The notes beneath the pieces were generated by a model. It saw nothing but the letters and a program-made list of their open reading frames with translations, was not told where the DNA came from and ran no database searches. A program made the translations under genes and the position numbers. Shown in pieces: positions 1-64,000 of a DNA stretch of 64,000 bases. This DNA is from Suipraeoptans intestinalis (GTDB taxonomy: Bacteria; Bacillota; Clostridia; Lachnospirales; Lachnospiraceae). The stretch spans positions 1,480,001-1,544,000 of the forward strand of contig NZ_VULY01000018.1 of NCBI RefSeq assembly GCF_009696485.1, in the 5' to 3' direction. Every line of letters starts with the position of its first letter. Position 1 is the first letter of the stretch.

Positions 1-62
1 GGTATTCCGCAAATGCGGTAGAGGCAGTCAAACTGGCAAAACGCCTGCTGGAAACGGCGTAG
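1..62 (+). CDS. C-terminus of a corrinoid (cobalamin-binding) protein, partial
   Basis: Only the last 19 codons are in the window, read in the frame starting at base 3 and ending at a TAG at 60-62. The tail reads YSANAVEAVKLAKRLLETA, like the last helix of small MtaC/MtbC-type corrinoid proteins, where an AVxxAKxLL helix closes the B12-binding domain. It ends 15 bp before an MtaA/UroD-type methyltransferase and a corrinoid reductive activator, which is exactly where a corrinoid protein is expected. The identification rests mainly on this context; the B12-binding DxHxxG motif lies outside the window. Confidence 0.55.
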   Translation, partial: YSANAVEAVKLAKRLLETA

Positions 63-77
63 GGCAGGTGACGGCAG

Positions 78-1151
78 ATGACGAGAAAAGAACGATTAGA
101 AAGAATCCTCAGACAAAAAGGCGTAGACAGAAACGCCTGTATCTGCCCCGGGGGTATGATGAATATGATTACCAGGGAGCTGATGGAAAAGGCGCAGGTC
201 TATTTACCACAAGCCCATACCAACGCCGGACAGATGGCGGATCTTGCAAGGGCGGTCTGTGAAAATAACTGCTTTGAAAATTATGGCGTTCCATTTTGCA
301 TGACCATAGAAGCGGAAGAAATGGGAGCAAAGGTAGATCTGGGATCGGATGTCTACGAGCCGCATGTGATCGAGTATGCCATCTCATCTGTCACGCAGTG
401 GCAGACGCTGCCACAGGTATCTCTGGAAACAGGAAGAAGCAAGGTGGTGCTGGACGCCATCCGTATTTTGAAGCGGGATAGGCGGGGGATTCCGGTGATA
501 GGGAATCTTACAGGTCCGGTCAGCACGGCAAGCTCCGTGCTGGATCCAGTGGTCTTTTACAGGGAGATCCGTAAAAAGCCGAAGGAAGCGCATGCGTATA
601 TGGACTATATCACAACGCAGTTGATCCGGTTTGGGAAAGCGCAGATCGCTGCCGGAGCAGATGTTCTTGCCATCTCCGATCCCAGCGGGACAGGGGAGAT
701 CCTGGGACCGGGCTATTTTGAAGAATATGTCGTTCGGTACATGAACCGTCTGCTGGATGGGATCAGAGATGGAAAAACGGGAACGATCGTGCATATCTGC
801 GGTCAGATGCGGTCTGTATTTTCACAGGTAGATCAGATCCAAAGCGATGCCCTAAGCTTCGATTCTATGGTTCCCATGCAGCAGGCAAAAAAACATTTGA
901 AAGATCGGGTGTTGATGGGAAATGTAAGTACCTATGCATTGGAATTCGGAACGCCGGACAGAGTAAGGACCCTGACCAGAAGCTGCATAGAAAACGGATC
1001 CAGTCTTTTGTCGCCGGCCTGCGGGATCGGTATGAAGGCGCCGCTTGAAAACATACAGGCAATTCTGGAGGAAGTCAATCGTTACTACGGAAGCAAGAAA
1101 GAAACGGAAGAATCAGAAGATTTGCTTGGAGGAAATGATGGCACAGATTAA
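78..1151 (+). CDS. UroD/MtaA-family corrinoid methyltransferase (357 aa)
   Basis: A uroporphyrinogen-decarboxylase-fold methyltransferase of the MtaA/CmuA type, a cytoplasmic zinc enzyme that moves a methyl group to or from a corrinoid protein. The zinc site of the family is visible as H239-I-C241 plus C315 in a SPACGIG motif. The usual UroD decarboxylation residues near the N-terminus are not evident, which argues against heme biosynthesis. The gene follows a corrinoid protein and overlaps the activator gene by 14 bp, so the set is co-transcribed. A host without coenzyme M would probably use tetrahydrofolate as acceptor, but the sequence does not tell donor-side from acceptor-side role. The start at 78 follows a weak GGCAGGTGACGGCAG leader. 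Confidence 0.85.
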   Translation: MTRKERLERILRQKGVDRNACICPGGMMNMITRELMEKAQVYLPQAHTNAGQMADLARAVCENNCFENYGVPFCMTIEAEEMGAKVDLGSDVYEPHVIEYAISSVTQWQTLPQVSLETGRSKVVLDAIRILKRDRRGIPVIGNLTGPVSTASSVLDPVVFYREIRKKPKEAHAYMDYITTQLIRFGKAQIAAGADVLAISDPSGTGEILGPGYFEEYVVRYMNRLLDGIRDGKTGTIVHICGQMRSVFSQVDQIQSDALSFDSMVPMQQAKKHLKDRVLMGNVSTYALEFGTPDRVRTLTRSCIENGSSLLSPACGIGMKAPLENIQAILEEVNRYYGSKKETEESEDLLGGNDGTD

Positions 1152-2742
1152 TATTCTTTCAACAGGAAAAAGGATCCATTGTGCAGAAGGGGAAAATCTG
1201 CTGGAAGTTTTGCTGCGGGAAGGCGTATTTCTGGAAAATCCCTGCGGTGGAAAAGGGATCTGCGGGAAATGCAAGGTGCAGATAAAAGGGGAAGGAGCCG
1301 GAGAATTATCCGCGACCGAAGGCCGGGCGCTGGGGGAGGAGGAAAAGCAGCAGGGGATCCGTCTTGCCTGTCTGACGGAAGTGGCGGGGGATCTGGAAGT
1401 TGTGCTGCTGCAAAGGGAAAGAAAGCACAAGGTATTGACCAAGGGATACCTTCCTGTGTTCAAACGGGAGCAGGGACAAAAAGGGTACGGGGTCGTTACG
1501 GATATTGGGACGACGACAGTAGTGTTGTCCCTGGTTCACCTTGCCACGGGAGAGGAGCTGGCCTCCGCTTCCATGATCAATGCGCAAAAACGGTACGGAC
1601 TGGATGTTCTTACCAGGATCACCTACGAGTATGAGCACGGAGAAGAAGGGATTCAGAGGCTGCAGCAGACCATTGTAAATTCACTCAACGGGATGATCGG
1701 AGAAGTCTGCGAGGAAAGTGGCGTGGAGCGGGAAGAGATCGTGGAAATGACGGTGGCGGCGAACTGCACCATGCTTCATATGCTGATGGGAGTAGATGCC
1801 AGAAGTATTGGAAGAGCTCCCTATCATCCGGTTTTTTGTAGTGCGCAGAAACGTTTTGCAAAAGAAGTGGGGCTTAGGATGGGAAAAGATACGGTATTAT
1901 ATCTTCTGCCCTCCGTTTCGGCTTATGTAGGGGCGGACATTGTGGCGGGCGCATATGTTTGCGGACTGCAAAAAGAAACCAGAAAAGTGCTTTTTATAGA
2001 TATCGGGACCAATGGGGAAATGGTGCTGGCGAAGGATGGAAAGCTATGGTGCTGCTCCTGCGCGGCAGGTCCGGCTTTGGAAGGGATGAATATCAGCGCC
2101 GGAATGCGGGCGGCAGAGGGAGCCATTGAAGCTGTTACCATTACAGAAGCAGGAGTTTTGCTTCAGACGATTGAGGACCAGACACCGGCAGGGATCTGTG
2201 GGAGCGGAATTCTGTCAGTAATGAAAGAGCTTCTGGAGCATCGGCTGGTAAAACGTTCCGGAGTATTTATTAAAAAAGAGAGTCTGGAGGAAGGGGACTA
2301 TCGGTATCCCATGATACGAAATTGCGGGAAAAAGAGAGAATTTGTACTGGATGAATCGCAGAATATCGTAGTGACCCAGGGGGATATCAGGCAGATCCAG
2401 CTGGCGAAGGGAGCGATCCTGTCGGGAGTAAAGGCGCTGCTTCAGGCAGCGAAAATAGAAGTAGAGCAGTTGGATCAGGTAATGATAGCCGGCCAGTTTG
2501 GAGCACATCTTCCCAGAGAGTCACTGACAGGCACCGGAATATTGCCCAAAGAGGTGGAAAACAAGCTGATGTATGTAGGGAATTCTTCCAAAACGGGAGC
2601 TTATATGGCGCTGCTTTCAAAAAAAGCAAAGAAGGAAATGGAAGAGCTGGCAGAAAGGATCGAGTATATCGAGCTGGCAGAAACGGTAAATTATGAACGG
2701 CTGTTTGCTGAGTGCATGGAGTTTCCAGAGGTGAGAGTATGA
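1138..2742 (+). CDS. RACo-like corrinoid activation protein: 2Fe-2S ferredoxin plus ASKHA ATPase domain (534 aa)
   Basis: Reductive activator of corrinoid proteins: uses ATP and an iron-sulfur centre to return inactive Co(II) corrinoid to Co(I). Residues 1-90 form a plant-type 2Fe-2S domain with C36, C42, C45 and C78. The rest is a DUF4445/ASKHA fold with phosphate loops DIGTTT near residue 126 and DIGTNGEM near 280, and AGQFGAHLP near the C-terminus. The longer reading frame upstream is not the gene: a GGAGG at 1128-1132 sits five bases before the ATG at 1138, inside the end of the previous gene. ATG at 1135 is possible but too close to the ribosome site. It ends in an ATGA overlap with the next methyltransferase, so the four proteins are probably made together. 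Confidence 0.9.
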   Translation: MAQINILSTGKRIHCAEGENLLEVLLREGVFLENPCGGKGICGKCKVQIKGEGAGELSATEGRALGEEEKQQGIRLACLTEVAGDLEVVLLQRERKHKVLTKGYLPVFKREQGQKGYGVVTDIGTTTVVLSLVHLATGEELASASMINAQKRYGLDVLTRITYEYEHGEEGIQRLQQTIVNSLNGMIGEVCEESGVEREEIVEMTVAANCTMLHMLMGVDARSIGRAPYHPVFCSAQKRFAKEVGLRMGKDTVLYLLPSVSAYVGADIVAGAYVCGLQKETRKVLFIDIGTNGEMVLAKDGKLWCCSCAAGPALEGMNISAGMRAAEGAIEAVTITEAGVLLQTIEDQTPAGICGSGILSVMKELLEHRLVKRSGVFIKKESLEEGDYRYPMIRNCGKKREFVLDESQNIVVTQGDIRQIQLAKGAILSGVKALLQAAKIEVEQLDQVMIAGQFGAHLPRESLTGTGILPKEVENKLMYVGNSSKTGAYMALLSKKAKKEMEELAERIEYIELAETVNYERLFAECMEFPEVRV

Positions 2743-3857
2743 CATATGAAGAACTGAAAAGAGAAATGGCAAGGCAGAAAGAGGAAATGACGGCAAAGGA
2801 GCGGATGGAGGCGTATAACCGGGGAGAGGAAGTGGACTATCAGCCCTATACTCTCCAGGCGTCTGATCCGGCGATGGCGGATATTTTTGGATTTACGACG
2901 ACACAATTTGGAACGGATTTTGAAGTGAAAAGTGAAGTGATCCGACGAAAAAAGGAAGAATTTGGACTGGACAGCTTTAACGTGGGATTGGGGTTAAAGA
3001 CCATAGGAGGGGCGCTGGGGTCTGTACTGAAGGCGCCGGAACATGGGATTGATTATGTGGAACATCACATCCTGCAGGACTATAAGGAGTTTGACCGGCT
3101 GGAGCTGACGGATCCCTATACCAATCCGATACTTTCCAGGATCCTGGAAAGTGCAAAGCGATTAAAAGACCGATTTCCGGATATCAGCATGACGACCAGC
3201 GTGGCAGGGCCGCTTTCTACTGCTATTGCGGTAAGACCGGTGGATCTGGTATTAAAAGATACCATAAAGCGCCCGGAAATGCTGCACAAATTGCTGGATC
3301 TGGTAGTGGACTGTTCTCTGAAATGGTTTGAAGCCTTTCATAACGAATTTGGGGCGGTAGGAACCAATTTCTCCGATCCGGTCACCTGTATGGACGTCAT
3401 CAGCAAAAAGCAGTTTGATATCTTTTCCCTTCCCTATATGAAAAAGCTGATTGATGGAACCAATGCGATCATGGGGAGTCGCCCGGGAGCACATATTTGC
3501 GGCAAAACGAGTCCGATCTGGTCAGACCTGGCGGATGCGGGGTTGTTTTCTTTCAGTATAGACAATTGTGAAGATCTGGAAACGGCAAAGCAGATGGTAG
3601 GAGATCGGATGCGGATCGCCGGAAATGTGCCGCCGGTAGATGTGATGCGGGAGGGCAGCATAGATGATGTGATTGCCTCCTGCATCGAATGTATGAAAAA
3701 ATGTGGGGATAATCCGGCCGGGTACATCCTGAATACCGGATGTCAACTGCCCATCGGAACGCCAAAGGCGAATGTGGAAGCCTTTATCTATGCAGCAAGA
3801 AAATATGGGAGAGGTGCAAGAATGGGCAGACTTCCGAAGGGGCTGGAGGATGCGTAG
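2739..3857 (+). CDS. Second UroD/MtaA-family methyltransferase (372 aa)
   Basis: A second uroporphyrinogen-decarboxylase-like methyltransferase, only distantly similar to the one at 78. Zinc ligands of the family are present: H252-I-C254 and C335 in NTGCQLP. The N-terminal stretch MTAKERMEAYNRGEEVD is the entry helix shared by this group. The start chosen is the ATG at 2739, which overlaps the activator's stop codon (ATGA) behind GAGGTGAG; the ATG at 2712 has no ribosome site. Two methyltransferases with one corrinoid protein fit a two-half-reaction demethylase: one takes methyl from a methoxy- or methylamine-type substrate, the other passes it on. Which is which, and the substrate, cannot be read from sequence. 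Confidence 0.85.
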   Translation: MTYEELKREMARQKEEMTAKERMEAYNRGEEVDYQPYTLQASDPAMADIFGFTTTQFGTDFEVKSEVIRRKKEEFGLDSFNVGLGLKTIGGALGSVLKAPEHGIDYVEHHILQDYKEFDRLELTDPYTNPILSRILESAKRLKDRFPDISMTTSVAGPLSTAIAVRPVDLVLKDTIKRPEMLHKLLDLVVDCSLKWFEAFHNEFGAVGTNFSDPVTCMDVISKKQFDIFSLPYMKKLIDGTNAIMGSRPGAHICGKTSPIWSDLADAGLFSFSIDNCEDLETAKQMVGDRMRIAGNVPPVDVMREGSIDDVIASCIECMKKCGDNPAGYILNTGCQLPIGTPKANVEAFIYAARKYGRGARMGRLPKGLEDA

Positions 3858-3942
3858 AACAAAAATGCAAGGGGAGAAAAGAAAACGGGTAAAGCCGCTT
3901 TCGGAAGAAAGAAAAACTGGATCCTACGGAAACTGTCCGGGT

Positions 3943-4608
3943 TTAGTCGGGATCTGTCAGCAGTTCAAAGTAATTTTTTCGGAAATCAATGAGATGCTCC
4001 TGCTTCATTTTGCTTAGTTCCTTTGAAAGAGCGGTGCGGTCTACATTTAGATAGTCGGCCAGCTGCTGACGGTCAAAGGGGATGGTAAAGCAATTTTTAT
4101 GTGTCTTAAGAGATGTGGTATGCAGGTATGCCAGCACACGCCCGCGGATGGTTTTGGGCGCCGTGTGAAAACTGCGCTGGGACAAAAGCAGATTTTTCTG
4201 GAAAGATAGAGACAGCAGGCTGGACAAAAATTTAAAGGCCCAGGAAGTGTTGATGGTCTGCAGCTCTTTTAAGGTACGGACAGTCAGGAACAGGATGCGG
4301 GCAGGTCTGTCTGCAGATACATCCACCAGCAGAACCTCAGAGGGGAGGAGGGCGTAGGTTTCCGCAAAAAACTGCCCTTCCCTGACCTGGCTTAGGATGG
4401 TCCGGCTGCCCCAGACGTCATTGATCTCTATGGTAACGCTTCCGGAAAGAACAAGCCCCAGCTTTTCCGTGCTGTCACCGGCATGAAAGATCAATTCTCC
4501 TTTCTGGAATTCTTTTTCCTGCGCGTTCAAAGAAGACAGGCAGGAGTGGATTTCCTCGAGAGTCATGTCCTGAAAAAGCAGCGTGTTTTGTAAAAAATGA
4601 ATGTCCAA
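3943..4608 (-). CDS. Crp/Fnr-family transcriptional regulator (221 aa)
   Basis: N-terminal cyclic-nucleotide-binding-type beta barrel (about 10-125, with the GELIFHAGD turn), dimer helix, and a C-terminal winged helix (about 150-215) with FDRQQLADYLNVDRTALSKEL as helix-turn-helix. No N-terminal cysteine cluster is visible, so it is not a classic Fnr iron-sulfur sensor. The start is TTG at 4608, five bases after a strong AAAGGAGG; no better ATG exists. It is separated from glgD by a terminator and so is probably its own unit. It converges on the corrinoid methyltransferase operon and may regulate it, but no operator was found to prove that. Confidence 0.85.
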   Translation of the reverse strand: MDIHFLQNTLLFQDMTLEEIHSCLSSLNAQEKEFQKGELIFHAGDSTEKLGLVLSGSVTIEINDVWGSRTILSQVREGQFFAETYALLPSEVLLVDVSADRPARILFLTVRTLKELQTINTSWAFKFLSSLLSLSFQKNLLLSQRSFHTAPKTIRGRVLAYLHTTSLKTHKNCFTIPFDRQQLADYLNVDRTALSKELSKMKQEHLIDFRKNYFELLTDPD

Positions 4609-4629
4609 GAAAGCCTCCTTTCAAAAGGG

Positions 4630-4665
4630 AAGGCTGTGGGCAGAGGATCGCCTGGCCACAGCCTT
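4630..4665 (-). terminator. Rho-independent terminator of glgCD
   Basis: Ten-base perfect stem AAGGCTGTGG / CCACAGCCTT around a 16-base loop; read on the minus strand it is followed by CCCTTTT. It lies 13 bp after glgD and just before the ribosome site of the Crp/Fnr gene. Confidence 0.7.
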
Positions 4666-4678
4666 TTACATGAAGGGT

Positions 4679-5794
4679 CTACAAAATATCTTCCCGCCTT
4701 ACATATCCGGGGGATTGAGGAGAGGCAATGATCTCCTTTGCGTGGAGAACGCGGGCGTGTTTGTCCACCACCTGCGCTTCAATGTGGACACCTTCTCCCA
4801 CTACAGAGTCAGGCAGGAGGATGCAGTCTTTTACGATGGCACCCTTTTTAATGACGCAGCCACGCCCGATCACAGAGTGTTCGATGGAACCTTCGATCAG
4901 GCAACCGTTAGAAACAACGGAGTTTCTGACACTGGCCGTGTCGAAATACTGGGTGGGACAGGAGTCGTTGGTCTTGGTATAGATAGGCCAGTCCTCGTCA
5001 AACAGGCTGTCGGCCACCTTTGAGTCGATCAGGGAAAGGTTGGCGTCATAGTAGCTCTTGAAGTCAGAAACGGCGGCAAAGTATCCCCGATGGGAAATGC
5101 CTCGAATATCCATTTCCTCGCAGGCCTTATTTACAATATCCAGCAGGGAATACATGGAGGAGATCTTTTTTGCACGATAGACCAGATCTATGAAAAGCTC
5201 TTTTTTCATGACATAGGTATCCATGAAGATGTTTCGGTTTTTGGCGCTGCCCCGATTCTGTTCGATGGAGAGAACTCCTTTTTGGCGGTTCAGATTCAGG
5301 AAGTTGCAGTTCAAAAAACTTTCCTTTGCATTATCAACCGAGTGATAGAGCAGGGTGATGTCTGCACCGGAAGCGATATGAGCCTGCAGCAAAGAATCAT
5401 AATCCATGGCATAGATCATATTGTTGGGGGCGATGACTACATAAGGGTAATGCACACTTTCAATACAGTCCATGTTTTCCAGATAAGCGGAGATGTCATT
5501 GTTGTAAATATCATTGTCCATGCCGGACTCAGAAAACAGCAGATGAAGCTTTCCGCGTTTGGAGTTGATGTTGTAATGGCGGCCGGTACCCAGGTGTTCG
5601 GCCAGGGAACGAGGCTTGCGCTGCACATATACCTGAATGTGATCGATACCGCTGTTGCTCATATTGGAGATGGGAAAGTCAATAATACGATAACGTCCCA
5701 GGAAAGAAAAGGCGCCGATGGGGCGATAGCTTTGCAGCCCTTTTACCTGGATCTGGGTGTTGGAAAAATTAACGATTCCAAATGCTTTTGACAT
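4679..5794 (-). CDS. glgD: Glucose-1-phosphate adenylyltransferase, GlgD subunit (371 aa)
   Basis: Non-catalytic or regulatory subunit of ADP-glucose pyrophosphorylase, partner of GlgC in glycogen synthesis. It keeps the nucleotidyltransferase fold landmarks GRYRIIDFPISNMSNSGI (about 30-48) and a left-handed beta-helix C-terminus with hexapeptide-like turns (about 285-355), but the N-terminal GGRGSRL catalytic loop of GlgC is replaced by FSNTQIQVKGLQ. That loss defines GlgD in low-GC Gram-positives, where the GlgC/GlgD heterotetramer is the active form. Its ATG lies one base after the glgC stop, and its ribosome site is inside the end of glgC, so translation is coupled. Confidence 0.95.
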   Translation of the reverse strand: MSKAFGIVNFSNTQIQVKGLQSYRPIGAFSFLGRYRIIDFPISNMSNSGIDHIQVYVQRKPRSLAEHLGTGRHYNINSKRGKLHLLFSESGMDNDIYNNDISAYLENMDCIESVHYPYVVIAPNNMIYAMDYDSLLQAHIASGADITLLYHSVDNAKESFLNCNFLNLNRQKGVLSIEQNRGSAKNRNIFMDTYVMKKELFIDLVYRAKKISSMYSLLDIVNKACEEMDIRGISHRGYFAAVSDFKSYYDANLSLIDSKVADSLFDEDWPIYTKTNDSCPTQYFDTASVRNSVVSNGCLIEGSIEHSVIGRGCVIKKGAIVKDCILLPDSVVGEGVHIEAQVVDKHARVLHAKEIIASPQSPGYVRREDIL

Positions 5795-5795
5795 A

Positions 5796-6941
5796 TTATT
5801 CTACCCCCTTTACTTTTTTTGCGATCAGCTGGATGTTTTCGCTGTCAGGGCTTCCTACCTGGGCAGACCTGCCGATGGTGACTCCGTCTGCCACCAGAGC
5901 ACGACATACGACGGCGCCCTCTTCTACCACAACGTCAGGCATCAGGACACTGTCGATCACTTTTGCGCCGGCATGGACCTTTGCACCGGTAAACAGGACA
6001 GAATGCTCTACATCTCCGTCAATGGAACATCCCTGTGTGATAAACGCACCTTTGATATTGGCGTCAGGTCCGATGTAATGCGGCAGGGTAGAGCGGTCTT
6101 CCGTATAGATCTTCCAGGTGGGATCGTTGAGATCCAGTTCGTTGTTTTTGTTTAAAAGGTCCATGTTGGCTTCCCACAGAGAATCGATAGTCCCCACATC
6201 TTTCCAGTATCCCTTGAATTTGTATGCGTGGAGATGCTTGCCATCGGAAAGCAGCTGCGGGATAATGTCTTTTCCGAAGTCATGACTGGAGGCGCTGTCC
6301 TTCATGTCGGCGATCAAAAGCCTGCGCAGGGACTTCCAGTTAAAGATATAGATCCCCATGGATGCCAGGTTGCTCTTGGGTGTTTCCGGTTTTTCTTCAA
6401 ATTCTAAAATACGGCCGGAGTCGTCTGTATTCATGATCCCGAAACGGCTGGCCTCTTTTAGAGGAACCTGGAGAACGGCGATGGTGGCGTCCGCATCATT
6501 GGCTTTGTGCTCTGCCAGCATCTTGGCGTAGTTCATTTTGTAAATGTGATCCCCTGAAAGGATCAGTACATATTCAGGGGAATAGGTATCAATGAAATCG
6601 ATGTTCTGGGAAATGGCGTCTGCCGTACCGCGATAGACATCCAGCCCTGCATCTGCTTTTTCACGAGGAGGGAGGACGTACACGCCGCTGTCACGGGCGT
6701 CCAATCCCCAGCGCCTGCCGGCAGCCACATAGCTGTTTAAGAGGATGGATTCATACTGGGTTAAAACGCCGACAACATCAATGCCGCTGTTGGCACAGTT
6801 ACTGAGCGGGAAATCTACGATCCGGTATTTTCCGCCGTAGGAAACGGCGGGTTTGGCAACTTTGTTGGTCAAATCATGCAGACGAGAACCACGGCCACCC
6901 GCAAGAATCATCGCCAGCATATTGTTGTGTTTCATCGTCAT
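5796..6941 (-). CDS. glgC: Glucose-1-phosphate adenylyltransferase, catalytic subunit GlgC (381 aa)
   Basis: Makes ADP-glucose from ATP and glucose 1-phosphate, the committed step of bacterial glycogen synthesis. The catalytic loop [12 protein letters not shown] and the substrate motif [15 protein letters not shown] lie within the first 45 residues; the C-terminal beta-helix with the allosteric site follows after residue 290. The start at 6941 (MTMKHNN) is seven bases behind GCGAGG; the frame remains open 14 codons further upstream but without a ribosome site. First gene of a two-gene operon with glgD; branching enzyme and synthase are not in the window. Confidence 0.95.
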
Positions 6942-7024
6942 AACAAATCCTCGCTTTCTTCGTGTTGTGAAAGGTTGATGCAACGAATCCTTTTTGTAGA
7001 TAATCGTATATGATATTACAACAT

Positions 7025-7053
7025 ATTATACCCTTTTTTTTGAAAAATATCCA
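7025..7053 (-). promoter_or_regulatory. Candidate sigma-A promoter of glgCD
   Basis: On the minus strand a perfect -10 TATAAT (7025-7030) lies 17 bases after TGGATA (7048-7053), a four-of-six -35. It sits about 85 bases upstream of the glgC start. Confidence 0.5.
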
Positions 7054-7130
7054 CTATTTTCAGATGGAATACGATGATATTACCGAACATATCAGATTAG
7101 TATGAAATTTAATTTTAAGGAGGAGATCCC

Positions 7131-7280
7131 ATGTACGAAAAAGACAAGATGACTTCTAATGAGAGAATGGAGGCTTTTGCGTCAGGCAGAGAATTTGACC
7201 GGACACCGGCCATGCCATTTCTGGATTCTGTTACATGCAAATTTGCAGGAATGACACATAGGGAAAAAGAACACTTTTGA
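7131..7280 (+). pseudogene. Truncated UroD/MtaA-type methyltransferase remnant (49 codons)
   Basis: A strong AAGGAGGAGATCCC leader and ATG open a 49-codon frame whose residues 7-45 (MTSNERMEAFASGREFDRTP and onward to a cysteine-bearing FAGMTHRE) match the N-terminus of UroD/MtaA methyltransferases; compare MTAKERMEAYNRGEEVD in the gene at 2739. The frame then stops after KEHF, and a terminator hairpin follows seven bases later. The zinc-binding and catalytic parts are missing, so this is almost certainly an internal-deletion remnant that kept its start signal and its terminator. A short functional peptide is a remote alternative. Confidence 0.65.
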
Positions 7281-7286
7281 AGGAAT

Positions 7287-7323
7287 AGAGGGGAGGAATC
7301 TACGCAGATTTTCTCCTCTTTTT
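7287..7323 (+). terminator. Terminator after the methyltransferase remnant
   Basis: AGAGGGGAGGAATCT pairs imperfectly with AGATTTTCTCCTCT and is followed by TTTTTG. Placed right behind the remnant's stop codon. The stretch from here to the araD start (about 200 bases) is AT-rich and shows no further gene. Confidence 0.6.
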
Positions 7324-7527
7324 GTAAGATTCGCAGGAGATCCTGTGAAAAAGAGATTTTTACGGCAAATAGAAGAGAAAAGCCGATAAGAAAATAGTTC
7401 ACAAAAAGAGAAGGAGAATCTTGTGAAATCCCACTATTGAGAAGTGGATGGAAATTATATATATTACAAATATTAAGGCTGTGGGAAGGAATTATGAGAC
7501 ATCTGCGGTGGGAAGGAGCGAGAAATT

Positions 7528-8223
7528 ATGTTGGAAGAATTAAAGCAAAGGGTATATGAGGCAAATATGCTGCTGCCCAGACACGGATTGGTGACGTTTA
7601 CCTGGGGAAACGCCAGCGAGGTGGACAGGGAAAGTGGCCTGCTGGTGATCAAGCCCAGCGGAGTGGAGTATGAGAGGCTGACGCCGGAGGATATGGTGGT
7701 GGTCGATCTGAAGGGAAAAAAGGTGGAAGGTAAATACAATCCTTCTTCGGACACGGCGACACACGTGGTTTTATACAATCGATTCCCGGAGATCGGAGGG
7801 ATCGTACACACCCATTCTTCGTGGGCAACCAGTTGGGCACAGGCGGGAAGAGATATTCCCTGTTATGGAACAACTCATGCGGATTACCTGTACGGGGATG
7901 TTCCCTGTGTGCGAAATCTTACGAAAGACGAGATTGAAGAGGATTATGAGGGAAATACAGGCGTTCTGATCGCCAACGAATTTGCAGTCAGAGAGAAGGA
8001 TTATATTGCGACCCCAGCGGTGTTGTGCAAAAATCATGGGCCATTCACCTGGGGAAAAAATGCAATGGAGGCCACGCACAACGCAGTCGTGCTGGAAGAA
8101 GTGGCGAAAATGGCGGCGAGGTGCGAAATGTTGAATCCCAGAAATGAAAGAGCTCCGCAAACCTTACAGGATAAGCATTATTACAGAAAACATGGGGCGA
8201 ATGCTACCTATGGACAGAAGTAG
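7528..8223 (+). CDS. araD: L-ribulose-5-phosphate 4-epimerase (231 aa)
   Basis: Class II aldolase-fold, zinc-dependent epimerase that turns L-ribulose 5-phosphate into D-xylulose 5-phosphate by retro-aldol cleavage. The metal and catalytic pattern of AraD is complete: D75, H94-T-H96, and H170 in KNHGPFTWG, with GNAS (27-30) binding phosphate. Length equals the E. coli enzyme. The start has GGAGCGAGAAATT before ATG. No araA or araB is next to it; instead a HAD phosphatase follows after 9 bp, so the physiological substrate may be another pentulose phosphate (UlaF/SgbE-like enzymes share this family). Confidence 0.9.
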   Translation: MLEELKQRVYEANMLLPRHGLVTFTWGNASEVDRESGLLVIKPSGVEYERLTPEDMVVVDLKGKKVEGKYNPSSDTATHVVLYNRFPEIGGIVHTHSSWATSWAQAGRDIPCYGTTHADYLYGDVPCVRNLTKDEIEEDYEGNTGVLIANEFAVREKDYIATPAVLCKNHGPFTWGKNAMEATHNAVVLEEVAKMAARCEMLNPRNERAPQTLQDKHYYRKHGANATYGQK

Positions 8224-8232
8224 GAGCAGGAA

Positions 8233-8889
8233 ATGAAAAGAGAAGCATTAAAATTAGTCGTTTTTGACATGGATGGAGTGATTTTAGACAGCGAGCCATT
8301 GCATGAAGGAGCCAGGCGGAGCATGTTCAGAGAGCTGGGAGTGAAGGAGGACGAAAGTCTGCCCAATCCGGTGGGAACATCTGCCAGTGCGTTTTGGGGC
8401 GAAGTCATCCGACGAAATGGAATCAAAGGATTTGATGGAGATATGCTGGAAAAAAAGCAGTATGACTGGGTAATCCAGAAAATTATCCATAACAGGCTTT
8501 CGGCAACAGAGGGGTTGCTGGATGTGATAAAAGGACTAAAACGAGAGGGAATACCAATCGCTCTGGCCTCTTCTTCCAGCAGGGATCTGGTAAATGAAGT
8601 GCTGAAATATCTGGCAATAGAAGAGTTTTTTGATATTACCATCACAGGGGATGAGGTGAAAAACAGAAAACCAGATCCGGAAATTTACCTGAAAGTGTTG
8701 GAGAAGGCGGGCGTGTGTGCAGAAAATACCATTGCGGTGGAGGATACTGTTTCGGGAGTCGGGGCGGCAACGGCAGCGGGAATCTATTGTTTTGGATATA
8801 GGAATGCAACCTCCGGAGCGCAGGATCTGTCAAAGGCGGACAGGATCATTGAAAGAATGGAAGAAATTACAGAATGGCTAAAAATATAG
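8233..8889 (+). CDS. HAD-superfamily phosphatase or phosphoglucomutase-like protein (218 aa)
   Basis: Haloacid-dehalogenase subfamily I hydrolase. Motif I FDMDGVILDS (D12 nucleophile, D14 acid/base), motif II LASSSS near 113, motif III lysine in KNRKPDP near 149, and motif IV VEDTVSG near 170. A helical cap lies between motifs I and II, as in beta-phosphoglucomutases and sugar-phosphate phosphatases. It follows araD by 9 bp behind AGGAGCAGGAA and is probably co-transcribed. Substrate unknown; a sugar phosphate related to the AraD reaction is a fair inference. Confidence 0.85.
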   Translation: MKREALKLVVFDMDGVILDSEPLHEGARRSMFRELGVKEDESLPNPVGTSASAFWGEVIRRNGIKGFDGDMLEKKQYDWVIQKIIHNRLSATEGLLDVIKGLKREGIPIALASSSSRDLVNEVLKYLAIEEFFDITITGDEVKNRKPDPEIYLKVLEKAGVCAENTIAVEDTVSGVGAATAAGIYCFGYRNATSGAQDLSKADRIIERMEEITEWLKI

Positions 8890-9048
8890 ATATTTCCGAT
8901 TAGACAAGAGAGAGCAGATAGAATAACATGAAAAGGACAGTTTTGATATCTGAAAGCGGTAGGCTGATAGCATGGGGAAAGAGCGATGTCATGCCGGCAA
9001 GAAGCATTGACCGGATCAAATATTTGACAGAAGGGCAGGAAAATCTAT

Positions 9049-9699
9049 ATGCAAAAGAAAAGGATATTGTGTTTTGGAGATTCTAATACATGGGGATATG
9101 ATGCACGGACAAAAGACAGATTTCCGGAAGAGATAAGATGGACCGGCGTGATGCAGGAAAAGCTGGGATCGGATTATACGGTGATAGAGGAAGGCCTGTG
9201 CGGCAGAACGACAGTATTTGAAGATCCCCTGGTAGATGGATTAAGGGGTCTGACATACCTTTCTCCTTGTCTGCGTTCTCATGGGAGATTGGATGTGCTG
9301 ATTCTTATGTTGGGGACAAATGACTGCAAGGAAAGGTTTTCGGCAACCGGACAAAATATCGCGGATGGAATGAAGCGACTGGTATGTCTGGCGCAGGAAC
9401 TGGAAGTATGGGAAGAAGCGCCGAAGATTCTGGTGGTGGCACCGGCGCCTATCCGAAAAGAGTGCGAATCTTCCTTCGCAGCAGGAGAGATGGGGATCTG
9501 CAGTGAGAAGTCAGAAAAACTGGCAAAACTGTATCAGGAATGTGCCAAAGAGTGTGGCTGTCATTTTTTTGATGCGGCATCCTGTGTACAGATGAATAGT
9601 GTGGATTATATGCATCTGGACGAGGAAGGGCATAGCGTTTTGGGAAACAGGCTGGCAGAGGAGTTGAAAGAAAGATACGGGAACCACAGAAGCAGTTGA
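9049..9699 (+). CDS. SGNH/GDSL-family hydrolase (216 aa)
   Basis: Esterase or deacylase fold without signal peptide, so cytoplasmic. Block I is FGDSNTWG (nucleophile Ser near 11), block III LMLGTNDCK near 87, block V DYMHLDEEGH with the Asp-His pair near 194. Closest in style to arylesterase/acetyl-xylan-type SGNH proteins of about 210 residues. It follows the HAD gene by 159 bp. Role probably removal of acyl groups from an imported sugar or glycoside, inferred only from context. Ribosome site AGGA eight bases before the ATG. Confidence 0.85.
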   Translation: MQKKRILCFGDSNTWGYDARTKDRFPEEIRWTGVMQEKLGSDYTVIEEGLCGRTTVFEDPLVDGLRGLTYLSPCLRSHGRLDVLILMLGTNDCKERFSATGQNIADGMKRLVCLAQELEVWEEAPKILVVAPAPIRKECESSFAAGEMGICSEKSEKLAKLYQECAKECGCHFFDAASCVQMNSVDYMHLDEEGHSVLGNRLAEELKERYGNHRSS

Positions 9700-9818
9700 A
9701 GAAACAGCTGTCAGGATCTGGCGTATAGGATAAATGTATTGAAATGATATACGTTTAGATGAGTGATGTCCGAATAATACTTAAGAAATTGCATATAGAA
9801 ATTTGATTTATATACAAG

Positions 9819-9854
9819 AAAACGGCTGTTCGCACAGGTTGCGGACAGCCGTTT
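9819..9854. terminator. Bidirectional-looking terminator hairpin
   Basis: ACGGCTGTTCGCA / TGCGGACAGCCGT form a 13-bp stem with one G-U pair and a five-base loop; flanking A and T extend it to 15 bp. The tail on the plus strand is only TTTC, while the minus strand gives TTTTCTTG. Between SGNH (ends 9699) and the sugar operon no gene was found: 9855-10068 is A-rich, low-complexity spacer. Confidence 0.5.
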
Positions 9855-10068
9855 CGCATGAATGGAATGCCGGTGTTGGCGGTAGAAGTGGACAGACCTG
9901 CAGTTGTGTGTATCATATCCCCTTTCAAAATCAAGGTGAGGCAAGAGAAAGGAAAAAGAAAGAAAAAAATAAATTTCATGAAAAGAAAAATAAAAAGCAA
10001 AATGCACAAAAATATAAAAATAAAACTATACAAAATATACAATTCACCCATGCACATAAGAAATAAAC

Positions 10069-10096
10069 TTGACTTTATGAAATAAAATTTTATAAT
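10069..10096 (+). promoter_or_regulatory. Sigma-A promoter of the sugar cluster
   Basis: TTGACT (10069-10074), 16-base spacer, perfect TATAAT (10091-10096). Transcription would begin near 10103, about 110 bases before the solute-binding protein start. Confidence 0.75.
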
Positions 10097-10136
10097 GGGG
10101 CTATAAAAAAGAATTCGTGAAATAAAAATTCACGAA
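10078..10136 (+). promoter_or_regulatory. Two matching operator-like boxes, one in the promoter spacer and one after the start site
   Basis: Box 1 TGAAATAAAATTTTA (10078-10092) fills the -35/-10 spacer. Box 2 TGAAATAAAAATTCA (10118-10132) agrees at 13 of 15 bases and is the core of a perfect inverted repeat TTCGTGAA-7-TTCACGAA (10114-10136). The centres are 40 bp apart. The layout suits repression by occlusion or looping, and a RpiR-family regulator is encoded in this same cluster at 16467. Confidence 0.55.
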
Positions 10137-10212
10137 ACCTGCCTTGATTTATGGGCCCGTCAGGCAGAAAACACTGGTAAAGGAAACAGACATACAAAAA
10201 GGAGGACAAAAC

Positions 10213-11490
10213 ATGAGAAATGGAATGAAAAAGTTTTTATCCACACTTGTGATCTGCGCGATGGGGATTTCCCTGATTGCCTGTGGAAGCAAAGGAAACG
10301 GAGAAAAAAAGGATTCTGAAGGCAAAAATACGACCATTAAATTTCAACAGTGGTGGGGAGTGGAACTCCCGGAAGGGTATCTGGATAAAGTGGCAAAAGA
10401 TTTTGAAAAAGATACCGGAATTAAAGTGGAACTGATCAGTGCGCCTTGGGCAGACACGAAAACGGCGATTACGGCCGGAGCGACAAACAAGACGATCGCA
10501 GATGTGGTAAGCGTAGACGGGGCGTGGCTTGCAGAGTTTGCAGATATGGGAATTCTGGCGGATGTAGAGGAAGCGGGAATAAAGACAGATCTGGCAAACG
10601 ATGTGTGGAAACTGGAGGGGAAGTCCTACGTAGTTCCGGTCAATAATTTTGCATACCCCCTTTATGCCAACATGGACATTCTGGAAAAAGCAGGAGTGAC
10701 GGAGATTCCCCAGACCTGGAGTGAGTTTACAGAAGCTTGTAAAAAGGTAAAGGAGGCAGGATATTCCGCATTTGCACTGAATCTGGGAACTACGAATGCA
10801 AACGGTATCCAGAATGTATTCATGGGAACCGGATGGGGTTCAGGAATCGCACTAAAAAATGAAGACGGAAAGTATGCGGTAGAAGGAAATCAGGAACTCA
10901 AGGAGTTGGCAGAATTTTTCAAAGCTCTGAATGAGGCAGGCGTGCTGTATCCGGGAATGGCGACGCTGGAAGAATCTGAGATGACGAGCAATTTTGCAGC
11001 AGGAAACTGTGCGTTTACTCTGGCATCAGCAGCAACGATGTCCAATTTTGAAAAGCTGAACTTTAAAGCAGTAACCGTTCCGGTAAAAGATGGTTACGAA
11101 GGAGAAAAAGGAATTTGTTATGCAAGCTGGGCGGTAGGAATCAGCGAAGCAAGCGAAAATAAGGAAGCTGCAGCTAAGTTTATCAACTATCTTCTGGGAG
11201 GAAAAGACGGAAAGGACGGAACGATTTCCGCAGGATTGGCGTCCACCATGTCTGCCTTCCCCAACAGCAAGATTGCAGAGCCGGATTACAGCGATGCACC
11301 GGAGCAGTTCCGTGAATTTTATGAGGAATACAAAAAGGGGCATGTGATCAATGAATTTATCGGCCTTCCCAATGCGTCTTCTGTGATGACATCCATGACG
11401 AATGACCTGGTAAAATATTTAGACGGCGATATGGAAACGGATACGATGCTGACAAACTGGCAGAAATACTTAGAAGAAGCAGGAAAGTAA
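10213..11490 (+). CDS. Sugar ABC transporter solute-binding lipoprotein (425 aa)
   Basis: Family 1 (MalE/UgpB-like) extracellular binding protein. Basic N-terminus MRNGMKKF, hydrophobic core, and lipobox LIAC with C24 as the lipidated residue, so it is anchored outside the membrane. The mature part starts with the binding-protein strand TTIKFQQWWGVE and has a TWSEF segment typical of the family. The start at 10213 follows AAAGGAGGACAAAAC; an in-frame ATG at 10144 has no ribosome site and would hide the signal peptide. It supplies ligand to the two permeases downstream. No ATPase is in this operon, so a shared MsmK-type ATPase elsewhere is expected. Confidence 0.93.
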   Translation: MRNGMKKFLSTLVICAMGISLIACGSKGNGEKKDSEGKNTTIKFQQWWGVELPEGYLDKVAKDFEKDTGIKVELISAPWADTKTAITAGATNKTIADVVSVDGAWLAEFADMGILADVEEAGIKTDLANDVWKLEGKSYVVPVNNFAYPLYANMDILEKAGVTEIPQTWSEFTEACKKVKEAGYSAFALNLGTTNANGIQNVFMGTGWGSGIALKNEDGKYAVEGNQELKELAEFFKALNEAGVLYPGMATLEESEMTSNFAAGNCAFTLASAATMSNFEKLNFKAVTVPVKDGYEGEKGICYASWAVGISEASENKEAAAKFINYLLGGKDGKDGTISAGLASTMSAFPNSKIAEPDYSDAPEQFREFYEEYKKGHVINEFIGLPNASSVMTSMTNDLVKYLDGDMETDTMLTNWQKYLEEAGK

Positions 11491-11533
11491 TAACCACCTG
11501 AAAAAATTTTTCTGTCGCATATCTGTAAGGGGA

Positions 11534-11573
11534 TCTGTCCGGGAGGGTGACAGCAGCGCCTGTCCCGGACAGA
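11534..11573 (+). other. Intercistronic stem-loop between binding protein and permease
   Basis: TCTGTCCGGGA (11534-11544) pairs perfectly with TCCCGGACAGA (11563-11573) over 11 bp. No T-run follows, so it is more likely a 3'-end protector or partial barrier than a full terminator, keeping binding-protein mRNA more abundant than permease mRNA. Confidence 0.6.
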
Positions 11574-11615
11574 GTCCGATAACTGGGAAATTAAGAAAGG
11601 AAGGAGGAAGTTACA

Positions 11616-12497
11616 TTGAAATCAGCTGCACAAAGATCTGCACCATATCGATACCTTGCTCCTACGCTGGTTCTGATGACGGTCTTTTTGGTTCTGCCTA
11701 TCGGCATGGTGATAAAATATTCCTTTTTAGACCGGGCAGTCGTATCCAGTACTCCTGCTTTTGTGGGGATAAAAAACTATCTGACACTATTTGCAGACCG
11801 GCAGTTTTGGAGTGCAGTGTCGCACACGATCATTTTTGTGGTGGTCAGTGTAGTCGCACATCTGATTCTGGGAATGGTATTTGCATTGCTTCTAAACTCG
11901 CACTATTTTCGGATGCGGACCAAATCCATCGCAAGAGTAATTTATATCCTGCCGTGGGTATTCACCGCTTCTGTCGTGGCGATCCTGTGGAAACTGATGC
12001 TGCAGCCATCGGGGATCGTCAATTATCTCTTGTCGTTTCTTCCACAGATTTCAAGAAATACGGAATGGCTAAGCAATGAAAAAACAGCGCTGGCTACCGT
12101 TTGTTTTATCAATATCTGGTGCGGGTATCCGTTTTACATGATCAGTATTCTGGCGGGGCTGCAGGGGATTTCGGGAGATTTGTATGAGAGCGCAGCGATT
12201 GACGGAGCAACCATGACAAAACGCTTTTTCTACATCACGATCCCTCAACTGCGTCCGATCCTCATTAGCATTGCAATGCTGGATTTCATATGGACCTTGC
12301 AGTCATTTAATGTAATCTGGATGCTGACCGGAGGAGGACCGGTGAATTCTACGGAAATGCTTAGTATCTACATCTACAAGCAGGCGTTCCAAAAGGTAGA
12401 CTACAGCATGGCCGGGGCAACTGCCACCGTTCTTCTTGTTGTTTCTGTCGTGATAGCCGTTTTTTATGTTCGGCAGCAAAAGAAAGTGAGGAGTTGA
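11616..12497 (+). CDS. Sugar ABC transporter permease, MalF-like (293 aa)
   Basis: Six membrane segments with the cytoplasmic EAA loop YESAAIDGATMTKRFFYITI (about 190-210), the contact site for the ATPase. The start is TTG at 11616, five to six bases after AAGGAGGAAG; there is no suitable ATG. The weak start together with the hairpin upstream would lower permease synthesis relative to the binding protein. The stop overlaps the region of the next start. Belongs to the CUT1 class, which carries oligosaccharides, polyols or glycosides. Confidence 0.92.
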   Translation: MKSAAQRSAPYRYLAPTLVLMTVFLVLPIGMVIKYSFLDRAVVSSTPAFVGIKNYLTLFADRQFWSAVSHTIIFVVVSVVAHLILGMVFALLLNSHYFRMRTKSIARVIYILPWVFTASVVAILWKLMLQPSGIVNYLLSFLPQISRNTEWLSNEKTALATVCFINIWCGYPFYMISILAGLQGISGDLYESAAIDGATMTKRFFYITIPQLRPILISIAMLDFIWTLQSFNVIWMLTGGGPVNSTEMLSIYIYKQAFQKVDYSMAGATATVLLVVSVVIAVFYVRQQKKVRS

Positions 12498-12499
12498 CT

Positions 12500-13336
12500 A
12501 TGATAGGAAGTTATAAGCCATGGATGAAAGTGGTTTCCAGTATTCTACTGGTAATAGGAGGAATCTTTGCGGCGTTTCCTATTTTATGGATGGTCTGTTC
12601 TTCCTTTAAGGCGAACGAAGCGATTTTTTCCTGGCCACCTAAATTTATAGATAAAACGGCAGGCGTACATGCATACCTTGAGGTATTGACCGATCCGGAA
12701 AAAATCCGTTTTTTCATAAACAGTTACATTGTGGCGGGCTGTGTGGTGGCGGTGACATTGTTTATCGGGATTCTGGCAGCCTATGGATTCAGCCGGTTTG
12801 AGTTTCCGGGAAAAGAATTGTTTAATTCCATCGTGGTTGGGGTGCAGGCAATTCCTCCGATCGTTCTTTTGATTCCTTACATGGGAATGATCGTTGCAAT
12901 GAAATTGTTTGACACATATCTGGCTCTGATTCTGACGTATCTGGTGATGACGCTGCCATACTGTATTCTGATGATGACCGGATATTTCAACACGCTGTCA
13001 AGAGAACTGGATGAAGCGGTGCTGGTAGACGGAGGATCCAGATGGAAGGCGCTCTGGTCGATCCTGGTGCCGATTTCTCTTCCCGGAATGGTGTCGGTTG
13101 CAATGTATACGTTTATGCAGGCGTGGAACGAATATCTGTTCGCGTTGGCACTGACCCAATCTACCAGCATGAGGACGGTGCCTATCGGAATTAACCTTTT
13201 GATGGGGCAGCACGGGTATGACTGGAGCCAGATGATGGCTATGAGCGTACTGGGTTCTGTGCCGGTACTGGTATTGTTCCTGTTTTTCCAAAAATATTTT
13301 ATTGCGGGCATGTCGTCCGGAGGCGTAAAAGGATAG
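12500..13336 (+). CDS. Sugar ABC transporter permease, MalG-like (278 aa)
   Basis: Second CUT1 permease, six membrane segments, EAA loop DEAVLVDGGSRWKALWSILV near residue 175, and the C-terminal FFQKYFIAGMSSGGVKG tail typical of MalG proteins. The ATG at 12500 lies six bases after GAGGAG; a TTG two codons earlier overlaps the previous stop and is less likely. Forms the membrane channel with the preceding protein. Confidence 0.92.
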   Translation: MIGSYKPWMKVVSSILLVIGGIFAAFPILWMVCSSFKANEAIFSWPPKFIDKTAGVHAYLEVLTDPEKIRFFINSYIVAGCVVAVTLFIGILAAYGFSRFEFPGKELFNSIVVGVQAIPPIVLLIPYMGMIVAMKLFDTYLALILTYLVMTLPYCILMMTGYFNTLSRELDEAVLVDGGSRWKALWSILVPISLPGMVSVAMYTFMQAWNEYLFALALTQSTSMRTVPIGINLLMGQHGYDWSQMMAMSVLGSVPVLVLFLFFQKYFIAGMSSGGVKG

Positions 13337-13347
13337 GAGAGAGCAGG

Positions 13348-14574
13348 ATGAAAAGAGAAATAGGACTGGGCTTTCACACCTGCGTGGATTATGAACTGGT
13401 GTGGGATACAGAGAAAATAAAGGAAAAAATCAGAAGTTTGGATATCCGGAAAAAAGATGTGCAAAGAAGGACGGAGGCTTCCGATGAGAAGCAACTGTGG
13501 GGAGGGATCCTCTATTATCTGGAGCACGGAGTCGGTGGGGAAATCGTTCCGGAAACAGAAGAATTATGCGAAAAACTGGGAGAATCGTTCGTCTATCAAG
13601 TAACGCTGGGAGGCACCGCGACACGTGCAGCCATTGCGCTTGGCCGGCTGGAGGTTCCCAGCATATTGCAGACAAGCTGCAACAACCATTATGTCAGGGA
13701 TCTTATGCCCGGGCAGGTGCAGATCTGTTCGGACATGAAAGAAGAACAGAAAATCTATCCGCATGTGGTCCTGCAATGTGAGGCCGGAGTACGGATCCAA
13801 GAGGGGGAAATTTGTTTTATTACACCGCGGGAAAACCGGATACTGATTTCCAGAGACGCCACCAGCCTGAAAATGGATATTCGTCCGGACGGGTTCGGAA
13901 AAGAATTAAAACATGTAAAAATATTTTTGCTGGGAAGCTTTAGCCAGATTTTGGAGGAAGATTTTCTAGAGGAAGCTTTGGAAAGAACAAATCAGCTGTT
14001 AAAAAAGCTTCCGGAAGATGCGGTAGTGATCATGGAAGATGGGTGCTATGTAAAAAAGAAATTTCGGCAAAGAGTGCATCAGGCACTGGCACACCGGATC
14101 GATGTACTGAGTATGAACGAGGATGAGTTGGCGGAGTTTGTGGGAGAAAAGGTCGATGTTTTAAACAGGCAGCAAGTGGCAGAGGCAGTGGAGACGGCAT
14201 ATAAAGAGGTGCAGGTAAAGACAATGGTAGTACACTCATCTGCCTGGGCGCTGGCTGTTGGGACACAGGCAAAAAATCTGCAAGAGGCGCTGGAATGCGG
14301 CGTTGCTCTGGCGGGAACACGATTTCGTAAAGGAGATGGCATTACAAAAGCGGAATTTGAAAAAACGCGGCAAATGCAGGAAAAGGTGGAGAGCCAAAAA
14401 TTTCTGGAAGAAATAAAAGGGTTGATAGAAGAGGACATAGAAGGAGTGGCCTGCAAGGAGCTTTCCTGCGTGGAAACGCCGACCGTGGTAGGGTTGGGAG
14501 ACGCTTTTGCGGGAGGGCTGCTTTATGGACTCTGGCAGAAATGGCAAAACAAAAGAGGTGACAAAGATGTATGA
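13348..14574 (+). CDS. ADP-dependent phosphofructokinase/glucokinase family sugar kinase (408 aa)
   Basis: Ribokinase-fold kinase of the ADP_PFK_GK family, which uses ADP rather than ATP as phosphate donor in characterised members. The catalytic GXGD is present as GLGDAFAGG near the C-terminus, the magnesium-binding NxxE as SMNEDELAE near 255, and the sugar loop LGGTATRAAIALG near 90. This family is best known in archaea and animals; it is sporadic in bacteria. It starts 11 bp after the permease and overlaps the first aldolase by 8 bp, so kinase and aldolase are translationally coupled. The likely order is phosphorylation of an imported ketose followed by aldol cleavage. Donor and sugar need testing. 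Confidence 0.75.
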   Translation: MKREIGLGFHTCVDYELVWDTEKIKEKIRSLDIRKKDVQRRTEASDEKQLWGGILYYLEHGVGGEIVPETEELCEKLGESFVYQVTLGGTATRAAIALGRLEVPSILQTSCNNHYVRDLMPGQVQICSDMKEEQKIYPHVVLQCEAGVRIQEGEICFITPRENRILISRDATSLKMDIRPDGFGKELKHVKIFLLGSFSQILEEDFLEEALERTNQLLKKLPEDAVVIMEDGCYVKKKFRQRVHQALAHRIDVLSMNEDELAEFVGEKVDVLNRQQVAEAVETAYKEVQVKTMVVHSSAWALAVGTQAKNLQEALECGVALAGTRFRKGDGITKAEFEKTRQMQEKVESQKFLEEIKGLIEEDIEGVACKELSCVETPTVVGLGDAFAGGLLYGLWQKWQNKRGDKDV

Positions 14575-15424
14575 GACGACGAAGAACCTGATGCATATGG
14601 CGAAGAAACAGCATACGGCGGTGATTGCCTTTATCTGTATGGATTATACCATGGCAAGAGCGGTGGCGTATGGGGCGGAAGCTGCCGGAAAGCCTGCGAT
14701 CATTATGCTGTATCCGGATCATGTGAAAACCTTTCATACTGCGGGATTTGCCGGGTACGCAAAAATGGCGAAGGAACTGGCAGAAGAGGTGAGTGTTCCG
14801 GTAGGGTTCCATTGTGATCATGATTTTTCCAAGGAGGGAGTTTTGCGCACGGCAGAAGCAGGGTTTGACTCTGTAATGATGGATGCGTCAGAGTATGACC
14901 TGGAGGAAAATATACGGCGCACCGGAGAGGTGGTAGAACAGCTGCATGAAAAAGGAGTGTCTGTAGAAGGAGAGATCGGACATGTGGGACTGGCCTGCGA
15001 GGGGCAGGAAACGCAGAAAGATCTTTATACAAAGCCGGAGGCAGCCAGAAAGTTTTGTGAAGAAACAAAGGTAGATGCCCTGGCGATTTCTATTGGAAAT
15101 GCACATGGGGCATATAAAGAAACACCGCAGTTGGATATGGAGCGGCTGGAAGCTATTGCGGAGGCGACCGATACGCCGCTGGTGCTACATGGCGGAAGTG
15201 GAATACCGGATGAACAGCTTCAGGAAGCCTTTGAAAAGGGAATCTGTAAGTTTAATCTGGGGACAGACTACCTGGCCCGATACTATGAGGCAGTGGAAGA
15301 CTTTATAAAAGAAAGTAAAGAAAAGAAAGATCCTGTTAAAGTGATCGAGATGCCGGAGTTTGTAATAAAGAGACTGACTCCTTATGTGGAGGAACGGCTG
15401 AGAACTCTGTGCAAATTTGAATAA
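14567..15424 (+). CDS. Class II fructose-bisphosphate aldolase family protein, copy 1 (285 aa)
   Basis: Zinc-dependent TIM-barrel aldolase of the Fba/GatY/KbaY family, cleaving a ketose phosphate to dihydroxyacetone phosphate and an aldehyde. H81-C-D83-H84 carries the catalytic Asp and a zinc ligand; GNAHG near 175 and LHGGSGIP near 206 give the other zinc histidines and the phosphate loop. The start at 14567 follows GAGGTGACAAAG; the frame is open further upstream inside the kinase gene without a ribosome site. Substrate not deducible; GatY-like tagatose, fructose or pentulose phosphates are all possible. Confidence 0.88.
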   Translation: MYETTKNLMHMAKKQHTAVIAFICMDYTMARAVAYGAEAAGKPAIIMLYPDHVKTFHTAGFAGYAKMAKELAEEVSVPVGFHCDHDFSKEGVLRTAEAGFDSVMMDASEYDLEENIRRTGEVVEQLHEKGVSVEGEIGHVGLACEGQETQKDLYTKPEAARKFCEETKVDALAISIGNAHGAYKETPQLDMERLEAIAEATDTPLVLHGGSGIPDEQLQEAFEKGICKFNLGTDYLARYYEAVEDFIKESKEKKDPVKVIEMPEFVIKRLTPYVEERLRTLCKFE

Positions 15425-15552
15425 ATGAGGGAAAAGTGTTGTGTTTTTGAAAAGCGGCGATTATCATGGAATCGTAGTATAACATGAGAGTTCCTGCATC
15501 ATTTTTTAAAACAGAACATAAAAGAAAAAGGAAAAAGATGGAGGACAAAAAG

Positions 15553-16419
15553 ATGTTGATGAACATGAAGGAAATTTTGACGGTGGCAAAGAAAAACGGA
15601 TTCGCGATTCCGGCATTCAATATTTCGGATTATGCCATGTTTTTGGGAATCATGGAAGTTTGCGAGGAGACAAATTCTCCGGTGATCCTTGAGATTCATC
15701 CGGATGAATTGAAATTTATCGGAAATGAAATGGTGCTTGCCATTCGTGAAAAAGCGATTCACTCTAAGGTGCCTGTATGTATCCATCTGGATCATTGCAG
15801 CGATTTTTCTGTGATCGTGCGTGCTATTTGCGCCGGATTTACATCCGTGATGTTTGATGGGGCAGAACTTCCTTTCGAAGAGAATATTTCGGGAACGAAG
15901 AAAGTGATAGAAATCGCTCATGCAGCGGGGGTTTCTGTGGAAGCAGAACTGGGGACCATCGGTTCTACAGATCCTGCAGATTTTGAGGGAGGAACTGCGC
16001 AGATCATTTACACGGATCCGAAAGATGCGGAAACATTTGTGGCGGAAACGGGGGTAGACACACTGGCGGTTGCCATCGGAACCTGCCATGGCCTGTACCC
16101 GGCCGGAATGAAGCCGGAATTAAAGCTGGATATCCTGAAAGCGATCGAAGAACGGGTAAGTATTCCTCTGGTGCTGCACGGAGGATCCAACAATCCGGAT
16201 GAAGAAATTGGAAAAGCAGTGGAAATCGGGATCCAGAAGATCAACATTTCTTCAGATATTAAGGTGGCGTATTTCCAGAAAATGCGAGAAGTGCTGAAGG
16301 ATGAGAGCCTAAGGGAACCAAATGTGATCGAACCTTTGTGTATGGAAGCAATGAAAGCGTGTGCGAAAAATAAACTGGCATTGTTTCGGACACTCGGCCA
16401 GGGAGACAAATACTGCTAA
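15553..16419 (+). CDS. Class II fructose-bisphosphate aldolase family protein, copy 2 (288 aa)
   Basis: A second, clearly divergent class II aldolase right after the first. Active-site pattern H78-L-D80-H81, GTCHGLYP near 175, LHGGSNNPDEEI near 212, with the sodium/phosphate loop intact, so both copies should be active. The start at 15553 is eight bases behind GGAGG, which itself overlaps an alternative ATG at 15538. Two aldolases in one operon suggest two substrates, two stereoisomers, or a mixed oligomer. The 128-bp gap to copy 1 shows no clear promoter. Confidence 0.87.
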   Translation: MLMNMKEILTVAKKNGFAIPAFNISDYAMFLGIMEVCEETNSPVILEIHPDELKFIGNEMVLAIREKAIHSKVPVCIHLDHCSDFSVIVRAICAGFTSVMFDGAELPFEENISGTKKVIEIAHAAGVSVEAELGTIGSTDPADFEGGTAQIIYTDPKDAETFVAETGVDTLAVAIGTCHGLYPAGMKPELKLDILKAIEERVSIPLVLHGGSNNPDEEIGKAVEIGIQKINISSDIKVAYFQKMREVLKDESLREPNVIEPLCMEAMKACAKNKLALFRTLGQGDKYC

Positions 16420-16466
16420 AGAGTTGGCAGTGAGATAACAAGTGATGATGGAAAGGTGTTTTTTCA

Positions 16467-17315
16467 GTGAAGGAAAGCAATATACTTGAAAGAGAAGTTC
16501 TTGATGTGATAGGAGAGAATTATCATTTGATCTTTTCAGCCGAAAGAAAAGTGGCAGATGTGATTCTAAGGGATCCGCAGAAAGCAGTAGACTTTAATGT
16601 ATCCAATCTTGCAAAAGAAAGTGGGGTCAGCGATGCCACGGTAGTGCGGCTGTGCCATCATTTAGGTTACGCCGGCTATTATCAGTTTCGTATTGCCCTG
16701 GCAAGAGACCTGGGAAGAAAGCAATATGAAGATTCCCCCAGAATGGATAAGCATGATGAAATCGATCAGCTGTTTCATGAATACGCGGAAAATATCCGAA
16801 ATATCGGGAAAGGGCTGGACATCCAGACGATGGCAGCCTGCGTCTATCTGCTTAGAAGCTGTAAAAGAGTCCATATTCTGGCGGTGGGAAACACCTGCCA
16901 TCTGGCAGAATATACAGGATTTCGCCTGGGGCGGCTGGGGATTCGCAGTACATTTCATACGGCAGCGGAATACTTTATGAACCATGTCAATCTGGCTGAG
17001 GAGGGAGATATTCTTTTAGCCATCTCCCAGTCAGGAACATCAAAGCAGGTATTAAAAGGAGTTGAACTGGGAAAAGAAAAGGGGCTGAAGGTGATCGCCG
17101 TTACGGCGTATGAAGGCTCCCCCATTGCCGAGCTGGCAGACTATGTGTTGTATTCGGCGGGAAAAGAAGAAAATTTCAACTACTATAAGCGGTATGCGCA
17201 TCTGAATGAAGTGGCGGTTCTTGACGGATTGCTCAGCTTTGTGATGAATCATGAATTGATTGAGAGCCGTCAGGCAGACCGTCCGGAGATGATCCTTTCC
17301 GAATCGAAAGTATAA
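16467..17315 (+). CDS. MurR/RpiR-family transcriptional regulator (282 aa)
   Basis: N-terminal HTH_6 domain (1-77, with LAKESGVSDATVVRLCHHLGY as the recognition region) and a C-terminal SIS sugar-phosphate-binding domain (about 115-250, with LAVGNTCHLAEY and AISQSGTSKQV phosphate loops). Such proteins repress or activate sugar operons in response to a phosphorylated sugar. Start codon GTG at 16467 behind GGAAAGGTG. It lies inside the catabolic cluster and is the natural candidate for binding the two boxes at 10078-10136. The inducer is likely the kinase product. Confidence 0.92.
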   Translation: MKESNILEREVLDVIGENYHLIFSAERKVADVILRDPQKAVDFNVSNLAKESGVSDATVVRLCHHLGYAGYYQFRIALARDLGRKQYEDSPRMDKHDEIDQLFHEYAENIRNIGKGLDIQTMAACVYLLRSCKRVHILAVGNTCHLAEYTGFRLGRLGIRSTFHTAAEYFMNHVNLAEEGDILLAISQSGTSKQVLKGVELGKEKGLKVIAVTAYEGSPIAELADYVLYSAGKEENFNYYKRYAHLNEVAVLDGLLSFVMNHELIESRQADRPEMILSESKV

Positions 17316-17342
17316 AATAAAACAGTATCAGGAGGCAATGCT

Positions 17343-18029
17343 ATGAAACGTTCAGAAATTAATCAGGTCATCCGCGACATGGAGAACCTTATCCGGGAAA
17401 GAGGGTTTTGCTTACCGCCTTTTGCAAACTGGGAGGCAGAGGACTGGAAGGACAGAGGAAAAGAATTTGATGAGATTCGAGATAACCAGCTTGGCTGGGA
17501 TATTACAGACTATGGGCTGGGAAGGTTCCATGAAGTAGGGTTTGGTCTTTTGACTATCAGGAATGGGAATACAAAGAATGCGAAGGCTTATCCCAAAACC
17601 TACGCAGAAAAGCTTTTGATGCTGTACGAGGGACAGTCCTCACCTCTTCATTTTCACGCAGCCAAGATGGAAGATATTATCAACCGCGGAGGGAATGATG
17701 TGTATATTACGGTTTACAACGGAACACCGGACAAGGAAAAACTGGATACGGACGTGACGGTTCACAGAGACGGAAAGTGTGAGGTGGTTCCGGCAGGAAC
17801 AAGTATTTGCCTGACACCGGGAGAAAGCATTACGATCACGCCCTTCCTGTTTCACGATTTTAAGGTTCCCAAGGAGGGAGGACCGGTACTTTTAGGAGAA
17901 GTTTCCATGTGCAACGATGATGAACGGGACAATTTCTTTTACGAAGAGATCGGCAGATTCCCTCAGATCGAGGAGGACGAGTTGCCTTACCGATTGCTCT
18001 GCAATGAGTATCCGAAGGCGGATGCATAA
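17343..18029 (+). CDS. D-lyxose ketol-isomerase (D-lyxose/D-mannose isomerase family, 228 aa)
   Basis: Cupin-fold metal-dependent sugar isomerase that interconverts D-lyxose with D-xylulose, and in many members D-mannose with D-fructose. The metal ligands are visible as H103-F-H105, E110 and H171. Length equals that of characterised E. coli O157-type enzymes. It follows the regulator by 27 bp behind AGGAGG. Together with the kinase and aldolases it can feed an aldose into a ketose phosphate pathway. The family also includes isomerases acting on related sugars, so the natural substrate is uncertain. Confidence 0.85.
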   Translation: MKRSEINQVIRDMENLIRERGFCLPPFANWEAEDWKDRGKEFDEIRDNQLGWDITDYGLGRFHEVGFGLLTIRNGNTKNAKAYPKTYAEKLLMLYEGQSSPLHFHAAKMEDIINRGGNDVYITVYNGTPDKEKLDTDVTVHRDGKCEVVPAGTSICLTPGESITITPFLFHDFKVPKEGGPVLLGEVSMCNDDERDNFFYEEIGRFPQIEEDELPYRLLCNEYPKADA

Positions 18030-18097
18030 AAATGAGTCGGGTGATGGAGGAATCTGATACGGCCCGATAGAAATGAGAGAGAAAGGAACGACAGAAG

Positions 18098-18967
18098 ATG
18101 CAGGAACTAAGGAACGAACATGTAATCGTGCGCATTCAGGAAAAAGGGGCGGAACTTGTTTCTGTACAAAAAGACGGGACAGAATATTTGTGGACGGGAG
18201 AAAAAGCCTACTGGGAGGAACACTCGCCGGTGCTGTTCCCTATAGTCGGCAGGCTGTATGAAAGAAAATATCGGCTGCAGGGGCAGGAATATGTGATAGG
18301 GCTGCACGGATTTGCCAAGGAAAAAATATTTACCCTTATAGAAAAAAGCGAGACGCAAGCACTGTTTGAACTGCAGGAAGATGAAGACAGCCTGAAGGAA
18401 TATCCCTTTCACTTCCGACTAAGGATCCGATACCGGCTGGAGGGCAGCTGTGTAAAGGTATCCTACCAGGTAGAAAACCGGTCAGAGGCTTCCATGTATT
18501 TTGGACTGGGAGGACATCCGGGATTTTGCATCCCCATGGAAGAGGGATTGGAGTTTTCGGAATATCATCTGGAATTTTGCCGGCCGTGCAGACCAAAACG
18601 GGTTCAGTTTTCGGAAACTTGCCTGGTTACAGGTCAGGCGGAAGAATTTTTACTGAAGGATGGGAGGCGGCTTCCTCTCAGGCACGACCTGTTTGACGAG
18701 GATGCCATTGTACTTTCGGACACACCGGGAGAGGTATTTTTGGGAACAGAAAAGGGAACAAAAGGAATCCGCTTCTTTTACGAAGACTTTCCGTATCTGG
18801 GAATCTGGCACACGACCAAAGCGGAGGCGCCATTCCTCTGCCTGGAACCCTGGCTGACGCTTCCGGGGAGAGACGGTGTGGTAGAAGACATTGCCGGGAA
18901 AGAGGACATGGTGTGCCTGAAAGAAAGGGAGACGCTTCAGAAAAGCTGGAGAATGGAACTGGTATAA
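18098..18967 (+). CDS. Aldose 1-epimerase (mutarotase) family protein, LacX-like (289 aa)
   Basis: Galactose-mutarotase-fold protein with catalytic-region motifs HGFAKEKIF (about 69) and GGHPGFCIP (about 137), and glutamate-containing LCLEPWLTLPGR near 250. It interconverts alpha and beta anomers of a free sugar, preparing it for the isomerase or kinase. Last gene of the cluster; a terminator follows after about 70 bp. The start at 18098 lies behind AGGAACGACAGAAG. A longer out-of-frame reading is an overlap artefact. Confidence 0.88.
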   Translation: MQELRNEHVIVRIQEKGAELVSVQKDGTEYLWTGEKAYWEEHSPVLFPIVGRLYERKYRLQGQEYVIGLHGFAKEKIFTLIEKSETQALFELQEDEDSLKEYPFHFRLRIRYRLEGSCVKVSYQVENRSEASMYFGLGGHPGFCIPMEEGLEFSEYHLEFCRPCRPKRVQFSETCLVTGQAEEFLLKDGRRLPLRHDLFDEDAIVLSDTPGEVFLGTEKGTKGIRFFYEDFPYLGIWHTTKAEAPFLCLEPWLTLPGRDGVVEDIAGKEDMVCLKERETLQKSWRMELV

Positions 18968-19040
18968 AACACTTCTATGCCATGCGGCGCTTTTTGACTG
19001 GGGGCCTTTTGCCACAGACACGATCTGTCGAAACGAAGCA

Positions 19041-19081
19041 AGACCTGGATTGCCTTTAGGGTACTCCGGGTCTGTTTTTTA
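19041..19081 (+). terminator. Terminator closing the sugar cluster
   Basis: AGACCTGGA (19041-19049) pairs with TCCGGGTCT (19065-19073) with one G-U pair and is followed by GTTTTTTT. Confidence 0.75.
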
Positions 19082-19143
19082 GTTACAGCATGGAAGAATA
19101 ATCGAAGAAAAGAAACTTTTTTCGCTGTAAAAAATGTGGTTAA

Positions 19144-19308
19144 CTCTCAAAAACTCGTTGTATTTTTTGTGATCACATGCCATATTGTATGTTAGATGTT
19201 TATTACTATATCAACGACAGAGGCTTCTGTGAAGTTGACGTTGTCATTGCTACAGGCGAGTAGATTCTGCCCGTTGAAATAAAGGCATATATTGATACAA
19301 GCTACTGA
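19144..19308 (+). pseudogene. Remnant of a DUF4143 ATPase C-terminus
   Basis: One frame without a start codon gives YYYINDRGFCEVDVVIATGE, then an in-frame TAG at 19261, then ILPVEIKAYIDTSY and a stop at 19306. This matches the C-terminal signature of AAA/DUF4143 proteins, in which a tyrosine-rich strand is followed by a nuclease-like E-VD-I...IPVEVKA core. The ATPase half is absent. A degraded leftover next to the CPBP protease gene. Confidence 0.55.
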
Positions 19309-19322
19309 CAGGAGGAAGTGAC

Positions 19323-20186
19323 ATGGATTCGTTTACAAAGCAGACAACTTGGAGACCGTGGAAGGCGTTTTTACTGGAGGGGATCGTTGTAGGACTGCTG
19401 TTTACGGCAGGCGGTTATATGCAGGCAAGATGGGGGATGACGGGACTGGTTCTGACAGAGCTGATGTTTCTTGCGCTTGCAATTGCTGTGGCATGCCTGC
19501 ACAGGACGCCGCTGAAGGAAGTGTTCCCTATAAAAGTACCAAAGCCTCGGGAATGTATCGGGATATTCATCCTGGCTCCGGCAGGATTAATGTGCTCCAT
19601 GATCGCCATTGGAGCAGCGCTGGTGCTGTTTCCGGGAGCTATGGATGAAGTGGAGGGGCTGAGCTCCTTTTTGTATTCCAAGCAAAGTCTTTTGTCCATT
19701 GTCCTTATAGCGGCCATTCTGCCGGCTGTTTGTGAGGAGGCTATTCAAAGAGGGGCTATCTTGTCCCATCTGCGGTCCATGAAAAAGGACGGGACGATCA
19801 TTTTGATCATGGGGGTTTTCTTTGGAATATTTCATTTGAGTGTTGCAAGATTTTTATCCACGGCTCTTTTGGGAGCCTTATTGACCTGGCTGGTGGTGAA
19901 AAAGAACAATCTGACCCTTTCTATGCTGCTGCATTTTCTGAACAATCTGATCAGTGTGACCATCGGATTTTTTGCGGGAAAAGGAGCAGAAGTTGGGGCC
20001 GGAGCGGCACAGACGGTTTCTTCTCTTCGCATTCTGGGATCCTACTGTATTCTTGGATGTCTGATGCCGGTGCTGCTGGTGTGGGGAACAGGACTGATCG
20101 AACCTCGCTACAAAGGGAAGAAAAGATGGCTGATTGCCATCGGCTGCAGTGTGGGGCTGCTGCTGGCAGGAATTTTGCTTGTGTGA
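19323..20186 (+). CDS. CPBP-family intramembrane glutamic endopeptidase (287 aa)
   Basis: ABI/CAAX-protease-like membrane protein with about eight hydrophobic segments. Motif 1 is CEEAIQRGAI near 138 (EExxxR), motif 2 FGIFHLSVARF near 168 (FxxxH). In bacteria such enzymes serve bacteriocin maturation or self-immunity, or membrane protein turnover; no bacteriocin gene is next to it. ATG at 19323 follows AGGAGGAAGTGAC. It stands alone between a degraded gene and an isomerase gene. Confidence 0.85.
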   Translation: MDSFTKQTTWRPWKAFLLEGIVVGLLFTAGGYMQARWGMTGLVLTELMFLALAIAVACLHRTPLKEVFPIKVPKPRECIGIFILAPAGLMCSMIAIGAALVLFPGAMDEVEGLSSFLYSKQSLLSIVLIAAILPAVCEEAIQRGAILSHLRSMKKDGTIILIMGVFFGIFHLSVARFLSTALLGALLTWLVVKKNNLTLSMLLHFLNNLISVTIGFFAGKGAEVGAGAAQTVSSLRILGSYCILGCLMPVLLVWGTGLIEPRYKGKKRWLIAIGCSVGLLLAGILLV

Positions 20187-20372
20187 AAATTAGTATTCCG
20201 GTATGGAGGCTAATAGTATTCCAGATATCAGGTATTGTTTCATAAGGTATCATTGTTTCGATACAGGAAGGAGATAAATAAAATAGTCTGGATGAAACTG
20301 TGGTAGAATAAATCTAAGAAAAAGTTCCAAAGATGTCTGTACCGGGATAAAACATAACAGGGAGGGAGTCAT

Positions 20373-20846
20373 ATGAAGATCATTATGGGGGCAGATCCTT
20401 GCGGATTTGCACTGAAGGATGCAATCAAGGAAGTGCTGGAGAAAGAGGGATATGAGATTTTTGACGTGGATCCAAAGGAGCCGATCCTGTTTCAGGATGT
20501 AGCGACAGCGGTGGCAGAGGGGGTGCAAACAGGCGCCTATGACAGAGGGATCGCACTTTGCGGGACAGGGATGGGCGTCAGCATCATCTGCAACAAACAC
20601 AAAGGAGTGTATGCTGCTCTGTGCGAAAGTGTCTATCAGGCAAGAAGAGCAAAAACGGTCAATAACACCAATGTGCTGTGTATGGGTGGTTTCATCGTAG
20701 GGCATGAGATGGGGATCGAAATGGCCAAGGCCTGGCTGGAAGCGGAGCATATGGTTGGATTGACGCCGGAGATGGCAAGGATGGTAGAAAAAGAGTATGA
20801 CAAGCTGGTGGAGTTTGAAGAAAAAGCGTTTGGAGTATCCGGATAG
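20373..20846 (+). CDS. RpiB/LacA/LacB-family sugar-phosphate isomerase (157 aa)
   Basis: Small Rossmann-like aldose-ketose isomerase. The catalytic cysteine loop CGTGMGVSI (C63) and the NNTNVLCMGG segment match RpiB. In RpiB the first loop reads GxDHxG, with His helping ring opening; here it is GADPCG (D8, P9), as the His is also absent in LacA-type subunits and tetrulose-phosphate isomerases. So ribose 5-phosphate isomerase is less certain, and a galactose-, allose- or erythrulose-phosphate is possible. GGGAGGGAGTCAT precedes the ATG. A 186-bp leader upstream has short repeated ATTGTTTC segments but no convincing promoter. Confidence 0.82.
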   Translation: MKIIMGADPCGFALKDAIKEVLEKEGYEIFDVDPKEPILFQDVATAVAEGVQTGAYDRGIALCGTGMGVSIICNKHKGVYAALCESVYQARRAKTVNNTNVLCMGGFIVGHEMGIEMAKAWLEAEHMVGLTPEMARMVEKEYDKLVEFEEKAFGVSG

Positions 20847-20867
20847 CCAGTAGCCGGAAGAGGAACA

Positions 20868-20911
20868 GGCACAGTCAAAGGAAGGAATTTCCAGAGACCG
20901 GTGCCTTTTTT
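20868..20911 (+). terminator. Terminator after the RpiB-like gene
   Basis: GGCAC...GTGCC outer stem with further inner pairing (GTC/GAC, GGAA/TTCC), followed by six T residues. Confidence 0.7.
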
Positions 20912-21091
20912 CTTTGGGGAGACGCAAAAAATAGGGCACGCGTTTGGGACGATTCGAAGAAAAGAAGATCCTCGAAAAAAGTGGCATACAAGAACCCGGA
21001 ACAATGGTAAAATTTTCATGAATGCTGCACGGTATCTTCATACCAGCTTCACAGGCGTATGCTAGGATAAAAGCAGATAAGGGAGGGCAAT

Positions 21092-21760
21092 ATGGCAAAG
21101 ATATTATTACTGGAAGATGAGGAGATCATACGGGGAGTGCTGGCGGAATACATGTTGCTGTCGGGGCATGAGGTAACGGAAGCCGCAACAGGAAGGGAAG
21201 CGCTTGATTATCTGCAGACAGGAGCCTTTGATCTGGCGGTGCTGGATATTATGGTTCCGGGACCCGGAGGAGTGGAGGTTCTCAGACAGATCCGGGCAAA
21301 GGAGGAAACAAAGGGGATGGGAGTTATTATGCTGACGGCATTAGACGACATCAAAACGCAGGTGGAGGCTTTCAATGCTTTTGCAGATGATTACATTGTA
21401 AAGCCGGCGCCTCCTATTATCTTACTGAAGCGGATCGAGACGATCTTAAGAAGAATGGCCCCCAGGCAGCCGCAGGGTCAAAACGGCTTATATATGGATC
21501 CGGAATCTTTTCAGGTCAGTTGTGATGGGGAGCCGATTGTCCTGACGGTCAGTGAATTTTTGGTGCTGAAACTTCTGGCAGATCATCCCATGCGGGTTAT
21601 GACCAGGGAACAGTTGATATTAGGGGCGTTTCATGAGGATTATGTGGGAAATGACAGGATTATTGACGCCCATATAAAAAATATCCGTAAAAAGCTGCCA
21701 AAACCCTATATTAAAACAGTGATAGGAATCGGATATCAGTTTGACAGCAGTCAAACATAA
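21092..21760 (+). CDS. OmpR-family response regulator (222 aa)
   Basis: Receiver domain with acidic pocket E8-D9, phosphorylation site D52 in LAVLDIMVP, and K104 in IVKPAPP; C-terminal winged helix (about 130-220) ending in IKTVIGIGYQF. Cytoplasmic partner of the histidine kinase 28 bp downstream. GGGAGGGCAAT precedes the ATG. It probably controls the ABC transporter genes in the same operon. Confidence 0.95.
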   Translation: MAKILLLEDEEIIRGVLAEYMLLSGHEVTEAATGREALDYLQTGAFDLAVLDIMVPGPGGVEVLRQIRAKEETKGMGVIMLTALDDIKTQVEAFNAFADDYIVKPAPPIILLKRIETILRRMAPRQPQGQNGLYMDPESFQVSCDGEPIVLTVSEFLVLKLLADHPMRVMTREQLILGAFHEDYVGNDRIIDAHIKNIRKKLPKPYIKTVIGIGYQFDSSQT

Positions 21761-21788
21761 AGGAATTGGAGAGGGGAGGGACGGTAAA

Positions 21789-23420
21789 ATGAAACTGGGG
21801 AGAAAGACGTTAATGTACAGTCTGATACTGGGAGTGCTGGTGGCAGTGCTGCTGCTGGTGCATATGGTCATTCTTCTGCCGGCATTGTATGTGGATTATC
21901 AGGAAAGCAACAACAGGGAGACAGTGAAAGCCGTCCACATGGCAGCGCTGGAGAACAAAGAGCAGGGAAAGAAAAAACTGAAGGGCCAAAGCGGAACGGT
22001 GATCTCTGTTCATATCCCAAAAGACAAGGATGTGATCACCTTTGTCAGTCCGTTTGCCAGCGGAACGGTACGGATCAAAGAAGAAAGGATCAATGCCGTC
22101 GTTTCAAGATACAAACGGTATTTACTGAAAGCGGGAAAGGATGAAAAGCTGGCGGAACAGCTACGGGAAAAAATCAAATGGAATAAGAAAACGGAAAAGC
22201 TCACTATAAAAGATCCGGAATTAAAAAAAGATCTGAAAATGTTTGAAGCTTATGTCAGTCGTATGCAGGCACAGATGGCAGAAGGTACCGGGCTGGAAGC
22301 GGATATACAATGGACAACCTATGAAAGCACCGATGGAGACATTGCGTATCAGCAAATAGGAGACAATACGGTCATGCTGGAAATGGGAGTGATGGATATC
22401 TCTCAGAAGGAAGAATACAAAACTTACGTCGTATGCAGTGTGAGAAAAGACGGGATCTACATTACGGCCGCTTCCAAAATGATTCCCCGGATCAATGATA
22501 TTCTTCCGGTGATCCTGCAAAATCTTCCAATGATCATAGCCGTCCTGTTTGTGATAGTGCTGGCAGGCTCCCTGCTGTTTTCCAGAAGGCTGGTAGAGCC
22601 GGTTGTCAGGATCCAACAATATACCGCAGCGGCAAAAGAAGGGACGGAGAGTATCCTTCTGCCTCCGGCGGTAAAAGGAGGGGACGAGCTGGCAGAGCTG
22701 GCGGACAATGTCCGGGATCTGTATGAAACAAAACAGCGGCAGTATCAGCGACTGTCTGAGATCAGCCAGCGAAAGGAAGTGTTTTTGCGGGCGTCTTCCC
22801 ACCGATTAAAAACGCCCATTGCCGCAACGTTGCTTCTGGTGGAAGGAATGATCCAGAGAGTGGGGCGCTACGCAGATTATGAAACTTATCTGCCTAAAGT
22901 CAAGGAACAGCTGCAATCCATGCAGCGTATGATAGAGGATGTGCTTTACATGAATAAGGCGGAGCAGGATCCGATGCCGGTCATGGTCCCGGTTCGGAAG
23001 CTGATTGACGGGATGGTGGAAAAAACGGCGCCTCAGCGAAGGGAAAGACGGCTGAGCGTGGAAGTAACAGGAGAAGCGGTCTGGAAAACGGATGAAGATA
23101 TGCTGGAACATATTTTGGACAACCTGATTGGAAATGCCGTCCAGTATACGGAAGAGGGAGGAAGAATCCGGATCACAGTGTTTCCGGAAGGCTTCCGGAT
23201 AGAAAATGAACCGGCTCACATAGAAACAGAGCTTCTTTCCCTGGTGAAAGAACCGTTTGTATCAGGAAATACAGAAGGAGACGCACATGGGCTGGGATTA
23301 TATCTGACAGATTTTTATGCAGGACTGCTGGGGATGGAATGTCGGATTGAAAATACAGAGCAAGGCGTAGCGGTGGTGTTGGAGTACAGGAGGGAGGAAG
23401 CAGGATATGCTGGAGTTTAG
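21789..23420 (+). CDS. Sensor histidine kinase (543 aa)
   Basis: Two membrane segments (about 8-36 and 238-265) frame an extracellular sensor of about 200 residues rich in lysine; then a HAMP-like linker, the H box SSHRLKTPIAA with the phosphorylated His near residue 337, N box DNLIGNAVQYTEE near 440 and G box HGLGLYLTDFY near 500. The start at 21789 lies behind GAGGGACGGTAAA; an upstream in-frame ATG is inside the regulator gene. The extracellular domain is not one I recognise. It overlaps the ATPase gene by 14 bp. Confidence 0.92.
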   Translation: MKLGRKTLMYSLILGVLVAVLLLVHMVILLPALYVDYQESNNRETVKAVHMAALENKEQGKKKLKGQSGTVISVHIPKDKDVITFVSPFASGTVRIKEERINAVVSRYKRYLLKAGKDEKLAEQLREKIKWNKKTEKLTIKDPELKKDLKMFEAYVSRMQAQMAEGTGLEADIQWTTYESTDGDIAYQQIGDNTVMLEMGVMDISQKEEYKTYVVCSVRKDGIYITAASKMIPRINDILPVILQNLPMIIAVLFVIVLAGSLLFSRRLVEPVVRIQQYTAAAKEGTESILLPPAVKGGDELAELADNVRDLYETKQRQYQRLSEISQRKEVFLRASSHRLKTPIAATLLLVEGMIQRVGRYADYETYLPKVKEQLQSMQRMIEDVLYMNKAEQDPMPVMVPVRKLIDGMVEKTAPQRRERRLSVEVTGEAVWKTDEDMLEHILDNLIGNAVQYTEEGGRIRITVFPEGFRIENEPAHIETELLSLVKEPFVSGNTEGDAHGLGLYLTDFYAGLLGMECRIENTEQGVAVVLEYRREEAGYAGV

Positions 23421-24276
23421 AAATCTGGAAGTCAGCTATGGAACGAAAAAAGCGCTGTCTATCACAGATAGGATAGAAATTAAAGCGGGAGAGAAACTGG
23501 GGCTGATCGGTTCCAACGGAGCGGGGAAGACCACACTGATCCGTGCGGTGCTGAAGCTGGTGCCCTATCGGGGAGAAGTAAGAAGAAAGATTCCGGTGGA
23601 GGAGATTGCCGTTCATATGCAGCAAAATGAATACAGCAGCCTGGTACCGGTAAAAGATGTGATGGAAGCGATCCTGGGATGCCACATCAAAGAACACGAA
23701 GTGGCGCAGGAGCTGATCCGGTTTTTTGAATTTGAAGAGTGCTTGCGGAAACGCTACAAGGCTTTGTCAGGCGGTCAAAAACAAAGACTGACAATGATTC
23801 TGGTGATGTGCCAGGAGAGTCCGCTTACCATTTTTGATGAGGTGACATCCGGACTGGACTTTGAGACCAGGACGCGGCTGATGCAGTTGCTTCAGAAATG
23901 GTACTACAAAAGGAATACGACGCTTTTGGTCGTATCTCACTATTACGAAGAACTGGAGTCTCTGGTGGATAAGCTTCTGCTTCTGGAACAGGGACAGGTG
24001 GTGGACTACGGAACGAAGGAAGAACTGTTCCAAAAGTATTGTGGAAAACGCGCCCTGATTTTTGAACGAAATCCGTTGGCCCAGCAGATCGCACAGGGAT
24101 ACAAAAACCTAAAGACGGCAGAGGACCGGATTGCGGTACGATGTGATGAAGAGGAAGAGGAGAGAAGACTGGCAGAGGCTCTGCGTCAGGCAAACATCGA
24201 TTATGTGAGAACACACAGGGATATTGAGCTGATGGTAACGAATGCAAAGGCAAACTGGGAGGGGGAACGGAAATGA
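23407..24276 (+). CDS. ABC transporter ATP-binding protein (289 aa)
   Basis: Single nucleotide-binding domain: Walker A GSNGAGKTT near 36, signature LSGGQKQRL near 120, Walker B TIFDEVTSGLD near 138, and a C-terminal extension of about 80 residues after the ATPase core. Pairs with the membrane protein that starts in its stop codon (ATGA overlap). Kinase-regulator-ABC sets like this commonly sense and remove cell-envelope-active peptides or antibiotics; here the substrate is unknown. Confidence 0.92.
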   Translation: MLEFRNLEVSYGTKKALSITDRIEIKAGEKLGLIGSNGAGKTTLIRAVLKLVPYRGEVRRKIPVEEIAVHMQQNEYSSLVPVKDVMEAILGCHIKEHEVAQELIRFFEFEECLRKRYKALSGGQKQRLTMILVMCQESPLTIFDEVTSGLDFETRTRLMQLLQKWYYKRNTTLLVVSHYYEELESLVDKLLLLEQGQVVDYGTKEELFQKYCGKRALIFERNPLAQQIAQGYKNLKTAEDRIAVRCDEEEEERRLAEALRQANIDYVRTHRDIELMVTNAKANWEGERK

Positions 24277-25043
24277 AAAGAAGAAGAGATGTGCAGATGA
24301 TCATCTATGAGTGGAAATGTATAGTGGGAAATATATTTTCTATCCTGTTTGGACTGGTATTTCCGATTTTTATGCTGCTTTTTATGGGGAAGATCACCTT
24401 TTCAGACGTTCCGAAGGATATGCTGCCGGAGGTGCAGACACAGCTGTATATCACCATGGCCATGGTGATTCCCATGGCGATCATGTTTATCGGATATGCG
24501 GCAAATTACGCCCAGGAGCTGGAAATGAAGATCCCTCTGCGGCTGCAGCTGTTTGGACTGAAACCGCAGCAGACTCTGGTGTATCGGTTGGTGGCATATC
24601 TTTTATGTATAACCGTCTGCCTGATTTTGTACACGATAGCGGCGGTTGTAGGATTGCAGATCCTGTGGCCGACTCCGGGAAGGGCGGCTGTCAGTATTGC
24701 CTGCTTTTACCTATTATCGATCGTGTTTTTGGTCATTTCCCATTCTATCGCTTATGCGATCCAGAAATTCGGACCGGCTTATGGCACCACTATGATCATC
24801 TATTTTGCCTTGATGTTCGTTAGCGGGATGATGGGAGCCAGACCGGAACAGCTGCCGCAGGGAGTCACAATGGTGGCGAAGCTGATTCCCACATACCATT
24901 TCGGTTACCGTTACATTGATTTCTGGCTGGGAAAATCATATAATGCGGCACCGCTGGTACAGGCTTTCCTGTTTTCCTCTGCCATTGCCATCCTGTTGTT
25001 TCTGGGCAGCGTCAGCTTTCGGAGGAGAAAAGGGCTTGCTTAA
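24273..25043 (+). CDS. ABC-2 type transporter permease (256 aa)
   Basis: Six predicted membrane helices in the ABC-2 pattern, starting with a cytoplasmic MKRRRDVQMIIYEWK segment and ending in FRRRKGLA. Partner of the preceding ATPase. Export of lipids, peptides or drugs is typical of ABC-2 proteins. Last gene of the four-gene unit. Confidence 0.88.
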   Translation: MKRRRDVQMIIYEWKCIVGNIFSILFGLVFPIFMLLFMGKITFSDVPKDMLPEVQTQLYITMAMVIPMAIMFIGYAANYAQELEMKIPLRLQLFGLKPQQTLVYRLVAYLLCITVCLILYTIAAVVGLQILWPTPGRAAVSIACFYLLSIVFLVISHSIAYAIQKFGPAYGTTMIIYFALMFVSGMMGARPEQLPQGVTMVAKLIPTYHFGYRYIDFWLGKSYNAAPLVQAFLFSSAIAILLFLGSVSFRRRKGLA

Positions 25044-25176
25044 AGCCCCGGGATAAGTGTTTTCGGGAGAAGGTGCTGAAAATCTGTCGGGGATTCAACA
25101 GAGAAGATAAATTGAAACCGGTATCCTATGTAGAACGCTCCACAAAGAGATCGCCTTTTTGCGTACGGGAAATTAC

Positions 25177-25205
25177 TTGACTTTTCAAGAAAAAAGAGGG
25201 ATAAT
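25177..25205 (+). promoter_or_regulatory. Sigma-A promoter of the polyol dehydrogenase
   Basis: TTGACT (25177-25182), 17-base spacer, GATAAT (25200-25205); start of transcription near 25212. Confidence 0.7.
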
Positions 25206-25211
25206 AAAATT

Positions 25212-25236
25212 ACTTTATTAAAATAATTAACAAAGT
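25212..25236 (+). promoter_or_regulatory. Operator-like dyad at the transcription start
   Basis: ACTTTATTAA and TTAACAAAGT form arms matching at nine of ten positions around a five-base centre. The dyad lies right at the predicted start site, a repressor position. Confidence 0.5.
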
Positions 25237-25252
25237 AGCGGAGGGCGATAAC

Positions 25253-26302
25253 ATGGAAGGGAAAATGAAGGTCGCAGTAATGACAGGGATAGGCCAGATG
25301 GCATTTGAGGAGAGAGAGATTCCAAAGCCGGCAGCAAATGAAGTATTGGTCAGGCTGGAGTATGTGGGAATCTGTGGATCTGATCTGCACTATTACGAAA
25401 CAGGTGCTATAGGAAGCTATGTGGTAGAGCCTCCTTTTGTGCTAGGGCATGAGCCCGGCGGAGTGGTAGTGGAAGTGGGAGAACAGGTGACACACTTGAA
25501 GGTAGGAGATAAGGTGGCGCTGGAGCCGGGAAAAACCTGCGGTCACTGTGCGTTCTGCCGGGAAGGGAAGTATAATCTGTGTCCGGACGTGATCTTTTTT
25601 GCTACGCCGCCGGTAGACGGAGTGTTCCAGGAATATGTGGCACACGAAGCAGATCTTTGCTTTAAAATCCCGGATTCCATGACGACACTGGAGGCAGCTT
25701 TGATCGAGCCTCTGGCGGTAGGATTCCATGCGGCCATTCAGGGAGATGCGCACCTGGGGCAGAAAGCGGTGGTAATGGGAGCCGGCTGTATCGGACTGGT
25801 GTCCATGATGGCGCTTCTGGCAAGAGGCGTTTCAGAGGTCTGCGTGGTGGATATCATGGAAAAACGCTTAAATAAAGCCCTGGAACTGGGAGCGACCAAA
25901 GTCATCAATGGGGCAAAAGAAAATGTAGAAGAGGCGATCTGCCAGTGGACAGACGGAAAGGGAGCAGACCTGGTGATTGAAACGGCAGGGACGCAGATCA
26001 CTACCACACAGGCGATCCGTGTTGCCAAAAAGGGGTCTAATCTGGTGCTGGTGGGATACAGCAAGACGGGAGAAATGACACTTCCCATGAGCCTGGTGCT
26101 GGACAAAGAGCTGACCTTTAAGACGGTGTTCCGGTATCGGCATATTTATCCCCTGGCCATTGAGGCGGTTGCAAGTGGAAAAGTGAACCTGAAGGGGATC
26201 GTGACGGACATTTTCCCGCTGGAGCATGTGCAAAAAGCAATGGATTATAGCGTAAGCAATAAGGCCGATATCGTAAAAGCGGTCATTCAGATTAAGAAAT
26301 AA
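25253..26302 (+). CDS. Zinc-dependent polyol dehydrogenase, sorbitol/xylitol dehydrogenase-like (349 aa)
   Basis: Medium-chain alcohol dehydrogenase: catalytic zinc site C-G-S-D near 43 and the GHEPGGVV block near 67, structural zinc cysteines in CGHCAFCREGKYNLC (about 97-112), and a Rossmann GAGCIGL near 178. The GSDLHYYETGAIG signature is that of sorbitol/xylitol/L-iditol dehydrogenases, which oxidise a polyol to a ketose with NAD+. Stands alone with its own promoter and operator; the product D-xylulose or fructose would fit the pentose genes elsewhere in the window. GGAGGGCGATAAC precedes ATG. Confidence 0.88.
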   Translation: MEGKMKVAVMTGIGQMAFEEREIPKPAANEVLVRLEYVGICGSDLHYYETGAIGSYVVEPPFVLGHEPGGVVVEVGEQVTHLKVGDKVALEPGKTCGHCAFCREGKYNLCPDVIFFATPPVDGVFQEYVAHEADLCFKIPDSMTTLEAALIEPLAVGFHAAIQGDAHLGQKAVVMGAGCIGLVSMMALLARGVSEVCVVDIMEKRLNKALELGATKVINGAKENVEEAICQWTDGKGADLVIETAGTQITTTQAIRVAKKGSNLVLVGYSKTGEMTLPMSLVLDKELTFKTVFRYRHIYPLAIEAVASGKVNLKGIVTDIFPLEHVQKAMDYSVSNKADIVKAVIQIKK

Positions 26303-26362
26303 GACGAAGAAACAGGAAAAAGTCGCTAGGAAACAACATAGATATAGCCAAAAGTAGACACA

Positions 26363-26427
26363 AAAAACCTCTGAGGTGCCAGAGAAGAGATCGTAAAAAG
26401 AAATCTTCCGGTGCGGCAGAGGTTTTT
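26363..26427. terminator. Long bidirectional terminator after the polyol dehydrogenase
   Basis: AAAAACCTCTG pairs with CAGAGGTTTTT; the interior has a second pairing GAAGA/TCTTC. T-run on both strands. The 313-bp gap to murF contains this and the minus-strand hairpin at 26574, and no gene. Confidence 0.65.
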
Positions 26428-26573
26428 ACTTGGTTAAAGGGACACTACTTACAAAAGGGGGCTTATAGGACAAAATGTGTTGAGCTATAACTCCAAAACA
26501 AAAGCAGGAATAACCGAATAAAGAGGAGGCGATAGTAGAAAGAGAGATTTAAACCCGGTCAGATAATAGAAAA

Positions 26574-26591
26574 CGGATCCCGAAGGATCCG
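26574..26591 (-). terminator. Terminator of murF
   Basis: Perfect seven-base stem CGGATCC/GGATCCG with a four-base loop; on the minus strand TTTTCT follows. 25 bp after the murF stop. Confidence 0.7.
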
Positions 26592-26615
26592 CACATTGCA
26601 TAGTATTAAAGGCCT

Positions 26616-27995
26616 CTATCCGCGAAAGTTTGTCAATGCTTCCACCAGTTCGGGAAATTCCATGCCATGGGAAGCCTTGACCAGCACATTGTCTCCCGGC
26701 CGGATGATGTGGGGAAGTTCTGCCAGAAAGTCGGCCTTGGAGGCAAACCAGCGGCTGGGAACAGCCGGATCGGAGGAAGCGGCTCCTTCCACCAGGTCTT
26801 TTGCCAGATCGCCGATTCCACAGACAAGATCCAGATTACAGAAGGCGGCGTACTCGCCTACCTCCCGGTGAAGCTGGCGTTCGTTCATCCCCAGTTCCCC
26901 CATATTTCCCAGAACGGCGATCTTTCGTCCTTCTGCCAGGCTTAGCACGTCAAGAGCAGCCTTCATAGAAACCGGATTGGCATTGTAGCAGTCGTCCAGT
27001 ATGATGATAGAGTCAGTCTGGATGATATGATTTCTTCCGGGAATAGAAGGAAGCTGCTCGATCCCGCGGCGGATCTCATCTGCCGTTAAGCCCATCGTGT
27101 GTCCGACAGCGGCTCCGGCCAGTGCATTGGAGATCATATGTGATCCCGGCAAAGGGATGACGCAGGAAAAAGAAGTCCCGTCCGGAAGGTGGATGGTACA
27201 TCTGGTGCCGCGAAGTCCCAAGGGCTCTACCTGGTCAACATAGCAGGCACAGTTGGGCTGGGTTCCATAGAGGAGAGGAACGGCTCCTTTTGTAGGGGGG
27301 ACCTGAGCCAGCAGATCATCGTCTCCATTTAAGATGATGCTGCCGCCTTCTTTCAGATCCTGGATCATCTTGGATTTTTCTTCCAGAATCCCTTCCCGGG
27401 TCTTGAAAAATTCCAGGTGGGCGACTCCGATATTCGTAAGGACGCAGACGTCGGGCTGTGCAACAGAGGAAAGACGGCGCATCTCGTCGAAATGGTTGAC
27501 GCCCATCTCCAGAACGGCTACCTGATGGGAGTCATTCATTTCAAACAGGGTAATGGGAAGTCCCCACTCGTTGTTGAAGTTGCCCAAAGTCTTATGCACA
27601 CAGTATTTCTGAGAGAGGACGGAGGCGATCATTTCCTTTGTGCTGGTCTTTCCTACACTTCCGGTGATTCCTACCACCTTTACCGGAAACAGATCCCGGT
27701 AGAACTTGGCAATGTCCAAAAGTGCCTGACCGGTGGATTCCACCAGAATATACGGAAAATCTGTCTTTCCCAGGTCCTCGTGGGAAACGACGCAGACGGC
27801 ACCATTTGCCACGGCTCCGGGAATGAACTGATGCCCGTTCAGACTTTCGCCGTTGATGGCTACAAACAGATCGCCGGATTCTACCTTCCGGCTGTCGATC
27901 ACGACCTGTCCCACTTCTGTATCCAACAGGGAATCCGGACCGTGGTAGGCTCCCTTACAGGCAGCCGTAATCGCTCTTAATGTCAGATGCTTCAT
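26616..27995 (-). CDS. murF: UDP-N-acetylmuramoyl-tripeptide--D-alanyl-D-alanine ligase (459 aa)
   Basis: Cytoplasmic Mur ligase that adds D-Ala-D-Ala to the peptidoglycan precursor. ATP loop GITGSVGKTSTKEM near 110, ENxxGxP-like NFNNEWGLPIT near 139, and DDCYNANPVSM near 331 are all canonical MurF motifs; three-domain length is normal. It follows ddl by 15 bp with AAAGGAGGATGAAAC in the gap, so the maker and the user of D-Ala-D-Ala are co-expressed. Confidence 0.96.
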   Translation of the reverse strand: MKHLTLRAITAACKGAYHGPDSLLDTEVGQVVIDSRKVESGDLFVAINGESLNGHQFIPGAVANGAVCVVSHEDLGKTDFPYILVESTGQALLDIAKFYRDLFPVKVVGITGSVGKTSTKEMIASVLSQKYCVHKTLGNFNNEWGLPITLFEMNDSHQVAVLEMGVNHFDEMRRLSSVAQPDVCVLTNIGVAHLEFFKTREGILEEKSKMIQDLKEGGSIILNGDDDLLAQVPPTKGAVPLLYGTQPNCACYVDQVEPLGLRGTRCTIHLPDGTSFSCVIPLPGSHMISNALAGAAVGHTMGLTADEIRRGIEQLPSIPGRNHIIQTDSIIILDDCYNANPVSMKAALDVLSLAEGRKIAVLGNMGELGMNERQLHREVGEYAAFCNLDLVCGIGDLAKDLVEGAASSDPAVPSRWFASKADFLAELPHIIRPGDNVLVKASHGMEFPELVEALTNFRG

Positions 27996-28010
27996 TGTTT
28001 CATCCTCCTT

Positions 28011-29087
28011 TTATTCAGGTGAGGAGTAGCGTGCCGCGATGGACTCCTCAATGATTTTTTCGCACAGGTCTCCATACTCCAGGCCGGCGGCTTTTGCCGC
28101 CTTCGGCATCAGGCTGGCAGGCGTCATTCCGGGGAGACCGTTCATTTCCAGACAGTAAAACTTTCCATCGGATTCATCTACGATGAAGTCTGCGCGGGCA
28201 TAGACGTCCAGGCGCAGGGAAAGGAATGCTTTTTCCGCAGCTTTTCGCATCTTCTTCTGGGTTTTGCTGTCCAGAGAAACAGGGGGACAAAGCTCGGCTG
28301 CTCCGCCCTGCTGATATTTGTTGGCATAGTTGAAGATCCCGTCCTTGGGAATGATCTCTACAATGGGAAGCGCTTTTCCGGCGATAATGCTGCAGGCATA
28401 TTCTCTTCCCTTGATGTAGGGCTCGATCACTACCTCCTCCTGTCCGTCCACATAGAAGGACTGGTGGATGGCGCTACGGTATTCTTCTTCCGTGTGAACG
28501 ATATAAACGCCGATGCTGGAGCCGCCGCTGCAGGGCTTGATGACCAAAGGAAGATAGTAGCCCAGCTCTTCCAGGGGAAGATCCTTGGTAGAAGCGGTCA
28601 AAGAGGTGCCTCTTGGGGTAGGAACGCGTGACATTTTAAATACCTGCTTTGCCACCAGCTTATTCATGGATAAGGCGCAGCCCAGAGAATTGGGACCGGT
28701 ATATCGGATCCCAAGAAGATCGAAAGTGGCCTGGATCTTTCCGTTTTCTCCGTCTGAGCCGTGGAGAGCGATAAACGTGATATCTGCCATCCGGCAAAGC
28801 TCTGTCACATTGGGGCCCAGGTAGCAGGAGGAATCGTCCTGCCTGGCTGTCCGCAGCGCTTTCAGATCCGGCGCGGTCGTCTGGATGCCCTTGGCGATGG
28901 ACAGGCCATGGTCAGGGAGAGAAAAGACCTCCTCCAACCTGGCGGAATCATAAGGAAGGCCAAAAAACACGTCCAGCAGGAATGCCTGGTGGCCTTTTTC
29001 CAGCAGAGTCCGGCAGATGCCGGCGCCGGATATCAGTGAAACGTCACGTTCGGGACTTAATCCTCCCGCAAGTACAATAATTTTCAT
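28011..29087 (-). CDS. ddl: D-alanine--D-alanine ligase (358 aa)
   Basis: ATP-grasp ligase making the D-Ala-D-Ala dipeptide. N-terminal AGGLSPERDVSLISG, ATP-binding PLVIKPCSGGSSIGV near 185, omega loop with NYANKYQQGG near 247 containing the Lys-Tyr pair of D-Ala-specific enzymes rather than the VanA-type D-lactate loop, and magnesium site FYCLEMNGLPGMTP near 320. Start at 29087 is nine bases after AAAGGA; six codons upstream are open but without signal. Operon with murF. Confidence 0.94.
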   Translation of the reverse strand: MKIIVLAGGLSPERDVSLISGAGICRTLLEKGHQAFLLDVFFGLPYDSARLEEVFSLPDHGLSIAKGIQTTAPDLKALRTARQDDSSCYLGPNVTELCRMADITFIALHGSDGENGKIQATFDLLGIRYTGPNSLGCALSMNKLVAKQVFKMSRVPTPRGTSLTASTKDLPLEELGYYLPLVIKPCSGGSSIGVYIVHTEEEYRSAIHQSFYVDGQEEVVIEPYIKGREYACSIIAGKALPIVEIIPKDGIFNYANKYQQGGAAELCPPVSLDSKTQKKMRKAAEKAFLSLRLDVYARADFIVDESDGKFYCLEMNGLPGMTPASLMPKAAKAAGLEYGDLCEKIIEESIAARYSSPE

Positions 29088-29162
29088 GTTATAAAATCCT
29101 TTCATCTTTCGGGGGCAGACATCTGATCATCAGAGGCTGCCGGGATGTGGCCGCTTCCCGGA

Positions 29163-30617
29163 TCAACGGGAGGAATGGATCTGGTCCAGCAGGGTTTTTC
29201 GCACCTCATACAAACGGGGAGACAGATCTACATAAACCCGGTGGGGGTAGAAAAGACGCTTGGTCTCATCCCACAAAGTGTCCTTTTCCTGTTTGCAGTA
29301 GTCGGCGATCTCTTTCACGGTAGGGGAGGTATACACACATTCCCCGTGACGGAATACCGGAACCAGAAGTTCCCGGATGGTGTAGGTGCCGCCGGGCAAA
29401 AGGGTCTTCTTCCAGGTTTCTACCGGATCAAACAGCAGCAGATCCTCAGAGGGATCAAAAACTTCATCTGCAAAAGCGATCAGATCCGCCTTGACCTTCT
29501 GGGAAGCCTTGTCGTAGATGCGGAAGATCGTCTTATTTCCCGGATTGGTGATCTTTTCTGAATTTTCAGAGATCTTGATCTTGGGAAGAAAAACGCCTTC
29601 GGCGTCCTGGATGGCCGCCAGCTTATAGACGCCGCCGAAAGAGGGGCAGTCCTTGGAGGTGATGAGATTAGTGCCCACTCCCCAGGAATCAATGGCTGCT
29701 CCCTGCATTTTCAGATCGTGGAGCAGGTATTCATCCAGATCGTTGGAGGCACAGATGGTGGCATCCGAAAATCCGGCCTCGTCCAGCATCTGTCTGGCCT
29801 TCTTGGACAGGTAGGCAAGGTCGCCGCTGTCCAGGCGGATGCCGTATCGCTTCAGAGGCTTGCCTTCCTCTTTCATTTTGTGGAAGACCCGGATGGCATT
29901 TGGAACGCCGGACTTCAATGTGTCATAGGTGTCCACCAGAAGCGTGCAGTTATCCGGATACATATCCGCATACGTTTTAAACGCCGTGTATTCATCGGGG
30001 AAGCTCATGATCCAACTGTGGGCATGGGTTCCCATGACCGGCACGTCAAACAACTGACCCGCCAGGACGTTGGAAGTGCCGACACATCCGCCGATCATGG
30101 CGGCTCTGGCTCCATACAGACCGGCATCGGGTCCCTGCGCTCTTCGCAGTCCGAATTCCATGATGCCGTCTCCATTCGCCGCAAACACGATGCGGGAGGT
30201 TTTGGTGGCGATCAGGGACTGATGGTTCAGAATGTTCAGGATAGCAGTCTCCACCAGTTGTGCTTCCATGATGGGAGCAATTACCTTTAAAAGAGGCTCC
30301 CGGGGAAAGACTACGGTGCCTTCCGGTATGGCGTAGATGTCTCCGCTGAAATGAAATCCGCTCAGATAGTGGAGAAAATCGTCGGAGAACAGGCCGAGAC
30401 TGCGAAGATAGTCCACATCCTCGTAGGTGAAGTGGAGGTTCTTGATGTAGTCGATGATCTGATCCAGTCCGGCGCAGACGGAATATCCGTTGTTGCAGGG
30501 ATTGCTTCGGAAAAACACATCAAAAATAACGGTTTCTGTCTGACCATGTACGTAATACCCCTGCATCATGGTCAATTCATACAGATCCGTCAGTAATGTC
30601 AATTTTGGTCGATTCAT
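29163..30617 (-). CDS. pncB: Nicotinate phosphoribosyltransferase (484 aa)
   Basis: NAD salvage enzyme joining nicotinate to PRPP with ATP. N-terminal LTLLTDLYELTMMQGY, FDVFFRSNP, and the GTHAHSWIMSF phosphohistidine region near 208 are family hallmarks; SGVPNAIRVF and LDSGDLAYLSKKARQMLDEAG follow. Long PncB/NAPRT2-type length. Start at 30617 behind AAGGAGACGACCT; the frame is open 22 codons upstream without ribosome site. A TATAAT on the minus strand at 30663-30668 is the likely -10. Confidence 0.94.
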   Translation of the reverse strand: MNRPKLTLLTDLYELTMMQGYYVHGQTETVIFDVFFRSNPCNNGYSVCAGLDQIIDYIKNLHFTYEDVDYLRSLGLFSDDFLHYLSGFHFSGDIYAIPEGTVVFPREPLLKVIAPIMEAQLVETAILNILNHQSLIATKTSRIVFAANGDGIMEFGLRRAQGPDAGLYGARAAMIGGCVGTSNVLAGQLFDVPVMGTHAHSWIMSFPDEYTAFKTYADMYPDNCTLLVDTYDTLKSGVPNAIRVFHKMKEEGKPLKRYGIRLDSGDLAYLSKKARQMLDEAGFSDATICASNDLDEYLLHDLKMQGAAIDSWGVGTNLITSKDCPSFGGVYKLAAIQDAEGVFLPKIKISENSEKITNPGNKTIFRIYDKASQKVKADLIAFADEVFDPSEDLLLFDPVETWKKTLLPGGTYTIRELLVPVFRHGECVYTSPTVKEIADYCKQEKDTLWDETKRLFYPHRVYVDLSPRLYEVRKTLLDQIHSSR

Positions 30618-30762
30618 AGGTCGTCTCCTTTTCAGATTCCGTACACAATAAAACTTTGCCTTATTATAGCACCAAAGACTCAAAAGGGAAAGGAAAACAA
30701 AAGCTTAACAAAGTGACCCGCTTCAAGAGGGGCATCATATCTCACAAAGTCTTTGAAAAGAC

Positions 30763-31500
30763 TTATTTTGCGAGGCTGCCGTTTTTGATCAGGGTTTCCT
30801 GAATCAAAGCCTGGCAGGAAGTGCTGATGTTTTTTCTTTCCTCCGGGGTCAGACGATCCAGGTAGATGGGATCTCCATATTCCAGTACCACGGATGTAGG
30901 GCGGATCTTTGGGAATTGCTGCTCAAAGATGGCGGCGGTATGGTTCAGTGTGACCGGGACGATGGGACAGCCGGATTTTTCTGCGATCTTGAAAGAACCA
31001 CTGTGGAAGGGCAGCAGACTTCCTTCCTCCTGCCGGTTGCGGGTTCCTTCCGGAAAAATGAAAATAGAAATCCCCTGTTTTACCTGTTCGATGGCGGTCA
31101 GGATGGTCTTTAGCCCTTCGCGGGGATTGTCACGGTCTAGGAACAGACAATACAGCCGCTTCATCCAGGTGCGCAAAAGAGGATAGCGCAGCATTTCTTT
31201 TTTTGCGACAAATCCGGTCAGTCTCCGACATCTGGAGTAGGTCAGGAGGATGTCAAAGTAGCTGCGGTGATTCCCCACAAAAAGAGCTGCTTCCTCCGGG
31301 ATCCGATCTTCTCCGATGACGGTGACGGAAACTCCGGACAAAAACAAGAAAAAGCGGAAGGCATACTGGACCATTCGGAGGCTGATGTAGTCGGCGGCCT
31401 TCGGATTTATTTTTTTCAGAAGCCACAGAAGTCCCAGCACAGGGATCCCCAGTACCAAATAGGCGATTAAAAACAGTGCAACAAAACAAAATCGAATCAT
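30763..31500 (-). CDS. plsC: 1-acyl-sn-glycerol-3-phosphate acyltransferase, PlsC family (245 aa)
   Basis: Membrane-associated acyltransferase of phospholipid synthesis. N-terminal membrane segment, catalytic NHRSYFDILLTY (NHxxxxD, about 77-88), FLDRDNPREGLK, and FPEGTRNRQEEG near 152 that binds the glycerol phosphate. Convergent on nothing; a short hairpin AAGTCTTT/AAAGACTT overlaps its stop at 30747-30764. Divergent from ispE. Confidence 0.9.
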   Translation of the reverse strand: MIRFCFVALFLIAYLVLGIPVLGLLWLLKKINPKAADYISLRMVQYAFRFFLFLSGVSVTVIGEDRIPEEAALFVGNHRSYFDILLTYSRCRRLTGFVAKKEMLRYPLLRTWMKRLYCLFLDRDNPREGLKTILTAIEQVKQGISIFIFPEGTRNRQEEGSLLPFHSGSFKIAEKSGCPIVPVTLNHTAAIFEQQFPKIRPTSVVLEYGDPIYLDRLTPEERKNISTSCQALIQETLIKNGSLAK

Positions 31501-31708
31501 ATACTTGTCCTTTCCTTTTGCAGGCAGCCTGCATCTTGGGATTTTTTATTTCTGGATATTTGAAAAAGACGTGTTTGACGCCTTCCTCCAAACAGTTTTA
31601 TATACTTACTTAATATACCATAGATCAGAGAAAGTTGGGCAGAATTCTTATTGCTTTTTTGGAGGAATAAAGGTACACTGTATACAAGATACAATCAGGA
31701 GGTGTCTC

Positions 31709-32584
31709 ATGGATCAGATAGAATTAAAGGCACTGGGGAAAGTGAATCTGGGGCTGGATGTGTTGGGCAGGAGAGACAATGGCTACCATGATGTGCGCAT
31801 GGTCATGCAGTCTGTTTATCTCTATGACGATATCTGCATCAAGAAAAAGAAGGAGCAGGGGATCGAGCTGACCACCAATCTGTTCTTTTTGCCTGCAAAT
31901 GAAAAGAATCTGGCATACCGTGCCGCAAGGCTTCTGTTGGAAGAATTTCAGATAGATACCGGAATCCGCATGCACATTGAAAAACGGATCCCGGTGGCAG
32001 GCGGGATGGCAGGCGGAAGCACCGACGCCGCATCTGTTTTGTTTGGGATCAATCGTCTGTTTCAGCTGGGGTTGTCCCAGAAAGAATTGATGAAGCGGGG
32101 AGAGACGCTGGGAGCAGATGTTCCCTACTGCATTTTGCGGGGAACGGCGCTGGCAGAGGGAATCGGAGAAAAACTGACGCCGCTTCCGGATCTGCCCAAA
32201 TGTATCATGGTCATTGCAAAGCCGCCTGTCAGCGTGTCAACGGCGAAGGTGTATGAAAAGCTGGATGGGACACCCATCAAGGAACACCCTCCCATTGACG
32301 GGATTCTGGAGGGACTGCAGGCAGGATCTTTGGAGACTGTGGTGAAAAACATGGGAAATGTACTGGAATCTGTAACGGTGAAGGAATATCCGGTGATCGC
32401 CGACATCAAGGAAAGTATGATACAAAATGGCGCGGTGAACGCTATGATGAGCGGCAGCGGACCTACCGTGTTCGGGATTTTTGAAAATAGAAGGCAGGCA
32501 GCATCGGCGGCAAAAAGACTTTGGGAACAGCGTCTGGCGAAGCAGATCTACGTGACCAACGTCCATCGGCCGGGAAGGAGATAG
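31709..32584 (+). CDS. ispE: 4-diphosphocytidyl-2-C-methyl-D-erythritol kinase (291 aa)
   Basis: GHMP kinase of the non-mevalonate isoprenoid pathway. Motif 1 LGKVNLGLDVLGRRDNGYHD, the ATP loop PVAGGMAGGSTDAA near 97, and the C-terminal MMSGSGPTVFGIF are diagnostic. Start ATG at 31709 eight bases after AGGAGG; the open frame 68 codons upstream is not coding. A TTGCTT-17-TACACT pair about 35 bases before the ribosome site may be its promoter. Confidence 0.95.
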   Translation: MDQIELKALGKVNLGLDVLGRRDNGYHDVRMVMQSVYLYDDICIKKKKEQGIELTTNLFFLPANEKNLAYRAARLLLEEFQIDTGIRMHIEKRIPVAGGMAGGSTDAASVLFGINRLFQLGLSQKELMKRGETLGADVPYCILRGTALAEGIGEKLTPLPDLPKCIMVIAKPPVSVSTAKVYEKLDGTPIKEHPPIDGILEGLQAGSLETVVKNMGNVLESVTVKEYPVIADIKESMIQNGAVNAMMSGSGPTVFGIFENRRQAASAAKRLWEQRLAKQIYVTNVHRPGRR

Positions 32585-32586
32585 AG

Positions 32587-33264
32587 ATGGAAGCAAATTT
32601 TCAAGTGACGATGAATGAATATTTACCCTTAAGAGATGTGGTGTTCCATACCCTGCGGCAGGCGATCCTGAAAGGAGAACTGAAGCCGGGAGAGAGGCTG
32701 ATGGAAGTCAAGCTGGCAAACAAGCTGGGCGTCAGCCGGACGCCTATCCGCGAAGCGATCCGTAAGCTGGAGCTGGAAGGTCTGGTACTGATGATCCCCA
32801 GAAAAGGGGCAGAGGTGGCAGAGATCACGGAAAAAAGCTTAAGAGATGTGCTGGAAGTAAGAAAGGCGCTGGAAGAACTGGCGGTACAGCTGGCCTGCGA
32901 TAAGATCACGGAGGAAGAGATACAGCAGCTGCGGGAGGCGGCCAGGGAGTTTCAAAAAAGCCTGCAGAGCGGAGACATTACCAGAGTGGCGGAAGCAGAC
33001 GTGCAATTTCATGATATTTTATATATGGCTACGGACAATCAAAAGCTGGTGCAACTACTGAACAACCTGCGGGAGCAAATGTACCGGTATCGGGTGGAAT
33101 ATCTGAAAAATGACGAGGCTTATCCGGTGCTGACAAGGGAGCACGAAGACATTATCCGCCATATCAGCAGGAGAGATAAGGAAAAAGCTACGGAAGTGAT
33201 GTGCCGCCACATTGACAATCAGGTGGAAACTGTCATTGATGCGATCCGTACCAAGCAAAACTAA
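32587..33264 (+). CDS. GntR-family regulator, FadR/FCD subgroup (225 aa)
   Basis: N-terminal winged helix (about 10-75; GVSRTPIREAIRKLELEGLV) and an all-helical FCD effector domain (about 90-215) with metal-ligand-type residues D, H and H spread through QFHDILYMATDN and RHISRRDKEKATEVMCRHI. ATG at 32587, two bases after the ispE stop. Members usually sense carboxylates or similar small metabolites; co-location with ispE is common in this bacterial group and does not identify its target. Confidence 0.92.
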   Translation: MEANFQVTMNEYLPLRDVVFHTLRQAILKGELKPGERLMEVKLANKLGVSRTPIREAIRKLELEGLVLMIPRKGAEVAEITEKSLRDVLEVRKALEELAVQLACDKITEEEIQQLREAAREFQKSLQSGDITRVAEADVQFHDILYMATDNQKLVQLLNNLREQMYRYRVEYLKNDEAYPVLTREHEDIIRHISRRDKEKATEVMCRHIDNQVETVIDAIRTKQN

Positions 33265-33278
33265 CAGGGAGAAAATGT

Positions 33279-34499
33279 ATGACAGAATTTTTAGTGAGGC
33301 ACCTGATCAAAGACTACGAGCAGACCGATCAGGTATCCGTCCGCACCGCCTATGGCGTACTGACCAGCACGACAGGCGTGATCTGCAACTTTCTTCTGTT
33401 CCTTCTGAAAGCGGGGGTAGGGCTGGTATTAGGGAGCGTATCCGTATTGGCGGATGCCTTTAACAACCTGTCAGATGCAGGAGCCTCTGTGATAGGGCTG
33501 GTGGGAATGCGGATGGCAAGCAAGCCGGCAGACAAGGATCATCCCTTCGGACATGGCAGGATCGAGTATATCGCGGCTCTGATCGTAGCGTTTCTGGTCA
33601 TGCAGGTGGGATTTCTGTTCCTGAAGGAATCTATCACAAAGATACGGCACCCAGAGGCATTAAAATTTCAGACAGGATCCGTGGTCATTTTGTTGATCTC
33701 TATAGGGGTGAAGCTTTGGCTGGGAGGATTTAACCGGAAGCTGGGAAAAAGGATCGGCTCCAAGGTGATGCAAGCTACGGCAACGGATGCCTTTGGAGAC
33801 GTTCTGATCACGACGGTAACGGTCGTCTCTGTCCTCTTTTTCCGGTTCACAGGCTGGAATGTGGACGGGTATGTGGGAGTAGGAGTATCGTTTTTTGTCA
33901 TGTGGGCAGGGATTGGGATCGCGAGAGAAACCATTGAGCCGTTGATCGGAGAGCCGGTGGATCCGCAGGAATATAAAAGGATCACCACCTTCGTGGAAGG
34001 CTATCCGGGGATCCTGGGAAGCCATGACCTGATCGTACATCACTACGGGCCGGGCAGGAACATGGCGTCGATCCATGCAGAGGTGCCAAACCATGTGGGG
34101 ATCGAAGAATCCCATGAGATCATTGACCGAATCGAAAGAGATGCGATCAAAAAGCTGGGGGTCTTTCTGGTGATTCACATGGATCCGATAGAAACACAGA
34201 ATGTTCGTGTGCTGGAGGCAAAAAGGAAAGTAGAAGAAGTGCTGGACGCCGTCGATCCGGGCGTTGCCATTCATGATTTTCGGATGGTGGATGGAAAAGA
34301 GCAGGCAAACCTGATCTTTGACATGGTGGTGCCCTATGAGTATGACGGAAAAAAACAGGAGCAGCTGAAACGTGCTGTGATCAAGCTTCTTAGGATGGCG
34401 GATCCCAGGTATCAGTGCGTGATCACAGTGGAGAAAAGCTTTGTGGCGGCAGAGGAACCGCAGAAAAAGGAAGATGTGGATCAAAAGGATGACCGGTAG
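33279..34499 (+). CDS. Cation diffusion facilitator transporter (406 aa)
   Basis: Membrane metal/proton antiporter. Six helices in the first 220 residues with the metal-site signatures LADAFNNLSDAG (about 61) and DHPFGHGRIEY (about 92), and TDAFGDVL (about 171); then a cytoplasmic CTD (about 225-300) and a further C-terminal extension of roughly 100 residues. The D/N-rather-than-H pattern in the helix V site resembles MamM/zinc-manganese type proteins. Probably exports Zn, Mn or Fe. Confidence 0.9.
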   Translation: MTEFLVRHLIKDYEQTDQVSVRTAYGVLTSTTGVICNFLLFLLKAGVGLVLGSVSVLADAFNNLSDAGASVIGLVGMRMASKPADKDHPFGHGRIEYIAALIVAFLVMQVGFLFLKESITKIRHPEALKFQTGSVVILLISIGVKLWLGGFNRKLGKRIGSKVMQATATDAFGDVLITTVTVVSVLFFRFTGWNVDGYVGVGVSFFVMWAGIGIARETIEPLIGEPVDPQEYKRITTFVEGYPGILGSHDLIVHHYGPGRNMASIHAEVPNHVGIEESHEIIDRIERDAIKKLGVFLVIHMDPIETQNVRVLEAKRKVEEVLDAVDPGVAIHDFRMVDGKEQANLIFDMVVPYEYDGKKQEQLKRAVIKLLRMADPRYQCVITVEKSFVAAEEPQKKEDVDQKDDR

Positions 34500-34511
34500 A
34501 GAAGGCCGACA

Positions 34512-34618
34512 GGCGTGGGAACAGGCAAGAGATCGGTAAGGCTGCCGGGCAGAGCGACAAAGGCCTGGAACAGACAGAAGAGAGCGGTGAAAGAGAAAGC
34601 TGCCGGGCCAGAAAGTTC
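34512..34618 (+). repeat. Degenerate tandem repeat in the intergenic gap (two units of about 52 bp)
   Basis: Both units contain, in order, a GGC(G/C)TGG-AACAG-CA block, a GCGGT/TCGGT block, and GCTGCCGGGC-AGA. Unit 1 runs from about 34512 to 34561 and unit 2 from about 34562 to 34618. A third partial copy of the last block, GGCTGCCGGGCAGGACAGAAG, lies at about 35655 before the next small gene. It explains the short open frames in the gap, which do not look like genes. Confidence 0.45.
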
Positions 34619-34638
34619 AGAACAGGAAAGAGGAAGAT

Positions 34639-35496
34639 ATGGAAGAGAAAAATCTAAAATTAGAAGGCTATCTGGGGCAGGTGCAAAAGCTGGCGGTGGT
34701 AAAGCAGGTGGATTTTGGAGTTTATCTGGGAAGTGAGGCGGAAAAGGTACTGTTGCCCAAAAAGCAGGTGCCGGAGCCGGTGGAAAAAGGACAGGAGCTG
34801 GAAGTGTTTTTATACAGAGATTCTATGGACCGGCTGATCGCAACCACACAGCTGCCAAAGATCACGTTGGGAAAGCTGGCGCTTCTGACGGTGAAAGAAG
34901 TGGGGAAAATAGGCGCTTTTTTGGATTGGGGACTGGAAAAAGATCTGCTTCTTCCCTTCCGGGAACAAACGGGAAAAGTCAGGGAAGGTCAGGAGGTTCT
35001 AGTATCTTTGTATGTGGACAAGACCAAGCGATTGTGTGCGACGATGAAGATCTATGAACACTTGCGGACAGACTCCCCCTATGAGAAGGATGCCCAGGTA
35101 GAAGGGCGGGTGTACGAGATCAGCGACAATTTCGGAGTGTTTGTGGCAGTGGACGATCAATATTCCGGGCGGATCCCCAAGCAGGAAGCGCTGGGAACCT
35201 TCGCAGTGGGAGACAGGATACAGGCCAGGGTGTCCCGGGTAAAGGAGGATGGAAAGCTGGATCTGAGCATCCGGAAAAAAGCATTTTTGCAGATGGAGGA
35301 CGATGCAAAGCTTTTGCTGGAAAAGCTGAAAGAAAGAGGAGGAAGCCTTCCGTTTACCGATAAGGCAGATCCCGATCGGATCCGACGGGAAACAGGGCTG
35401 AGCAAAAACGGGTTTAAGCGTGCGGTGGGCCGCCTGATGAAAGAAAAACAGGTGAAGATCCTGGAGCACTCTATCGTACTGGAAAAGGAATCATAA
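34639..35496 (+). CDS. CvfB-like S1 RNA-binding domain protein (285 aa)
   Basis: Two or three S1-like beta-barrel domains (about 5-60, 70-130, 140-215; e.g. GKIGAFLDWGLEKDLLLPF and RVYEISDNFGVFVAVDDQYSGRIP) and a C-terminal winged helix (about 225-285; DRIRRETGLSKNGFKRAVG). This is the CvfB/YitL architecture, RNA-binding regulators of Firmicutes linked to virulence and exoprotein control. Ribosome site AGAGGAAGAT. RNA target unknown. Confidence 0.88.
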   Translation: MEEKNLKLEGYLGQVQKLAVVKQVDFGVYLGSEAEKVLLPKKQVPEPVEKGQELEVFLYRDSMDRLIATTQLPKITLGKLALLTVKEVGKIGAFLDWGLEKDLLLPFREQTGKVREGQEVLVSLYVDKTKRLCATMKIYEHLRTDSPYEKDAQVEGRVYEISDNFGVFVAVDDQYSGRIPKQEALGTFAVGDRIQARVSRVKEDGKLDLSIRKKAFLQMEDDAKLLLEKLKERGGSLPFTDKADPDRIRRETGLSKNGFKRAVGRLMKEKQVKILEHSIVLEKES

Positions 35497-35709
35497 TCGT
35501 ACTTTCCCGGATTCCAAAGCAAGGCTGTCGGGAATTGGGGAAAACAGTAGCAAAAACCGGCAACATAGAGTATAATGAAAGCCAGAGGATGCAACCCGGC
35601 TTCCGAGAGGAAGGCCCCGGCTGCAGAAAAGGTTTTGGAGGCAGCAGGCACGGAGGCTGCCGGGCAGGACAGAAGATATTTTAAGAGAAAGAAAAGGAGA
35701 AAACAGAGC

Positions 35710-35943
35710 ATGAAAGTACAGAACATTACAGATATTGAAGGATTTTTTAAAGTGGTAGACAGCTGTAAAGGAAAGGTAGAGCTGGTAACCGGCGAAGGCG
35801 ACCGTCTGAACCTGAAATCCAAGCTGTCACAGTTTGTATCCATGGCAAATATTTTTTCTAACGGAGAGATCCCGGAGCTGGAGATCGTGGCTCACGAGCC
35901 GGAAGATATTGATAAGCTGGTCAGCTTCATGATCAACGGCTAG
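35710..35943 (+). CDS. Small HPr-like protein without the active-site histidine (77 aa)
   Basis: A 77-residue acidic protein whose order of segments (strand, helix FFKVVDSCKG, strand VELVTGEGDRLNLKSKLSQFVSMANI, strand LEIVAHEPEDIDKLVSFM) mirrors HPr, including the LKSKLSQ helix after the position where HPr has SxVDAKS. The phosphorylated His of HPr is absent, so it cannot work as a PTS carrier. The start at 35710 follows AAGGAG nine bases upstream; 45 codons of open frame before it lie in the repeat-rich leader and are not supported. The family assignment is by pattern only. A terminator follows. Confidence 0.7.
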   Translation: MKVQNITDIEGFFKVVDSCKGKVELVTGEGDRLNLKSKLSQFVSMANIFSNGEIPELEIVAHEPEDIDKLVSFMING

Positions 35944-36046
35944 GGAAGCGGATTAGAGGCGAGTAGGGGAAGCTGCCCGCGCCCAAAGGCTCAGACACGA
36001 AAAACGGTGTACAGATCATATACAGATAAAAAAGATTTCCAGGAGA

Positions 36047-36090
36047 GTGTGGGACTTCCGCCAGAAAAGGCAGAGGCTTCACACTTTTTT
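36047..36090 (+). terminator. Terminator before dnaE
   Basis: GTGTGGGACTTCCGCC pairs with GGCAGAGGCTTCACAC (several G-U pairs) and is followed by TTTTTT. The 343-bp gap between the small gene and dnaE holds this and a TATAAT at 36155-36160, the likely -10 of dnaE; no further gene. Confidence 0.65.
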
Positions 36091-36286
36091 GAATGTATGA
36101 CGGGATTTTAGGGGAAGTATGCTTCCGGGGTGTTCCAAAGGAGAGGAGATGGTGTATAATAGAAAAAAAGCTGCGTGGTCTCTGGGAACCTTCGGAGTCG
36201 GATGGCTGCGCGCAAAAAACAGAGGGATTAACACCAAATGAAGGATTTCTAGCAGATAGAATCATCAGACAGAAAAGAGGAAAGCT

Positions 36287-39200
36287 ATGGGATTTGCACA
36301 CCTTCACGTCCATACAGAGTACAGCCTGCTGGACGGTTCCAATAAAATCAAAGAATGTATTGCAAGAGTGAAAGAACTGGGCATGAACAGCGTGGCCATT
36401 ACCGACCACGGAGTCATGTTCGGAGTCATTGATTTCTATAAGGCGGCCAAAAAGGAAGGAATTCACCCGGTCCTGGGCTGTGAAGTCTACGTGGCGCCCG
36501 GATCCAGATTTGACAAGGAGATTGGCGGAGGAGAAGACCGGTATCACCATCTGGTGCTTCTGGCAGAGACACAGGAGGGCTATCATAACCTGATGAAGAT
36601 CGTTTCCAGGGGATTTACGGAAGGGTATTACTACAAGCCCAGAGTAGATCTGGAGGTGCTGCAGCGATTCCATAAAGGGATCATTTCCCTGAGCGCGTGT
36701 CTGGCGGGAGAGGTGCAGAAAAACCTTTTGCGGGGGATGTATGAAGAGGCAAAAAAGGCCGCCCTCCGTTACCGGGACATTTTTGGGGAGGACAATTTCT
36801 TCCTGGAGCTGCAGGATCACGGACTGCCTCAGCAAAAACAGGTAAATCAGGCACTTTTGAGATTGTCCCAGGATGCAGGGATCCCGCTGGTGGCCACCAA
36901 CGATGTGCATTATACCTATGCGGAGGATGAAAAACCTCACGATATGCTGCTTTGTATCCAGACAGGGAAAAAGCTGTCTGATGAGAACCGGATGCGGTAC
37001 GAAGGCGGACAGTACTACATCAAATCAGAAAAAGATATGCGGGAACTGTTTCCTTATGCGCTGGAGGCGATTGAAAATACTCAGAAAATCGCAGATCGGT
37101 GTCAGGTGGAGATCCAGTTTGGACAGATGCATCTGCCGAAATATGCGGTGCCGGATCAGGAAGAGGCAGCCCCCTACCTTCGAAGGCTGTGCCGGGAAGG
37201 GCTGAAAAGGAGATATCCATCAGCCCGGGAAGAACAGTGGAACATGCTGGAAGAGAGACTTCTGTTCGAGCTGTCTACCATCGAGTCCATGGGATATGTG
37301 GATTATTTCCTGATCGTGTGGGATTTTATTAAATATGCAAGGGATCATCAGATCATGGTGGGACCGGGACGAGGCTCGGCGGCGGGAAGTCTGGTGTCCT
37401 ACTGTCTTGGGATCACCAGTATTGACCCGGTCAAGTATCAGCTGCTGTTTGAGCGGTTCCTGAACCCGGAGCGGGTGTCTATGCCGGATATTGATATTGA
37501 CTTCTGCTTTGAAAGACGGCAGGAGGTCATTGACTATGTGGTGGAGAAATACGGAGTAGACCGGGTAGTGCAGATCGCTACTTTCGGAACCATGGCGGCC
37601 AGGGGTGTGATCCGGGACGTGGGGCGGGTACAGGATCTTCCCTATGCGTTTGTGGACGGGATCGCCAAGATGATCCCCATGGAACTGAACATGACGCTGG
37701 AGAGGGCGCTGGTAGTCAATCCGGAATTGAAGCAAAGATACGATACGGAAGAGGAAGTCAGGGAGCTGCTGGATATGGCAAGACGTCTGGAAGGACTGCC
37801 CCGTCACACATCCATGCATGCAGCCGGCGTGGTGATCAGCCAGGAGCCTATTGAGGAATACGTGCCCCTCTCCCTGGGATCGGACGGTTCTGTTACGACG
37901 CAGTTTACGATGACGACTTTGGAAGAACTGGGACTTTTGAAAATGGATTTTCTGGGGCTTCGTACCCTGACGGTCATCCAGACCGCCGTCAGACTGGCAG
38001 AAAAAAGCAGCGGACACCCGATTTCCCTGGATGAGATGGATTACAATGACAAGGATGTGCTGGCCTCTATCGGAACGGGAAGGACAGACGGGGTGTTCCA
38101 GCTGGAAAGTGCCGGAATGAAAAGCTTTATGAAGGAACTGCGTCCCGAGAGCCTGGAGGACGTGATCGCAGGAATCTCTCTTTACCGGCCGGGGCCGATG
38201 GACTTTATCCCTCAATACATCAAAGGAAAAAATAATGCGGGAACCATTACCTATGACTGTCCACAGCTGAAGCCGATCCTGGAAGGGACGTATGGATGTA
38301 TCGTCTACCAGGAGCAGGTTATGCAGATCGTAAGAGATCTGGCGGGCTACAGCCTGGGGCGGAGCGATTTGCTGCGTCGTGCCATGTCCAAGAAAAAAGG
38401 GGACGTGATGCAAAAGGAGAGACAGAACTTTGTCTATGGGAATGAGAAGGAAGGAATTCCGGGCTGTATCGCCAATGGGATCCCGGAGCAGGTGGCAAAC
38501 AAGATCTACGATGAAATGATCGACTTTGCCAAATATGCGTTCAACAAATCCCATGCGGCAGCCTATGCCGTAGTGTCCTATCAGACGGCGTGGCTGAAAT
38601 ATTATTATCCGGTGGAATTTATGGCGGCTCTTATGACGTCGGTGATCGACAACCCCAAGAAGGTATCGGAATATGTCTACACCTGCCGGCAGATGAATAT
38701 TGAGCTTTTGCCGCCGGACATCAACCGGAGCCAGAGAGACTTTTCGGTAGAGGAAGGAAAGATCCGCTATGCCCTGACGGCGATCAAGAGTGTGGGAAGG
38801 CCGGTGATTGAGGCCATCATCCGGGAGAGAAACCAGGGAGGAAGGTTTGACAGCCTGAAAAATTTTGCACAGCGTCTTTCCGGAAAAGAGATCAACAAAC
38901 GCACCATAGAAAGCTTTATCAAAGCGGGAGCCTTTGACGGCCTGGGAGGAACCAGAAAGCAGTTTATGATGATCTACATCCAGGTGCTGGATCAGGTGGC
39001 GCAGGAGAAAAAGTCCTCTATGTCCGGACAGATGTCCCTGTTTGATATTCTGCCGGAAGAACAGAAAAGTGAGTTTGAAGTGGGGCTTCCCGATGTGGGA
39101 GAATATAAGAAGGAGAACAGGCTGTCCTTTGAAAAGGAAGTGCTGGGCATTTATCTAAGCGGGCATCCCATGGAGGACTACGAAGGGATCTGGCGGAAAG

Positions 39201-39772
39201 GGATCTCCAGGACGACGCTGGATTTTCAGCTGGATGAAGAGACCGGTTCTACGAAGGTGCAGGACGGCGCTCTGGAGCAGGTGGGAGGAATCATTACAGC
39301 CAAGACCATTAAGTATACAAAAACGAATAAAGTTATGGCATTTCTTACCCTGGAGGATCTTCTGGGGACGATGGAGATCGTGGTTTTTCCCAGAGATTAT
39401 GAAAAAAACCACCGGTACATGGAAGAAGAAAGCAAGGTATTCATAAAGGGAAGGGTGTCTCAAGAGGATGGGGCGGACAGTAAGCTGATCTGCCAGACCA
39501 TCGTTCCCATTGAAGGAGGCAGGAAGGAGCTGTGGCTCCAGTTCCCGGATATAGAGACTTACGGGAGGGAGGAGCGGCAGCTTTACACCCTTTTGGAGGG
39601 AGCAGAAGGAACGACAGAGGTTGTGATCTATTGCAAAAAAGAGAAGGCGGTAAAGCGCCTGCCCAGACACCGGCAGGTGCTGGCAGATGAGGTGCTGTTA
39701 AGCAGATTGACAAATTATTTGGGAGAATCTTGTGTAAAAGTGATAGAAAAGCCCATTGAAATGCCGACTTAA
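36287..39772 (+). CDS. dnaE: DNA polymerase III alpha subunit, DnaE (1161 aa)
   Basis: Replicative polymerase of the C family. PHP domain at the N-terminus (HLHVHTEYSLLDGSNKI; about 1-270), polymerase core with the catalytic aspartates in PDIDIDF near 400 and a third Asp region near 545, helix-hairpin-helix (about 830-910), and OB-fold (about 990-1070). Length is typical of DnaE1-type enzymes of Clostridia. The reverse strand shows two very long open frames across it, which are codon-bias artefacts. AGAGGAAAGCT precedes the ATG. Confidence 0.97.
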   Translation: MGFAHLHVHTEYSLLDGSNKIKECIARVKELGMNSVAITDHGVMFGVIDFYKAAKKEGIHPVLGCEVYVAPGSRFDKEIGGGEDRYHHLVLLAETQEGYHNLMKIVSRGFTEGYYYKPRVDLEVLQRFHKGIISLSACLAGEVQKNLLRGMYEEAKKAALRYRDIFGEDNFFLELQDHGLPQQKQVNQALLRLSQDAGIPLVATNDVHYTYAEDEKPHDMLLCIQTGKKLSDENRMRYEGGQYYIKSEKDMRELFPYALEAIENTQKIADRCQVEIQFGQMHLPKYAVPDQEEAAPYLRRLCREGLKRRYPSAREEQWNMLEERLLFELSTIESMGYVDYFLIVWDFIKYARDHQIMVGPGRGSAAGSLVSYCLGITSIDPVKYQLLFERFLNPERVSMPDIDIDFCFERRQEVIDYVVEKYGVDRVVQIATFGTMAARGVIRDVGRVQDLPYAFVDGIAKMIPMELNMTLERALVVNPELKQRYDTEEEVRELLDMARRLEGLPRHTSMHAAGVVISQEPIEEYVPLSLGSDGSVTTQFTMTTLEELGLLKMDFLGLRTLTVIQTAVRLAEKSSGHPISLDEMDYNDKDVLASIGTGRTDGVFQLESAGMKSFMKELRPESLEDVIAGISLYRPGPMDFIPQYIKGKNNAGTITYDCPQLKPILEGTYGCIVYQEQVMQIVRDLAGYSLGRSDLLRRAMSKKKGDVMQKERQNFVYGNEKEGIPGCIANGIPEQVANKIYDEMIDFAKYAFNKSHAAAYAVVSYQTAWLKYYYPVEFMAALMTSVIDNPKKVSEYVYTCRQMNIELLPPDINRSQRDFSVEEGKIRYALTAIKSVGRPVIEAIIRERNQGGRFDSLKNFAQRLSGKEINKRTIESFIKAGAFDGLGGTRKQFMMIYIQVLDQVAQEKKSSMSGQMSLFDILPEEQKSEFEVGLPDVGEYKKENRLSFEKEVLGIYLSGHPMEDYEGIWRKGISRTTLDFQLDEETGSTKVQDGALEQVGGIITAKTIKYTKTNKVMAFLTLEDLLGTMEIVVFPRDYEKNHRYMEEESKVFIKGRVSQEDGADSKLICQTIVPIEGGRKELWLQFPDIETYGREERQLYTLLEGAEGTTEVVIYCKKEKAVKRLPRHRQVLADEVLLSRLTNYLGESCVKVIEKPIEMPT

Positions 39773-39836
39773 TTCTTGTACAATGTAGCAAGTGAAGAGA
39801 ATGAAATGCTTTGGAAGGAAATGGGAGGAAAGATAC

Positions 39837-40814
39837 ATGGCAGAGAAAATCATCAGAACGATCGGAGTCCTGACCAGCGGAGGGGATGCGCCCGGAATGA
39901 ATGCGGCGATTCGTGCGGTAGTCCGCACCGCGCTGGGCAAGGGAGTAAAAGTCAGAGGGATCCGCAGGGGGTATCAGGGACTTCTGAATGAAGAGATCAT
40001 AGATCTGACTGCCAGAGATGTGTCAGATACCATCCAGAGAGGCGGAACCATCCTGCAGACGGCGCGGTGTGAGGAGATGCGAACCGAGGAAGGGCAGCAG
40101 AAGGCAGCGGCCATCTGTAAAAAGTACGGCATTGACGGACTGGTGGTCATAGGCGGAGACGGTTCCTTTGCGGGAGCACAGAAGCTGGCGAATCTGGGGA
40201 TCAACACCATCGGTCTTCCGGGAACCATTGATCTGGATATTGCATGTACAGAATATACCATAGGATTCGATACGGCTGTGAATACGGCGATGGAGGCCAT
40301 TGACAAGGTGCGCGATACCTCCACGTCCCATGAGAGGTGCTCCATCATCGAAGTAATGGGAAGAGATGCCGGATATCTGGCACTTTGGTGCGGGATCGCC
40401 AACGGAGCAGAACGTATTTTGATGCCGGAGGAGCACGACTACAATGAGGACGCTATTGTGGCAGACATCCAGGAGTGCCGCAAACGCGGGAAAAAGAACT
40501 ACATCATCATCAATGCGGAGGGGGTAGGAGATTCCATCAACATGGCCAAGAGGATCGAGGAGGCCACCGGCATGGAAACGAGAGCCACCATACTGGGACA
40601 CATGCAGCGAGGCGGAAGCCCCACCTGTAAAGACAGGGTATATGCCTCTGTCATGGGAGCTATGGCAGTGGATCTTTTGATGGAAGGAAAGTCCAACCGG
40701 GTAGTAGGCTACCGGGAGGGACGGTATGTGGATTTTGATATTGACGAAGCACTGGGAATGAATAAAGGAATTCCGGATTATCAGTATGAGATCGCAAAAG
40801 AGCTGGCTTTATAA
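39837..40814 (+). CDS. pfkA: 6-phosphofructokinase (325 aa)
   Basis: ATP-dependent glycolytic PFK, cytoplasmic homotetramer. GVLTSGGDAPGMNA, ATP loop VIGGDGSFAGA (about 104), catalytic PGTIDLDI (about 128) and MGRDAGYLA (about 188) are present. The catalytic loop reads TIDLD where E. coli PfkA has TIDND; the catalytic first Asp is kept. The start at 39837 is behind GGAGGAAAGATAC, not at the in-frame ATG at 39792. It lies 65 bp after dnaE, a usual neighbour in this group. A terminator follows. Confidence 0.96.
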   Translation: MAEKIIRTIGVLTSGGDAPGMNAAIRAVVRTALGKGVKVRGIRRGYQGLLNEEIIDLTARDVSDTIQRGGTILQTARCEEMRTEEGQQKAAAICKKYGIDGLVVIGGDGSFAGAQKLANLGINTIGLPGTIDLDIACTEYTIGFDTAVNTAMEAIDKVRDTSTSHERCSIIEVMGRDAGYLALWCGIANGAERILMPEEHDYNEDAIVADIQECRKRGKKNYIIINAEGVGDSINMAKRIEEATGMETRATILGHMQRGGSPTCKDRVYASVMGAMAVDLLMEGKSNRVVGYREGRYVDFDIDEALGMNKGIPDYQYEIAKELAL

Positions 40815-40886
40815 AAGCGCTCTTGTGTAAATAAAACAAAAAACAGATCCCTGCCGGATAGAAGGGCAGAAGGATCCAGGCAGAAA

Positions 40887-40931
40887 AACGGCGAAAAGAA
40901 AGACTGGCAGAGTCTCATTTTCGCTGTTTTG
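40887..40931 (+). terminator. Terminator of pfkA
   Basis: AACGGCGAAAA pairs with TTTTCGCTGTT (one G-U); an inner AGACT/AGTCT stem caps it. Tail TTTTG. Confidence 0.65.
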
Positions 40932-40948
40932 TCACGGAGGGAATAAAA

Positions 40949-41773
40949 ATGGAAAGGGCACAGTCAGACAACCGGCCCATTGGTATTTTTGATTCGGGAG
41001 TGGGCGGCCTGACGGTAGCAAGAGAGATCATGCGTCAGCTGCCGCAGGAGCAACTGGTCTATTTTGGGGATACCGCAAGACTCCCCTATGGAAACAAATC
41101 GCAGGATAATATTATCCGATTTTCCAGACAGATCATCCGGTTTTTAAAAACACAAAATGTAAAGGCGATTGTGATCGCATGCAACACAGCCAGCGCACTG
41201 GCGCTGCCTACCGTGGCGGGAGAGGAAAAGATCCCGGTGCTGGGAGTGATCGCGGCCGGGGCGAGGGCAGCCATACGTGAGACCAGGAATCAGAAGATCG
41301 GAGTGATCGGAACGGAGGCCACCATTCAGAGCCAGACCTACGGAAAGGCGATCCGGGCACTCTGTCCGCAGGCAGAGGTGACAGGAGTTGCCTGCCCATT
41401 GTTTGTTCCTCTGGTGGAAGAAGGATTTGCGGAGCATGCTATTACGGAGGAAGTCATAGACATTTACCTGAACGGGATGCGGCAAAGCCGGATGGACACA
41501 CTGATCCTGGGTTGTACCCATTATCCTCTTCTGCGGAAAAAGATCGCGGAATATTTTGGGGAGGGCGTACACATTGTCAATCCTGCCTATGAGGCGGCAA
41601 TGGATCTGAAAGCAGTGCTGGAAAAGGAAGGACTGTGCAGCCGGTTGGGACAGAAAAAGGCAGAGGATCTGTTTTATGTCAGTGATGCGGCAGAAAAGTT
41701 TACGAAGCTGGCAAGTTTTATTTTGCCTTACGATGTAGAAAAGACGAAAGAGATTCGGATCGAGGAGTATTAG
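40949..41773 (+). CDS. murI: Glutamate racemase (274 aa)
   Basis: Supplies D-glutamate for peptidoglycan. Cofactor-independent two-cysteine mechanism: IACNTAS (first Cys near 73) and LGCTHYPLL (second Cys near 188), with FDSGVGGLTVAREI at the N-terminus. CACGGAGGGAATAAAA precedes ATG. The next gene starts on the base after its stop. Confidence 0.96.
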   Translation: MERAQSDNRPIGIFDSGVGGLTVAREIMRQLPQEQLVYFGDTARLPYGNKSQDNIIRFSRQIIRFLKTQNVKAIVIACNTASALALPTVAGEEKIPVLGVIAAGARAAIRETRNQKIGVIGTEATIQSQTYGKAIRALCPQAEVTGVACPLFVPLVEEGFAEHAITEEVIDIYLNGMRQSRMDTLILGCTHYPLLRKKIAEYFGEGVHIVNPAYEAAMDLKAVLEKEGLCSRLGQKKAEDLFYVSDAAEKFTKLASFILPYDVEKTKEIRIEEY

Positions 41774-42214
41774 ATGACAAAAGATGTATTGTTGTCCATC
41801 AGTGGAATGCACTATGACGTGGACGGGATTGAGAAAGGGACGGAGGAAGCGCCCATTGAGCTGATCACTCCCGCCTCTTACTATCTGAAAAATGGAAAGC
41901 ACTATGTGAAATACGAAGAACCGGTGGAGGGGATCCCCGGGGTGATCAAGAATACCGTGAAGGTTTCGGAAGACAAAGTGGAAATGATCAAGAGCGGTCT
42001 GTCCAACACCCATATGATCTTCGAAAAAGGCAAGATCCATATGACAGATTATGAAACGCCATATGGGAATCTGCTGGTGGGAGTTCACACGAGAGTCCTG
42101 GATGTGCAGGAGGAAGAAAAGACCATTGGCGTCAGGGTCAATTATGAGCTGGATGTCAACGGAGATAAGCTGGCAGACTGCAATATCCGGATGGAGATCC
42201 GGGCAAGAGGATAG
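41774..42214 (+). CDS. DUF1934 (YwiB-like) beta-barrel protein (146 aa)
   Basis: Calycin-type small barrel protein of Firmicutes with unknown function. N-terminal KDVLLSISGMHYD and the IELITPASYYLKNGKHYVKYEE strand pair are typical. Directly abuts murI without a gap, so it is translated from the same mRNA; the family is often near cell-wall or arginyl-tRNA synthetase genes. Confidence 0.88.
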   Translation: MTKDVLLSISGMHYDVDGIEKGTEEAPIELITPASYYLKNGKHYVKYEEPVEGIPGVIKNTVKVSEDKVEMIKSGLSNTHMIFEKGKIHMTDYETPYGNLLVGVHTRVLDVQEEEKTIGVRVNYELDVNGDKLADCNIRMEIRARG

Positions 42215-42223
42215 GAGGTCAGT

Positions 42224-42580
42224 ATGTCATTTGTTACTATTATTTTCGCGACGCTTACGGCTCTTGAGTTTGTGTATATTTTTTATCTGGAAACTATTGC
42301 CACTACATCAAGCACAACATCCCGAGTGTTCAAGATGGAAGAAAGTGAGCTTTCCCGAAAATCAGTGAAAACACTCTTTAAGAATCAGGGCATTTATAAT
42401 CTGTTAATCGCAGGATTGATTTTGACAGCTCTTTACATTTTCCCCAGCACACAGTGGGTAGCACTTTTGATGGGGTATGTTGTTTTGGTAGCTCTTTATG
42501 GAGGGATCACCAGCGACAAAGGAATTATCTTCAAACAAGGAGGATTGGCGATCTTGACTTTGATCAGCATGTTGTTTTAA
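42224..42580 (+). CDS. DUF1304 membrane protein (118 aa)
   Basis: Four hydrophobic helices. The ALEFVYIFYLETIATTSSTT start and the NQGIYNLLIAGL segment are the DUF1304 signature. Function unknown. AGGAGGTCAGT precedes ATG. Its codons are a little more AT-rich than murI. Two terminators in tandem follow. Confidence 0.85.
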   Translation: MSFVTIIFATLTALEFVYIFYLETIATTSSTTSRVFKMEESELSRKSVKTLFKNQGIYNLLIAGLILTALYIFPSTQWVALLMGYVVLVALYGGITSDKGIIFKQGGLAILTLISMLF

Positions 42581-42621
42581 AGAACCGGGGATTTACTCGA
42601 GATTTTGAGGGAATGAGGTTC

Positions 42622-42656
42622 AGTCCTTAAAATTTTTGAAAAGGACTTTGTTTTTT
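42622..42656 (+). terminator. First of two tandem terminators after DUF1304
   Basis: AGTCCTT/AAGGACT with internal AT pairing, then TTGTTTTTT. Confidence 0.7.
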
Positions 42657-42665
42657 GTTAAAAAG

Positions 42666-42720
42666 TGTCTTACGGCGAATAAGCGGCATCTGATATGCCT
42701 GTTCGCAGTAAGACATTTTT
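42666..42720. terminator. Second tandem terminator, bidirectional
   Basis: TGTCTTAC/GTAAGACA outer stem, CGAA/TTCG middle and GGCAT/ATGCC inner pairing, then TTTTT; an A-run on the left also suits the minus strand. Confidence 0.75.
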
Positions 42721-42822
42721 GATAAAGAGATTTAATACGGAAGGATTTAAAAGGGCTTCCGGACAGACATTGACAACTATCCCGAAAATCTGTTACAAAG
42801 AAACACACAGGAGGAGAGCGGC

Positions 42823-43731
42823 ATGGAGATCAGAGATTTGAAGATTTTTCTTATGGTGGCGGAGAAGAAAAGTATTTCCGGAGCGTCAAAATTCTTGTAC
42901 ATGACGCCCCAGGGCATCAGTAAGGTGCTGAAGAAGCTGGAGGAAGAGCTGCAGTGTCAGCTGTACAGCCGGGATCCGTCAGGGATTCTCCTAACAGAAA
43001 GCGGAGAGCGGTTTCGGGATTACGCCAGAAGAGAGATAGAAGCTTATACAGAGCTGGAAAAGGATATTTTGCGGATCGAACAGAGGCAGAAAAAAGAAGT
43101 GGATCTGCTGTCGGCCTATGGCATCCTGAGACTGGTGACACCGGATTGTATCACGACCTTTCGGGACAGGCACCCGGATATCCAGTTTCATTACCGGGAA
43201 TATCCGGATCTGAGGGTGGAGGAGCTGTTTGCAGAAAGAGAGGGAAACGTGGCATTTTCCATCGGAGAATTTGACGAGGAACGTTATCACGTCACACCTC
43301 TGGAAAGCTTTCCGATAAAGCTTTTGGTCAATGAAAACCATCCTTTAAGCAGAAAAGAGACGGTGACGATAGAAGACATGAAGGATGAACCGCTGTACAT
43401 CGAAAGCAGTCAATTTTATATTTATCACCTGATCACGGAGAAATGCCGTCAGGCAGGATTTGAGCCCAAGATCGTTTTTCAGACCAGCGGATTCAGCCTG
43501 TGCCACAAGATGGTAAGCGCCAATAAAGGGATTTCCGTTGCGGTAGATTTTATATATGAGGACATGAAAAAAAGCGGAATGAAGTTGGTCCCGTTTTCGG
43601 ATGGGATCTATGAATGGAAGGCCTGTATGCTGACCAGAAAAGAGGAGAAAGAAAATGAAGCGGTCCGGCTGTTTGGGGAGCATATCGTACAATGGCTGGA
43701 CAAGATACAAAAAGGAGAGATCAAGCGCTAA
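42823..43731 (+). CDS. LysR-family transcriptional regulator (302 aa)
   Basis: N-terminal winged helix (1-60: IRDLKIFLMVAEKKSISGASKFLYMTPQGISKVLKKLEEEL), linker helix, then a periplasmic-binding-protein-like effector domain to about 290. AGGAGGAGAGCGGC precedes ATG. It is transcribed toward the C_GCAxxG_C_C and TDT genes and probably regulates them, though a LysR box was not found in the 282-bp gap that follows. Confidence 0.93.
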   Translation: MEIRDLKIFLMVAEKKSISGASKFLYMTPQGISKVLKKLEEELQCQLYSRDPSGILLTESGERFRDYARREIEAYTELEKDILRIEQRQKKEVDLLSAYGILRLVTPDCITTFRDRHPDIQFHYREYPDLRVEELFAEREGNVAFSIGEFDEERYHVTPLESFPIKLLVNENHPLSRKETVTIEDMKDEPLYIESSQFYIYHLITEKCRQAGFEPKIVFQTSGFSLCHKMVSANKGISVAVDFIYEDMKKSGMKLVPFSDGIYEWKACMLTRKEEKENEAVRLFGEHIVQWLDKIQKGEIKR

Positions 43732-44013
43732 AAGAACCAGAAAGAACACAAGAGAAGCTGGGAAACAAACCTGCGGGGCAGGAAACAAACCGTTTCAAAG
43801 ATGTAACAAACGGATTCAAAAAGACGGAATTTTCGGAGAAACCGATAAAGCTCAAAGGAAAATCAAGGAAGATTTTTAGACAGTTTTCCAGATGTATTGA
43901 GGATTGCTATAAATGGCGTCTCTCTGTAGAAAAAATCAATATCAAATCCACGGAACTTCCACGTATAATGGATAAGAACGATACAAAATGTCAAATAAGT
44001 AGGAGGTTACAGG

Positions 44014-44538
44014 ATGAAGATGGGAGTAACACAGATCAGCCCCCGAGCGGTACAGAGAGAAGCAGAAAGAAGCTACAAGGAGGGGTACTATTGCTGTGAA
44101 GCGCTGATGAGCGTGATCCGGGAGGCGTTCCAACTGGACGTTCCGGAGGAAGTGATCGCCATGTCTTCCGGGATGGCTGTGGGAGTCGGAAGATCGGGGT
44201 GTGCCTGCGGGGCATTCAACGGCGGCGTAATGGCTCTGGGCATGTTTTTTGGACGGACAGAGCAGAATGGACCAAAAGATCCCAAGAGTATCAAGTGTAT
44301 GGAGCTGACCCATGAACTGCACGACTGGTTCAAAAAGGCAAATGAGAAAAATGCTATTTGCTGTCGGGTACTTACCAGAGAGTTTGATATGGGGCAGGGG
44401 GAACATAAGGAGCAATGCATTTTCTATACCGGACTTTGTGCATGGAAGGTAGCGCAGATCGTCTGTCGCGAGCTGGGAATCCGAAATCTGGATGAGATCG
44501 ATGAACCGGCGGGAAGACGTAAACTTGCGGATATTTAA
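44014..44538 (+). CDS. C_GCAxxG_C_C family protein, copy 1 (174 aa)
   Basis: Small cysteine-rich cytoplasmic protein, presumed redox or metal related. The defining pattern is visible: Y-Y-C-C near 28, GRSGCACGAFNGG near 67, a Cys in KCMELTHELH near 100, ICCRVLTREF near 120 and a final QCIF near 137. AGGAGGTTACAGG precedes ATG. It is followed after 39 bp by a TDT transporter, and a paralogue lies on the opposite strand beyond it. No enzymatic function is established for the family; these proteins are common in anaerobes. Confidence 0.85.
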   Translation: MKMGVTQISPRAVQREAERSYKEGYYCCEALMSVIREAFQLDVPEEVIAMSSGMAVGVGRSGCACGAFNGGVMALGMFFGRTEQNGPKDPKSIKCMELTHELHDWFKKANEKNAICCRVLTREFDMGQGEHKEQCIFYTGLCAWKVAQIVCRELGIRNLDEIDEPAGRRKLADI

Positions 44539-44577
44539 GACCTTGATAAACTTACAAGACGGAAGGAAGATGCAACG

Positions 44578-45501
44578 ATGAAGCATGTGATCAAAAAAAT
44601 ATCGATTCCCGTTTGCGGGGTGATGCTGGGAACGGCAGCGCTGGGGAATCTTCTTCAAAGCTATTCGGAGAAAATCCGCTATGTATGCGGAGGCTTTGCG
44701 GCGCTGCTTCTGGTAGGAGTGCTGCTCAAGCTGATTCTGGATGTTCGGGCAGTGAAGGAGGAACTGAAAACTCCTGTTGGAGCAAGTGTGGCAGGAACCT
44801 TTTCCATGGCACTGATGATCTTTAGCACCTATCTGAAGCCATTTATAGGAAAGGGGGCATATTACCTCTGGGTATCAGCAATAGGACTGCATCTGGTGCT
44901 GATTTGCTATTTTACAGTAAAATTCATGATAAAACTGCAGATGCCAAAGGTGTTTGCCAGTTACTATATTGTTTATGTAGGGATCGCAGTAGCTGCCATT
45001 ACGGCGCCTGCTTATGAAAAACCGCAGGTGGGAAGTCTGGCCTTTTGGTTTGGATTTCTCACTTTATTGCTGCTGTTGGTGCTGGTAACTTACAGATATA
45101 TGGCATACAAAGAGGTTCCGGATCCGGCAAAGCCACTGATCTGCATTTATGCAGCGCCGGCCAGTCTGTGCCTGGCGGGATACATCCAGTCCGTTACGCC
45201 GAAATCCTACGGATTTTTGATGGCAATGTTTGCTTTGTCATCTGTTCTGTACCTGTTTGGACTGGTAAAAGCGCTGCAGTGTTTGAAGATGCCATTTTTT
45301 CCCAGTTATGCTGCGTTTACCTTTCCTTTTGTAATCAGCGCCATTGCAGCAAAGCAGACAATGGTGTGTGCGGCAAACCTGGGGCATCCTTTGCCGGTTC
45401 TTCGATTTGTGGTACTGGCAGAAACGGCAATAGCCGTGTGCCTGGTAGTGTACACCTACATACGGTTTGTGGGATTTCTGTTTGGGAAAGGGGAAAAATA
45501 G
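44578..45501 (+). CDS. TDT-family (TehA/SLAC1-like) transporter (307 aa)
   Basis: About ten hydrophobic helices. The start IPVCGVMLGTAALGNLL and the PASLCLAGYIQSV segment match tellurite-resistance/dicarboxylate transporter proteins, which act as anion channels or exporters (TehA, Mae1, sulfite pump Ssu1). In an anaerobe, export of sulfite or a dicarboxylate is plausible but not shown. GGAAGGAAGATGCAACG precedes ATG. Confidence 0.82.
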   Translation: MKHVIKKISIPVCGVMLGTAALGNLLQSYSEKIRYVCGGFAALLLVGVLLKLILDVRAVKEELKTPVGASVAGTFSMALMIFSTYLKPFIGKGAYYLWVSAIGLHLVLICYFTVKFMIKLQMPKVFASYYIVYVGIAVAAITAPAYEKPQVGSLAFWFGFLTLLLLLVLVTYRYMAYKEVPDPAKPLICIYAAPASLCLAGYIQSVTPKSYGFLMAMFALSSVLYLFGLVKALQCLKMPFFPSYAAFTFPFVISAIAAKQTMVCAANLGHPLPVLRFVVLAETAIAVCLVVYTYIRFVGFLFGKGEK

Positions 45502-45611
45502 TCCTCTGAAACAGGGCTTTCAGGGAAAGTCCTGTGAAGATGTGGGAGTTCCAACACGTTTTGTTCTATAAGTCAAGACGTGGTAAAAATATTGCAGATG
45601 AAGTCATGGAA

Positions 45612-45668
45612 GGAAGGAGTCCACTTCTGCGCTGTTTTGCGAAAAGTGGACTTCTTCCTTCTTTTTTA
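45612..45668. terminator. Terminator between TDT and the convergent C_GCAxxG_C_C gene
   Basis: A 15-bp stem (45612-45626 with 45644-45658, one G-U) followed by TTCTTTTTT. Serves the TDT gene; part of the A-rich left side could also stop the opposite gene. Confidence 0.75.
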
Positions 45669-45712
45669 TTTCGCGAAAAATGGCGTCCTGTCTGTCGTTA
45701 CCAGGGAGAAAA

Positions 45713-46162
45713 TCAGCAGTTCCCTGCTTCCCGCAGAAGGATTTCCGCCACTTTTTCTACGGTATGTTCCACAAAAGCGGTACACTGTGCTTTTCGCTCA
45801 GGGGACTGCTTTTCCATGCCTCTGGTCAGAATCCGGCAGCAGGTGCCGCCGCAGCTGTTCCGAAAGGAGTCATGCAGTTCCTGGGTCAGTCGAAAACAGG
45901 TCTGGACCTTGGAATCGCCCGGCACGGTGCGGCCAAACACGTAGCCGATACACATGGTGCCGCCGGCAAGAGCGCCGCAGATACAACCGCCGCCCCCAAG
46001 TCCCCAGGGGAAGCCGGAGCTCATGGCAATGGCGTCATCAGACATTTCTAAGGCAAAGTGCTTTCGGATAGCAAAGATCACAGATTCAGAACAGGCAAAA
46101 CCACTGTGAAAGGCTTGTGAAGCATCTTTTTTGAGTTCCGGGAGATGGATTTCTGTATTCAT
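45713..46162 (-). CDS. C_GCAxxG_C_C family protein, copy 2 (149 aa)
   Basis: Paralogue of the protein at 44014, on the opposite strand, with FACSES near 24, GGGGCICGALAGG near 58, TCFRLTQELHD near 88, GTCCRILTRG near 104 and AQCTAF near 119. The two share the order of all cysteines but are otherwise divergent, so not a recent duplication. AAAAGGAGGAGTTTT precedes its ATG. Confidence 0.85.
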   Translation of the reverse strand: MNTEIHLPELKKDASQAFHSGFACSESVIFAIRKHFALEMSDDAIAMSSGFPWGLGGGGCICGALAGGTMCIGYVFGRTVPGDSKVQTCFRLTQELHDSFRNSCGGTCCRILTRGMEKQSPERKAQCTAFVEHTVEKVAEILLREAGNC

Positions 46163-46294
46163 AAAACTCCTCCTTTTTACATAGAGTCTACGCTAAGACC
46201 ACCTTATCGAAACCGTCTGGATTTGTCAATGTGATTTGGCAGTTATGACAGTACCCACAGGTTAAGAAGCAAGAGTCAGACCTGTGAAACCTGA

Positions 46295-46477
46295 CTGAAG
46301 TATGGTACGACAAATAAAGGCATTGGAGAAATTGGTATTCACAAGTTGGAGCATTCATTGGGAGAGCAAGATGATAAGAGAGAGAATTTATTGTTCAATT
46401 ATATCGTAAAGAAAGCGAATGCCATTGTATGTACGTTAATTAAAGAGCGGAATTTTGAGAAGAAGCAGATAAAATAA
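46295..46477 (+). pseudogene. Open frame of 60 codons without start, AT-rich, unidentified
   Basis: Bounded by stops, reading LKYGTTNKGIGEIGIHKLEH... to ...LIKERNFEKKQIK. No ATG in frame and no ribosome site. Codon use fits the acquired block. Probably a 3' fragment of a lost gene; not identified. The rest of 46163-46603 holds only the TetR promoter region and nothing else visible. Confidence 0.3.
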
Positions 46478-46521
46478 ATGCTGTCTACTTTTAAAGATAT
46501 TTTAAAAAAATAAAAAAATGG

Positions 46522-46550
46522 TTGTTAGATAGTGCTAACTGATATATAAT
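46522..46550 (+). promoter_or_regulatory. Sigma-A promoter of the TetR-led operon
   Basis: TTGTTA (46522-46527), 17-base spacer containing the inverted repeat GTTAG/CTAAC, perfect TATAAT (46545-46550). Confidence 0.75.
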
Positions 46551-46584
46551 ACCGTTAACGATATACCGACGATACCGTCGATAC
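46549..46584 (+). promoter_or_regulatory. Two adjacent dyads, probable TetR operator
   Basis: ATACCGTTAACGATAT (46549-46564) is a palindrome with one mismatched pair; ATACCGACGATACCGTCGATAC (46563-46584) is an imperfect palindrome with perfect CGACG/CGTCG arms. They lie between the -10 box and the ribosome site of the TetR gene, the usual place for autorepression. Confidence 0.55.
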
Positions 46585-46603
46585 AGGAGAGGAGGGAATA
46601 GAT

Positions 46604-47194
46604 ATGTGTGCTGTTAAAAGGTTGAGTGAAGTAGAAAGAAAAAAAGAGATTATGAATTCAGCTGCAAAAGTAATTGCCGCAAAAGGGTTTGAAAAGACAA
46701 CTATGGAAGAAATTATTGCGGGAACAACTCTATCTAAGGGTGGTGTCTATCACTATTATGGAAGTGTTATCGAAATCTTTAAAGATATCATGATTCATGG
46801 AATTGAATATAGGAATGAAGTTATAAAAAAACATTTGGGTGGGTCTGAGAAGATTGTGACAAAGGAGTTTATGGCCAAAGAACTTGTAACAAAGATGCTT
46901 GACGATAATCCATACATGCCACTTTACATTGAGTTTCTAATTGCTAAAAAAAGAAATCCAGAGTTGAACAATCTCATGACAGAGCTACAAGAACAGACAA
47001 AAAAAAGATTTAAAATTGTTATGAGTGAAGTTCCAAGATGGATATCTGATTCTAATAGTTTTCAATTTGTTACCGACTTTATCAATGCAATGATCCTTGC
47101 ATCAGATGTTTTGGAGGCTAGAGAAAATTTCACTAAAAATAGACAGATTTTAGAACAAATGATTATTTGTATATTTGAAAATGGAGCGCAGTAA
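46604..47194 (+). CDS. TetR/AcrR-family regulator (196 aa)
   Basis: N-terminal helix-turn-helix (about 10-58: RKKEIMNSAAKVIAAKGFEKTTMEEI and LSKGGVYHYYGS), then a variable all-helical ligand domain. GAGGAGGGAATAGAT precedes ATG. It heads the acquired transporter block and very likely represses it through the dyads right upstream. Ligand unknown. Confidence 0.92.
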   Translation: MCAVKRLSEVERKKEIMNSAAKVIAAKGFEKTTMEEIIAGTTLSKGGVYHYYGSVIEIFKDIMIHGIEYRNEVIKKHLGGSEKIVTKEFMAKELVTKMLDDNPYMPLYIEFLIAKKRNPELNNLMTELQEQTKKRFKIVMSEVPRWISDSNSFQFVTDFINAMILASDVLEARENFTKNRQILEQMIICIFENGAQ

Positions 47195-47196
47195 AA

Positions 47197-47421
47197 ATGA
47201 AGGTGTATAAAAAATTATGTTCCTATGTTCGGATGAAATGCTAAGAGAGTGTTTATCAAATTACTTATAATATTTTTGTGAATGGGATTATGGAAGGTTG
47301 TGAAATCTTAGATGGAGCAAGGAATAGCTTTATAAGTGATAGAGAGTTCTTTGTAGAAACTATAAAGCTGTCTATTGATAGCTGTGATAAATATAAAATA
47401 AATTTTTTAACTAGAAGTTAG
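47197..47421 (+). pseudogene. 74-codon frame broken by an in-frame stop, unidentified
   Basis: Starting at an ATG two bases after the TetR stop, the frame reads MKVYKKLCSYVRMKC, then TAA, then ESVYQITYNIFVNGIMEGCEI... to a stop at 47419. Only one stop interrupts it and the downstream part has normal protein composition. Could be a decayed extra regulator or a small conserved gene. No ribosome site, so expression is doubtful. Confidence 0.35.
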
Positions 47422-47449
47422 TATACACTAATCAAAAGGAGGTAAATCA

Positions 47450-49366
47450 ATGAAGAAGAAAAAATATAATGATGAATTGCTTGACTCTGCTTCGGGCAGC
47501 AAGACGCTCAAGCGAAATGAAAATCTGATAAAAGAGGTAGAGAGTCTAAACTTGGATGTTCCTGATGAGATTATGCAACGAATCGAAAGTGATGTTGAGC
47601 AAAGTGAAAAACAGCCCAAAATTAGTATGGGCGGTTTAAACAAGGCACTTATGAGTGTAGCTCCGGAGTATAAAGGTAGGATGCGACTTTCTGTCATTTT
47701 TGCCTGCATTGGAGAACTTTTTAGCTTTTCTACTTATTTCTTCAGTGCCTATGCGGCAGGGTGGCTTATAAAAAATGCCGGCGGTAACCCGGTCAGTTTT
47801 GATGCACTTCTGAAATATGCTTTTTTTGCAATAGGTTCACTGCTCCTTTACTTTATATTTACCGGATTTAGCACAACCATTTCACATAAAACATCATTTT
47901 CTATACTCGCAAAACTTAGACAGACTTTATTCGAGAAGTTAAAGGTAATTCCAATGGGATACTTGGTGGATAATCCTGTAGGTAAAATTAAGGTGATTAT
48001 CATGGATCGAGTTGCAGATATGGAAGATTGGGTAGCTCATCTTATGCCGGAACTGCCCAGTAGACTTTTACATCCGATACTTTGTGTAATCATTTTATTT
48101 TTCTTAGATTGGCGTATAGGGGTATCAATATTTGTACCACTGCCAATTGCCTTTATCGGAATGGCCACTATGATGTACAAATATCGCAGCAGGATGGCTG
48201 TGTGGTTATCAAGTTATGCCAATGTTGCTGATAGAAGTGCTGAATATGTTCGTGGAATCCCTGTAATCAAAGCATTTGCACAAGATAAAGTTTCGTATGG
48301 AAAATTTGCAGATGCGGTAAAATTTTATCATTTCTCTACGATGAAGTGGTGGAAACAAAGCTGGTTTGGCAAAGCGCTGATGACTGCAGCAATGATGACA
48401 CCACAGATAGTGAGTATGCCTTTAGCTTTTTATTTATATGGGAAGGAACAAATCGGCATCGAAACCCTGCTTTTAGCACTTATTCTGCCGATTGCCATTC
48501 TCCCACAGGCTTTTGCAATCATGATGAGCTTTGAACTTTTCCAGATGGCATCCAATACTTGGGTATCCATACAAGAATTGCTTGATATGCCTGCCCAAAA
48601 ACGCCCTGATTCAGAAAATAAGGTTACTATAGACAAGAATAAGGGGATCAAATTTGATCATATAAGTTTTTCTTATCATGATGGAACGGAGATATTGCAT
48701 AATATTTCTTTTGAAACAAAGCCGGGAGAAGTAACTGCAATTGTAGGGCCTTCGGGTGGGGGAAAATCTACAATTGCAAAGCTTTTAGCAGGCTTTTGGG
48801 ATCAGTCATCGGGCACGATTTCTCTTGGGGGTGTGGATACAAAGAAAATTTCATTTCAACAGCTTGCAGAAGAGATTTCTTTCGTATCACAAGATAATTT
48901 TCTCTTCGATGTGAGTATCAGGGATAACATAAGACTTGGTAAGCCTTATGCGACCGAAGACGAAATTGTTGCGGCGGCAAAAGCTGCTCATTGTCATGAT
49001 TTTATTATGTCACTTCCTGATGGCTATGATACTAAAGCAGGGGAAGCGGGCGGAGCAATGTCAGGAGGGGAACGACAACGAATAACTCTTGCCAGAGCAA
49101 TTTTGAAGCCTGCATCAACAATTATTTTAGATGAAGCAACCGCTTATGCCGATCCGGAAAATGAAGCACTCATTCAAGAAGCAATATCCAATCTCGTAAA
49201 GGGGAAAAATCTTGTGATGGTCGCCCATAGATTAAATACCATTAAACAGGCACACCAAATCATCCTAATCGATAAAGGTCAAATTATAGCCAAGGGTAAA
49301 CATGAGGAGCTTATGGAAGAATCGCTCTATGCAAGTCTTTGGAAACAATATTTGGGAGAGGAGTAG
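47450..49366 (+). CDS. ABC exporter half-transporter with fused ATPase, subunit 1 (638 aa)
   Basis: N-terminal cytoplasmic extension of about 70 residues, six-helix type IV membrane domain (about 70-370), then ATPase: Walker A GPSGGGKST near 437, signature MSGGERQRI near 540, Walker B IILDEATAYADPENE near 560. Paired with the next gene, three bases downstream, as a heterodimer. Such pairs include IrtAB/YbtPQ-like siderophore importers and multidrug exporters. AAAGGAGGTAAATCA precedes ATG. Confidence 0.92.
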   Translation: MKKKKYNDELLDSASGSKTLKRNENLIKEVESLNLDVPDEIMQRIESDVEQSEKQPKISMGGLNKALMSVAPEYKGRMRLSVIFACIGELFSFSTYFFSAYAAGWLIKNAGGNPVSFDALLKYAFFAIGSLLLYFIFTGFSTTISHKTSFSILAKLRQTLFEKLKVIPMGYLVDNPVGKIKVIIMDRVADMEDWVAHLMPELPSRLLHPILCVIILFFLDWRIGVSIFVPLPIAFIGMATMMYKYRSRMAVWLSSYANVADRSAEYVRGIPVIKAFAQDKVSYGKFADAVKFYHFSTMKWWKQSWFGKALMTAAMMTPQIVSMPLAFYLYGKEQIGIETLLLALILPIAILPQAFAIMMSFELFQMASNTWVSIQELLDMPAQKRPDSENKVTIDKNKGIKFDHISFSYHDGTEILHNISFETKPGEVTAIVGPSGGGKSTIAKLLAGFWDQSSGTISLGGVDTKKISFQQLAEEISFVSQDNFLFDVSIRDNIRLGKPYATEDEIVAAAKAAHCHDFIMSLPDGYDTKAGEAGGAMSGGERQRITLARAILKPASTIILDEATAYADPENEALIQEAISNLVKGKNLVMVAHRLNTIKQAHQIILIDKGQIIAKGKHEELMEESLYASLWKQYLGEE

Positions 49367-49369
49367 AAT

Positions 49370-51106
49370 ATGGAGTTTATAAAATTATCATTCAAATTAG
49401 CGGGACAGTATAAGAATCGACTGAAAGCGGGGATGTTACTTATCTTTCTTCAAAATGCTTCCATGTTGTTTGGATTTTTCGCTCTATTCCTTGCATTCGG
49501 CTGGATGAATGAAACTACCATCGGGCATATGTGGACGATTTTGGGAGTATTGTTTGCATCCTTCCTTTTTAATTTTCTGACAGGGTGGGCGAAAAGCGGT
49601 CTTAGCGACGGTGTTTTCTTTGGGATTTTCAAGGATTACCGACTTACAGTTGGCGAAAAACTTAAAAAAGCACCTATGGGATATTTTGCAGAACAAAGTT
49701 TATCAAGAATTATGGCGGCATTTACCAATGTTATGAAGAGCCTTGAAAATTACTCCGCAATGAGTATAGACTTTGCTGTTTCCGGTATTTCAATATCCTT
49801 TTTCCTTTTAATCGGAATGTTTAGTGTAAATATTAAAATCGGAATTTTAACTTTCATTTGTCTAATTCTTATTTGGCTTTGCGTATTTCTCATGGTAAAT
49901 CAGGCAAAGAGAGAGATTGCACGTGAACATACTGCCATTACCAAGGTGGGAGACGCTCTGGTTGACAGTATCAGTGGCGTTCCTGTGCTTCGTAGTTTTC
50001 CTTTTGCGGACAAGGGCGTTGTGGAAGAAATTCACTCTAAATTAAAAAATGCTTCTGAGGAACTTAGAGTTTCCCAAGTACATTTCGAGATTGTTTTTGT
50101 TATTTATGCTAGAATTTTTTCTACTATTATCAATCTCTCAAGCCTGCTTGTTACACTGTTTTCTTGCTATCTTTATACGAAAGGGGAAGTTTTATTACCA
50201 CAAGCACTCACTGTTTCGGCTGCTGGCTTTATGATTTTTGGCGGCTTAAAACAACTTGAGAATGCGGCTATCCTGATGGTGAAAAATCCTGCCAATATGC
50301 AGTATTTGGATGAGGTCTTAGATATTCCTGAAATCAGTGACGGGACTTTAGAAGTTATGGAAAACCAAGAGATCGTCTTTGATAAGGTGAGTTTTAGTTA
50401 CGACAAAAGAAATACTGTTTTAAAAGATCTTTCATTTACGATTCCTCAAGGCTCAAAGACAGCTATTGTAGGACCGTCGGGTTCCGGAAAGACTACAATT
50501 ATCAATTTAATATCTCGTTTTTATGATGTTGACAGTGGTGAAATCAGATTAGGGAATAAGGATATACGAGATTATAAAGTAGAAAGATTACTAAAAAAAC
50601 TTTCACTTGTTTTCCAGGATGTGTATCTTTTCCAAGATACCATAGAAAACAATATTCGCTTTGCAAACCCTAAGGCAAGCCATGAAGAAGTAGTGGAGGC
50701 TGCCAAAAAGGCTCGTTGCCACAATTTCATTATGGAACTTCCTTATGGTTACAACACTATGGTAGGCGAGGGTGGAAGTTCCCTTTCCGGCGGAGAAAAA
50801 CAGCGAGTTTCTATTGCAAGAGCGTTACTTAAAAATGCACCGATTATTCTTTTAGATGAAGCGACCAGTTCTGTTGACCCTGAAAATGAGCATGAGATTT
50901 TAGCGGCGATCGAAGAATTATCCAAGGGGCACACTGTTATTTCCATAGCGCACAGACTTTCTACCGTGAAAAAAGCGGATCAAATCTTGGTAATTGATAG
51001 TGGTACATTGGAGCAAGTGGGAAAACACAATGATTTGATCTGCAAGGAAGGAATTTATTCATCGTTTATTCAAGCACGAGAACGTGCGGCTAATTGGACA
51101 TTGTAG
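49370..51106 (+). CDS. ABC exporter half-transporter with fused ATPase, subunit 2 (578 aa)
   Basis: Six-helix membrane domain (about 15-310) and ATPase with GPSGSGKTT near 366, LSGGEKQRV near 475 and IILLDEATSSVDPENE near 495. Both subunits retain the catalytic glutamate after Walker B, so both ATP sites could be active, unlike many heterodimeric exporters with one degenerate site. GAGAGGAGTAGAAT precedes ATG. Confidence 0.92.
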   Translation: MEFIKLSFKLAGQYKNRLKAGMLLIFLQNASMLFGFFALFLAFGWMNETTIGHMWTILGVLFASFLFNFLTGWAKSGLSDGVFFGIFKDYRLTVGEKLKKAPMGYFAEQSLSRIMAAFTNVMKSLENYSAMSIDFAVSGISISFFLLIGMFSVNIKIGILTFICLILIWLCVFLMVNQAKREIAREHTAITKVGDALVDSISGVPVLRSFPFADKGVVEEIHSKLKNASEELRVSQVHFEIVFVIYARIFSTIINLSSLLVTLFSCYLYTKGEVLLPQALTVSAAGFMIFGGLKQLENAAILMVKNPANMQYLDEVLDIPEISDGTLEVMENQEIVFDKVSFSYDKRNTVLKDLSFTIPQGSKTAIVGPSGSGKTTIINLISRFYDVDSGEIRLGNKDIRDYKVERLLKKLSLVFQDVYLFQDTIENNIRFANPKASHEEVVEAAKKARCHNFIMELPYGYNTMVGEGGSSLSGGEKQRVSIARALLKNAPIILLDEATSSVDPENEHEILAAIEELSKGHTVISIAHRLSTVKKADQILVIDSGTLEQVGKHNDLICKEGIYSSFIQARERAANWTL

Positions 51107-51143
51107 AAGCCGAAAAATAAAAAATTTTAATAGGAGGATATAA

Positions 51144-51725
51144 ATGAAAGAAAAGAAGCTAAAAATTAAAGATCTAGTAACTATTGGGGTATTTGCTGTT
51201 ATCTATTTTATAGTGATGTTTGGTGTAGGAATGATTGGAATGGTGCCTGTTTTATTTTTAATCTATCCTAGCATTCTTGGTGTTGTGACAGGTACCATCG
51301 TTATGTTATTTATGGCAAAGGTTCAAAAGCCTTGGAGTTTGTTTATATTGGGAATACTATCCCCGTTATTAATGTTTGCCATGGGACATACTTATGTAAT
51401 AGCAGTTCATGCTCTTGGCGTTATGGTTATTGCTGAAATGATCAGAAGAGCGGGGGAATACCATTCTTTTAAACACAATATGATGGCTTTTGCCATTTTT
51501 AATACATGGATTTGTGGATCTTTAATGCAAATGCTATGGGCAAAAGAAAAATATATTGAATTATCAATGATGATGGGCAAAGAATATGTAGATGCATTAG
51601 AAAAGTTGATTACCTATCCACATATGGCATTAGTGTATGTAGGTGCTGTAATCGGTGGAATTATAGGAGCATACATTGGAAGGGCACTTCTTGAAAAACA
51701 CTTTAACAAAGCGGGGATTATTTAA
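51144..51725 (+). CDS. ECF transporter S component, MptD/Trep-like (193 aa)
   Basis: Membrane substrate-binding subunit of an energy-coupling factor importer, six helices, starting KLKIKDLVTIGVFAVIYFIVM. Similar in layout to the family annotated as MptD putative ECF S components. It confers substrate choice; vitamin, metal or metal-chelate are possible. AGGAGGATATAA precedes ATG. Its stop shares a base with the next start. Confidence 0.8.
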   Translation: MKEKKLKIKDLVTIGVFAVIYFIVMFGVGMIGMVPVLFLIYPSILGVVTGTIVMLFMAKVQKPWSLFILGILSPLLMFAMGHTYVIAVHALGVMVIAEMIRRAGEYHSFKHNMMAFAIFNTWICGSLMQMLWAKEKYIELSMMMGKEYVDALEKLITYPHMALVYVGAVIGGIIGAYIGRALLEKHFNKAGII

Positions 51726-52417
51726 TGGTGGTTGCGGAAAACAACAGATTAAATCCCAATCCCATAACAAAGTTTTTTGTTGTGGGATTGTTGGGTTTAA
51801 CTGTGGTGCATTCTATTCACCTTATTTTGGAATGGGCAGTCATATTTATTATTTCCATTATGTATTTAATAAATGGATTTAGAAAAGATGCAGTAAAAAA
51901 TATCATAGTCTTTGGTATTTTATTTCTTGCACCAAATTTTAAGATACTAGCTCAGTTGCCAATCATAATAAAGCTGCTCTTTTCTTTGATTTTTGTGATT
52001 CGTATGTTTTACATCCCTTATGCAGCAGGGAAATTCCTAATTAAAACATCAGATGTGGGGAGCATTATTTCATCTATGGATGCTTTAAAGATACCAAAAG
52101 TTGTATCTGTTCCTGTGGCAGTGATGTTTCGATTTTTTCCGTCTTTTGTGGAGGAAAAGAATAACATCAAAATGGCAATGAAAATAAGGGGGATAGATAC
52201 AAAAAATCCTTTGAAATACTTGGAGTATGTAGCTGTACCGCTTTTAATTATTTCATCTAATATCGCTGATGACATCTCCAAGGCTGCAGAAACGAAATGT
52301 ATTGCAAATCCCATAGAGAAAACAAGATATATTACAGTGGGGGTAGGACTGATTGATTTTATTTATGGGCTAACGATGGCGGTAATAGTGATAGGAGGAT
52401 GGTTATGCTTGAAATAA
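51725..52417 (+). CDS. ECF transporter T component (CbiQ-like, 230 aa)
   Basis: Membrane coupling subunit. Several hydrophobic helices and a cytoplasmic segment MAMKIRGIDTKNP (about 155) with the A-R-G type motif that touches the ATPase. It begins in the stop codon of the S component and overlaps the ATPase gene by 13 bp, so the three are coupled. Confidence 0.85.
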   Translation: MVVAENNRLNPNPITKFFVVGLLGLTVVHSIHLILEWAVIFIISIMYLINGFRKDAVKNIIVFGILFLAPNFKILAQLPIIIKLLFSLIFVIRMFYIPYAAGKFLIKTSDVGSIISSMDALKIPKVVSVPVAVMFRFFPSFVEEKNNIKMAMKIRGIDTKNPLKYLEYVAVPLLIISSNIADDISKAAETKCIANPIEKTRYITVGVGLIDFIYGLTMAVIVIGGWLCLK

Positions 52418-53799
52418 AAGAGTTTTCTTTATCCTATGGAGAAAATAGAGTATTGGAGGATATTTCCCTAAAAGCCCTTGAGGGAGAATGTATTTTACTC
52501 ACGGGAGAAAGCGGAAGTGGAAAATCTTCCGTTATTAATTCAATTAATGGAGTAGCTTTTGCCTATGAAAATGCTAGTAGCACAGGAAGTATTAAAGTCA
52601 ATGATAAGCAAATAAAAGACTTAGAGATTTATGAAATATCACTAGCTATTGCTAGCGTTTTTCAAAATCCAAAGACGCATTTCTTTAACGTCAACACGAC
52701 ACTTGAACTCTTATTTTATTTAGAAAATATTGGATTAGTGAAAGAAGAAATGGATGTTCGTATGGAAGAAATGTTAAGAATTTTTCATATAGAGCATTTA
52801 CTTGGACGTAGTATTTTTGAATTGTCCGGTGGTGAAAAGCAAATTTTATGTATAGCTTCTTGCTACATCTCAGGGTGTAAAATCATAGTTCTCGATGAAC
52901 CATCTGCCAACCTGGATGATAAACATACTGATGTTATAACAGAAATGCTGAAAATTCTGAAGAGGAAAAATGTAACACTTATTCTTGCGGAGCATCGAAT
53001 TTACTACCTAATGGATTTGGTTGATCGTATTTACTTGATTCACCAAGGAAGGATTCAGCAGGCCTTTAGTAAAGAAGAGTTTTTATCTTTGTCAAACGAA
53101 TATTTACTTATGCGTGGACTTCGTTCAAGACAAAAAACACTTTTAACTAAGAATAAAATACATCAAGGAAAAGATTTTATGATTCGAACGATGAAAATTG
53201 AGTTTGAAGATAAATGTAAGCTAAGGCTTGACAATGTATCTTTTGATTTGGGAAAGATTTATGGCGTTGTTGGCAGAAATGGTTGTGGCAAGTCTACTTT
53301 TTTGCGTGTAATGACAGGGCTAAATAAAAAAGATAAGAGTGAAATTGTTTTTAGAAGTAAAAAACTAAGCAAAAGAGAAAGAATAAAAAATTCAGCCTTG
53401 GTCATGCAAGATGTAAATCATCAACTTTTTACAGACTCCGTAGAAGAAGAATTAAAACTTGGAGTTAAGGATTTAAGTCAAGACAAAATGGATAGAGTAC
53501 TTATTGGCCTTGGACTTACTAAATTAAAAGACAGGCATCCCATGAGTTTATCAGGAGGACAAAAACAAAGGGTGGCGATTGCTTCCGTTTTATGTAAAAA
53601 TTCGAGATTTATATTTTTTGATGAACCGACAAGTGGGATGGATTACAAGAATATGCTAAGAATTTCAAAATTGATAAAGCAAATGAAAACAGAAAATAAC
53701 ATCATATTTCTTGTTTCTCATGACATTGAATTTCTAAATGCAACAACAGATTATGTCCTTTGCTTAGAGGACTTTCAAAGCTATAAACATTCAGAATAA
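52405..53799 (+). CDS. ECF transporter double ATPase (464 aa)
   Basis: Two ABC ATPase domains in one chain. First: GESGSGKSS near 35, LSGGEKQIL near 142, IVLDEPSANLDD near 162. Second: GRNGCGKST near 295, LSGGQKQRV near 385, IFFDEPTSGMD near 405. Replaces the usual EcfA1/A2 pair. The start is ATG at 52405, six bases after AGGAGG; the ATG at 52399 touches the ribosome site. Confidence 0.88.
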   Translation: MLEIKEFSLSYGENRVLEDISLKALEGECILLTGESGSGKSSVINSINGVAFAYENASSTGSIKVNDKQIKDLEIYEISLAIASVFQNPKTHFFNVNTTLELLFYLENIGLVKEEMDVRMEEMLRIFHIEHLLGRSIFELSGGEKQILCIASCYISGCKIIVLDEPSANLDDKHTDVITEMLKILKRKNVTLILAEHRIYYLMDLVDRIYLIHQGRIQQAFSKEEFLSLSNEYLLMRGLRSRQKTLLTKNKIHQGKDFMIRTMKIEFEDKCKLRLDNVSFDLGKIYGVVGRNGCGKSTFLRVMTGLNKKDKSEIVFRSKKLSKRERIKNSALVMQDVNHQLFTDSVEEELKLGVKDLSQDKMDRVLIGLGLTKLKDRHPMSLSGGQKQRVAIASVLCKNSRFIFFDEPTSGMDYKNMLRISKLIKQMKTENNIIFLVSHDIEFLNATTDYVLCLEDFQSYKHSE

Positions 53800-53922
53800 T
53801 TACGAATAATGTTCAAATGAAATAAAAAGGAATTCAATAAGGCAAGGGATGTATGTAGAACTTTAATAAGTGAGAGAATTAATAATGTGAACAATAACAC
53901 ATTAAAAATAAAGGAGTTGCTT

Positions 53923-55275
53923 ATGAAAAAAGATGTGAAAGAACAATTATTAACCAAAAAGCCGATAGATTTACTATTTCAGTTATCTGTTCCGGCAGTT
54001 ATAGGGATGATAGTGATTGGACTTTACCCGTTGATGGATGGAATATTTGCAGGGAATATTATTGGTCAAAATGCTATGACTGCTTGTGGGATTGCAATGC
54101 CGCTTACTTTTTTCAACAGCGGTGTTTCAACCTTACTTGGCGTAGGTTCTGCTTCTGTTTTATCACGAGCAATTGGAAAAGGCGATCAGAAAACTGTAGA
54201 TAAAATCATGGGAAATCTGATTTTCTGGGTGATTTTGTTTTCCGCAATCATAACGGTTGGAGGAATACTGCTTGCACCACATTTTTTAAATATGGTAGGC
54301 GCAACAGGGGAAATCAAAGCTTATGGCATGAGATACCTGAGAGTGATTTTTATTGGCTCCATCTTTGTAAACTTCACACAGTCCGCAAACATGGTCATGC
54401 GTGGCGAAGGACTGATGAAAAAAGCCATGATGATTATGGGGCTTGGAGCTTTACTAAATATTATTCTTGATCCGATTTTAATGACAATCATGGGGGAATA
54501 TGCAATTGAAGGTGCTGCTATTGCTACCGTTACAGCTCAGTTTGTTCAAGCGATCGTAACGTTGCACTACTTCTTGAAAAAGAGTAAAGTTGTTAAAATT
54601 CATAAGATTAAGTCTGATACGGAAATAAAAAAAGAAATGTTCGGAGTAGGTTCATCTGCGATGCTGATGCAACTTCTGTTTATGATTCAGCAGACCATGC
54701 TGTATAAAATGGCATTTAAATACGGGGGAGATAGCAATGGGATTTTGATGGCAGCTTCATTAAGAATGTATGCATTTTCATTTATACCACTTTGGGGAAT
54801 GAGTCAGGGGTTACAACCTGTAGTAGGAACGAACTTTGGAGCAAAGAAATATGACAGAGTAAGACAGGCGATGAAAGTATTTTCTATTGGCGGGCTTATC
54901 CTTGCTGTTATGTTCTGGCTTCCATCTTTATTGCTATCCAGTCAAGTACTTTCTTTGTTCGGCGTAGAAGCAAACATTATTGCACAAGGAGTTGGTAACT
55001 TTAGATTATTCTACTCTGTGTTTAGTTTATATGGGATAATGGTTATGAGTATTACCTTTTTCCAATCAATCGGAAACGGGAAGAAAGCAGGAATCATTGT
55101 GATGCTTAGACAACTGTTCCTGTTTGTTCCCGCTATGATTTTCTTACCAATGATATTTGGTATAAATGCGGTATGGTTTACGCAACCACTTATAGATTTC
55201 ATAATGATTGTTGTTGGAATACTTATGATGATTGGGGAGCTGAATAAGATGGGAAGAGAAAAGGCGGTCAATTAA
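53923..55275 (+). CDS. MATE-family efflux transporter (450 aa)
   Basis: Twelve-helix antiporter, two six-helix bundles. PIDLLFQLSVPAVIGMIVIGLYPLMDGIF at the start is typical of the NorM/DinF-like bacterial group. The ATG at 53923 follows AAAGGAGTTGCTT; a GTG 36 bases earlier is less likely. Uses sodium or proton flux to expel drugs or metabolites. Last gene of the acquired block. Confidence 0.9.
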   Translation: MKKDVKEQLLTKKPIDLLFQLSVPAVIGMIVIGLYPLMDGIFAGNIIGQNAMTACGIAMPLTFFNSGVSTLLGVGSASVLSRAIGKGDQKTVDKIMGNLIFWVILFSAIITVGGILLAPHFLNMVGATGEIKAYGMRYLRVIFIGSIFVNFTQSANMVMRGEGLMKKAMMIMGLGALLNIILDPILMTIMGEYAIEGAAIATVTAQFVQAIVTLHYFLKKSKVVKIHKIKSDTEIKKEMFGVGSSAMLMQLLFMIQQTMLYKMAFKYGGDSNGILMAASLRMYAFSFIPLWGMSQGLQPVVGTNFGAKKYDRVRQAMKVFSIGGLILAVMFWLPSLLLSSQVLSLFGVEANIIAQGVGNFRLFYSVFSLYGIMVMSITFFQSIGNGKKAGIIVMLRQLFLFVPAMIFLPMIFGINAVWFTQPLIDFIMIVVGILMMIGELNKMGREKAVN

Positions 55276-55335
55276 AGTTTGTTAAAAAATACTTAGATAT
55301 TCATATCTATCCTGTTCACCTCTCTTCTGAAATGG

Positions 55336-55382
55336 GTGTATGTTGTTTAAACAACATACACTGGCTGTTGTCGGACTATAAT
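55336..55382 (+). promoter_or_regulatory. Perfect 26-bp palindrome plus -10 box upstream of the DUF438 gene
   Basis: The palindrome spans 55336-55361 (left half GTGTATGTTGTTT) with no mismatch, centred at 55348.5. A perfect TATAAT lies at 55377-55382 with no -35 box at the right distance. If transcription starts near 55389, the centre is at about -40.5, the position of a class II Crp/Fnr activator site. Confidence 0.65.
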
Positions 55383-55414
55383 GGAGGTATGAAAAAGACA
55401 AGGAGGCAAATGCG

Positions 55415-56938
55415 ATGGCAAAGAAAATAGATTTCACAAAAACAGTGTTTGAGCTGACGGAAGAATACCCGGAACTGATAAAGATTATGGCGGATCTCGG
55501 GTTTTCAGAGATCACGAAGCCGTCGGTTTTAAATTCGGTGGGAAGGATGGTCACCATACCCAAAGGGGCGAAGATGAAGCAGATCTCCATGCTGGATATT
55601 GTCACAGCGCTGGTGGCAAATGGATTTGAGCTGGAGGGAGAGATGCCCTCTGTGGTTTCCGCTGAAAATCCCGCAGAGCAGTCGGTTTTGCAGGACGCAA
55701 AAAAAGCGGAACCTCAAAGCCGTAAGGAGCTGCTAAAGAGTTATCTCAAAAGATTGGGAAATGGCGAGGATCTGGAAAGTGTCCGGATGGATTTTGTGAA
55801 GCACTTTTATGCCGTGGAGGCCACAGAGATCATGGAGGCAGAGCAGGAATTAATGAAAGAGGGGACGCCCATTACGGAGGTACAAAGATTGTGTGATCTT
55901 CATTCTGCCCTGTTTCACGGAGCGACCACGGAGGAAAAGCTTGTCGGGGAGGAAAAGGATGCAGAAAAGTCCCTTCTGGTAAAAAAAGCGAGGGAAGAAC
56001 TGGCAAAAAGAGACGCTTTCCCTCAGAAGGATTATTCAGACAAGCAGGCACGTGCGGCAGCCCTAGCTGAGATTCCGGGACATCCCCTCTATACCTTTGT
56101 AAAAGAAAATGAAGCGCTTTCCGGATTACTTGTACAGTTTCGGGAATCCGAAACAAAGGAACTTTTTGCCTCTATCCGTGAGCTTTCCATCCATTATGCA
56201 AAAAAGGGAGATCTGCTCTATCCTCACCTAAAGGTCAAATATGGGATTTCAGGACCATCTGATGTGATGTGGACAGTAGATGATGAGATCCGGGATGAGT
56301 TGGGAGCGCTGGGCAAAGAACAGGAGCAAAGTGCAGAGTGGAACACACGCCTGGATGCTGTGTTGAAGCGGGCGCAGGAAATGATCTACAAGGAGCAAAA
56401 TGTTTTGTTCCCCATCTGTGCAGTAAACTTTACAGAGGAGGAATGGTACGGGATTTATCAGGATTCCAAGGATTATGCCACCTGCTTTGGCGTGGAGAAC
56501 GAAACGTGGGAAGAAGCGGAAAAATACCGACCCGGGAAAATTGTGGCGTCGGAAGGTGAGATCGTAATGCCCGGCGGCCATATGACGCTTCCGCAGCTTA
56601 CCGCCCTGCTGAACACCATACCGCTGGAGATCAGCTTTATTGATGCGGACAATATTAACCGTTTTTTCAACGAAGGCCCCAAAGTGTTCAAACGTCCCGG
56701 CATGGCCATTGACCGAGAAGTGTTTTCGTGCCATCCGCCTAAGATAGAACCTATGGTGCGTTCTATTCTTGAGGATTTCCGCAAGGGTGTCAGGGACAGT
56801 GTTCCGGTGTGGATGGAAAAAAACGGCAGGCTGATGCTGGTTACCTATATGGCAGTCAGAGATCGTGACCAAACCTATCTGGGGACGGTAGAGCTGGTGC
56901 AGGATATGGAATTTGCAAAAGCACATTTTCAAAAATAG
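55415..56938 (+). CDS. DUF1858-DUF438-hemerythrin-PAS protein (507 aa)
   Basis: Four-part cytoplasmic protein of anaerobes: DUF1858 (about 1-72; TVFELTEEYPELIKIMADLGF), DUF438 (about 95-165), a hemerythrin-like helical region (about 215-345; His residues in IHYAKKGDLLYPHL), and a PAS-like C-terminus (about 385-500; ISFIDADNINRFFNEG). Proteins of this type are thought to sense or handle oxygen, NO or redox state through a di-iron or haem centre. AGGAGGCAAATGCG precedes ATG. Its promoter carries the large palindrome. Confidence 0.88.
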   Translation: MAKKIDFTKTVFELTEEYPELIKIMADLGFSEITKPSVLNSVGRMVTIPKGAKMKQISMLDIVTALVANGFELEGEMPSVVSAENPAEQSVLQDAKKAEPQSRKELLKSYLKRLGNGEDLESVRMDFVKHFYAVEATEIMEAEQELMKEGTPITEVQRLCDLHSALFHGATTEEKLVGEEKDAEKSLLVKKAREELAKRDAFPQKDYSDKQARAAALAEIPGHPLYTFVKENEALSGLLVQFRESETKELFASIRELSIHYAKKGDLLYPHLKVKYGISGPSDVMWTVDDEIRDELGALGKEQEQSAEWNTRLDAVLKRAQEMIYKEQNVLFPICAVNFTEEEWYGIYQDSKDYATCFGVENETWEEAEKYRPGKIVASEGEIVMPGGHMTLPQLTALLNTIPLEISFIDADNINRFFNEGPKVFKRPGMAIDREVFSCHPPKIEPMVRSILEDFRKGVRDSVPVWMEKNGRLMLVTYMAVRDRDQTYLGTVELVQDMEFAKAHFQK

Positions 56939-57010
56939 AAAAGATAGGGAGGTCCTTCTAAAGGAAGAGGTTTTGTAAGCCGGAAAGCTAAACCGGAAAT
57001 CGAAAACTTC

Positions 57011-57039
57011 TTGACGGAGAAGGCATCCTGTACTACACT
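57011..57039 (+). promoter_or_regulatory. Sigma-A promoter of the thiamine operon
   Basis: TTGACG (57011-57016), 17-base spacer, TACACT (57034-57039); start near 57046, just before the riboswitch. Confidence 0.7.
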
Positions 57040-57051
57040 GAAGAAAAAGAA

Positions 57052-57136
57052 ACAGGGGAGCTTGTACTGGCAGGCTGAGAGGAAGTGATCAACTTCGACC
57101 CTTTAACCTGATGCGGATAATGCCGTCGTAGGAAGT
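57052..57136 (+). ncRNA. TPP riboswitch (THI element)
   Basis: Conserved pieces in order: GGGGAGC entry, GGCTGAGAGG (J2/3 CUGAGA that binds the pyrimidine), GACCCTTTAACCTGAT, then GGATAATGCC (pyrophosphate side) and CGTAGGAAGT. Thiamine pyrophosphate binding would fold P1 and allow the terminator at 57156 to form. The closing block is CGTAGGAAG instead of the usual CGTAGGGAA. Confidence 0.93.
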
Positions 57137-57155
57137 AAAAGAAACGATTACAAGG

Positions 57156-57179
57156 GGCGCCCGCAGGGCGCCTTTTTTT
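57156..57179 (+). terminator. Riboswitch-controlled terminator
   Basis: GGCGCCC-GCA-GGGCGCC followed by seven T residues; very stable, 20 bases after the aptamer. Confidence 0.9.
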
Positions 57180-57305
57180 GCTTCCCGGGAGATGGCGCCT
57201 GGTGGAACAAAATCAGGGCGTTGCCTGGAAGGCAGAGATAAGGCACAGATAAAGGGTGGCAGGACAGTCGAATATAGAAACAGGCTTCGCAAAAGGAGGA
57301 TGACG

Positions 57306-58127
57306 ATGTTTCAGGAATGTTTAGAGGAAGTAAGAAAGAAAAAACCGTTGGTGCATAATATTACCAACTATGTAACCGTCAATGATTGTGCCAATATTTT
57401 ATTGGCCTGCAAAGCCTCTCCCATTATGGCAGATGATGTGGAAGAGGTGGAGGAGATCACTGCCATCTGCAGCGGACTGAATCTGAATATCGGTACGTTG
57501 AACCAAAGAACGATACAGGCTATGAAGCTGGCAGGAAAGAAGGCAGGACAGTTGGGGCATCCGATTCTTTTGGATCCGGTGGGAGCAGGAGCCTCGGCTC
57601 TCAGAACCCGTACAGCCCGGGAGTTGCTGGAGGATCTGAAGATCTCTGCAGTTCGAGGAAACAGTTCGGAGATAAAGACGTTGGCGCTGGGAACGGGAGC
57701 GACCAGAGGCGTGGATGCAGATATCAGCGACCGGATAACGGAAGATAGCCTGGAAAAGGCGGCGGCTTTCGCCAAAGCATTTTCCAAAAAAACGGGAGCG
57801 GTGATCGCGATCACCGGAGCCATTGACATCGTGGCAGATGAAGAAAAAGCGTTTTGCATATTTAACGGGCATCCCATGATGAGCAGCATTACGGGAACCG
57901 GGTGTCAGCTTTCCGCAATGATGACCGCCTACATCTGTGCCAATCCGGACAGAAGGACAGAGGCGGCGGCAGCGGCAGTGGCAGCAATGGGAGTGTGCGG
58001 AGAAAAGGCATACGAAAGCCTGACGGTACAAGACGGAAACACAGCCTATCGGAGTCGTATCATAGATCAGGTATTTCATCTGACGGGAGAAGAACTGGAA
58101 AAACGGGCAAAATATAAGCTGCTGTAA
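57306..58127 (+). CDS. thiM: Hydroxyethylthiazole kinase (273 aa)
   Basis: Thiamine salvage enzyme phosphorylating the thiazole alcohol. PLVHNITNYVTVNDCANILLA at the N-terminus and GTGCQLSA (catalytic Cys, near 197) are diagnostic. The ATG at 57306 is six bases behind AAAGGAGG; ATG at 57300 touches it. First gene after the TPP riboswitch. Confidence 0.95.
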   Translation: MFQECLEEVRKKKPLVHNITNYVTVNDCANILLACKASPIMADDVEEVEEITAICSGLNLNIGTLNQRTIQAMKLAGKKAGQLGHPILLDPVGAGASALRTRTARELLEDLKISAVRGNSSEIKTLALGTGATRGVDADISDRITEDSLEKAAAFAKAFSKKTGAVIAITGAIDIVADEEKAFCIFNGHPMMSSITGTGCQLSAMMTAYICANPDRRTEAAAAAVAAMGVCGEKAYESLTVQDGNTAYRSRIIDQVFHLTGEELEKRAKYKLL

Positions 58128-58274
58128 GAAGCTGTCTTCCTAAAAGAAAACACCGGAAAATGGGAGCTACGTCAAAAGTCAAAGCGGGAAGCAAAAAACC
58201 GGTTCTGACGGGGCGAAAGTGAAAGGACAGAAGCACAAAAAAAGACAGAAAGGAACATACAGAAGCTGAAAAAG

Positions 58275-58982
58275 ATGGGAAAAAACATGGAAATACAAGA
58301 AAAAAGAGAGTGGATCCGAAACAGGTTGCTTTTATATGGGGTGACGGATCGGGCCTGGACAGGGAAACAGACATTGCTGCAGCAGGTAGAGGCGGCATTA
58401 AAGGGAGGCGTTACCTGCATCCAGCTAAGAGAAAAAGACCTGGATCCCCGGGCGTTTTTGGAGGAAGCAAAGCAGATCAAACGGGTGTGCAGGGCATATC
58501 AGGTACCCTTTATCATAAATGATCAGGTAGAGATCGCCATTGCCTGTCAGGCGGACGGGGTACACGTAGGACAAAAAGACAGGGAAGCGGCGCAGGTGCG
58601 AAAACAGATAGGAAAAGACAGGATACTGGGAGTATCGGTCCAGACGGTGGAGCAGGCGAAACGGGCGCAGGAAGCAGGGGCGGATTATCTGGGAGTAGGA
58701 GCAGTATTTCCTACAGGAACAAAGCAGGATGCCTGTGAAGTTTCTCATTTGGTACTGCGGGACATCTGCCGGGCGTGCCGGATTCCGGTAGTAGCCATAG
58801 GGGGGATCCACGCCGGGAACATCCATCAGCTGGCAGGAACAGGAATTGACGGGGTGGCGTTGGTTTCCGCCATATTTGGAGCGGCAGACATCGAGGAGGC
58901 ATGCAGAAGACTGGCGACTGCCTCAGAGAAAATTACAGGAGAGCAGACAGATGAAAACGGTAGTATCGATTGCAGGAAGTGA
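58275..58982 (+). CDS. thiE: Thiamine-phosphate synthase (235 aa)
   Basis: TIM-barrel enzyme joining the pyrimidine and thiazole phosphates. LLLYGVTDR, CIQLREKD near 55, GVGAVFPTGTK near 148 and VAIGGI near 175 are the ThiE motifs. The N-terminus is about 20 residues longer than usual; ATG at 58287 is an equally good start, and neither has a strong ribosome site. The C-terminus overlaps thiD by 32 bp in another frame. Confidence 0.93.
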   Translation: MGKNMEIQEKREWIRNRLLLYGVTDRAWTGKQTLLQQVEAALKGGVTCIQLREKDLDPRAFLEEAKQIKRVCRAYQVPFIINDQVEIAIACQADGVHVGQKDREAAQVRKQIGKDRILGVSVQTVEQAKRAQEAGADYLGVGAVFPTGTKQDACEVSHLVLRDICRACRIPVVAIGGIHAGNIHQLAGTGIDGVALVSAIFGAADIEEACRRLATASEKITGEQTDENGSIDCRK

Positions 58983-59784
58983 TTCCAGCGGAGGAGCCGG
59001 AATCCAGGCAGATCTAAAGACGCTGATCATGAATGGAGTCTATGGGATGAGTGTGGTCACGGCGCTGACCGCACAGAACACGTTGGGAGTGACGGGGATC
59101 TATGAAGTATCCGCCGAGTTTGTAGGGCAGCAGATGGAGGCAGTATTTGAAGACATCCCTCCGGATGCAGTGAAGGTAGGGATGGTATCCTCTGCCTGTA
59201 TCATCCATGAGATCGCAGAAAAATTAAAGAAATATAAGGGAGAGAACATTGTGGTAGACCCGGTGATGGTGGCGACCAGCGGGGCCAGGCTGATCCGGCC
59301 GGAGGCTTTAGAGGCTTTGCGAAAGGAACTGCTGCCTCTTGCCAGTGTGATGACACCCAATCTGCCGGAGGCAGAAATTTTACTGCAGGCGGGAGAGGAA
59401 GAAAGCGAAAGAGCGTTTTTCCGGATCCGGACAAAGAAAGATATGGAGAGGGCAGCCAGAAGGCTGGGAGAAAAATATAAGGTAGCGGTCCTTTTAAAAG
59501 GAGGACACGCAGTAGAAGACGCCAATGATCTTTTGTTTCAGAAAGGGGAATTCAGGTGGTACAAAGGAAGGAGGATCCCAACGCCAAACACACACGGAAC
59601 CGGATGCACCCTTTCCAGTGCCATTGCAGCCAACCTGGCCAAGAAGTTTCCGCTGGAACAGGCAGTAGAGGCAGCCAAAGAGTACATCTCGAAGGCCCTG
59701 GAAGACGGACTGGATTTGGGAGAGGGAAGTGGGCCGATGAATCATGGCTTTTGTATCCCCGAGGCCTACAGAAGGGAGAAGTAA
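58951..59784 (+). CDS. thiD: Hydroxymethylpyrimidine/phosphomethylpyrimidine kinase (277 aa)
   Basis: Ribokinase-fold enzyme adding both phosphates to the pyrimidine. AGSDSSGGAGIQADLKT at the N-terminus and GTGCTLSSAIAANLA near 213 (anion hole and catalytic Cys). The ATG at 58951 follows AGGAGAGCAGACAG and lies inside thiE; the open frame before it is not coding. Confidence 0.95.
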   Translation: MKTVVSIAGSDSSGGAGIQADLKTLIMNGVYGMSVVTALTAQNTLGVTGIYEVSAEFVGQQMEAVFEDIPPDAVKVGMVSSACIIHEIAEKLKKYKGENIVVDPVMVATSGARLIRPEALEALRKELLPLASVMTPNLPEAEILLQAGEEESERAFFRIRTKKDMERAARRLGEKYKVAVLLKGGHAVEDANDLLFQKGEFRWYKGRRIPTPNTHGTGCTLSSAIAANLAKKFPLEQAVEAAKEYISKALEDGLDLGEGSGPMNHGFCIPEAYRREK

Positions 59785-59785
59785 G

Positions 59786-60970
59786 ATGGAAAAACGAAAA
59801 ACGATACTACTGGAGAACGGACTGATCTGGTTTGGGGCAGGTATTTCCATTGCAGAGATCCATACAGGAACCTATTTTTCCGGGCTCGGATGGCAGAAGG
59901 GGATTCTGGCGATCTTACTGGGGCATTTGATCGGGTGTACGCTTTTGTTTCTGGCGGGAGTGCTAGGAGGAAGGCAGGGAAAAAGCGCTATGGAGACGGT
60001 GAAAGGAAGCTTCGGAGAAAAAGGCGGCGTGTTGTTTGCCGTGCTGAACATCGTTCAACTGGCAGGCTGGACGGCGATCATGATCTACGATGGCGCCATA
60101 GCGGCTAATGAGATCTGGGGGCTTTCTCTTCGGATCTGGTGCTTGATCATAGGCGGGCTGATCCTGCTGTGGATCTGTATAGGGATCACACATCTGGGCA
60201 AATTAAACAGAATCGCTATGACCGGCCTGTTTTTTCTGACCGTGCTGTTGAGCTTTGTGATCTTTGAGGGAGAGGCTGGCCAGAAAGCGGGAAAAGAGGT
60301 TCTTTCCTTTGGGATGGCGGTAGAATTGTCGGTAGCTATGCCCCTTTCCTGGCTTCCTTTGATCAGCGATTATACACGGGAGGCCAGGGAACCGGTGAAA
60401 GCGTCTGCTGTCAGCGCAGTTGTCTACGGAGGGATCAGCAGTTGGATGTATGTGATCGGAATGGGAATGGGGATGCTGACCGGAGAATCCGACATTGCCC
60501 GCATCATGTGGAAAGCGGGGCTTTCAGCGGCCGGTCTGTTTATTATTGTATTTTCAACCGTTACTACCACATTTTTAGATGCTTATTCGGCGGGGGTATC
60601 GGGAGAGTCGGTATTTCCGGGACTTCGGGAAAGATACCTGGCGATGGCGGTAACCGGCGTGGGAGTGGCGGGAGCCATGTTTTTCCCACTATCCAACATG
60701 ACCGGCTTTTTGTATCTGATCGGCTCCGTCTTTTCGCCTATGATCGCAATACAGATTACGGATGTATTTTTCCTGAAAAAGGAGAGTACAAAAAAAGCTG
60801 TGGATAAAAGAAATCTGTTGCTGTGGGGAGCGGGATTTGTCATTTACCGTTTTCTTATGAAGATGGATTTTGTACTGGGAAGTACCGTCTTGGCCATGCT
60901 GCTTACGGGCCTGCTGTGTGTGGGGGCAGATTGGTTCTGCCGGAGAAAGGCGGATACGGCAAGAGCCTGA
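59786..60970 (+). CDS. cytX: CytX-like hydroxymethylpyrimidine transporter, NCS1 family (394 aa)
   Basis: About twelve membrane helices. ENGLIWFGAGISIAEIHTGTYFS opens the cytosine-permease-like fold; PLSWLPLISDYTREA (about 195) is the NCS1 substrate region. Starts one base after thiD behind AGGGAGAAGTAAG, so it imports the pyrimidine for ThiD. Together with thiM this shows that both halves of thiamine are salvaged; no de novo thiC or thiG is present here. Confidence 0.9.
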   Translation: MEKRKTILLENGLIWFGAGISIAEIHTGTYFSGLGWQKGILAILLGHLIGCTLLFLAGVLGGRQGKSAMETVKGSFGEKGGVLFAVLNIVQLAGWTAIMIYDGAIAANEIWGLSLRIWCLIIGGLILLWICIGITHLGKLNRIAMTGLFFLTVLLSFVIFEGEAGQKAGKEVLSFGMAVELSVAMPLSWLPLISDYTREAREPVKASAVSAVVYGGISSWMYVIGMGMGMLTGESDIARIMWKAGLSAAGLFIIVFSTVTTTFLDAYSAGVSGESVFPGLRERYLAMAVTGVGVAGAMFFPLSNMTGFLYLIGSVFSPMIAIQITDVFFLKKESTKKAVDKRNLLLWGAGFVIYRFLMKMDFVLGSTVLAMLLTGLLCVGADWFCRRKADTARA

Positions 60971-60984
60971 CGGCAGACTTTTAG

Positions 60985-61020
60985 ATGCTGTCGTGCATAC
61001 GGACATATATGCTGTCGTGC
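60985..61020 (+). repeat. 12-bp direct repeat after cytX
   Basis: ATGCTGTCGTGC occurs at 60985-60996 and again at 61009-61020, 24 bases apart, in the 138-bp gap before the Dabb gene. May be a regulator site or chance. Confidence 0.35.
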
Positions 61021-61108
61021 GTGGGGAAACTGCTTTACATCGGAGGGAAGCCCGTTGTAAAATAAAGCATGCGACAAAAAAGAAACAGGCAGAGAAAGGA
61101 ACAGGTGC

Positions 61109-61411
61109 ATGATAAGACATATCGTACTATGGAAATTGAGAGAAGAGCTGGGGGCGGAAGAGAAAGACAGGATCAAGGTGGGCATAAAGGAAGGGCTGGA
61201 AGGGCTTTTTGGGAAGATTCCCGGATTGAGGGAGATAGATGTACAGATGAAAGGGACAGACGGATCTACGGCAGACCTGATGCTGGATTCTGTGTTTGAA
61301 GATCTGGAAGCGCTGGCTGCTTACAGAAAGCATCCGGCGCACGTAGAGGTGGCGACCACCAGGGTGCGCCCCTTCGTAGAACAGAGACTGTGCCTGAACT
61401 TTGAGGGTTAG
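61109..61411 (+). CDS. Dabb-domain protein (stress-responsive alpha/beta barrel, 100 aa)
   Basis: Dimeric ferredoxin-like barrel. IRHIVLWKLREE at the N-terminus, and AAYRKHPAHVEV near 72 with the family histidines, match Dabb proteins. Function in bacteria is poorly known. AAAGGAACAGGTGC precedes ATG. Shares a terminator with the convergent gene. Confidence 0.85.
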   Translation: MIRHIVLWKLREELGAEEKDRIKVGIKEGLEGLFGKIPGLREIDVQMKGTDGSTADLMLDSVFEDLEALAAYRKHPAHVEVATTRVRPFVEQRLCLNFEG

Positions 61412-61440
61412 GGCGGCAGTACCGGAACCATCAAAAAAAG

Positions 61441-61510
61441 AATGGATCCTGTTTGCTTCCTCTGCCGGAGAAATTTCCGGCAGAGAGAAACGATACAGGA
61501 TCCATTTTGC
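61441..61510. terminator. Bidirectional terminator with a long cruciform-like stem
   Basis: Outer arms AATGGATCCTGT / ACAGGATCCATT (12 bp, perfect), inner arms CTCTGCCGGA / TCCGGCAGAG (10 bp, perfect). A-run before and T-run after serve both converging genes. Confidence 0.85.
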
Positions 61511-61519
61511 GGCTTGTGG

Positions 61520-61960
61520 TTATTTGCCACGCAGCCTTGCAAAAAACCCTTTTTTCTTTTCGGGAGTCTCCAATGCTCCGCGAAGCCCTTTGACATGGGT
61601 GATATAAATGCCGCTGACTGTGGCTTTTACTTCCTTTTTTACGGGAATCAATGGAAAGATCTGTGCGTCACACATCAAAGTCATCACCTTTGGTCCCACC
61701 TTTGCCTTTACGACGGGAACCTTGGAACGACGCAGATATTTGGGCGTGCTTTCCACTACAATAGATGGAAAACCGGCATCCTTCAGACGGATCTTGCCCT
61801 TATCAATGATCAGCATGGATACTGTCTGGGCAACGGAGGCCATCTGCTCCTGTTGCTCTTCCTGTCTTTTCTGTGCTTTTTTTCCAAGGAAATACAGCAC
61901 GATGCAGGCAATGATCAAAATTGCCAAGATTACGAGTAAAACTATCGTTAACGTACTCAC
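61520..61960 (-). CDS. Membrane-anchored protein of unknown function (146 aa)
   Basis: One N-terminal membrane helix (about 5-27: TLTIVLLVILAILIIACIVLYFL), a basic/glutamine-rich coiled segment (about 28-45), then a soluble domain of about 90 residues with SMLIIDKGKIRLKD and the basic tail KKKGFFARLRGK. The start is taken as GTG at 61960, five bases after AGGAGGG; the in-frame ATG at 61975 would overlap that ribosome site. The tail orientation suggests a cytoplasmic domain. I do not recognise the family. Confidence 0.7.
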   Translation of the reverse strand: MSTLTIVLLVILAILIIACIVLYFLGKKAQKRQEEQQEQMASVAQTVSMLIIDKGKIRLKDAGFPSIVVESTPKYLRRSKVPVVKAKVGPKVMTLMCDAQIFPLIPVKKEVKATVSGIYITHVKGLRGALETPEKKKGFFARLRGK

Positions 61961-62178
61961 GGAAACCCTCCTCACATCAATTTATCGCGAAGACTATTGT
62001 ATCATTGTTTGAAAGGAAGTGCAAGGAAAAACGGGATGCTTCTACGTTGTTGACAGCGGACCGATCTCCTTACATAATAAAAGCGAGGAAACGCTTTCCA
62101 AATGTTTGTGAAAACGGGACAACGCTTTTTCGGAAGAAAAATTCTGCTGAAACAGATCTCATACAGGGAGGGATAGGA

Positions 62179-63012
62179 ATGAGTGTGATCCAGGTTCAAA
62201 ATCTGACAAGAGATTACGGTTCGGGAAAAGGGATTTTTGATCTGTCTATCCATGTAGACAGTGGAGAGATTTTTGGGTTTTTAGGTCCCAACGGGGCGGG
62301 GAAAACAACAACGATCCGCCATCTGATGGGCTTTATCAGGCCGCAGACCGGAAGATGTCAGATTGATGGAAAGAATTGCTGGGAGAAACGGGACCAGATT
62401 CAAAAAAGACTGGGATATATTCCTGGTGAAATCAGTTTCTTTGACGATATGACAGGAAGAGAGTTCCTGAAATTCAGTCTGGATTACCGGAAGATAAAAA
62501 ATGAGAACCGTATGCAGGAGCTGCTTGAAAGGTTTGAACTGGATGCCAAGGGAAAAATTAAAAAAATGAGCAAGGGAATGAAACAAAAGATCGGGATTGT
62601 TGCCGCTTTTATGCATGATCCTGATATTCTGATTCTGGATGAGCCTACAAGCGGACTGGATCCTCTCATGCAAAACCGCTTTATAGAATTGCTGGAAGAA
62701 GAAAAGAAGAAGGGAAAGACCATTTTGCTTTCCAGCCACATATTTGAAGAGGTGGAGAAGACCTGCGATCGTATCGGCATGATCCGAAACGGAAGGCTGG
62801 TTACGGTAGACTCGGTTGAAACGCTGAGAAGCCGCCATATGCACACGTATACTGTGCGTTTAGATACACCGGAGGAGGCAGAAGCATTTGCAAAAGATTT
62901 TGGCGGGATCTGTCATACGGATCGTGTAACGGTTACCGCAAAGCAGGGACTGGAAGAGATCTTTATGGACTACTATGGAGGGAAGCCGGATGATTCAGTT
63001 GACTTTGTATAA
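62179..63012 (+). CDS. ABC transporter ATP-binding protein, drug-export type (277 aa)
   Basis: ATPase of the CcmA/DrrA class: Walker A GPNGAGKTT near 38, signature MSKGMKQKI near 131, Walker B ILILDEPTSGLDP near 152, and a C-terminal domain of about 70 residues. The signature has K where G is common (LSGGM), as in several DrrA-like ATPases. The start at 62179 follows GGGAGGGATAGGA. It overlaps the permease gene. Confidence 0.92.
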   Translation: MSVIQVQNLTRDYGSGKGIFDLSIHVDSGEIFGFLGPNGAGKTTTIRHLMGFIRPQTGRCQIDGKNCWEKRDQIQKRLGYIPGEISFFDDMTGREFLKFSLDYRKIKNENRMQELLERFELDAKGKIKKMSKGMKQKIGIVAAFMHDPDILILDEPTSGLDPLMQNRFIELLEEEKKKGKTILLSSHIFEEVEKTCDRIGMIRNGRLVTVDSVETLRSRHMHTYTVRLDTPEEAEAFAKDFGGICHTDRVTVTAKQGLEEIFMDYYGGKPDDSVDFV

Positions 63013-63790
63013 ACGAGAAATGAAAAACAGCATAAAGATCCTCTGCCTTTTTGCGGCGGTACTCTCCCTGTACGTCACCATGATAATCAGAATGTATGAT
63101 CCGAAAATGATGGCGTCTCTGGATCAGTTTTATGAAGCGATGCCGGAGCTTATGTCAGCGGTTGGGATGGAAGCCGGAGCAACCAGCCTGATAGGATTTA
63201 TGATCTCTTATCTGTATGGATTTATTTTTCTGGTATTTCCCATGATATTCTGTATAGTAAGAGGCAATGGGCTGCTTGCAAAATACATGGACAAGGGCTC
63301 GATGGTAACACTTTTGGCGGCGCCGGTAAAACGCAGCACGGTAGCGGTTACACAAATGTCTGTGTTGATAAGCGGAATCGTTTTGCTCCTTCTGTATTCT
63401 ACCGGTCTGGAACTTGTCGTTGCATCTACGAGTTATCCGGGAGAACTGGCTGTTTCTGATTTGTTGAAAGTGAATGTGGCCCTGCTTTGTTTGCAGTTGT
63501 TTATTGGCAGCATCTGTTACCTTGCTTCCTGTCTGTTTTCAGAAACAAGGTACAGCATCGCATGCGGAGCCGGGATCCCTGCGCTCATGTATGTGCTTCA
63601 AATGCTTGCAAATGCGGGAGAAAAAACGGAGGTAGTAAAGTATGCCACCTTCTTCACCCTGTTTGATGCAAACGGCGTACTGGCCGGCGACAGAAATGCA
63701 GTGACAGGAGCAGTGATATTGGGCATCGGCGCAGTGGCATTTTACTGGGCAGGAGCGATGGTTTTCTGTAAAAAGGATCTACATATTTAA
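62990..63790 (+). CDS. ABC transporter permease (266 aa)
   Basis: Six hydrophobic helices, starting MIQLTLYKREMKNSIK. The ATG at 62990 is seven bases after GGAGGG inside the ATPase gene. Partner of the preceding ATPase; likely exports a lipid, peptide or drug. Its region before the next gene (63791-63941) shows no clear promoter. Confidence 0.85.
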   Translation: MIQLTLYKREMKNSIKILCLFAAVLSLYVTMIIRMYDPKMMASLDQFYEAMPELMSAVGMEAGATSLIGFMISYLYGFIFLVFPMIFCIVRGNGLLAKYMDKGSMVTLLAAPVKRSTVAVTQMSVLISGIVLLLLYSTGLELVVASTSYPGELAVSDLLKVNVALLCLQLFIGSICYLASCLFSETRYSIACGAGIPALMYVLQMLANAGEKTEVVKYATFFTLFDANGVLAGDRNAVTGAVILGIGAVAFYWAGAMVFCKKDLHI

Positions 63791-63941
63791 CCGGAGCTGC
63801 ATCCGGGGAAATCGGGCAAAAGTCTGAAATAACTGTGAAAAGTCTATGAAACAGAGAATAGATATGTTATAACTGTAGGGTATGCAGGCTGTAGCTCCGA
63901 AGGCAGGGGATACAGGAATCGAGGTATGGAGGATAAAAGAA

Positions 63942-64000
63942 ATGAGCAAAAAGACGACGACCGTATTGTTGGCGGGAATGTTGGCGGGTGCGCTGTGTCT
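63942..64000 (+). CDS. Start of a secreted or lipoprotein gene, partial
   Basis: GGAGGATAAAAGAA and ATG open MSKKTTTVLLAGMLAGALC, a basic start plus hydrophobic core as in a Sec signal peptide; the terminal Cys may be a lipobox. The rest is beyond the window. Confidence 0.6.
   Translation, partial: MSKKTTTVLLAGMLAGALC

Follow-up and report, generated by a model that had tools for sequence, protein, structure and literature searches.

YtfE/RIC (ScdA) proteins are di-iron proteins of nitrosative stress. The predicted protein encoded at the locus described here may resemble them in its hemerythrin-type domain and in the probable tie of its gene to nitrosative stress, and differs in its DUF1858-DUF438-hemerythrin-PAS architecture. 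For the regulation of such genes in anaerobes the closest described system is the HcpR/HcpR2 regulon, which according to the parts of Rodionov et al. 2005 (PMC1274295) covered here is governed by regulators of the Crp/Fnr family, has hcp and ferredoxin genes as targets and hemerythrin-like genes as predicted targets, and uses a dyad operator whose sequence depends on recognition-helix residue 181. Our locus shares the regulator family, the hcp and ferredoxin targets, the hemerythrin-like genes and the dyad operator with the system described in those parts. In contrast to the common HcpR2 pairing given there, GTAAC-N4-GTTAC with Pro181, the pairing here is TGTTGY-N4-RCAACA with Ser/Thr181, and the same parts of the paper note that the C. 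difficile and C. thermocellum proteins, which have Ser181, go with motifs that differ.

The window is the whole stretch of DNA analysed, 64,000 nucleotides in length, and the features that concern us are as follows.

55336..55361, no strand assigned: perfect 26-bp palindrome GTGTATGTTGTTTAAACAACATACAC (sequence, palindrome search)
55341-55356, within the palindrome: core operator TGTTGT-TTAA-ACAACA
55377..55382, plus strand: -10 hexamer TATAAT, no -35
55389, plus strand: predicted transcription start, placed from the -10 position
55415..56938, plus strand: DUF1858-DUF438-hemerythrin-PAS_10 protein, 507 aa (translation, domain search)
3943..4608, minus strand: candidate activator, an HcpR-type Crp/Fnr protein with the helix NVDRTALSKEL (domains, helix, tree), called 3943 below

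All 26 of the 26 bases of GTGTATGTTGTTTAAACAACATACAC are palindromic, and no other perfect palindrome of the 64-kb window is as long, the runners-up measuring 22 and 20 bp. Its dyad centre lies 28 bases from TATAAT and at about -40.5 for a predicted start near 55389. A promoter scan of the plus strand from the palindrome to the ATG returned no -35/-10 promoter, and an AAGGAGG-type ribosome site is located at ~55400, upstream of the ATG at 55415. The sequence-only reading of this DNA had described a 26/26 palindrome about 40 bp before the predicted start, with a perfect -10 and no -35, and each of these elements was confirmed in the sequence. With a dyad near -41 and a -10 but no -35, the promoter appears to be of the class II Crp/Fnr type; it has the single dyad around -41.5, the missing -35 and the good -10 of class II Crp/FNR-dependent promoters, and differs from them in the operator sequence and in a spacing that is one base less. 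The genome search for the palindrome core proposed in the earlier reading was run and yielded a single mismatch-free copy of the 16-bp core in the 2.6-Mb genome (exact search), together with 54 one-mismatch matches versus 51 for the control. As this count equals that of the control, the one-mismatch matches are mostly due to chance, and because the exact core is unique no regulon can be read within the genome itself, so relatives were used instead.

Judged by sequence comparison, the palindrome very probably serves an HcpR-type Crp/Fnr activator, most likely 3943, as the operator from which it drives the DUF438 gene. Public genomes supplied 54 DUF438 relatives, 47 of them with enough upstream sequence. 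A site with at least 11/12 matches to TGTTGYNNNNRCAACA was present within 300 bp of the start in 23 of these 47 relatives, compared with 0.86% of random 300-bp segments of those loci (n=2574) under the same criterion, and this conservation rules out chance as the origin of the palindrome. The site centre mostly lies 63-90 bp before the start, and the conserved core is TGTTGY-N4-RCAACA. At its outer ends the window palindrome reads GTAT...ATAC, which matches a flank that is common beside the right half-site of the relatives, so that the window site resembles an idealised form with this flank on both sides. Relatives lacking the site are mainly those of Veillonella, Prevotella-type and a few other loci. 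In Veillonella (L050-L053, L055, L057, L066) a GTATA-type sequence ending in TGGATACAG precedes DUF438, and the two loci checked (L050, L066) have a -10-like hexamer 30 bases away.

When the relatives were aligned by dyad centre, the -10 lay exactly 29 bases away in nearly every one, a spacing that is also seen in hcp and flavodiiron promoters. In 19 non-redundant DUF438 loci the weighted -10 score at offset 29 was 6.84, other offsets averaged 2.41 and peaked at 3.79, and none of 200,000 permutations reached the offset-29 score. A distance of 29 bases from the centre to the -12 position is by definition the -41.5 class II arrangement (PMC7349173). The Crp/Fnr class II geometry claimed in the sequence-only reading is supported by the fixed spacing in relatives, with the window, at 28, one base below their norm of 29, which we counted against the main reading.

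Intergenic copies of the motif in 23 genomes with DUF438 relatives precede hcp in three of them (G007, G043, G041), a Crp/Fnr gene divergent from a ferredoxin gene in G007, a flavodiiron gene in G052, a cupin gene and further Crp/Fnr genes; the many intragenic matches were set aside. In a blind scan, 397 genomes of the family were searched for the site followed by 21 bases and TANNNT, with the reversed pattern as control; 110 genomes matched, and among the matches listed there were more than 140 real ones versus ~22 for the control pattern. Of 30 loci inspected, 23 lead into nitrosative-stress-type genes: frdX-type ferredoxin (6), DUF438/DUF1858 (5), cupin (4), hcp (3), hemerythrin (2), and one each of flavodiiron protein, Crp/Fnr and rhodanese, with ten identities assigned by Pfam and the remainder from sequence signatures. 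Among the five DUF438/DUF1858 proteins, two (L261, L277) lack the DUF438 architecture; L261 combines DUF1858 with a solute-binding-type domain (Pfam SBP_bac_6) behind the same operator, and L277 looks alike. The site-bearing gene set is, by its predicted membership, an HcpR-type nitrosative/redox regulon comparable to that in the parts of PMC1274295 covered, and its content lends support to the earlier claim that DUF438 is under Crp/Fnr control of a redox or NO type. The hcp gene of the genome under study (G000:C37:825736-827343) is preceded by AGTGGT-AATA-ACAACG, a degenerate match (9/12) with TATACT at 29; this weak site suggests a link of hcp to the regulon, and its weakness also counts against the main reading.

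The protein encoded at 3943 contains PF00027 (cNMP-binding-type sensor) and PF13545 (Crp HTH), both above cut-off; an FNR-type cysteine cluster was sought in its translation, which has no N-terminal CxxC. Each of the 30 genomes searched contains a relative of 3943, and in about half of them the identity is 45-58%. Its orthologues adjoin DUF438 in eight genomes (G031, G032, G033, G045, G050, G046, G048, G056) and hcp in G034, G038 and G032, some adjoining both genes, and hcp is adjacent or close to them in G034, G038, G032, G031, G033, G050 and G051. Several orthologues have the site immediately upstream of the gene that encodes them. In the tree, 3943 is grouped with hcp-adjacent regulators with a support of 100/98, within a larger clade (98/88) that includes regulators adjoining DUF438 or hcp and has the recognition helix R-[S/T]-[A/N]-[L/M]-S-x-E-L. 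In G034 and G038 the best relative of 3943 has the identical NVDRTALSKEL helix, and both genomes have a perfect TGTTGT-N4-ACAACA before DUF438 (L021, L027). Of the four Crp/Fnr proteins found, 3943 alone shows the R-[S/T]-A-L helix; with the genome at 97% completeness, one more Crp/Fnr protein may have been missed. Upstream of the 3943 gene itself no site was found, and neither DUF438 nor hcp is near it in its own genome; both points count against the main reading. The sequence-only reading had named 3943 as a possible regulator, and by helix, tree and orthologue neighbourhood it is the best candidate regulator of the DUF438 palindrome, albeit with no site of its own and no hcp beside it here. 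Sequence comparison supports that reading in all its steps, and it was right in essentials.

It is improbable that the operator and regulon are as described and that another Crp/Fnr protein of the genome acts on them, above all L085 (G000:C37:628.8 kb), which among the four Crp/Fnr genes also resembles HcpR-type proteins and is a second HcpR-like regulator. Its helix is NTTRPSLSREL, and R-P-S-L helices pair with GTAAC-N4-GTTAC in the parts of PMC1274295 covered. L085 adjoins a desulfoferrodoxin gene that has CGTAAC-ATTT-GTTACA upstream (L250 1501-1516, G000:C37:627984) with a -10-like TATCCT at 29. The other two proteins are L086, with the Crp-type A-R-E-V-V-T-R, and L088, which resembles neither.

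The operator type tracks the helix in relatives too, in favour of the main reading: regulators of the VSRPSLHREL type adjoin DUF438 in L025 and L034, where the operators are TGTATC-N4-GATACA (11/12 and 12/12), and the DUF438 operator of L043 is TGTAAC-N4-GTTACA in a genome whose best Crp-type match has VTRPSLSREL, a helix/operator pair as expected for HcpR2 from the covered parts of PMC1274295. In all three loci the -10 is again at 29. There are two exceptions: in L045 an R-S-A-type regulator adjoins DUF438 but the 300 bp examined contain no site, and in L033 a site is present and the sole Crp/Fnr gene in the locus has a different helix. Because operator type follows the helix and L085 has a GTAAC-type site nearby, the DUF438 operator fits 3943 and not L085. 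We consider it somewhat likely that the three operator types (TGTTGY, TGTATC and TGTAAC half-sites), at one fixed class II position and each with its own HcpR-type helix, are a record of co-evolution of operator and helix, and that DUF438 is a core nitrosative-stress protein in Lachnospiraceae and relatives. The canonical HcpR2 assignment, with a Pro181 helix and GTAAC-N4-GTTAC, was dropped for a helix that reads R-T and an operator that reads TGTTGT.

Slightly less probable still than a role of L085 is a regulator that acts as a repressor released by NO and not as a class II activator. Sites located right at the start of the regulator genes L211-L213, L218, L219 and L225 suggest repression there; however, the centre keeps a constant distance of 29 bases to the -10 at DUF438, hcp, FDP and frdX, which is the hallmark of class II activation. 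The Rex redox repressor site is TTGTTAA-N4-TTAACAA, and a Rex operator was rejected, as the half-site differs and the regulon is that of hcp/frdX. That the palindrome is a terminator or RNA hairpin ending the MATE gene, which the earlier reading had named as a possible refutation, is hardly credible: it is located 60 bases 3' of the MATE stop codon and its RNA folds well (-19.5 kcal/mol, z -4.1), but good folding is expected of any perfect palindrome, the stem has no following U-run (T-run in the DNA), the terminator scan does not report it, and the sequence is kept before DUF438 in genomes with different upstream genes.

Returning to the HcpR-type activator, the proposed mechanism draws on the conserved site, the fixed -10 spacing, the regulon content, the regulator neighbourhood and the match of operator and helix, all of which come from the comparison. 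A dimer of the regulator, most likely 3943, would bind TGTTGT-N4-ACAACA centred near -41, and once bound would stand in for the absent -35 and recruit RNA polymerase to TATAAT; we infer both the binding by 3943 and activation rather than repression. The DUF1858-DUF438-hemerythrin-PAS gene would then be induced along with the distant hcp, probably by nitrosative stress (NO or nitrite), NO being taken as the signal because of what is known of HcpR and because of the gene content. The DUF438 protein may handle or sense NO or damaged iron centres.

The literature searched contained no paper that ties DUF438 to HcpR, and neither TGTTGY-N4-RCAACA for Ser/Thr181 HcpR nor DUF438-hemerythrin-PAS as a regulon member was found described in that literature, which excluded RegPrecise and Table S1/Figure 3 of PMC1274295. 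As the covered parts of that paper note the Ser181 motifs as differing, the TGTTGY motif may already be present in its tables. The novelty appears to lie in the operator variant and in DUF438 being a conserved part of the regulon, within a kind of system that is already known. The assignment gives the DUF1858-DUF438-hemerythrin-PAS family a testable job, defence against nitrosative stress in anaerobic gut bacteria, and with a precise operator, a named candidate regulator and a spacing rule the whole regulon should become readable in Lachnospiraceae.

The palindrome lies just beyond the end of a low-GC block (~46.2-55.3 kb, GC 0.29-0.40 vs ~0.50 around) that contains a TetR regulator, two ABC exporter genes, an ECF-type transporter set and, as its last gene, the MATE gene; the block (46200-55300) was probably acquired. 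Searches of viral and plasmid sequences asked whether the palindrome belongs to the MATE gene or to the low-GC block. The block had no match among plasmids, relatives of the MATE gene had none among viral contigs, and a family-wide search with the MATE gene and palindrome DNA returned, outside the genome itself, matches to the MATE gene only. On the 3' side of DUF438, a TPP riboswitch (Rfam RF00059) is located at 57044-57151, ahead of a thiamine gene cluster.
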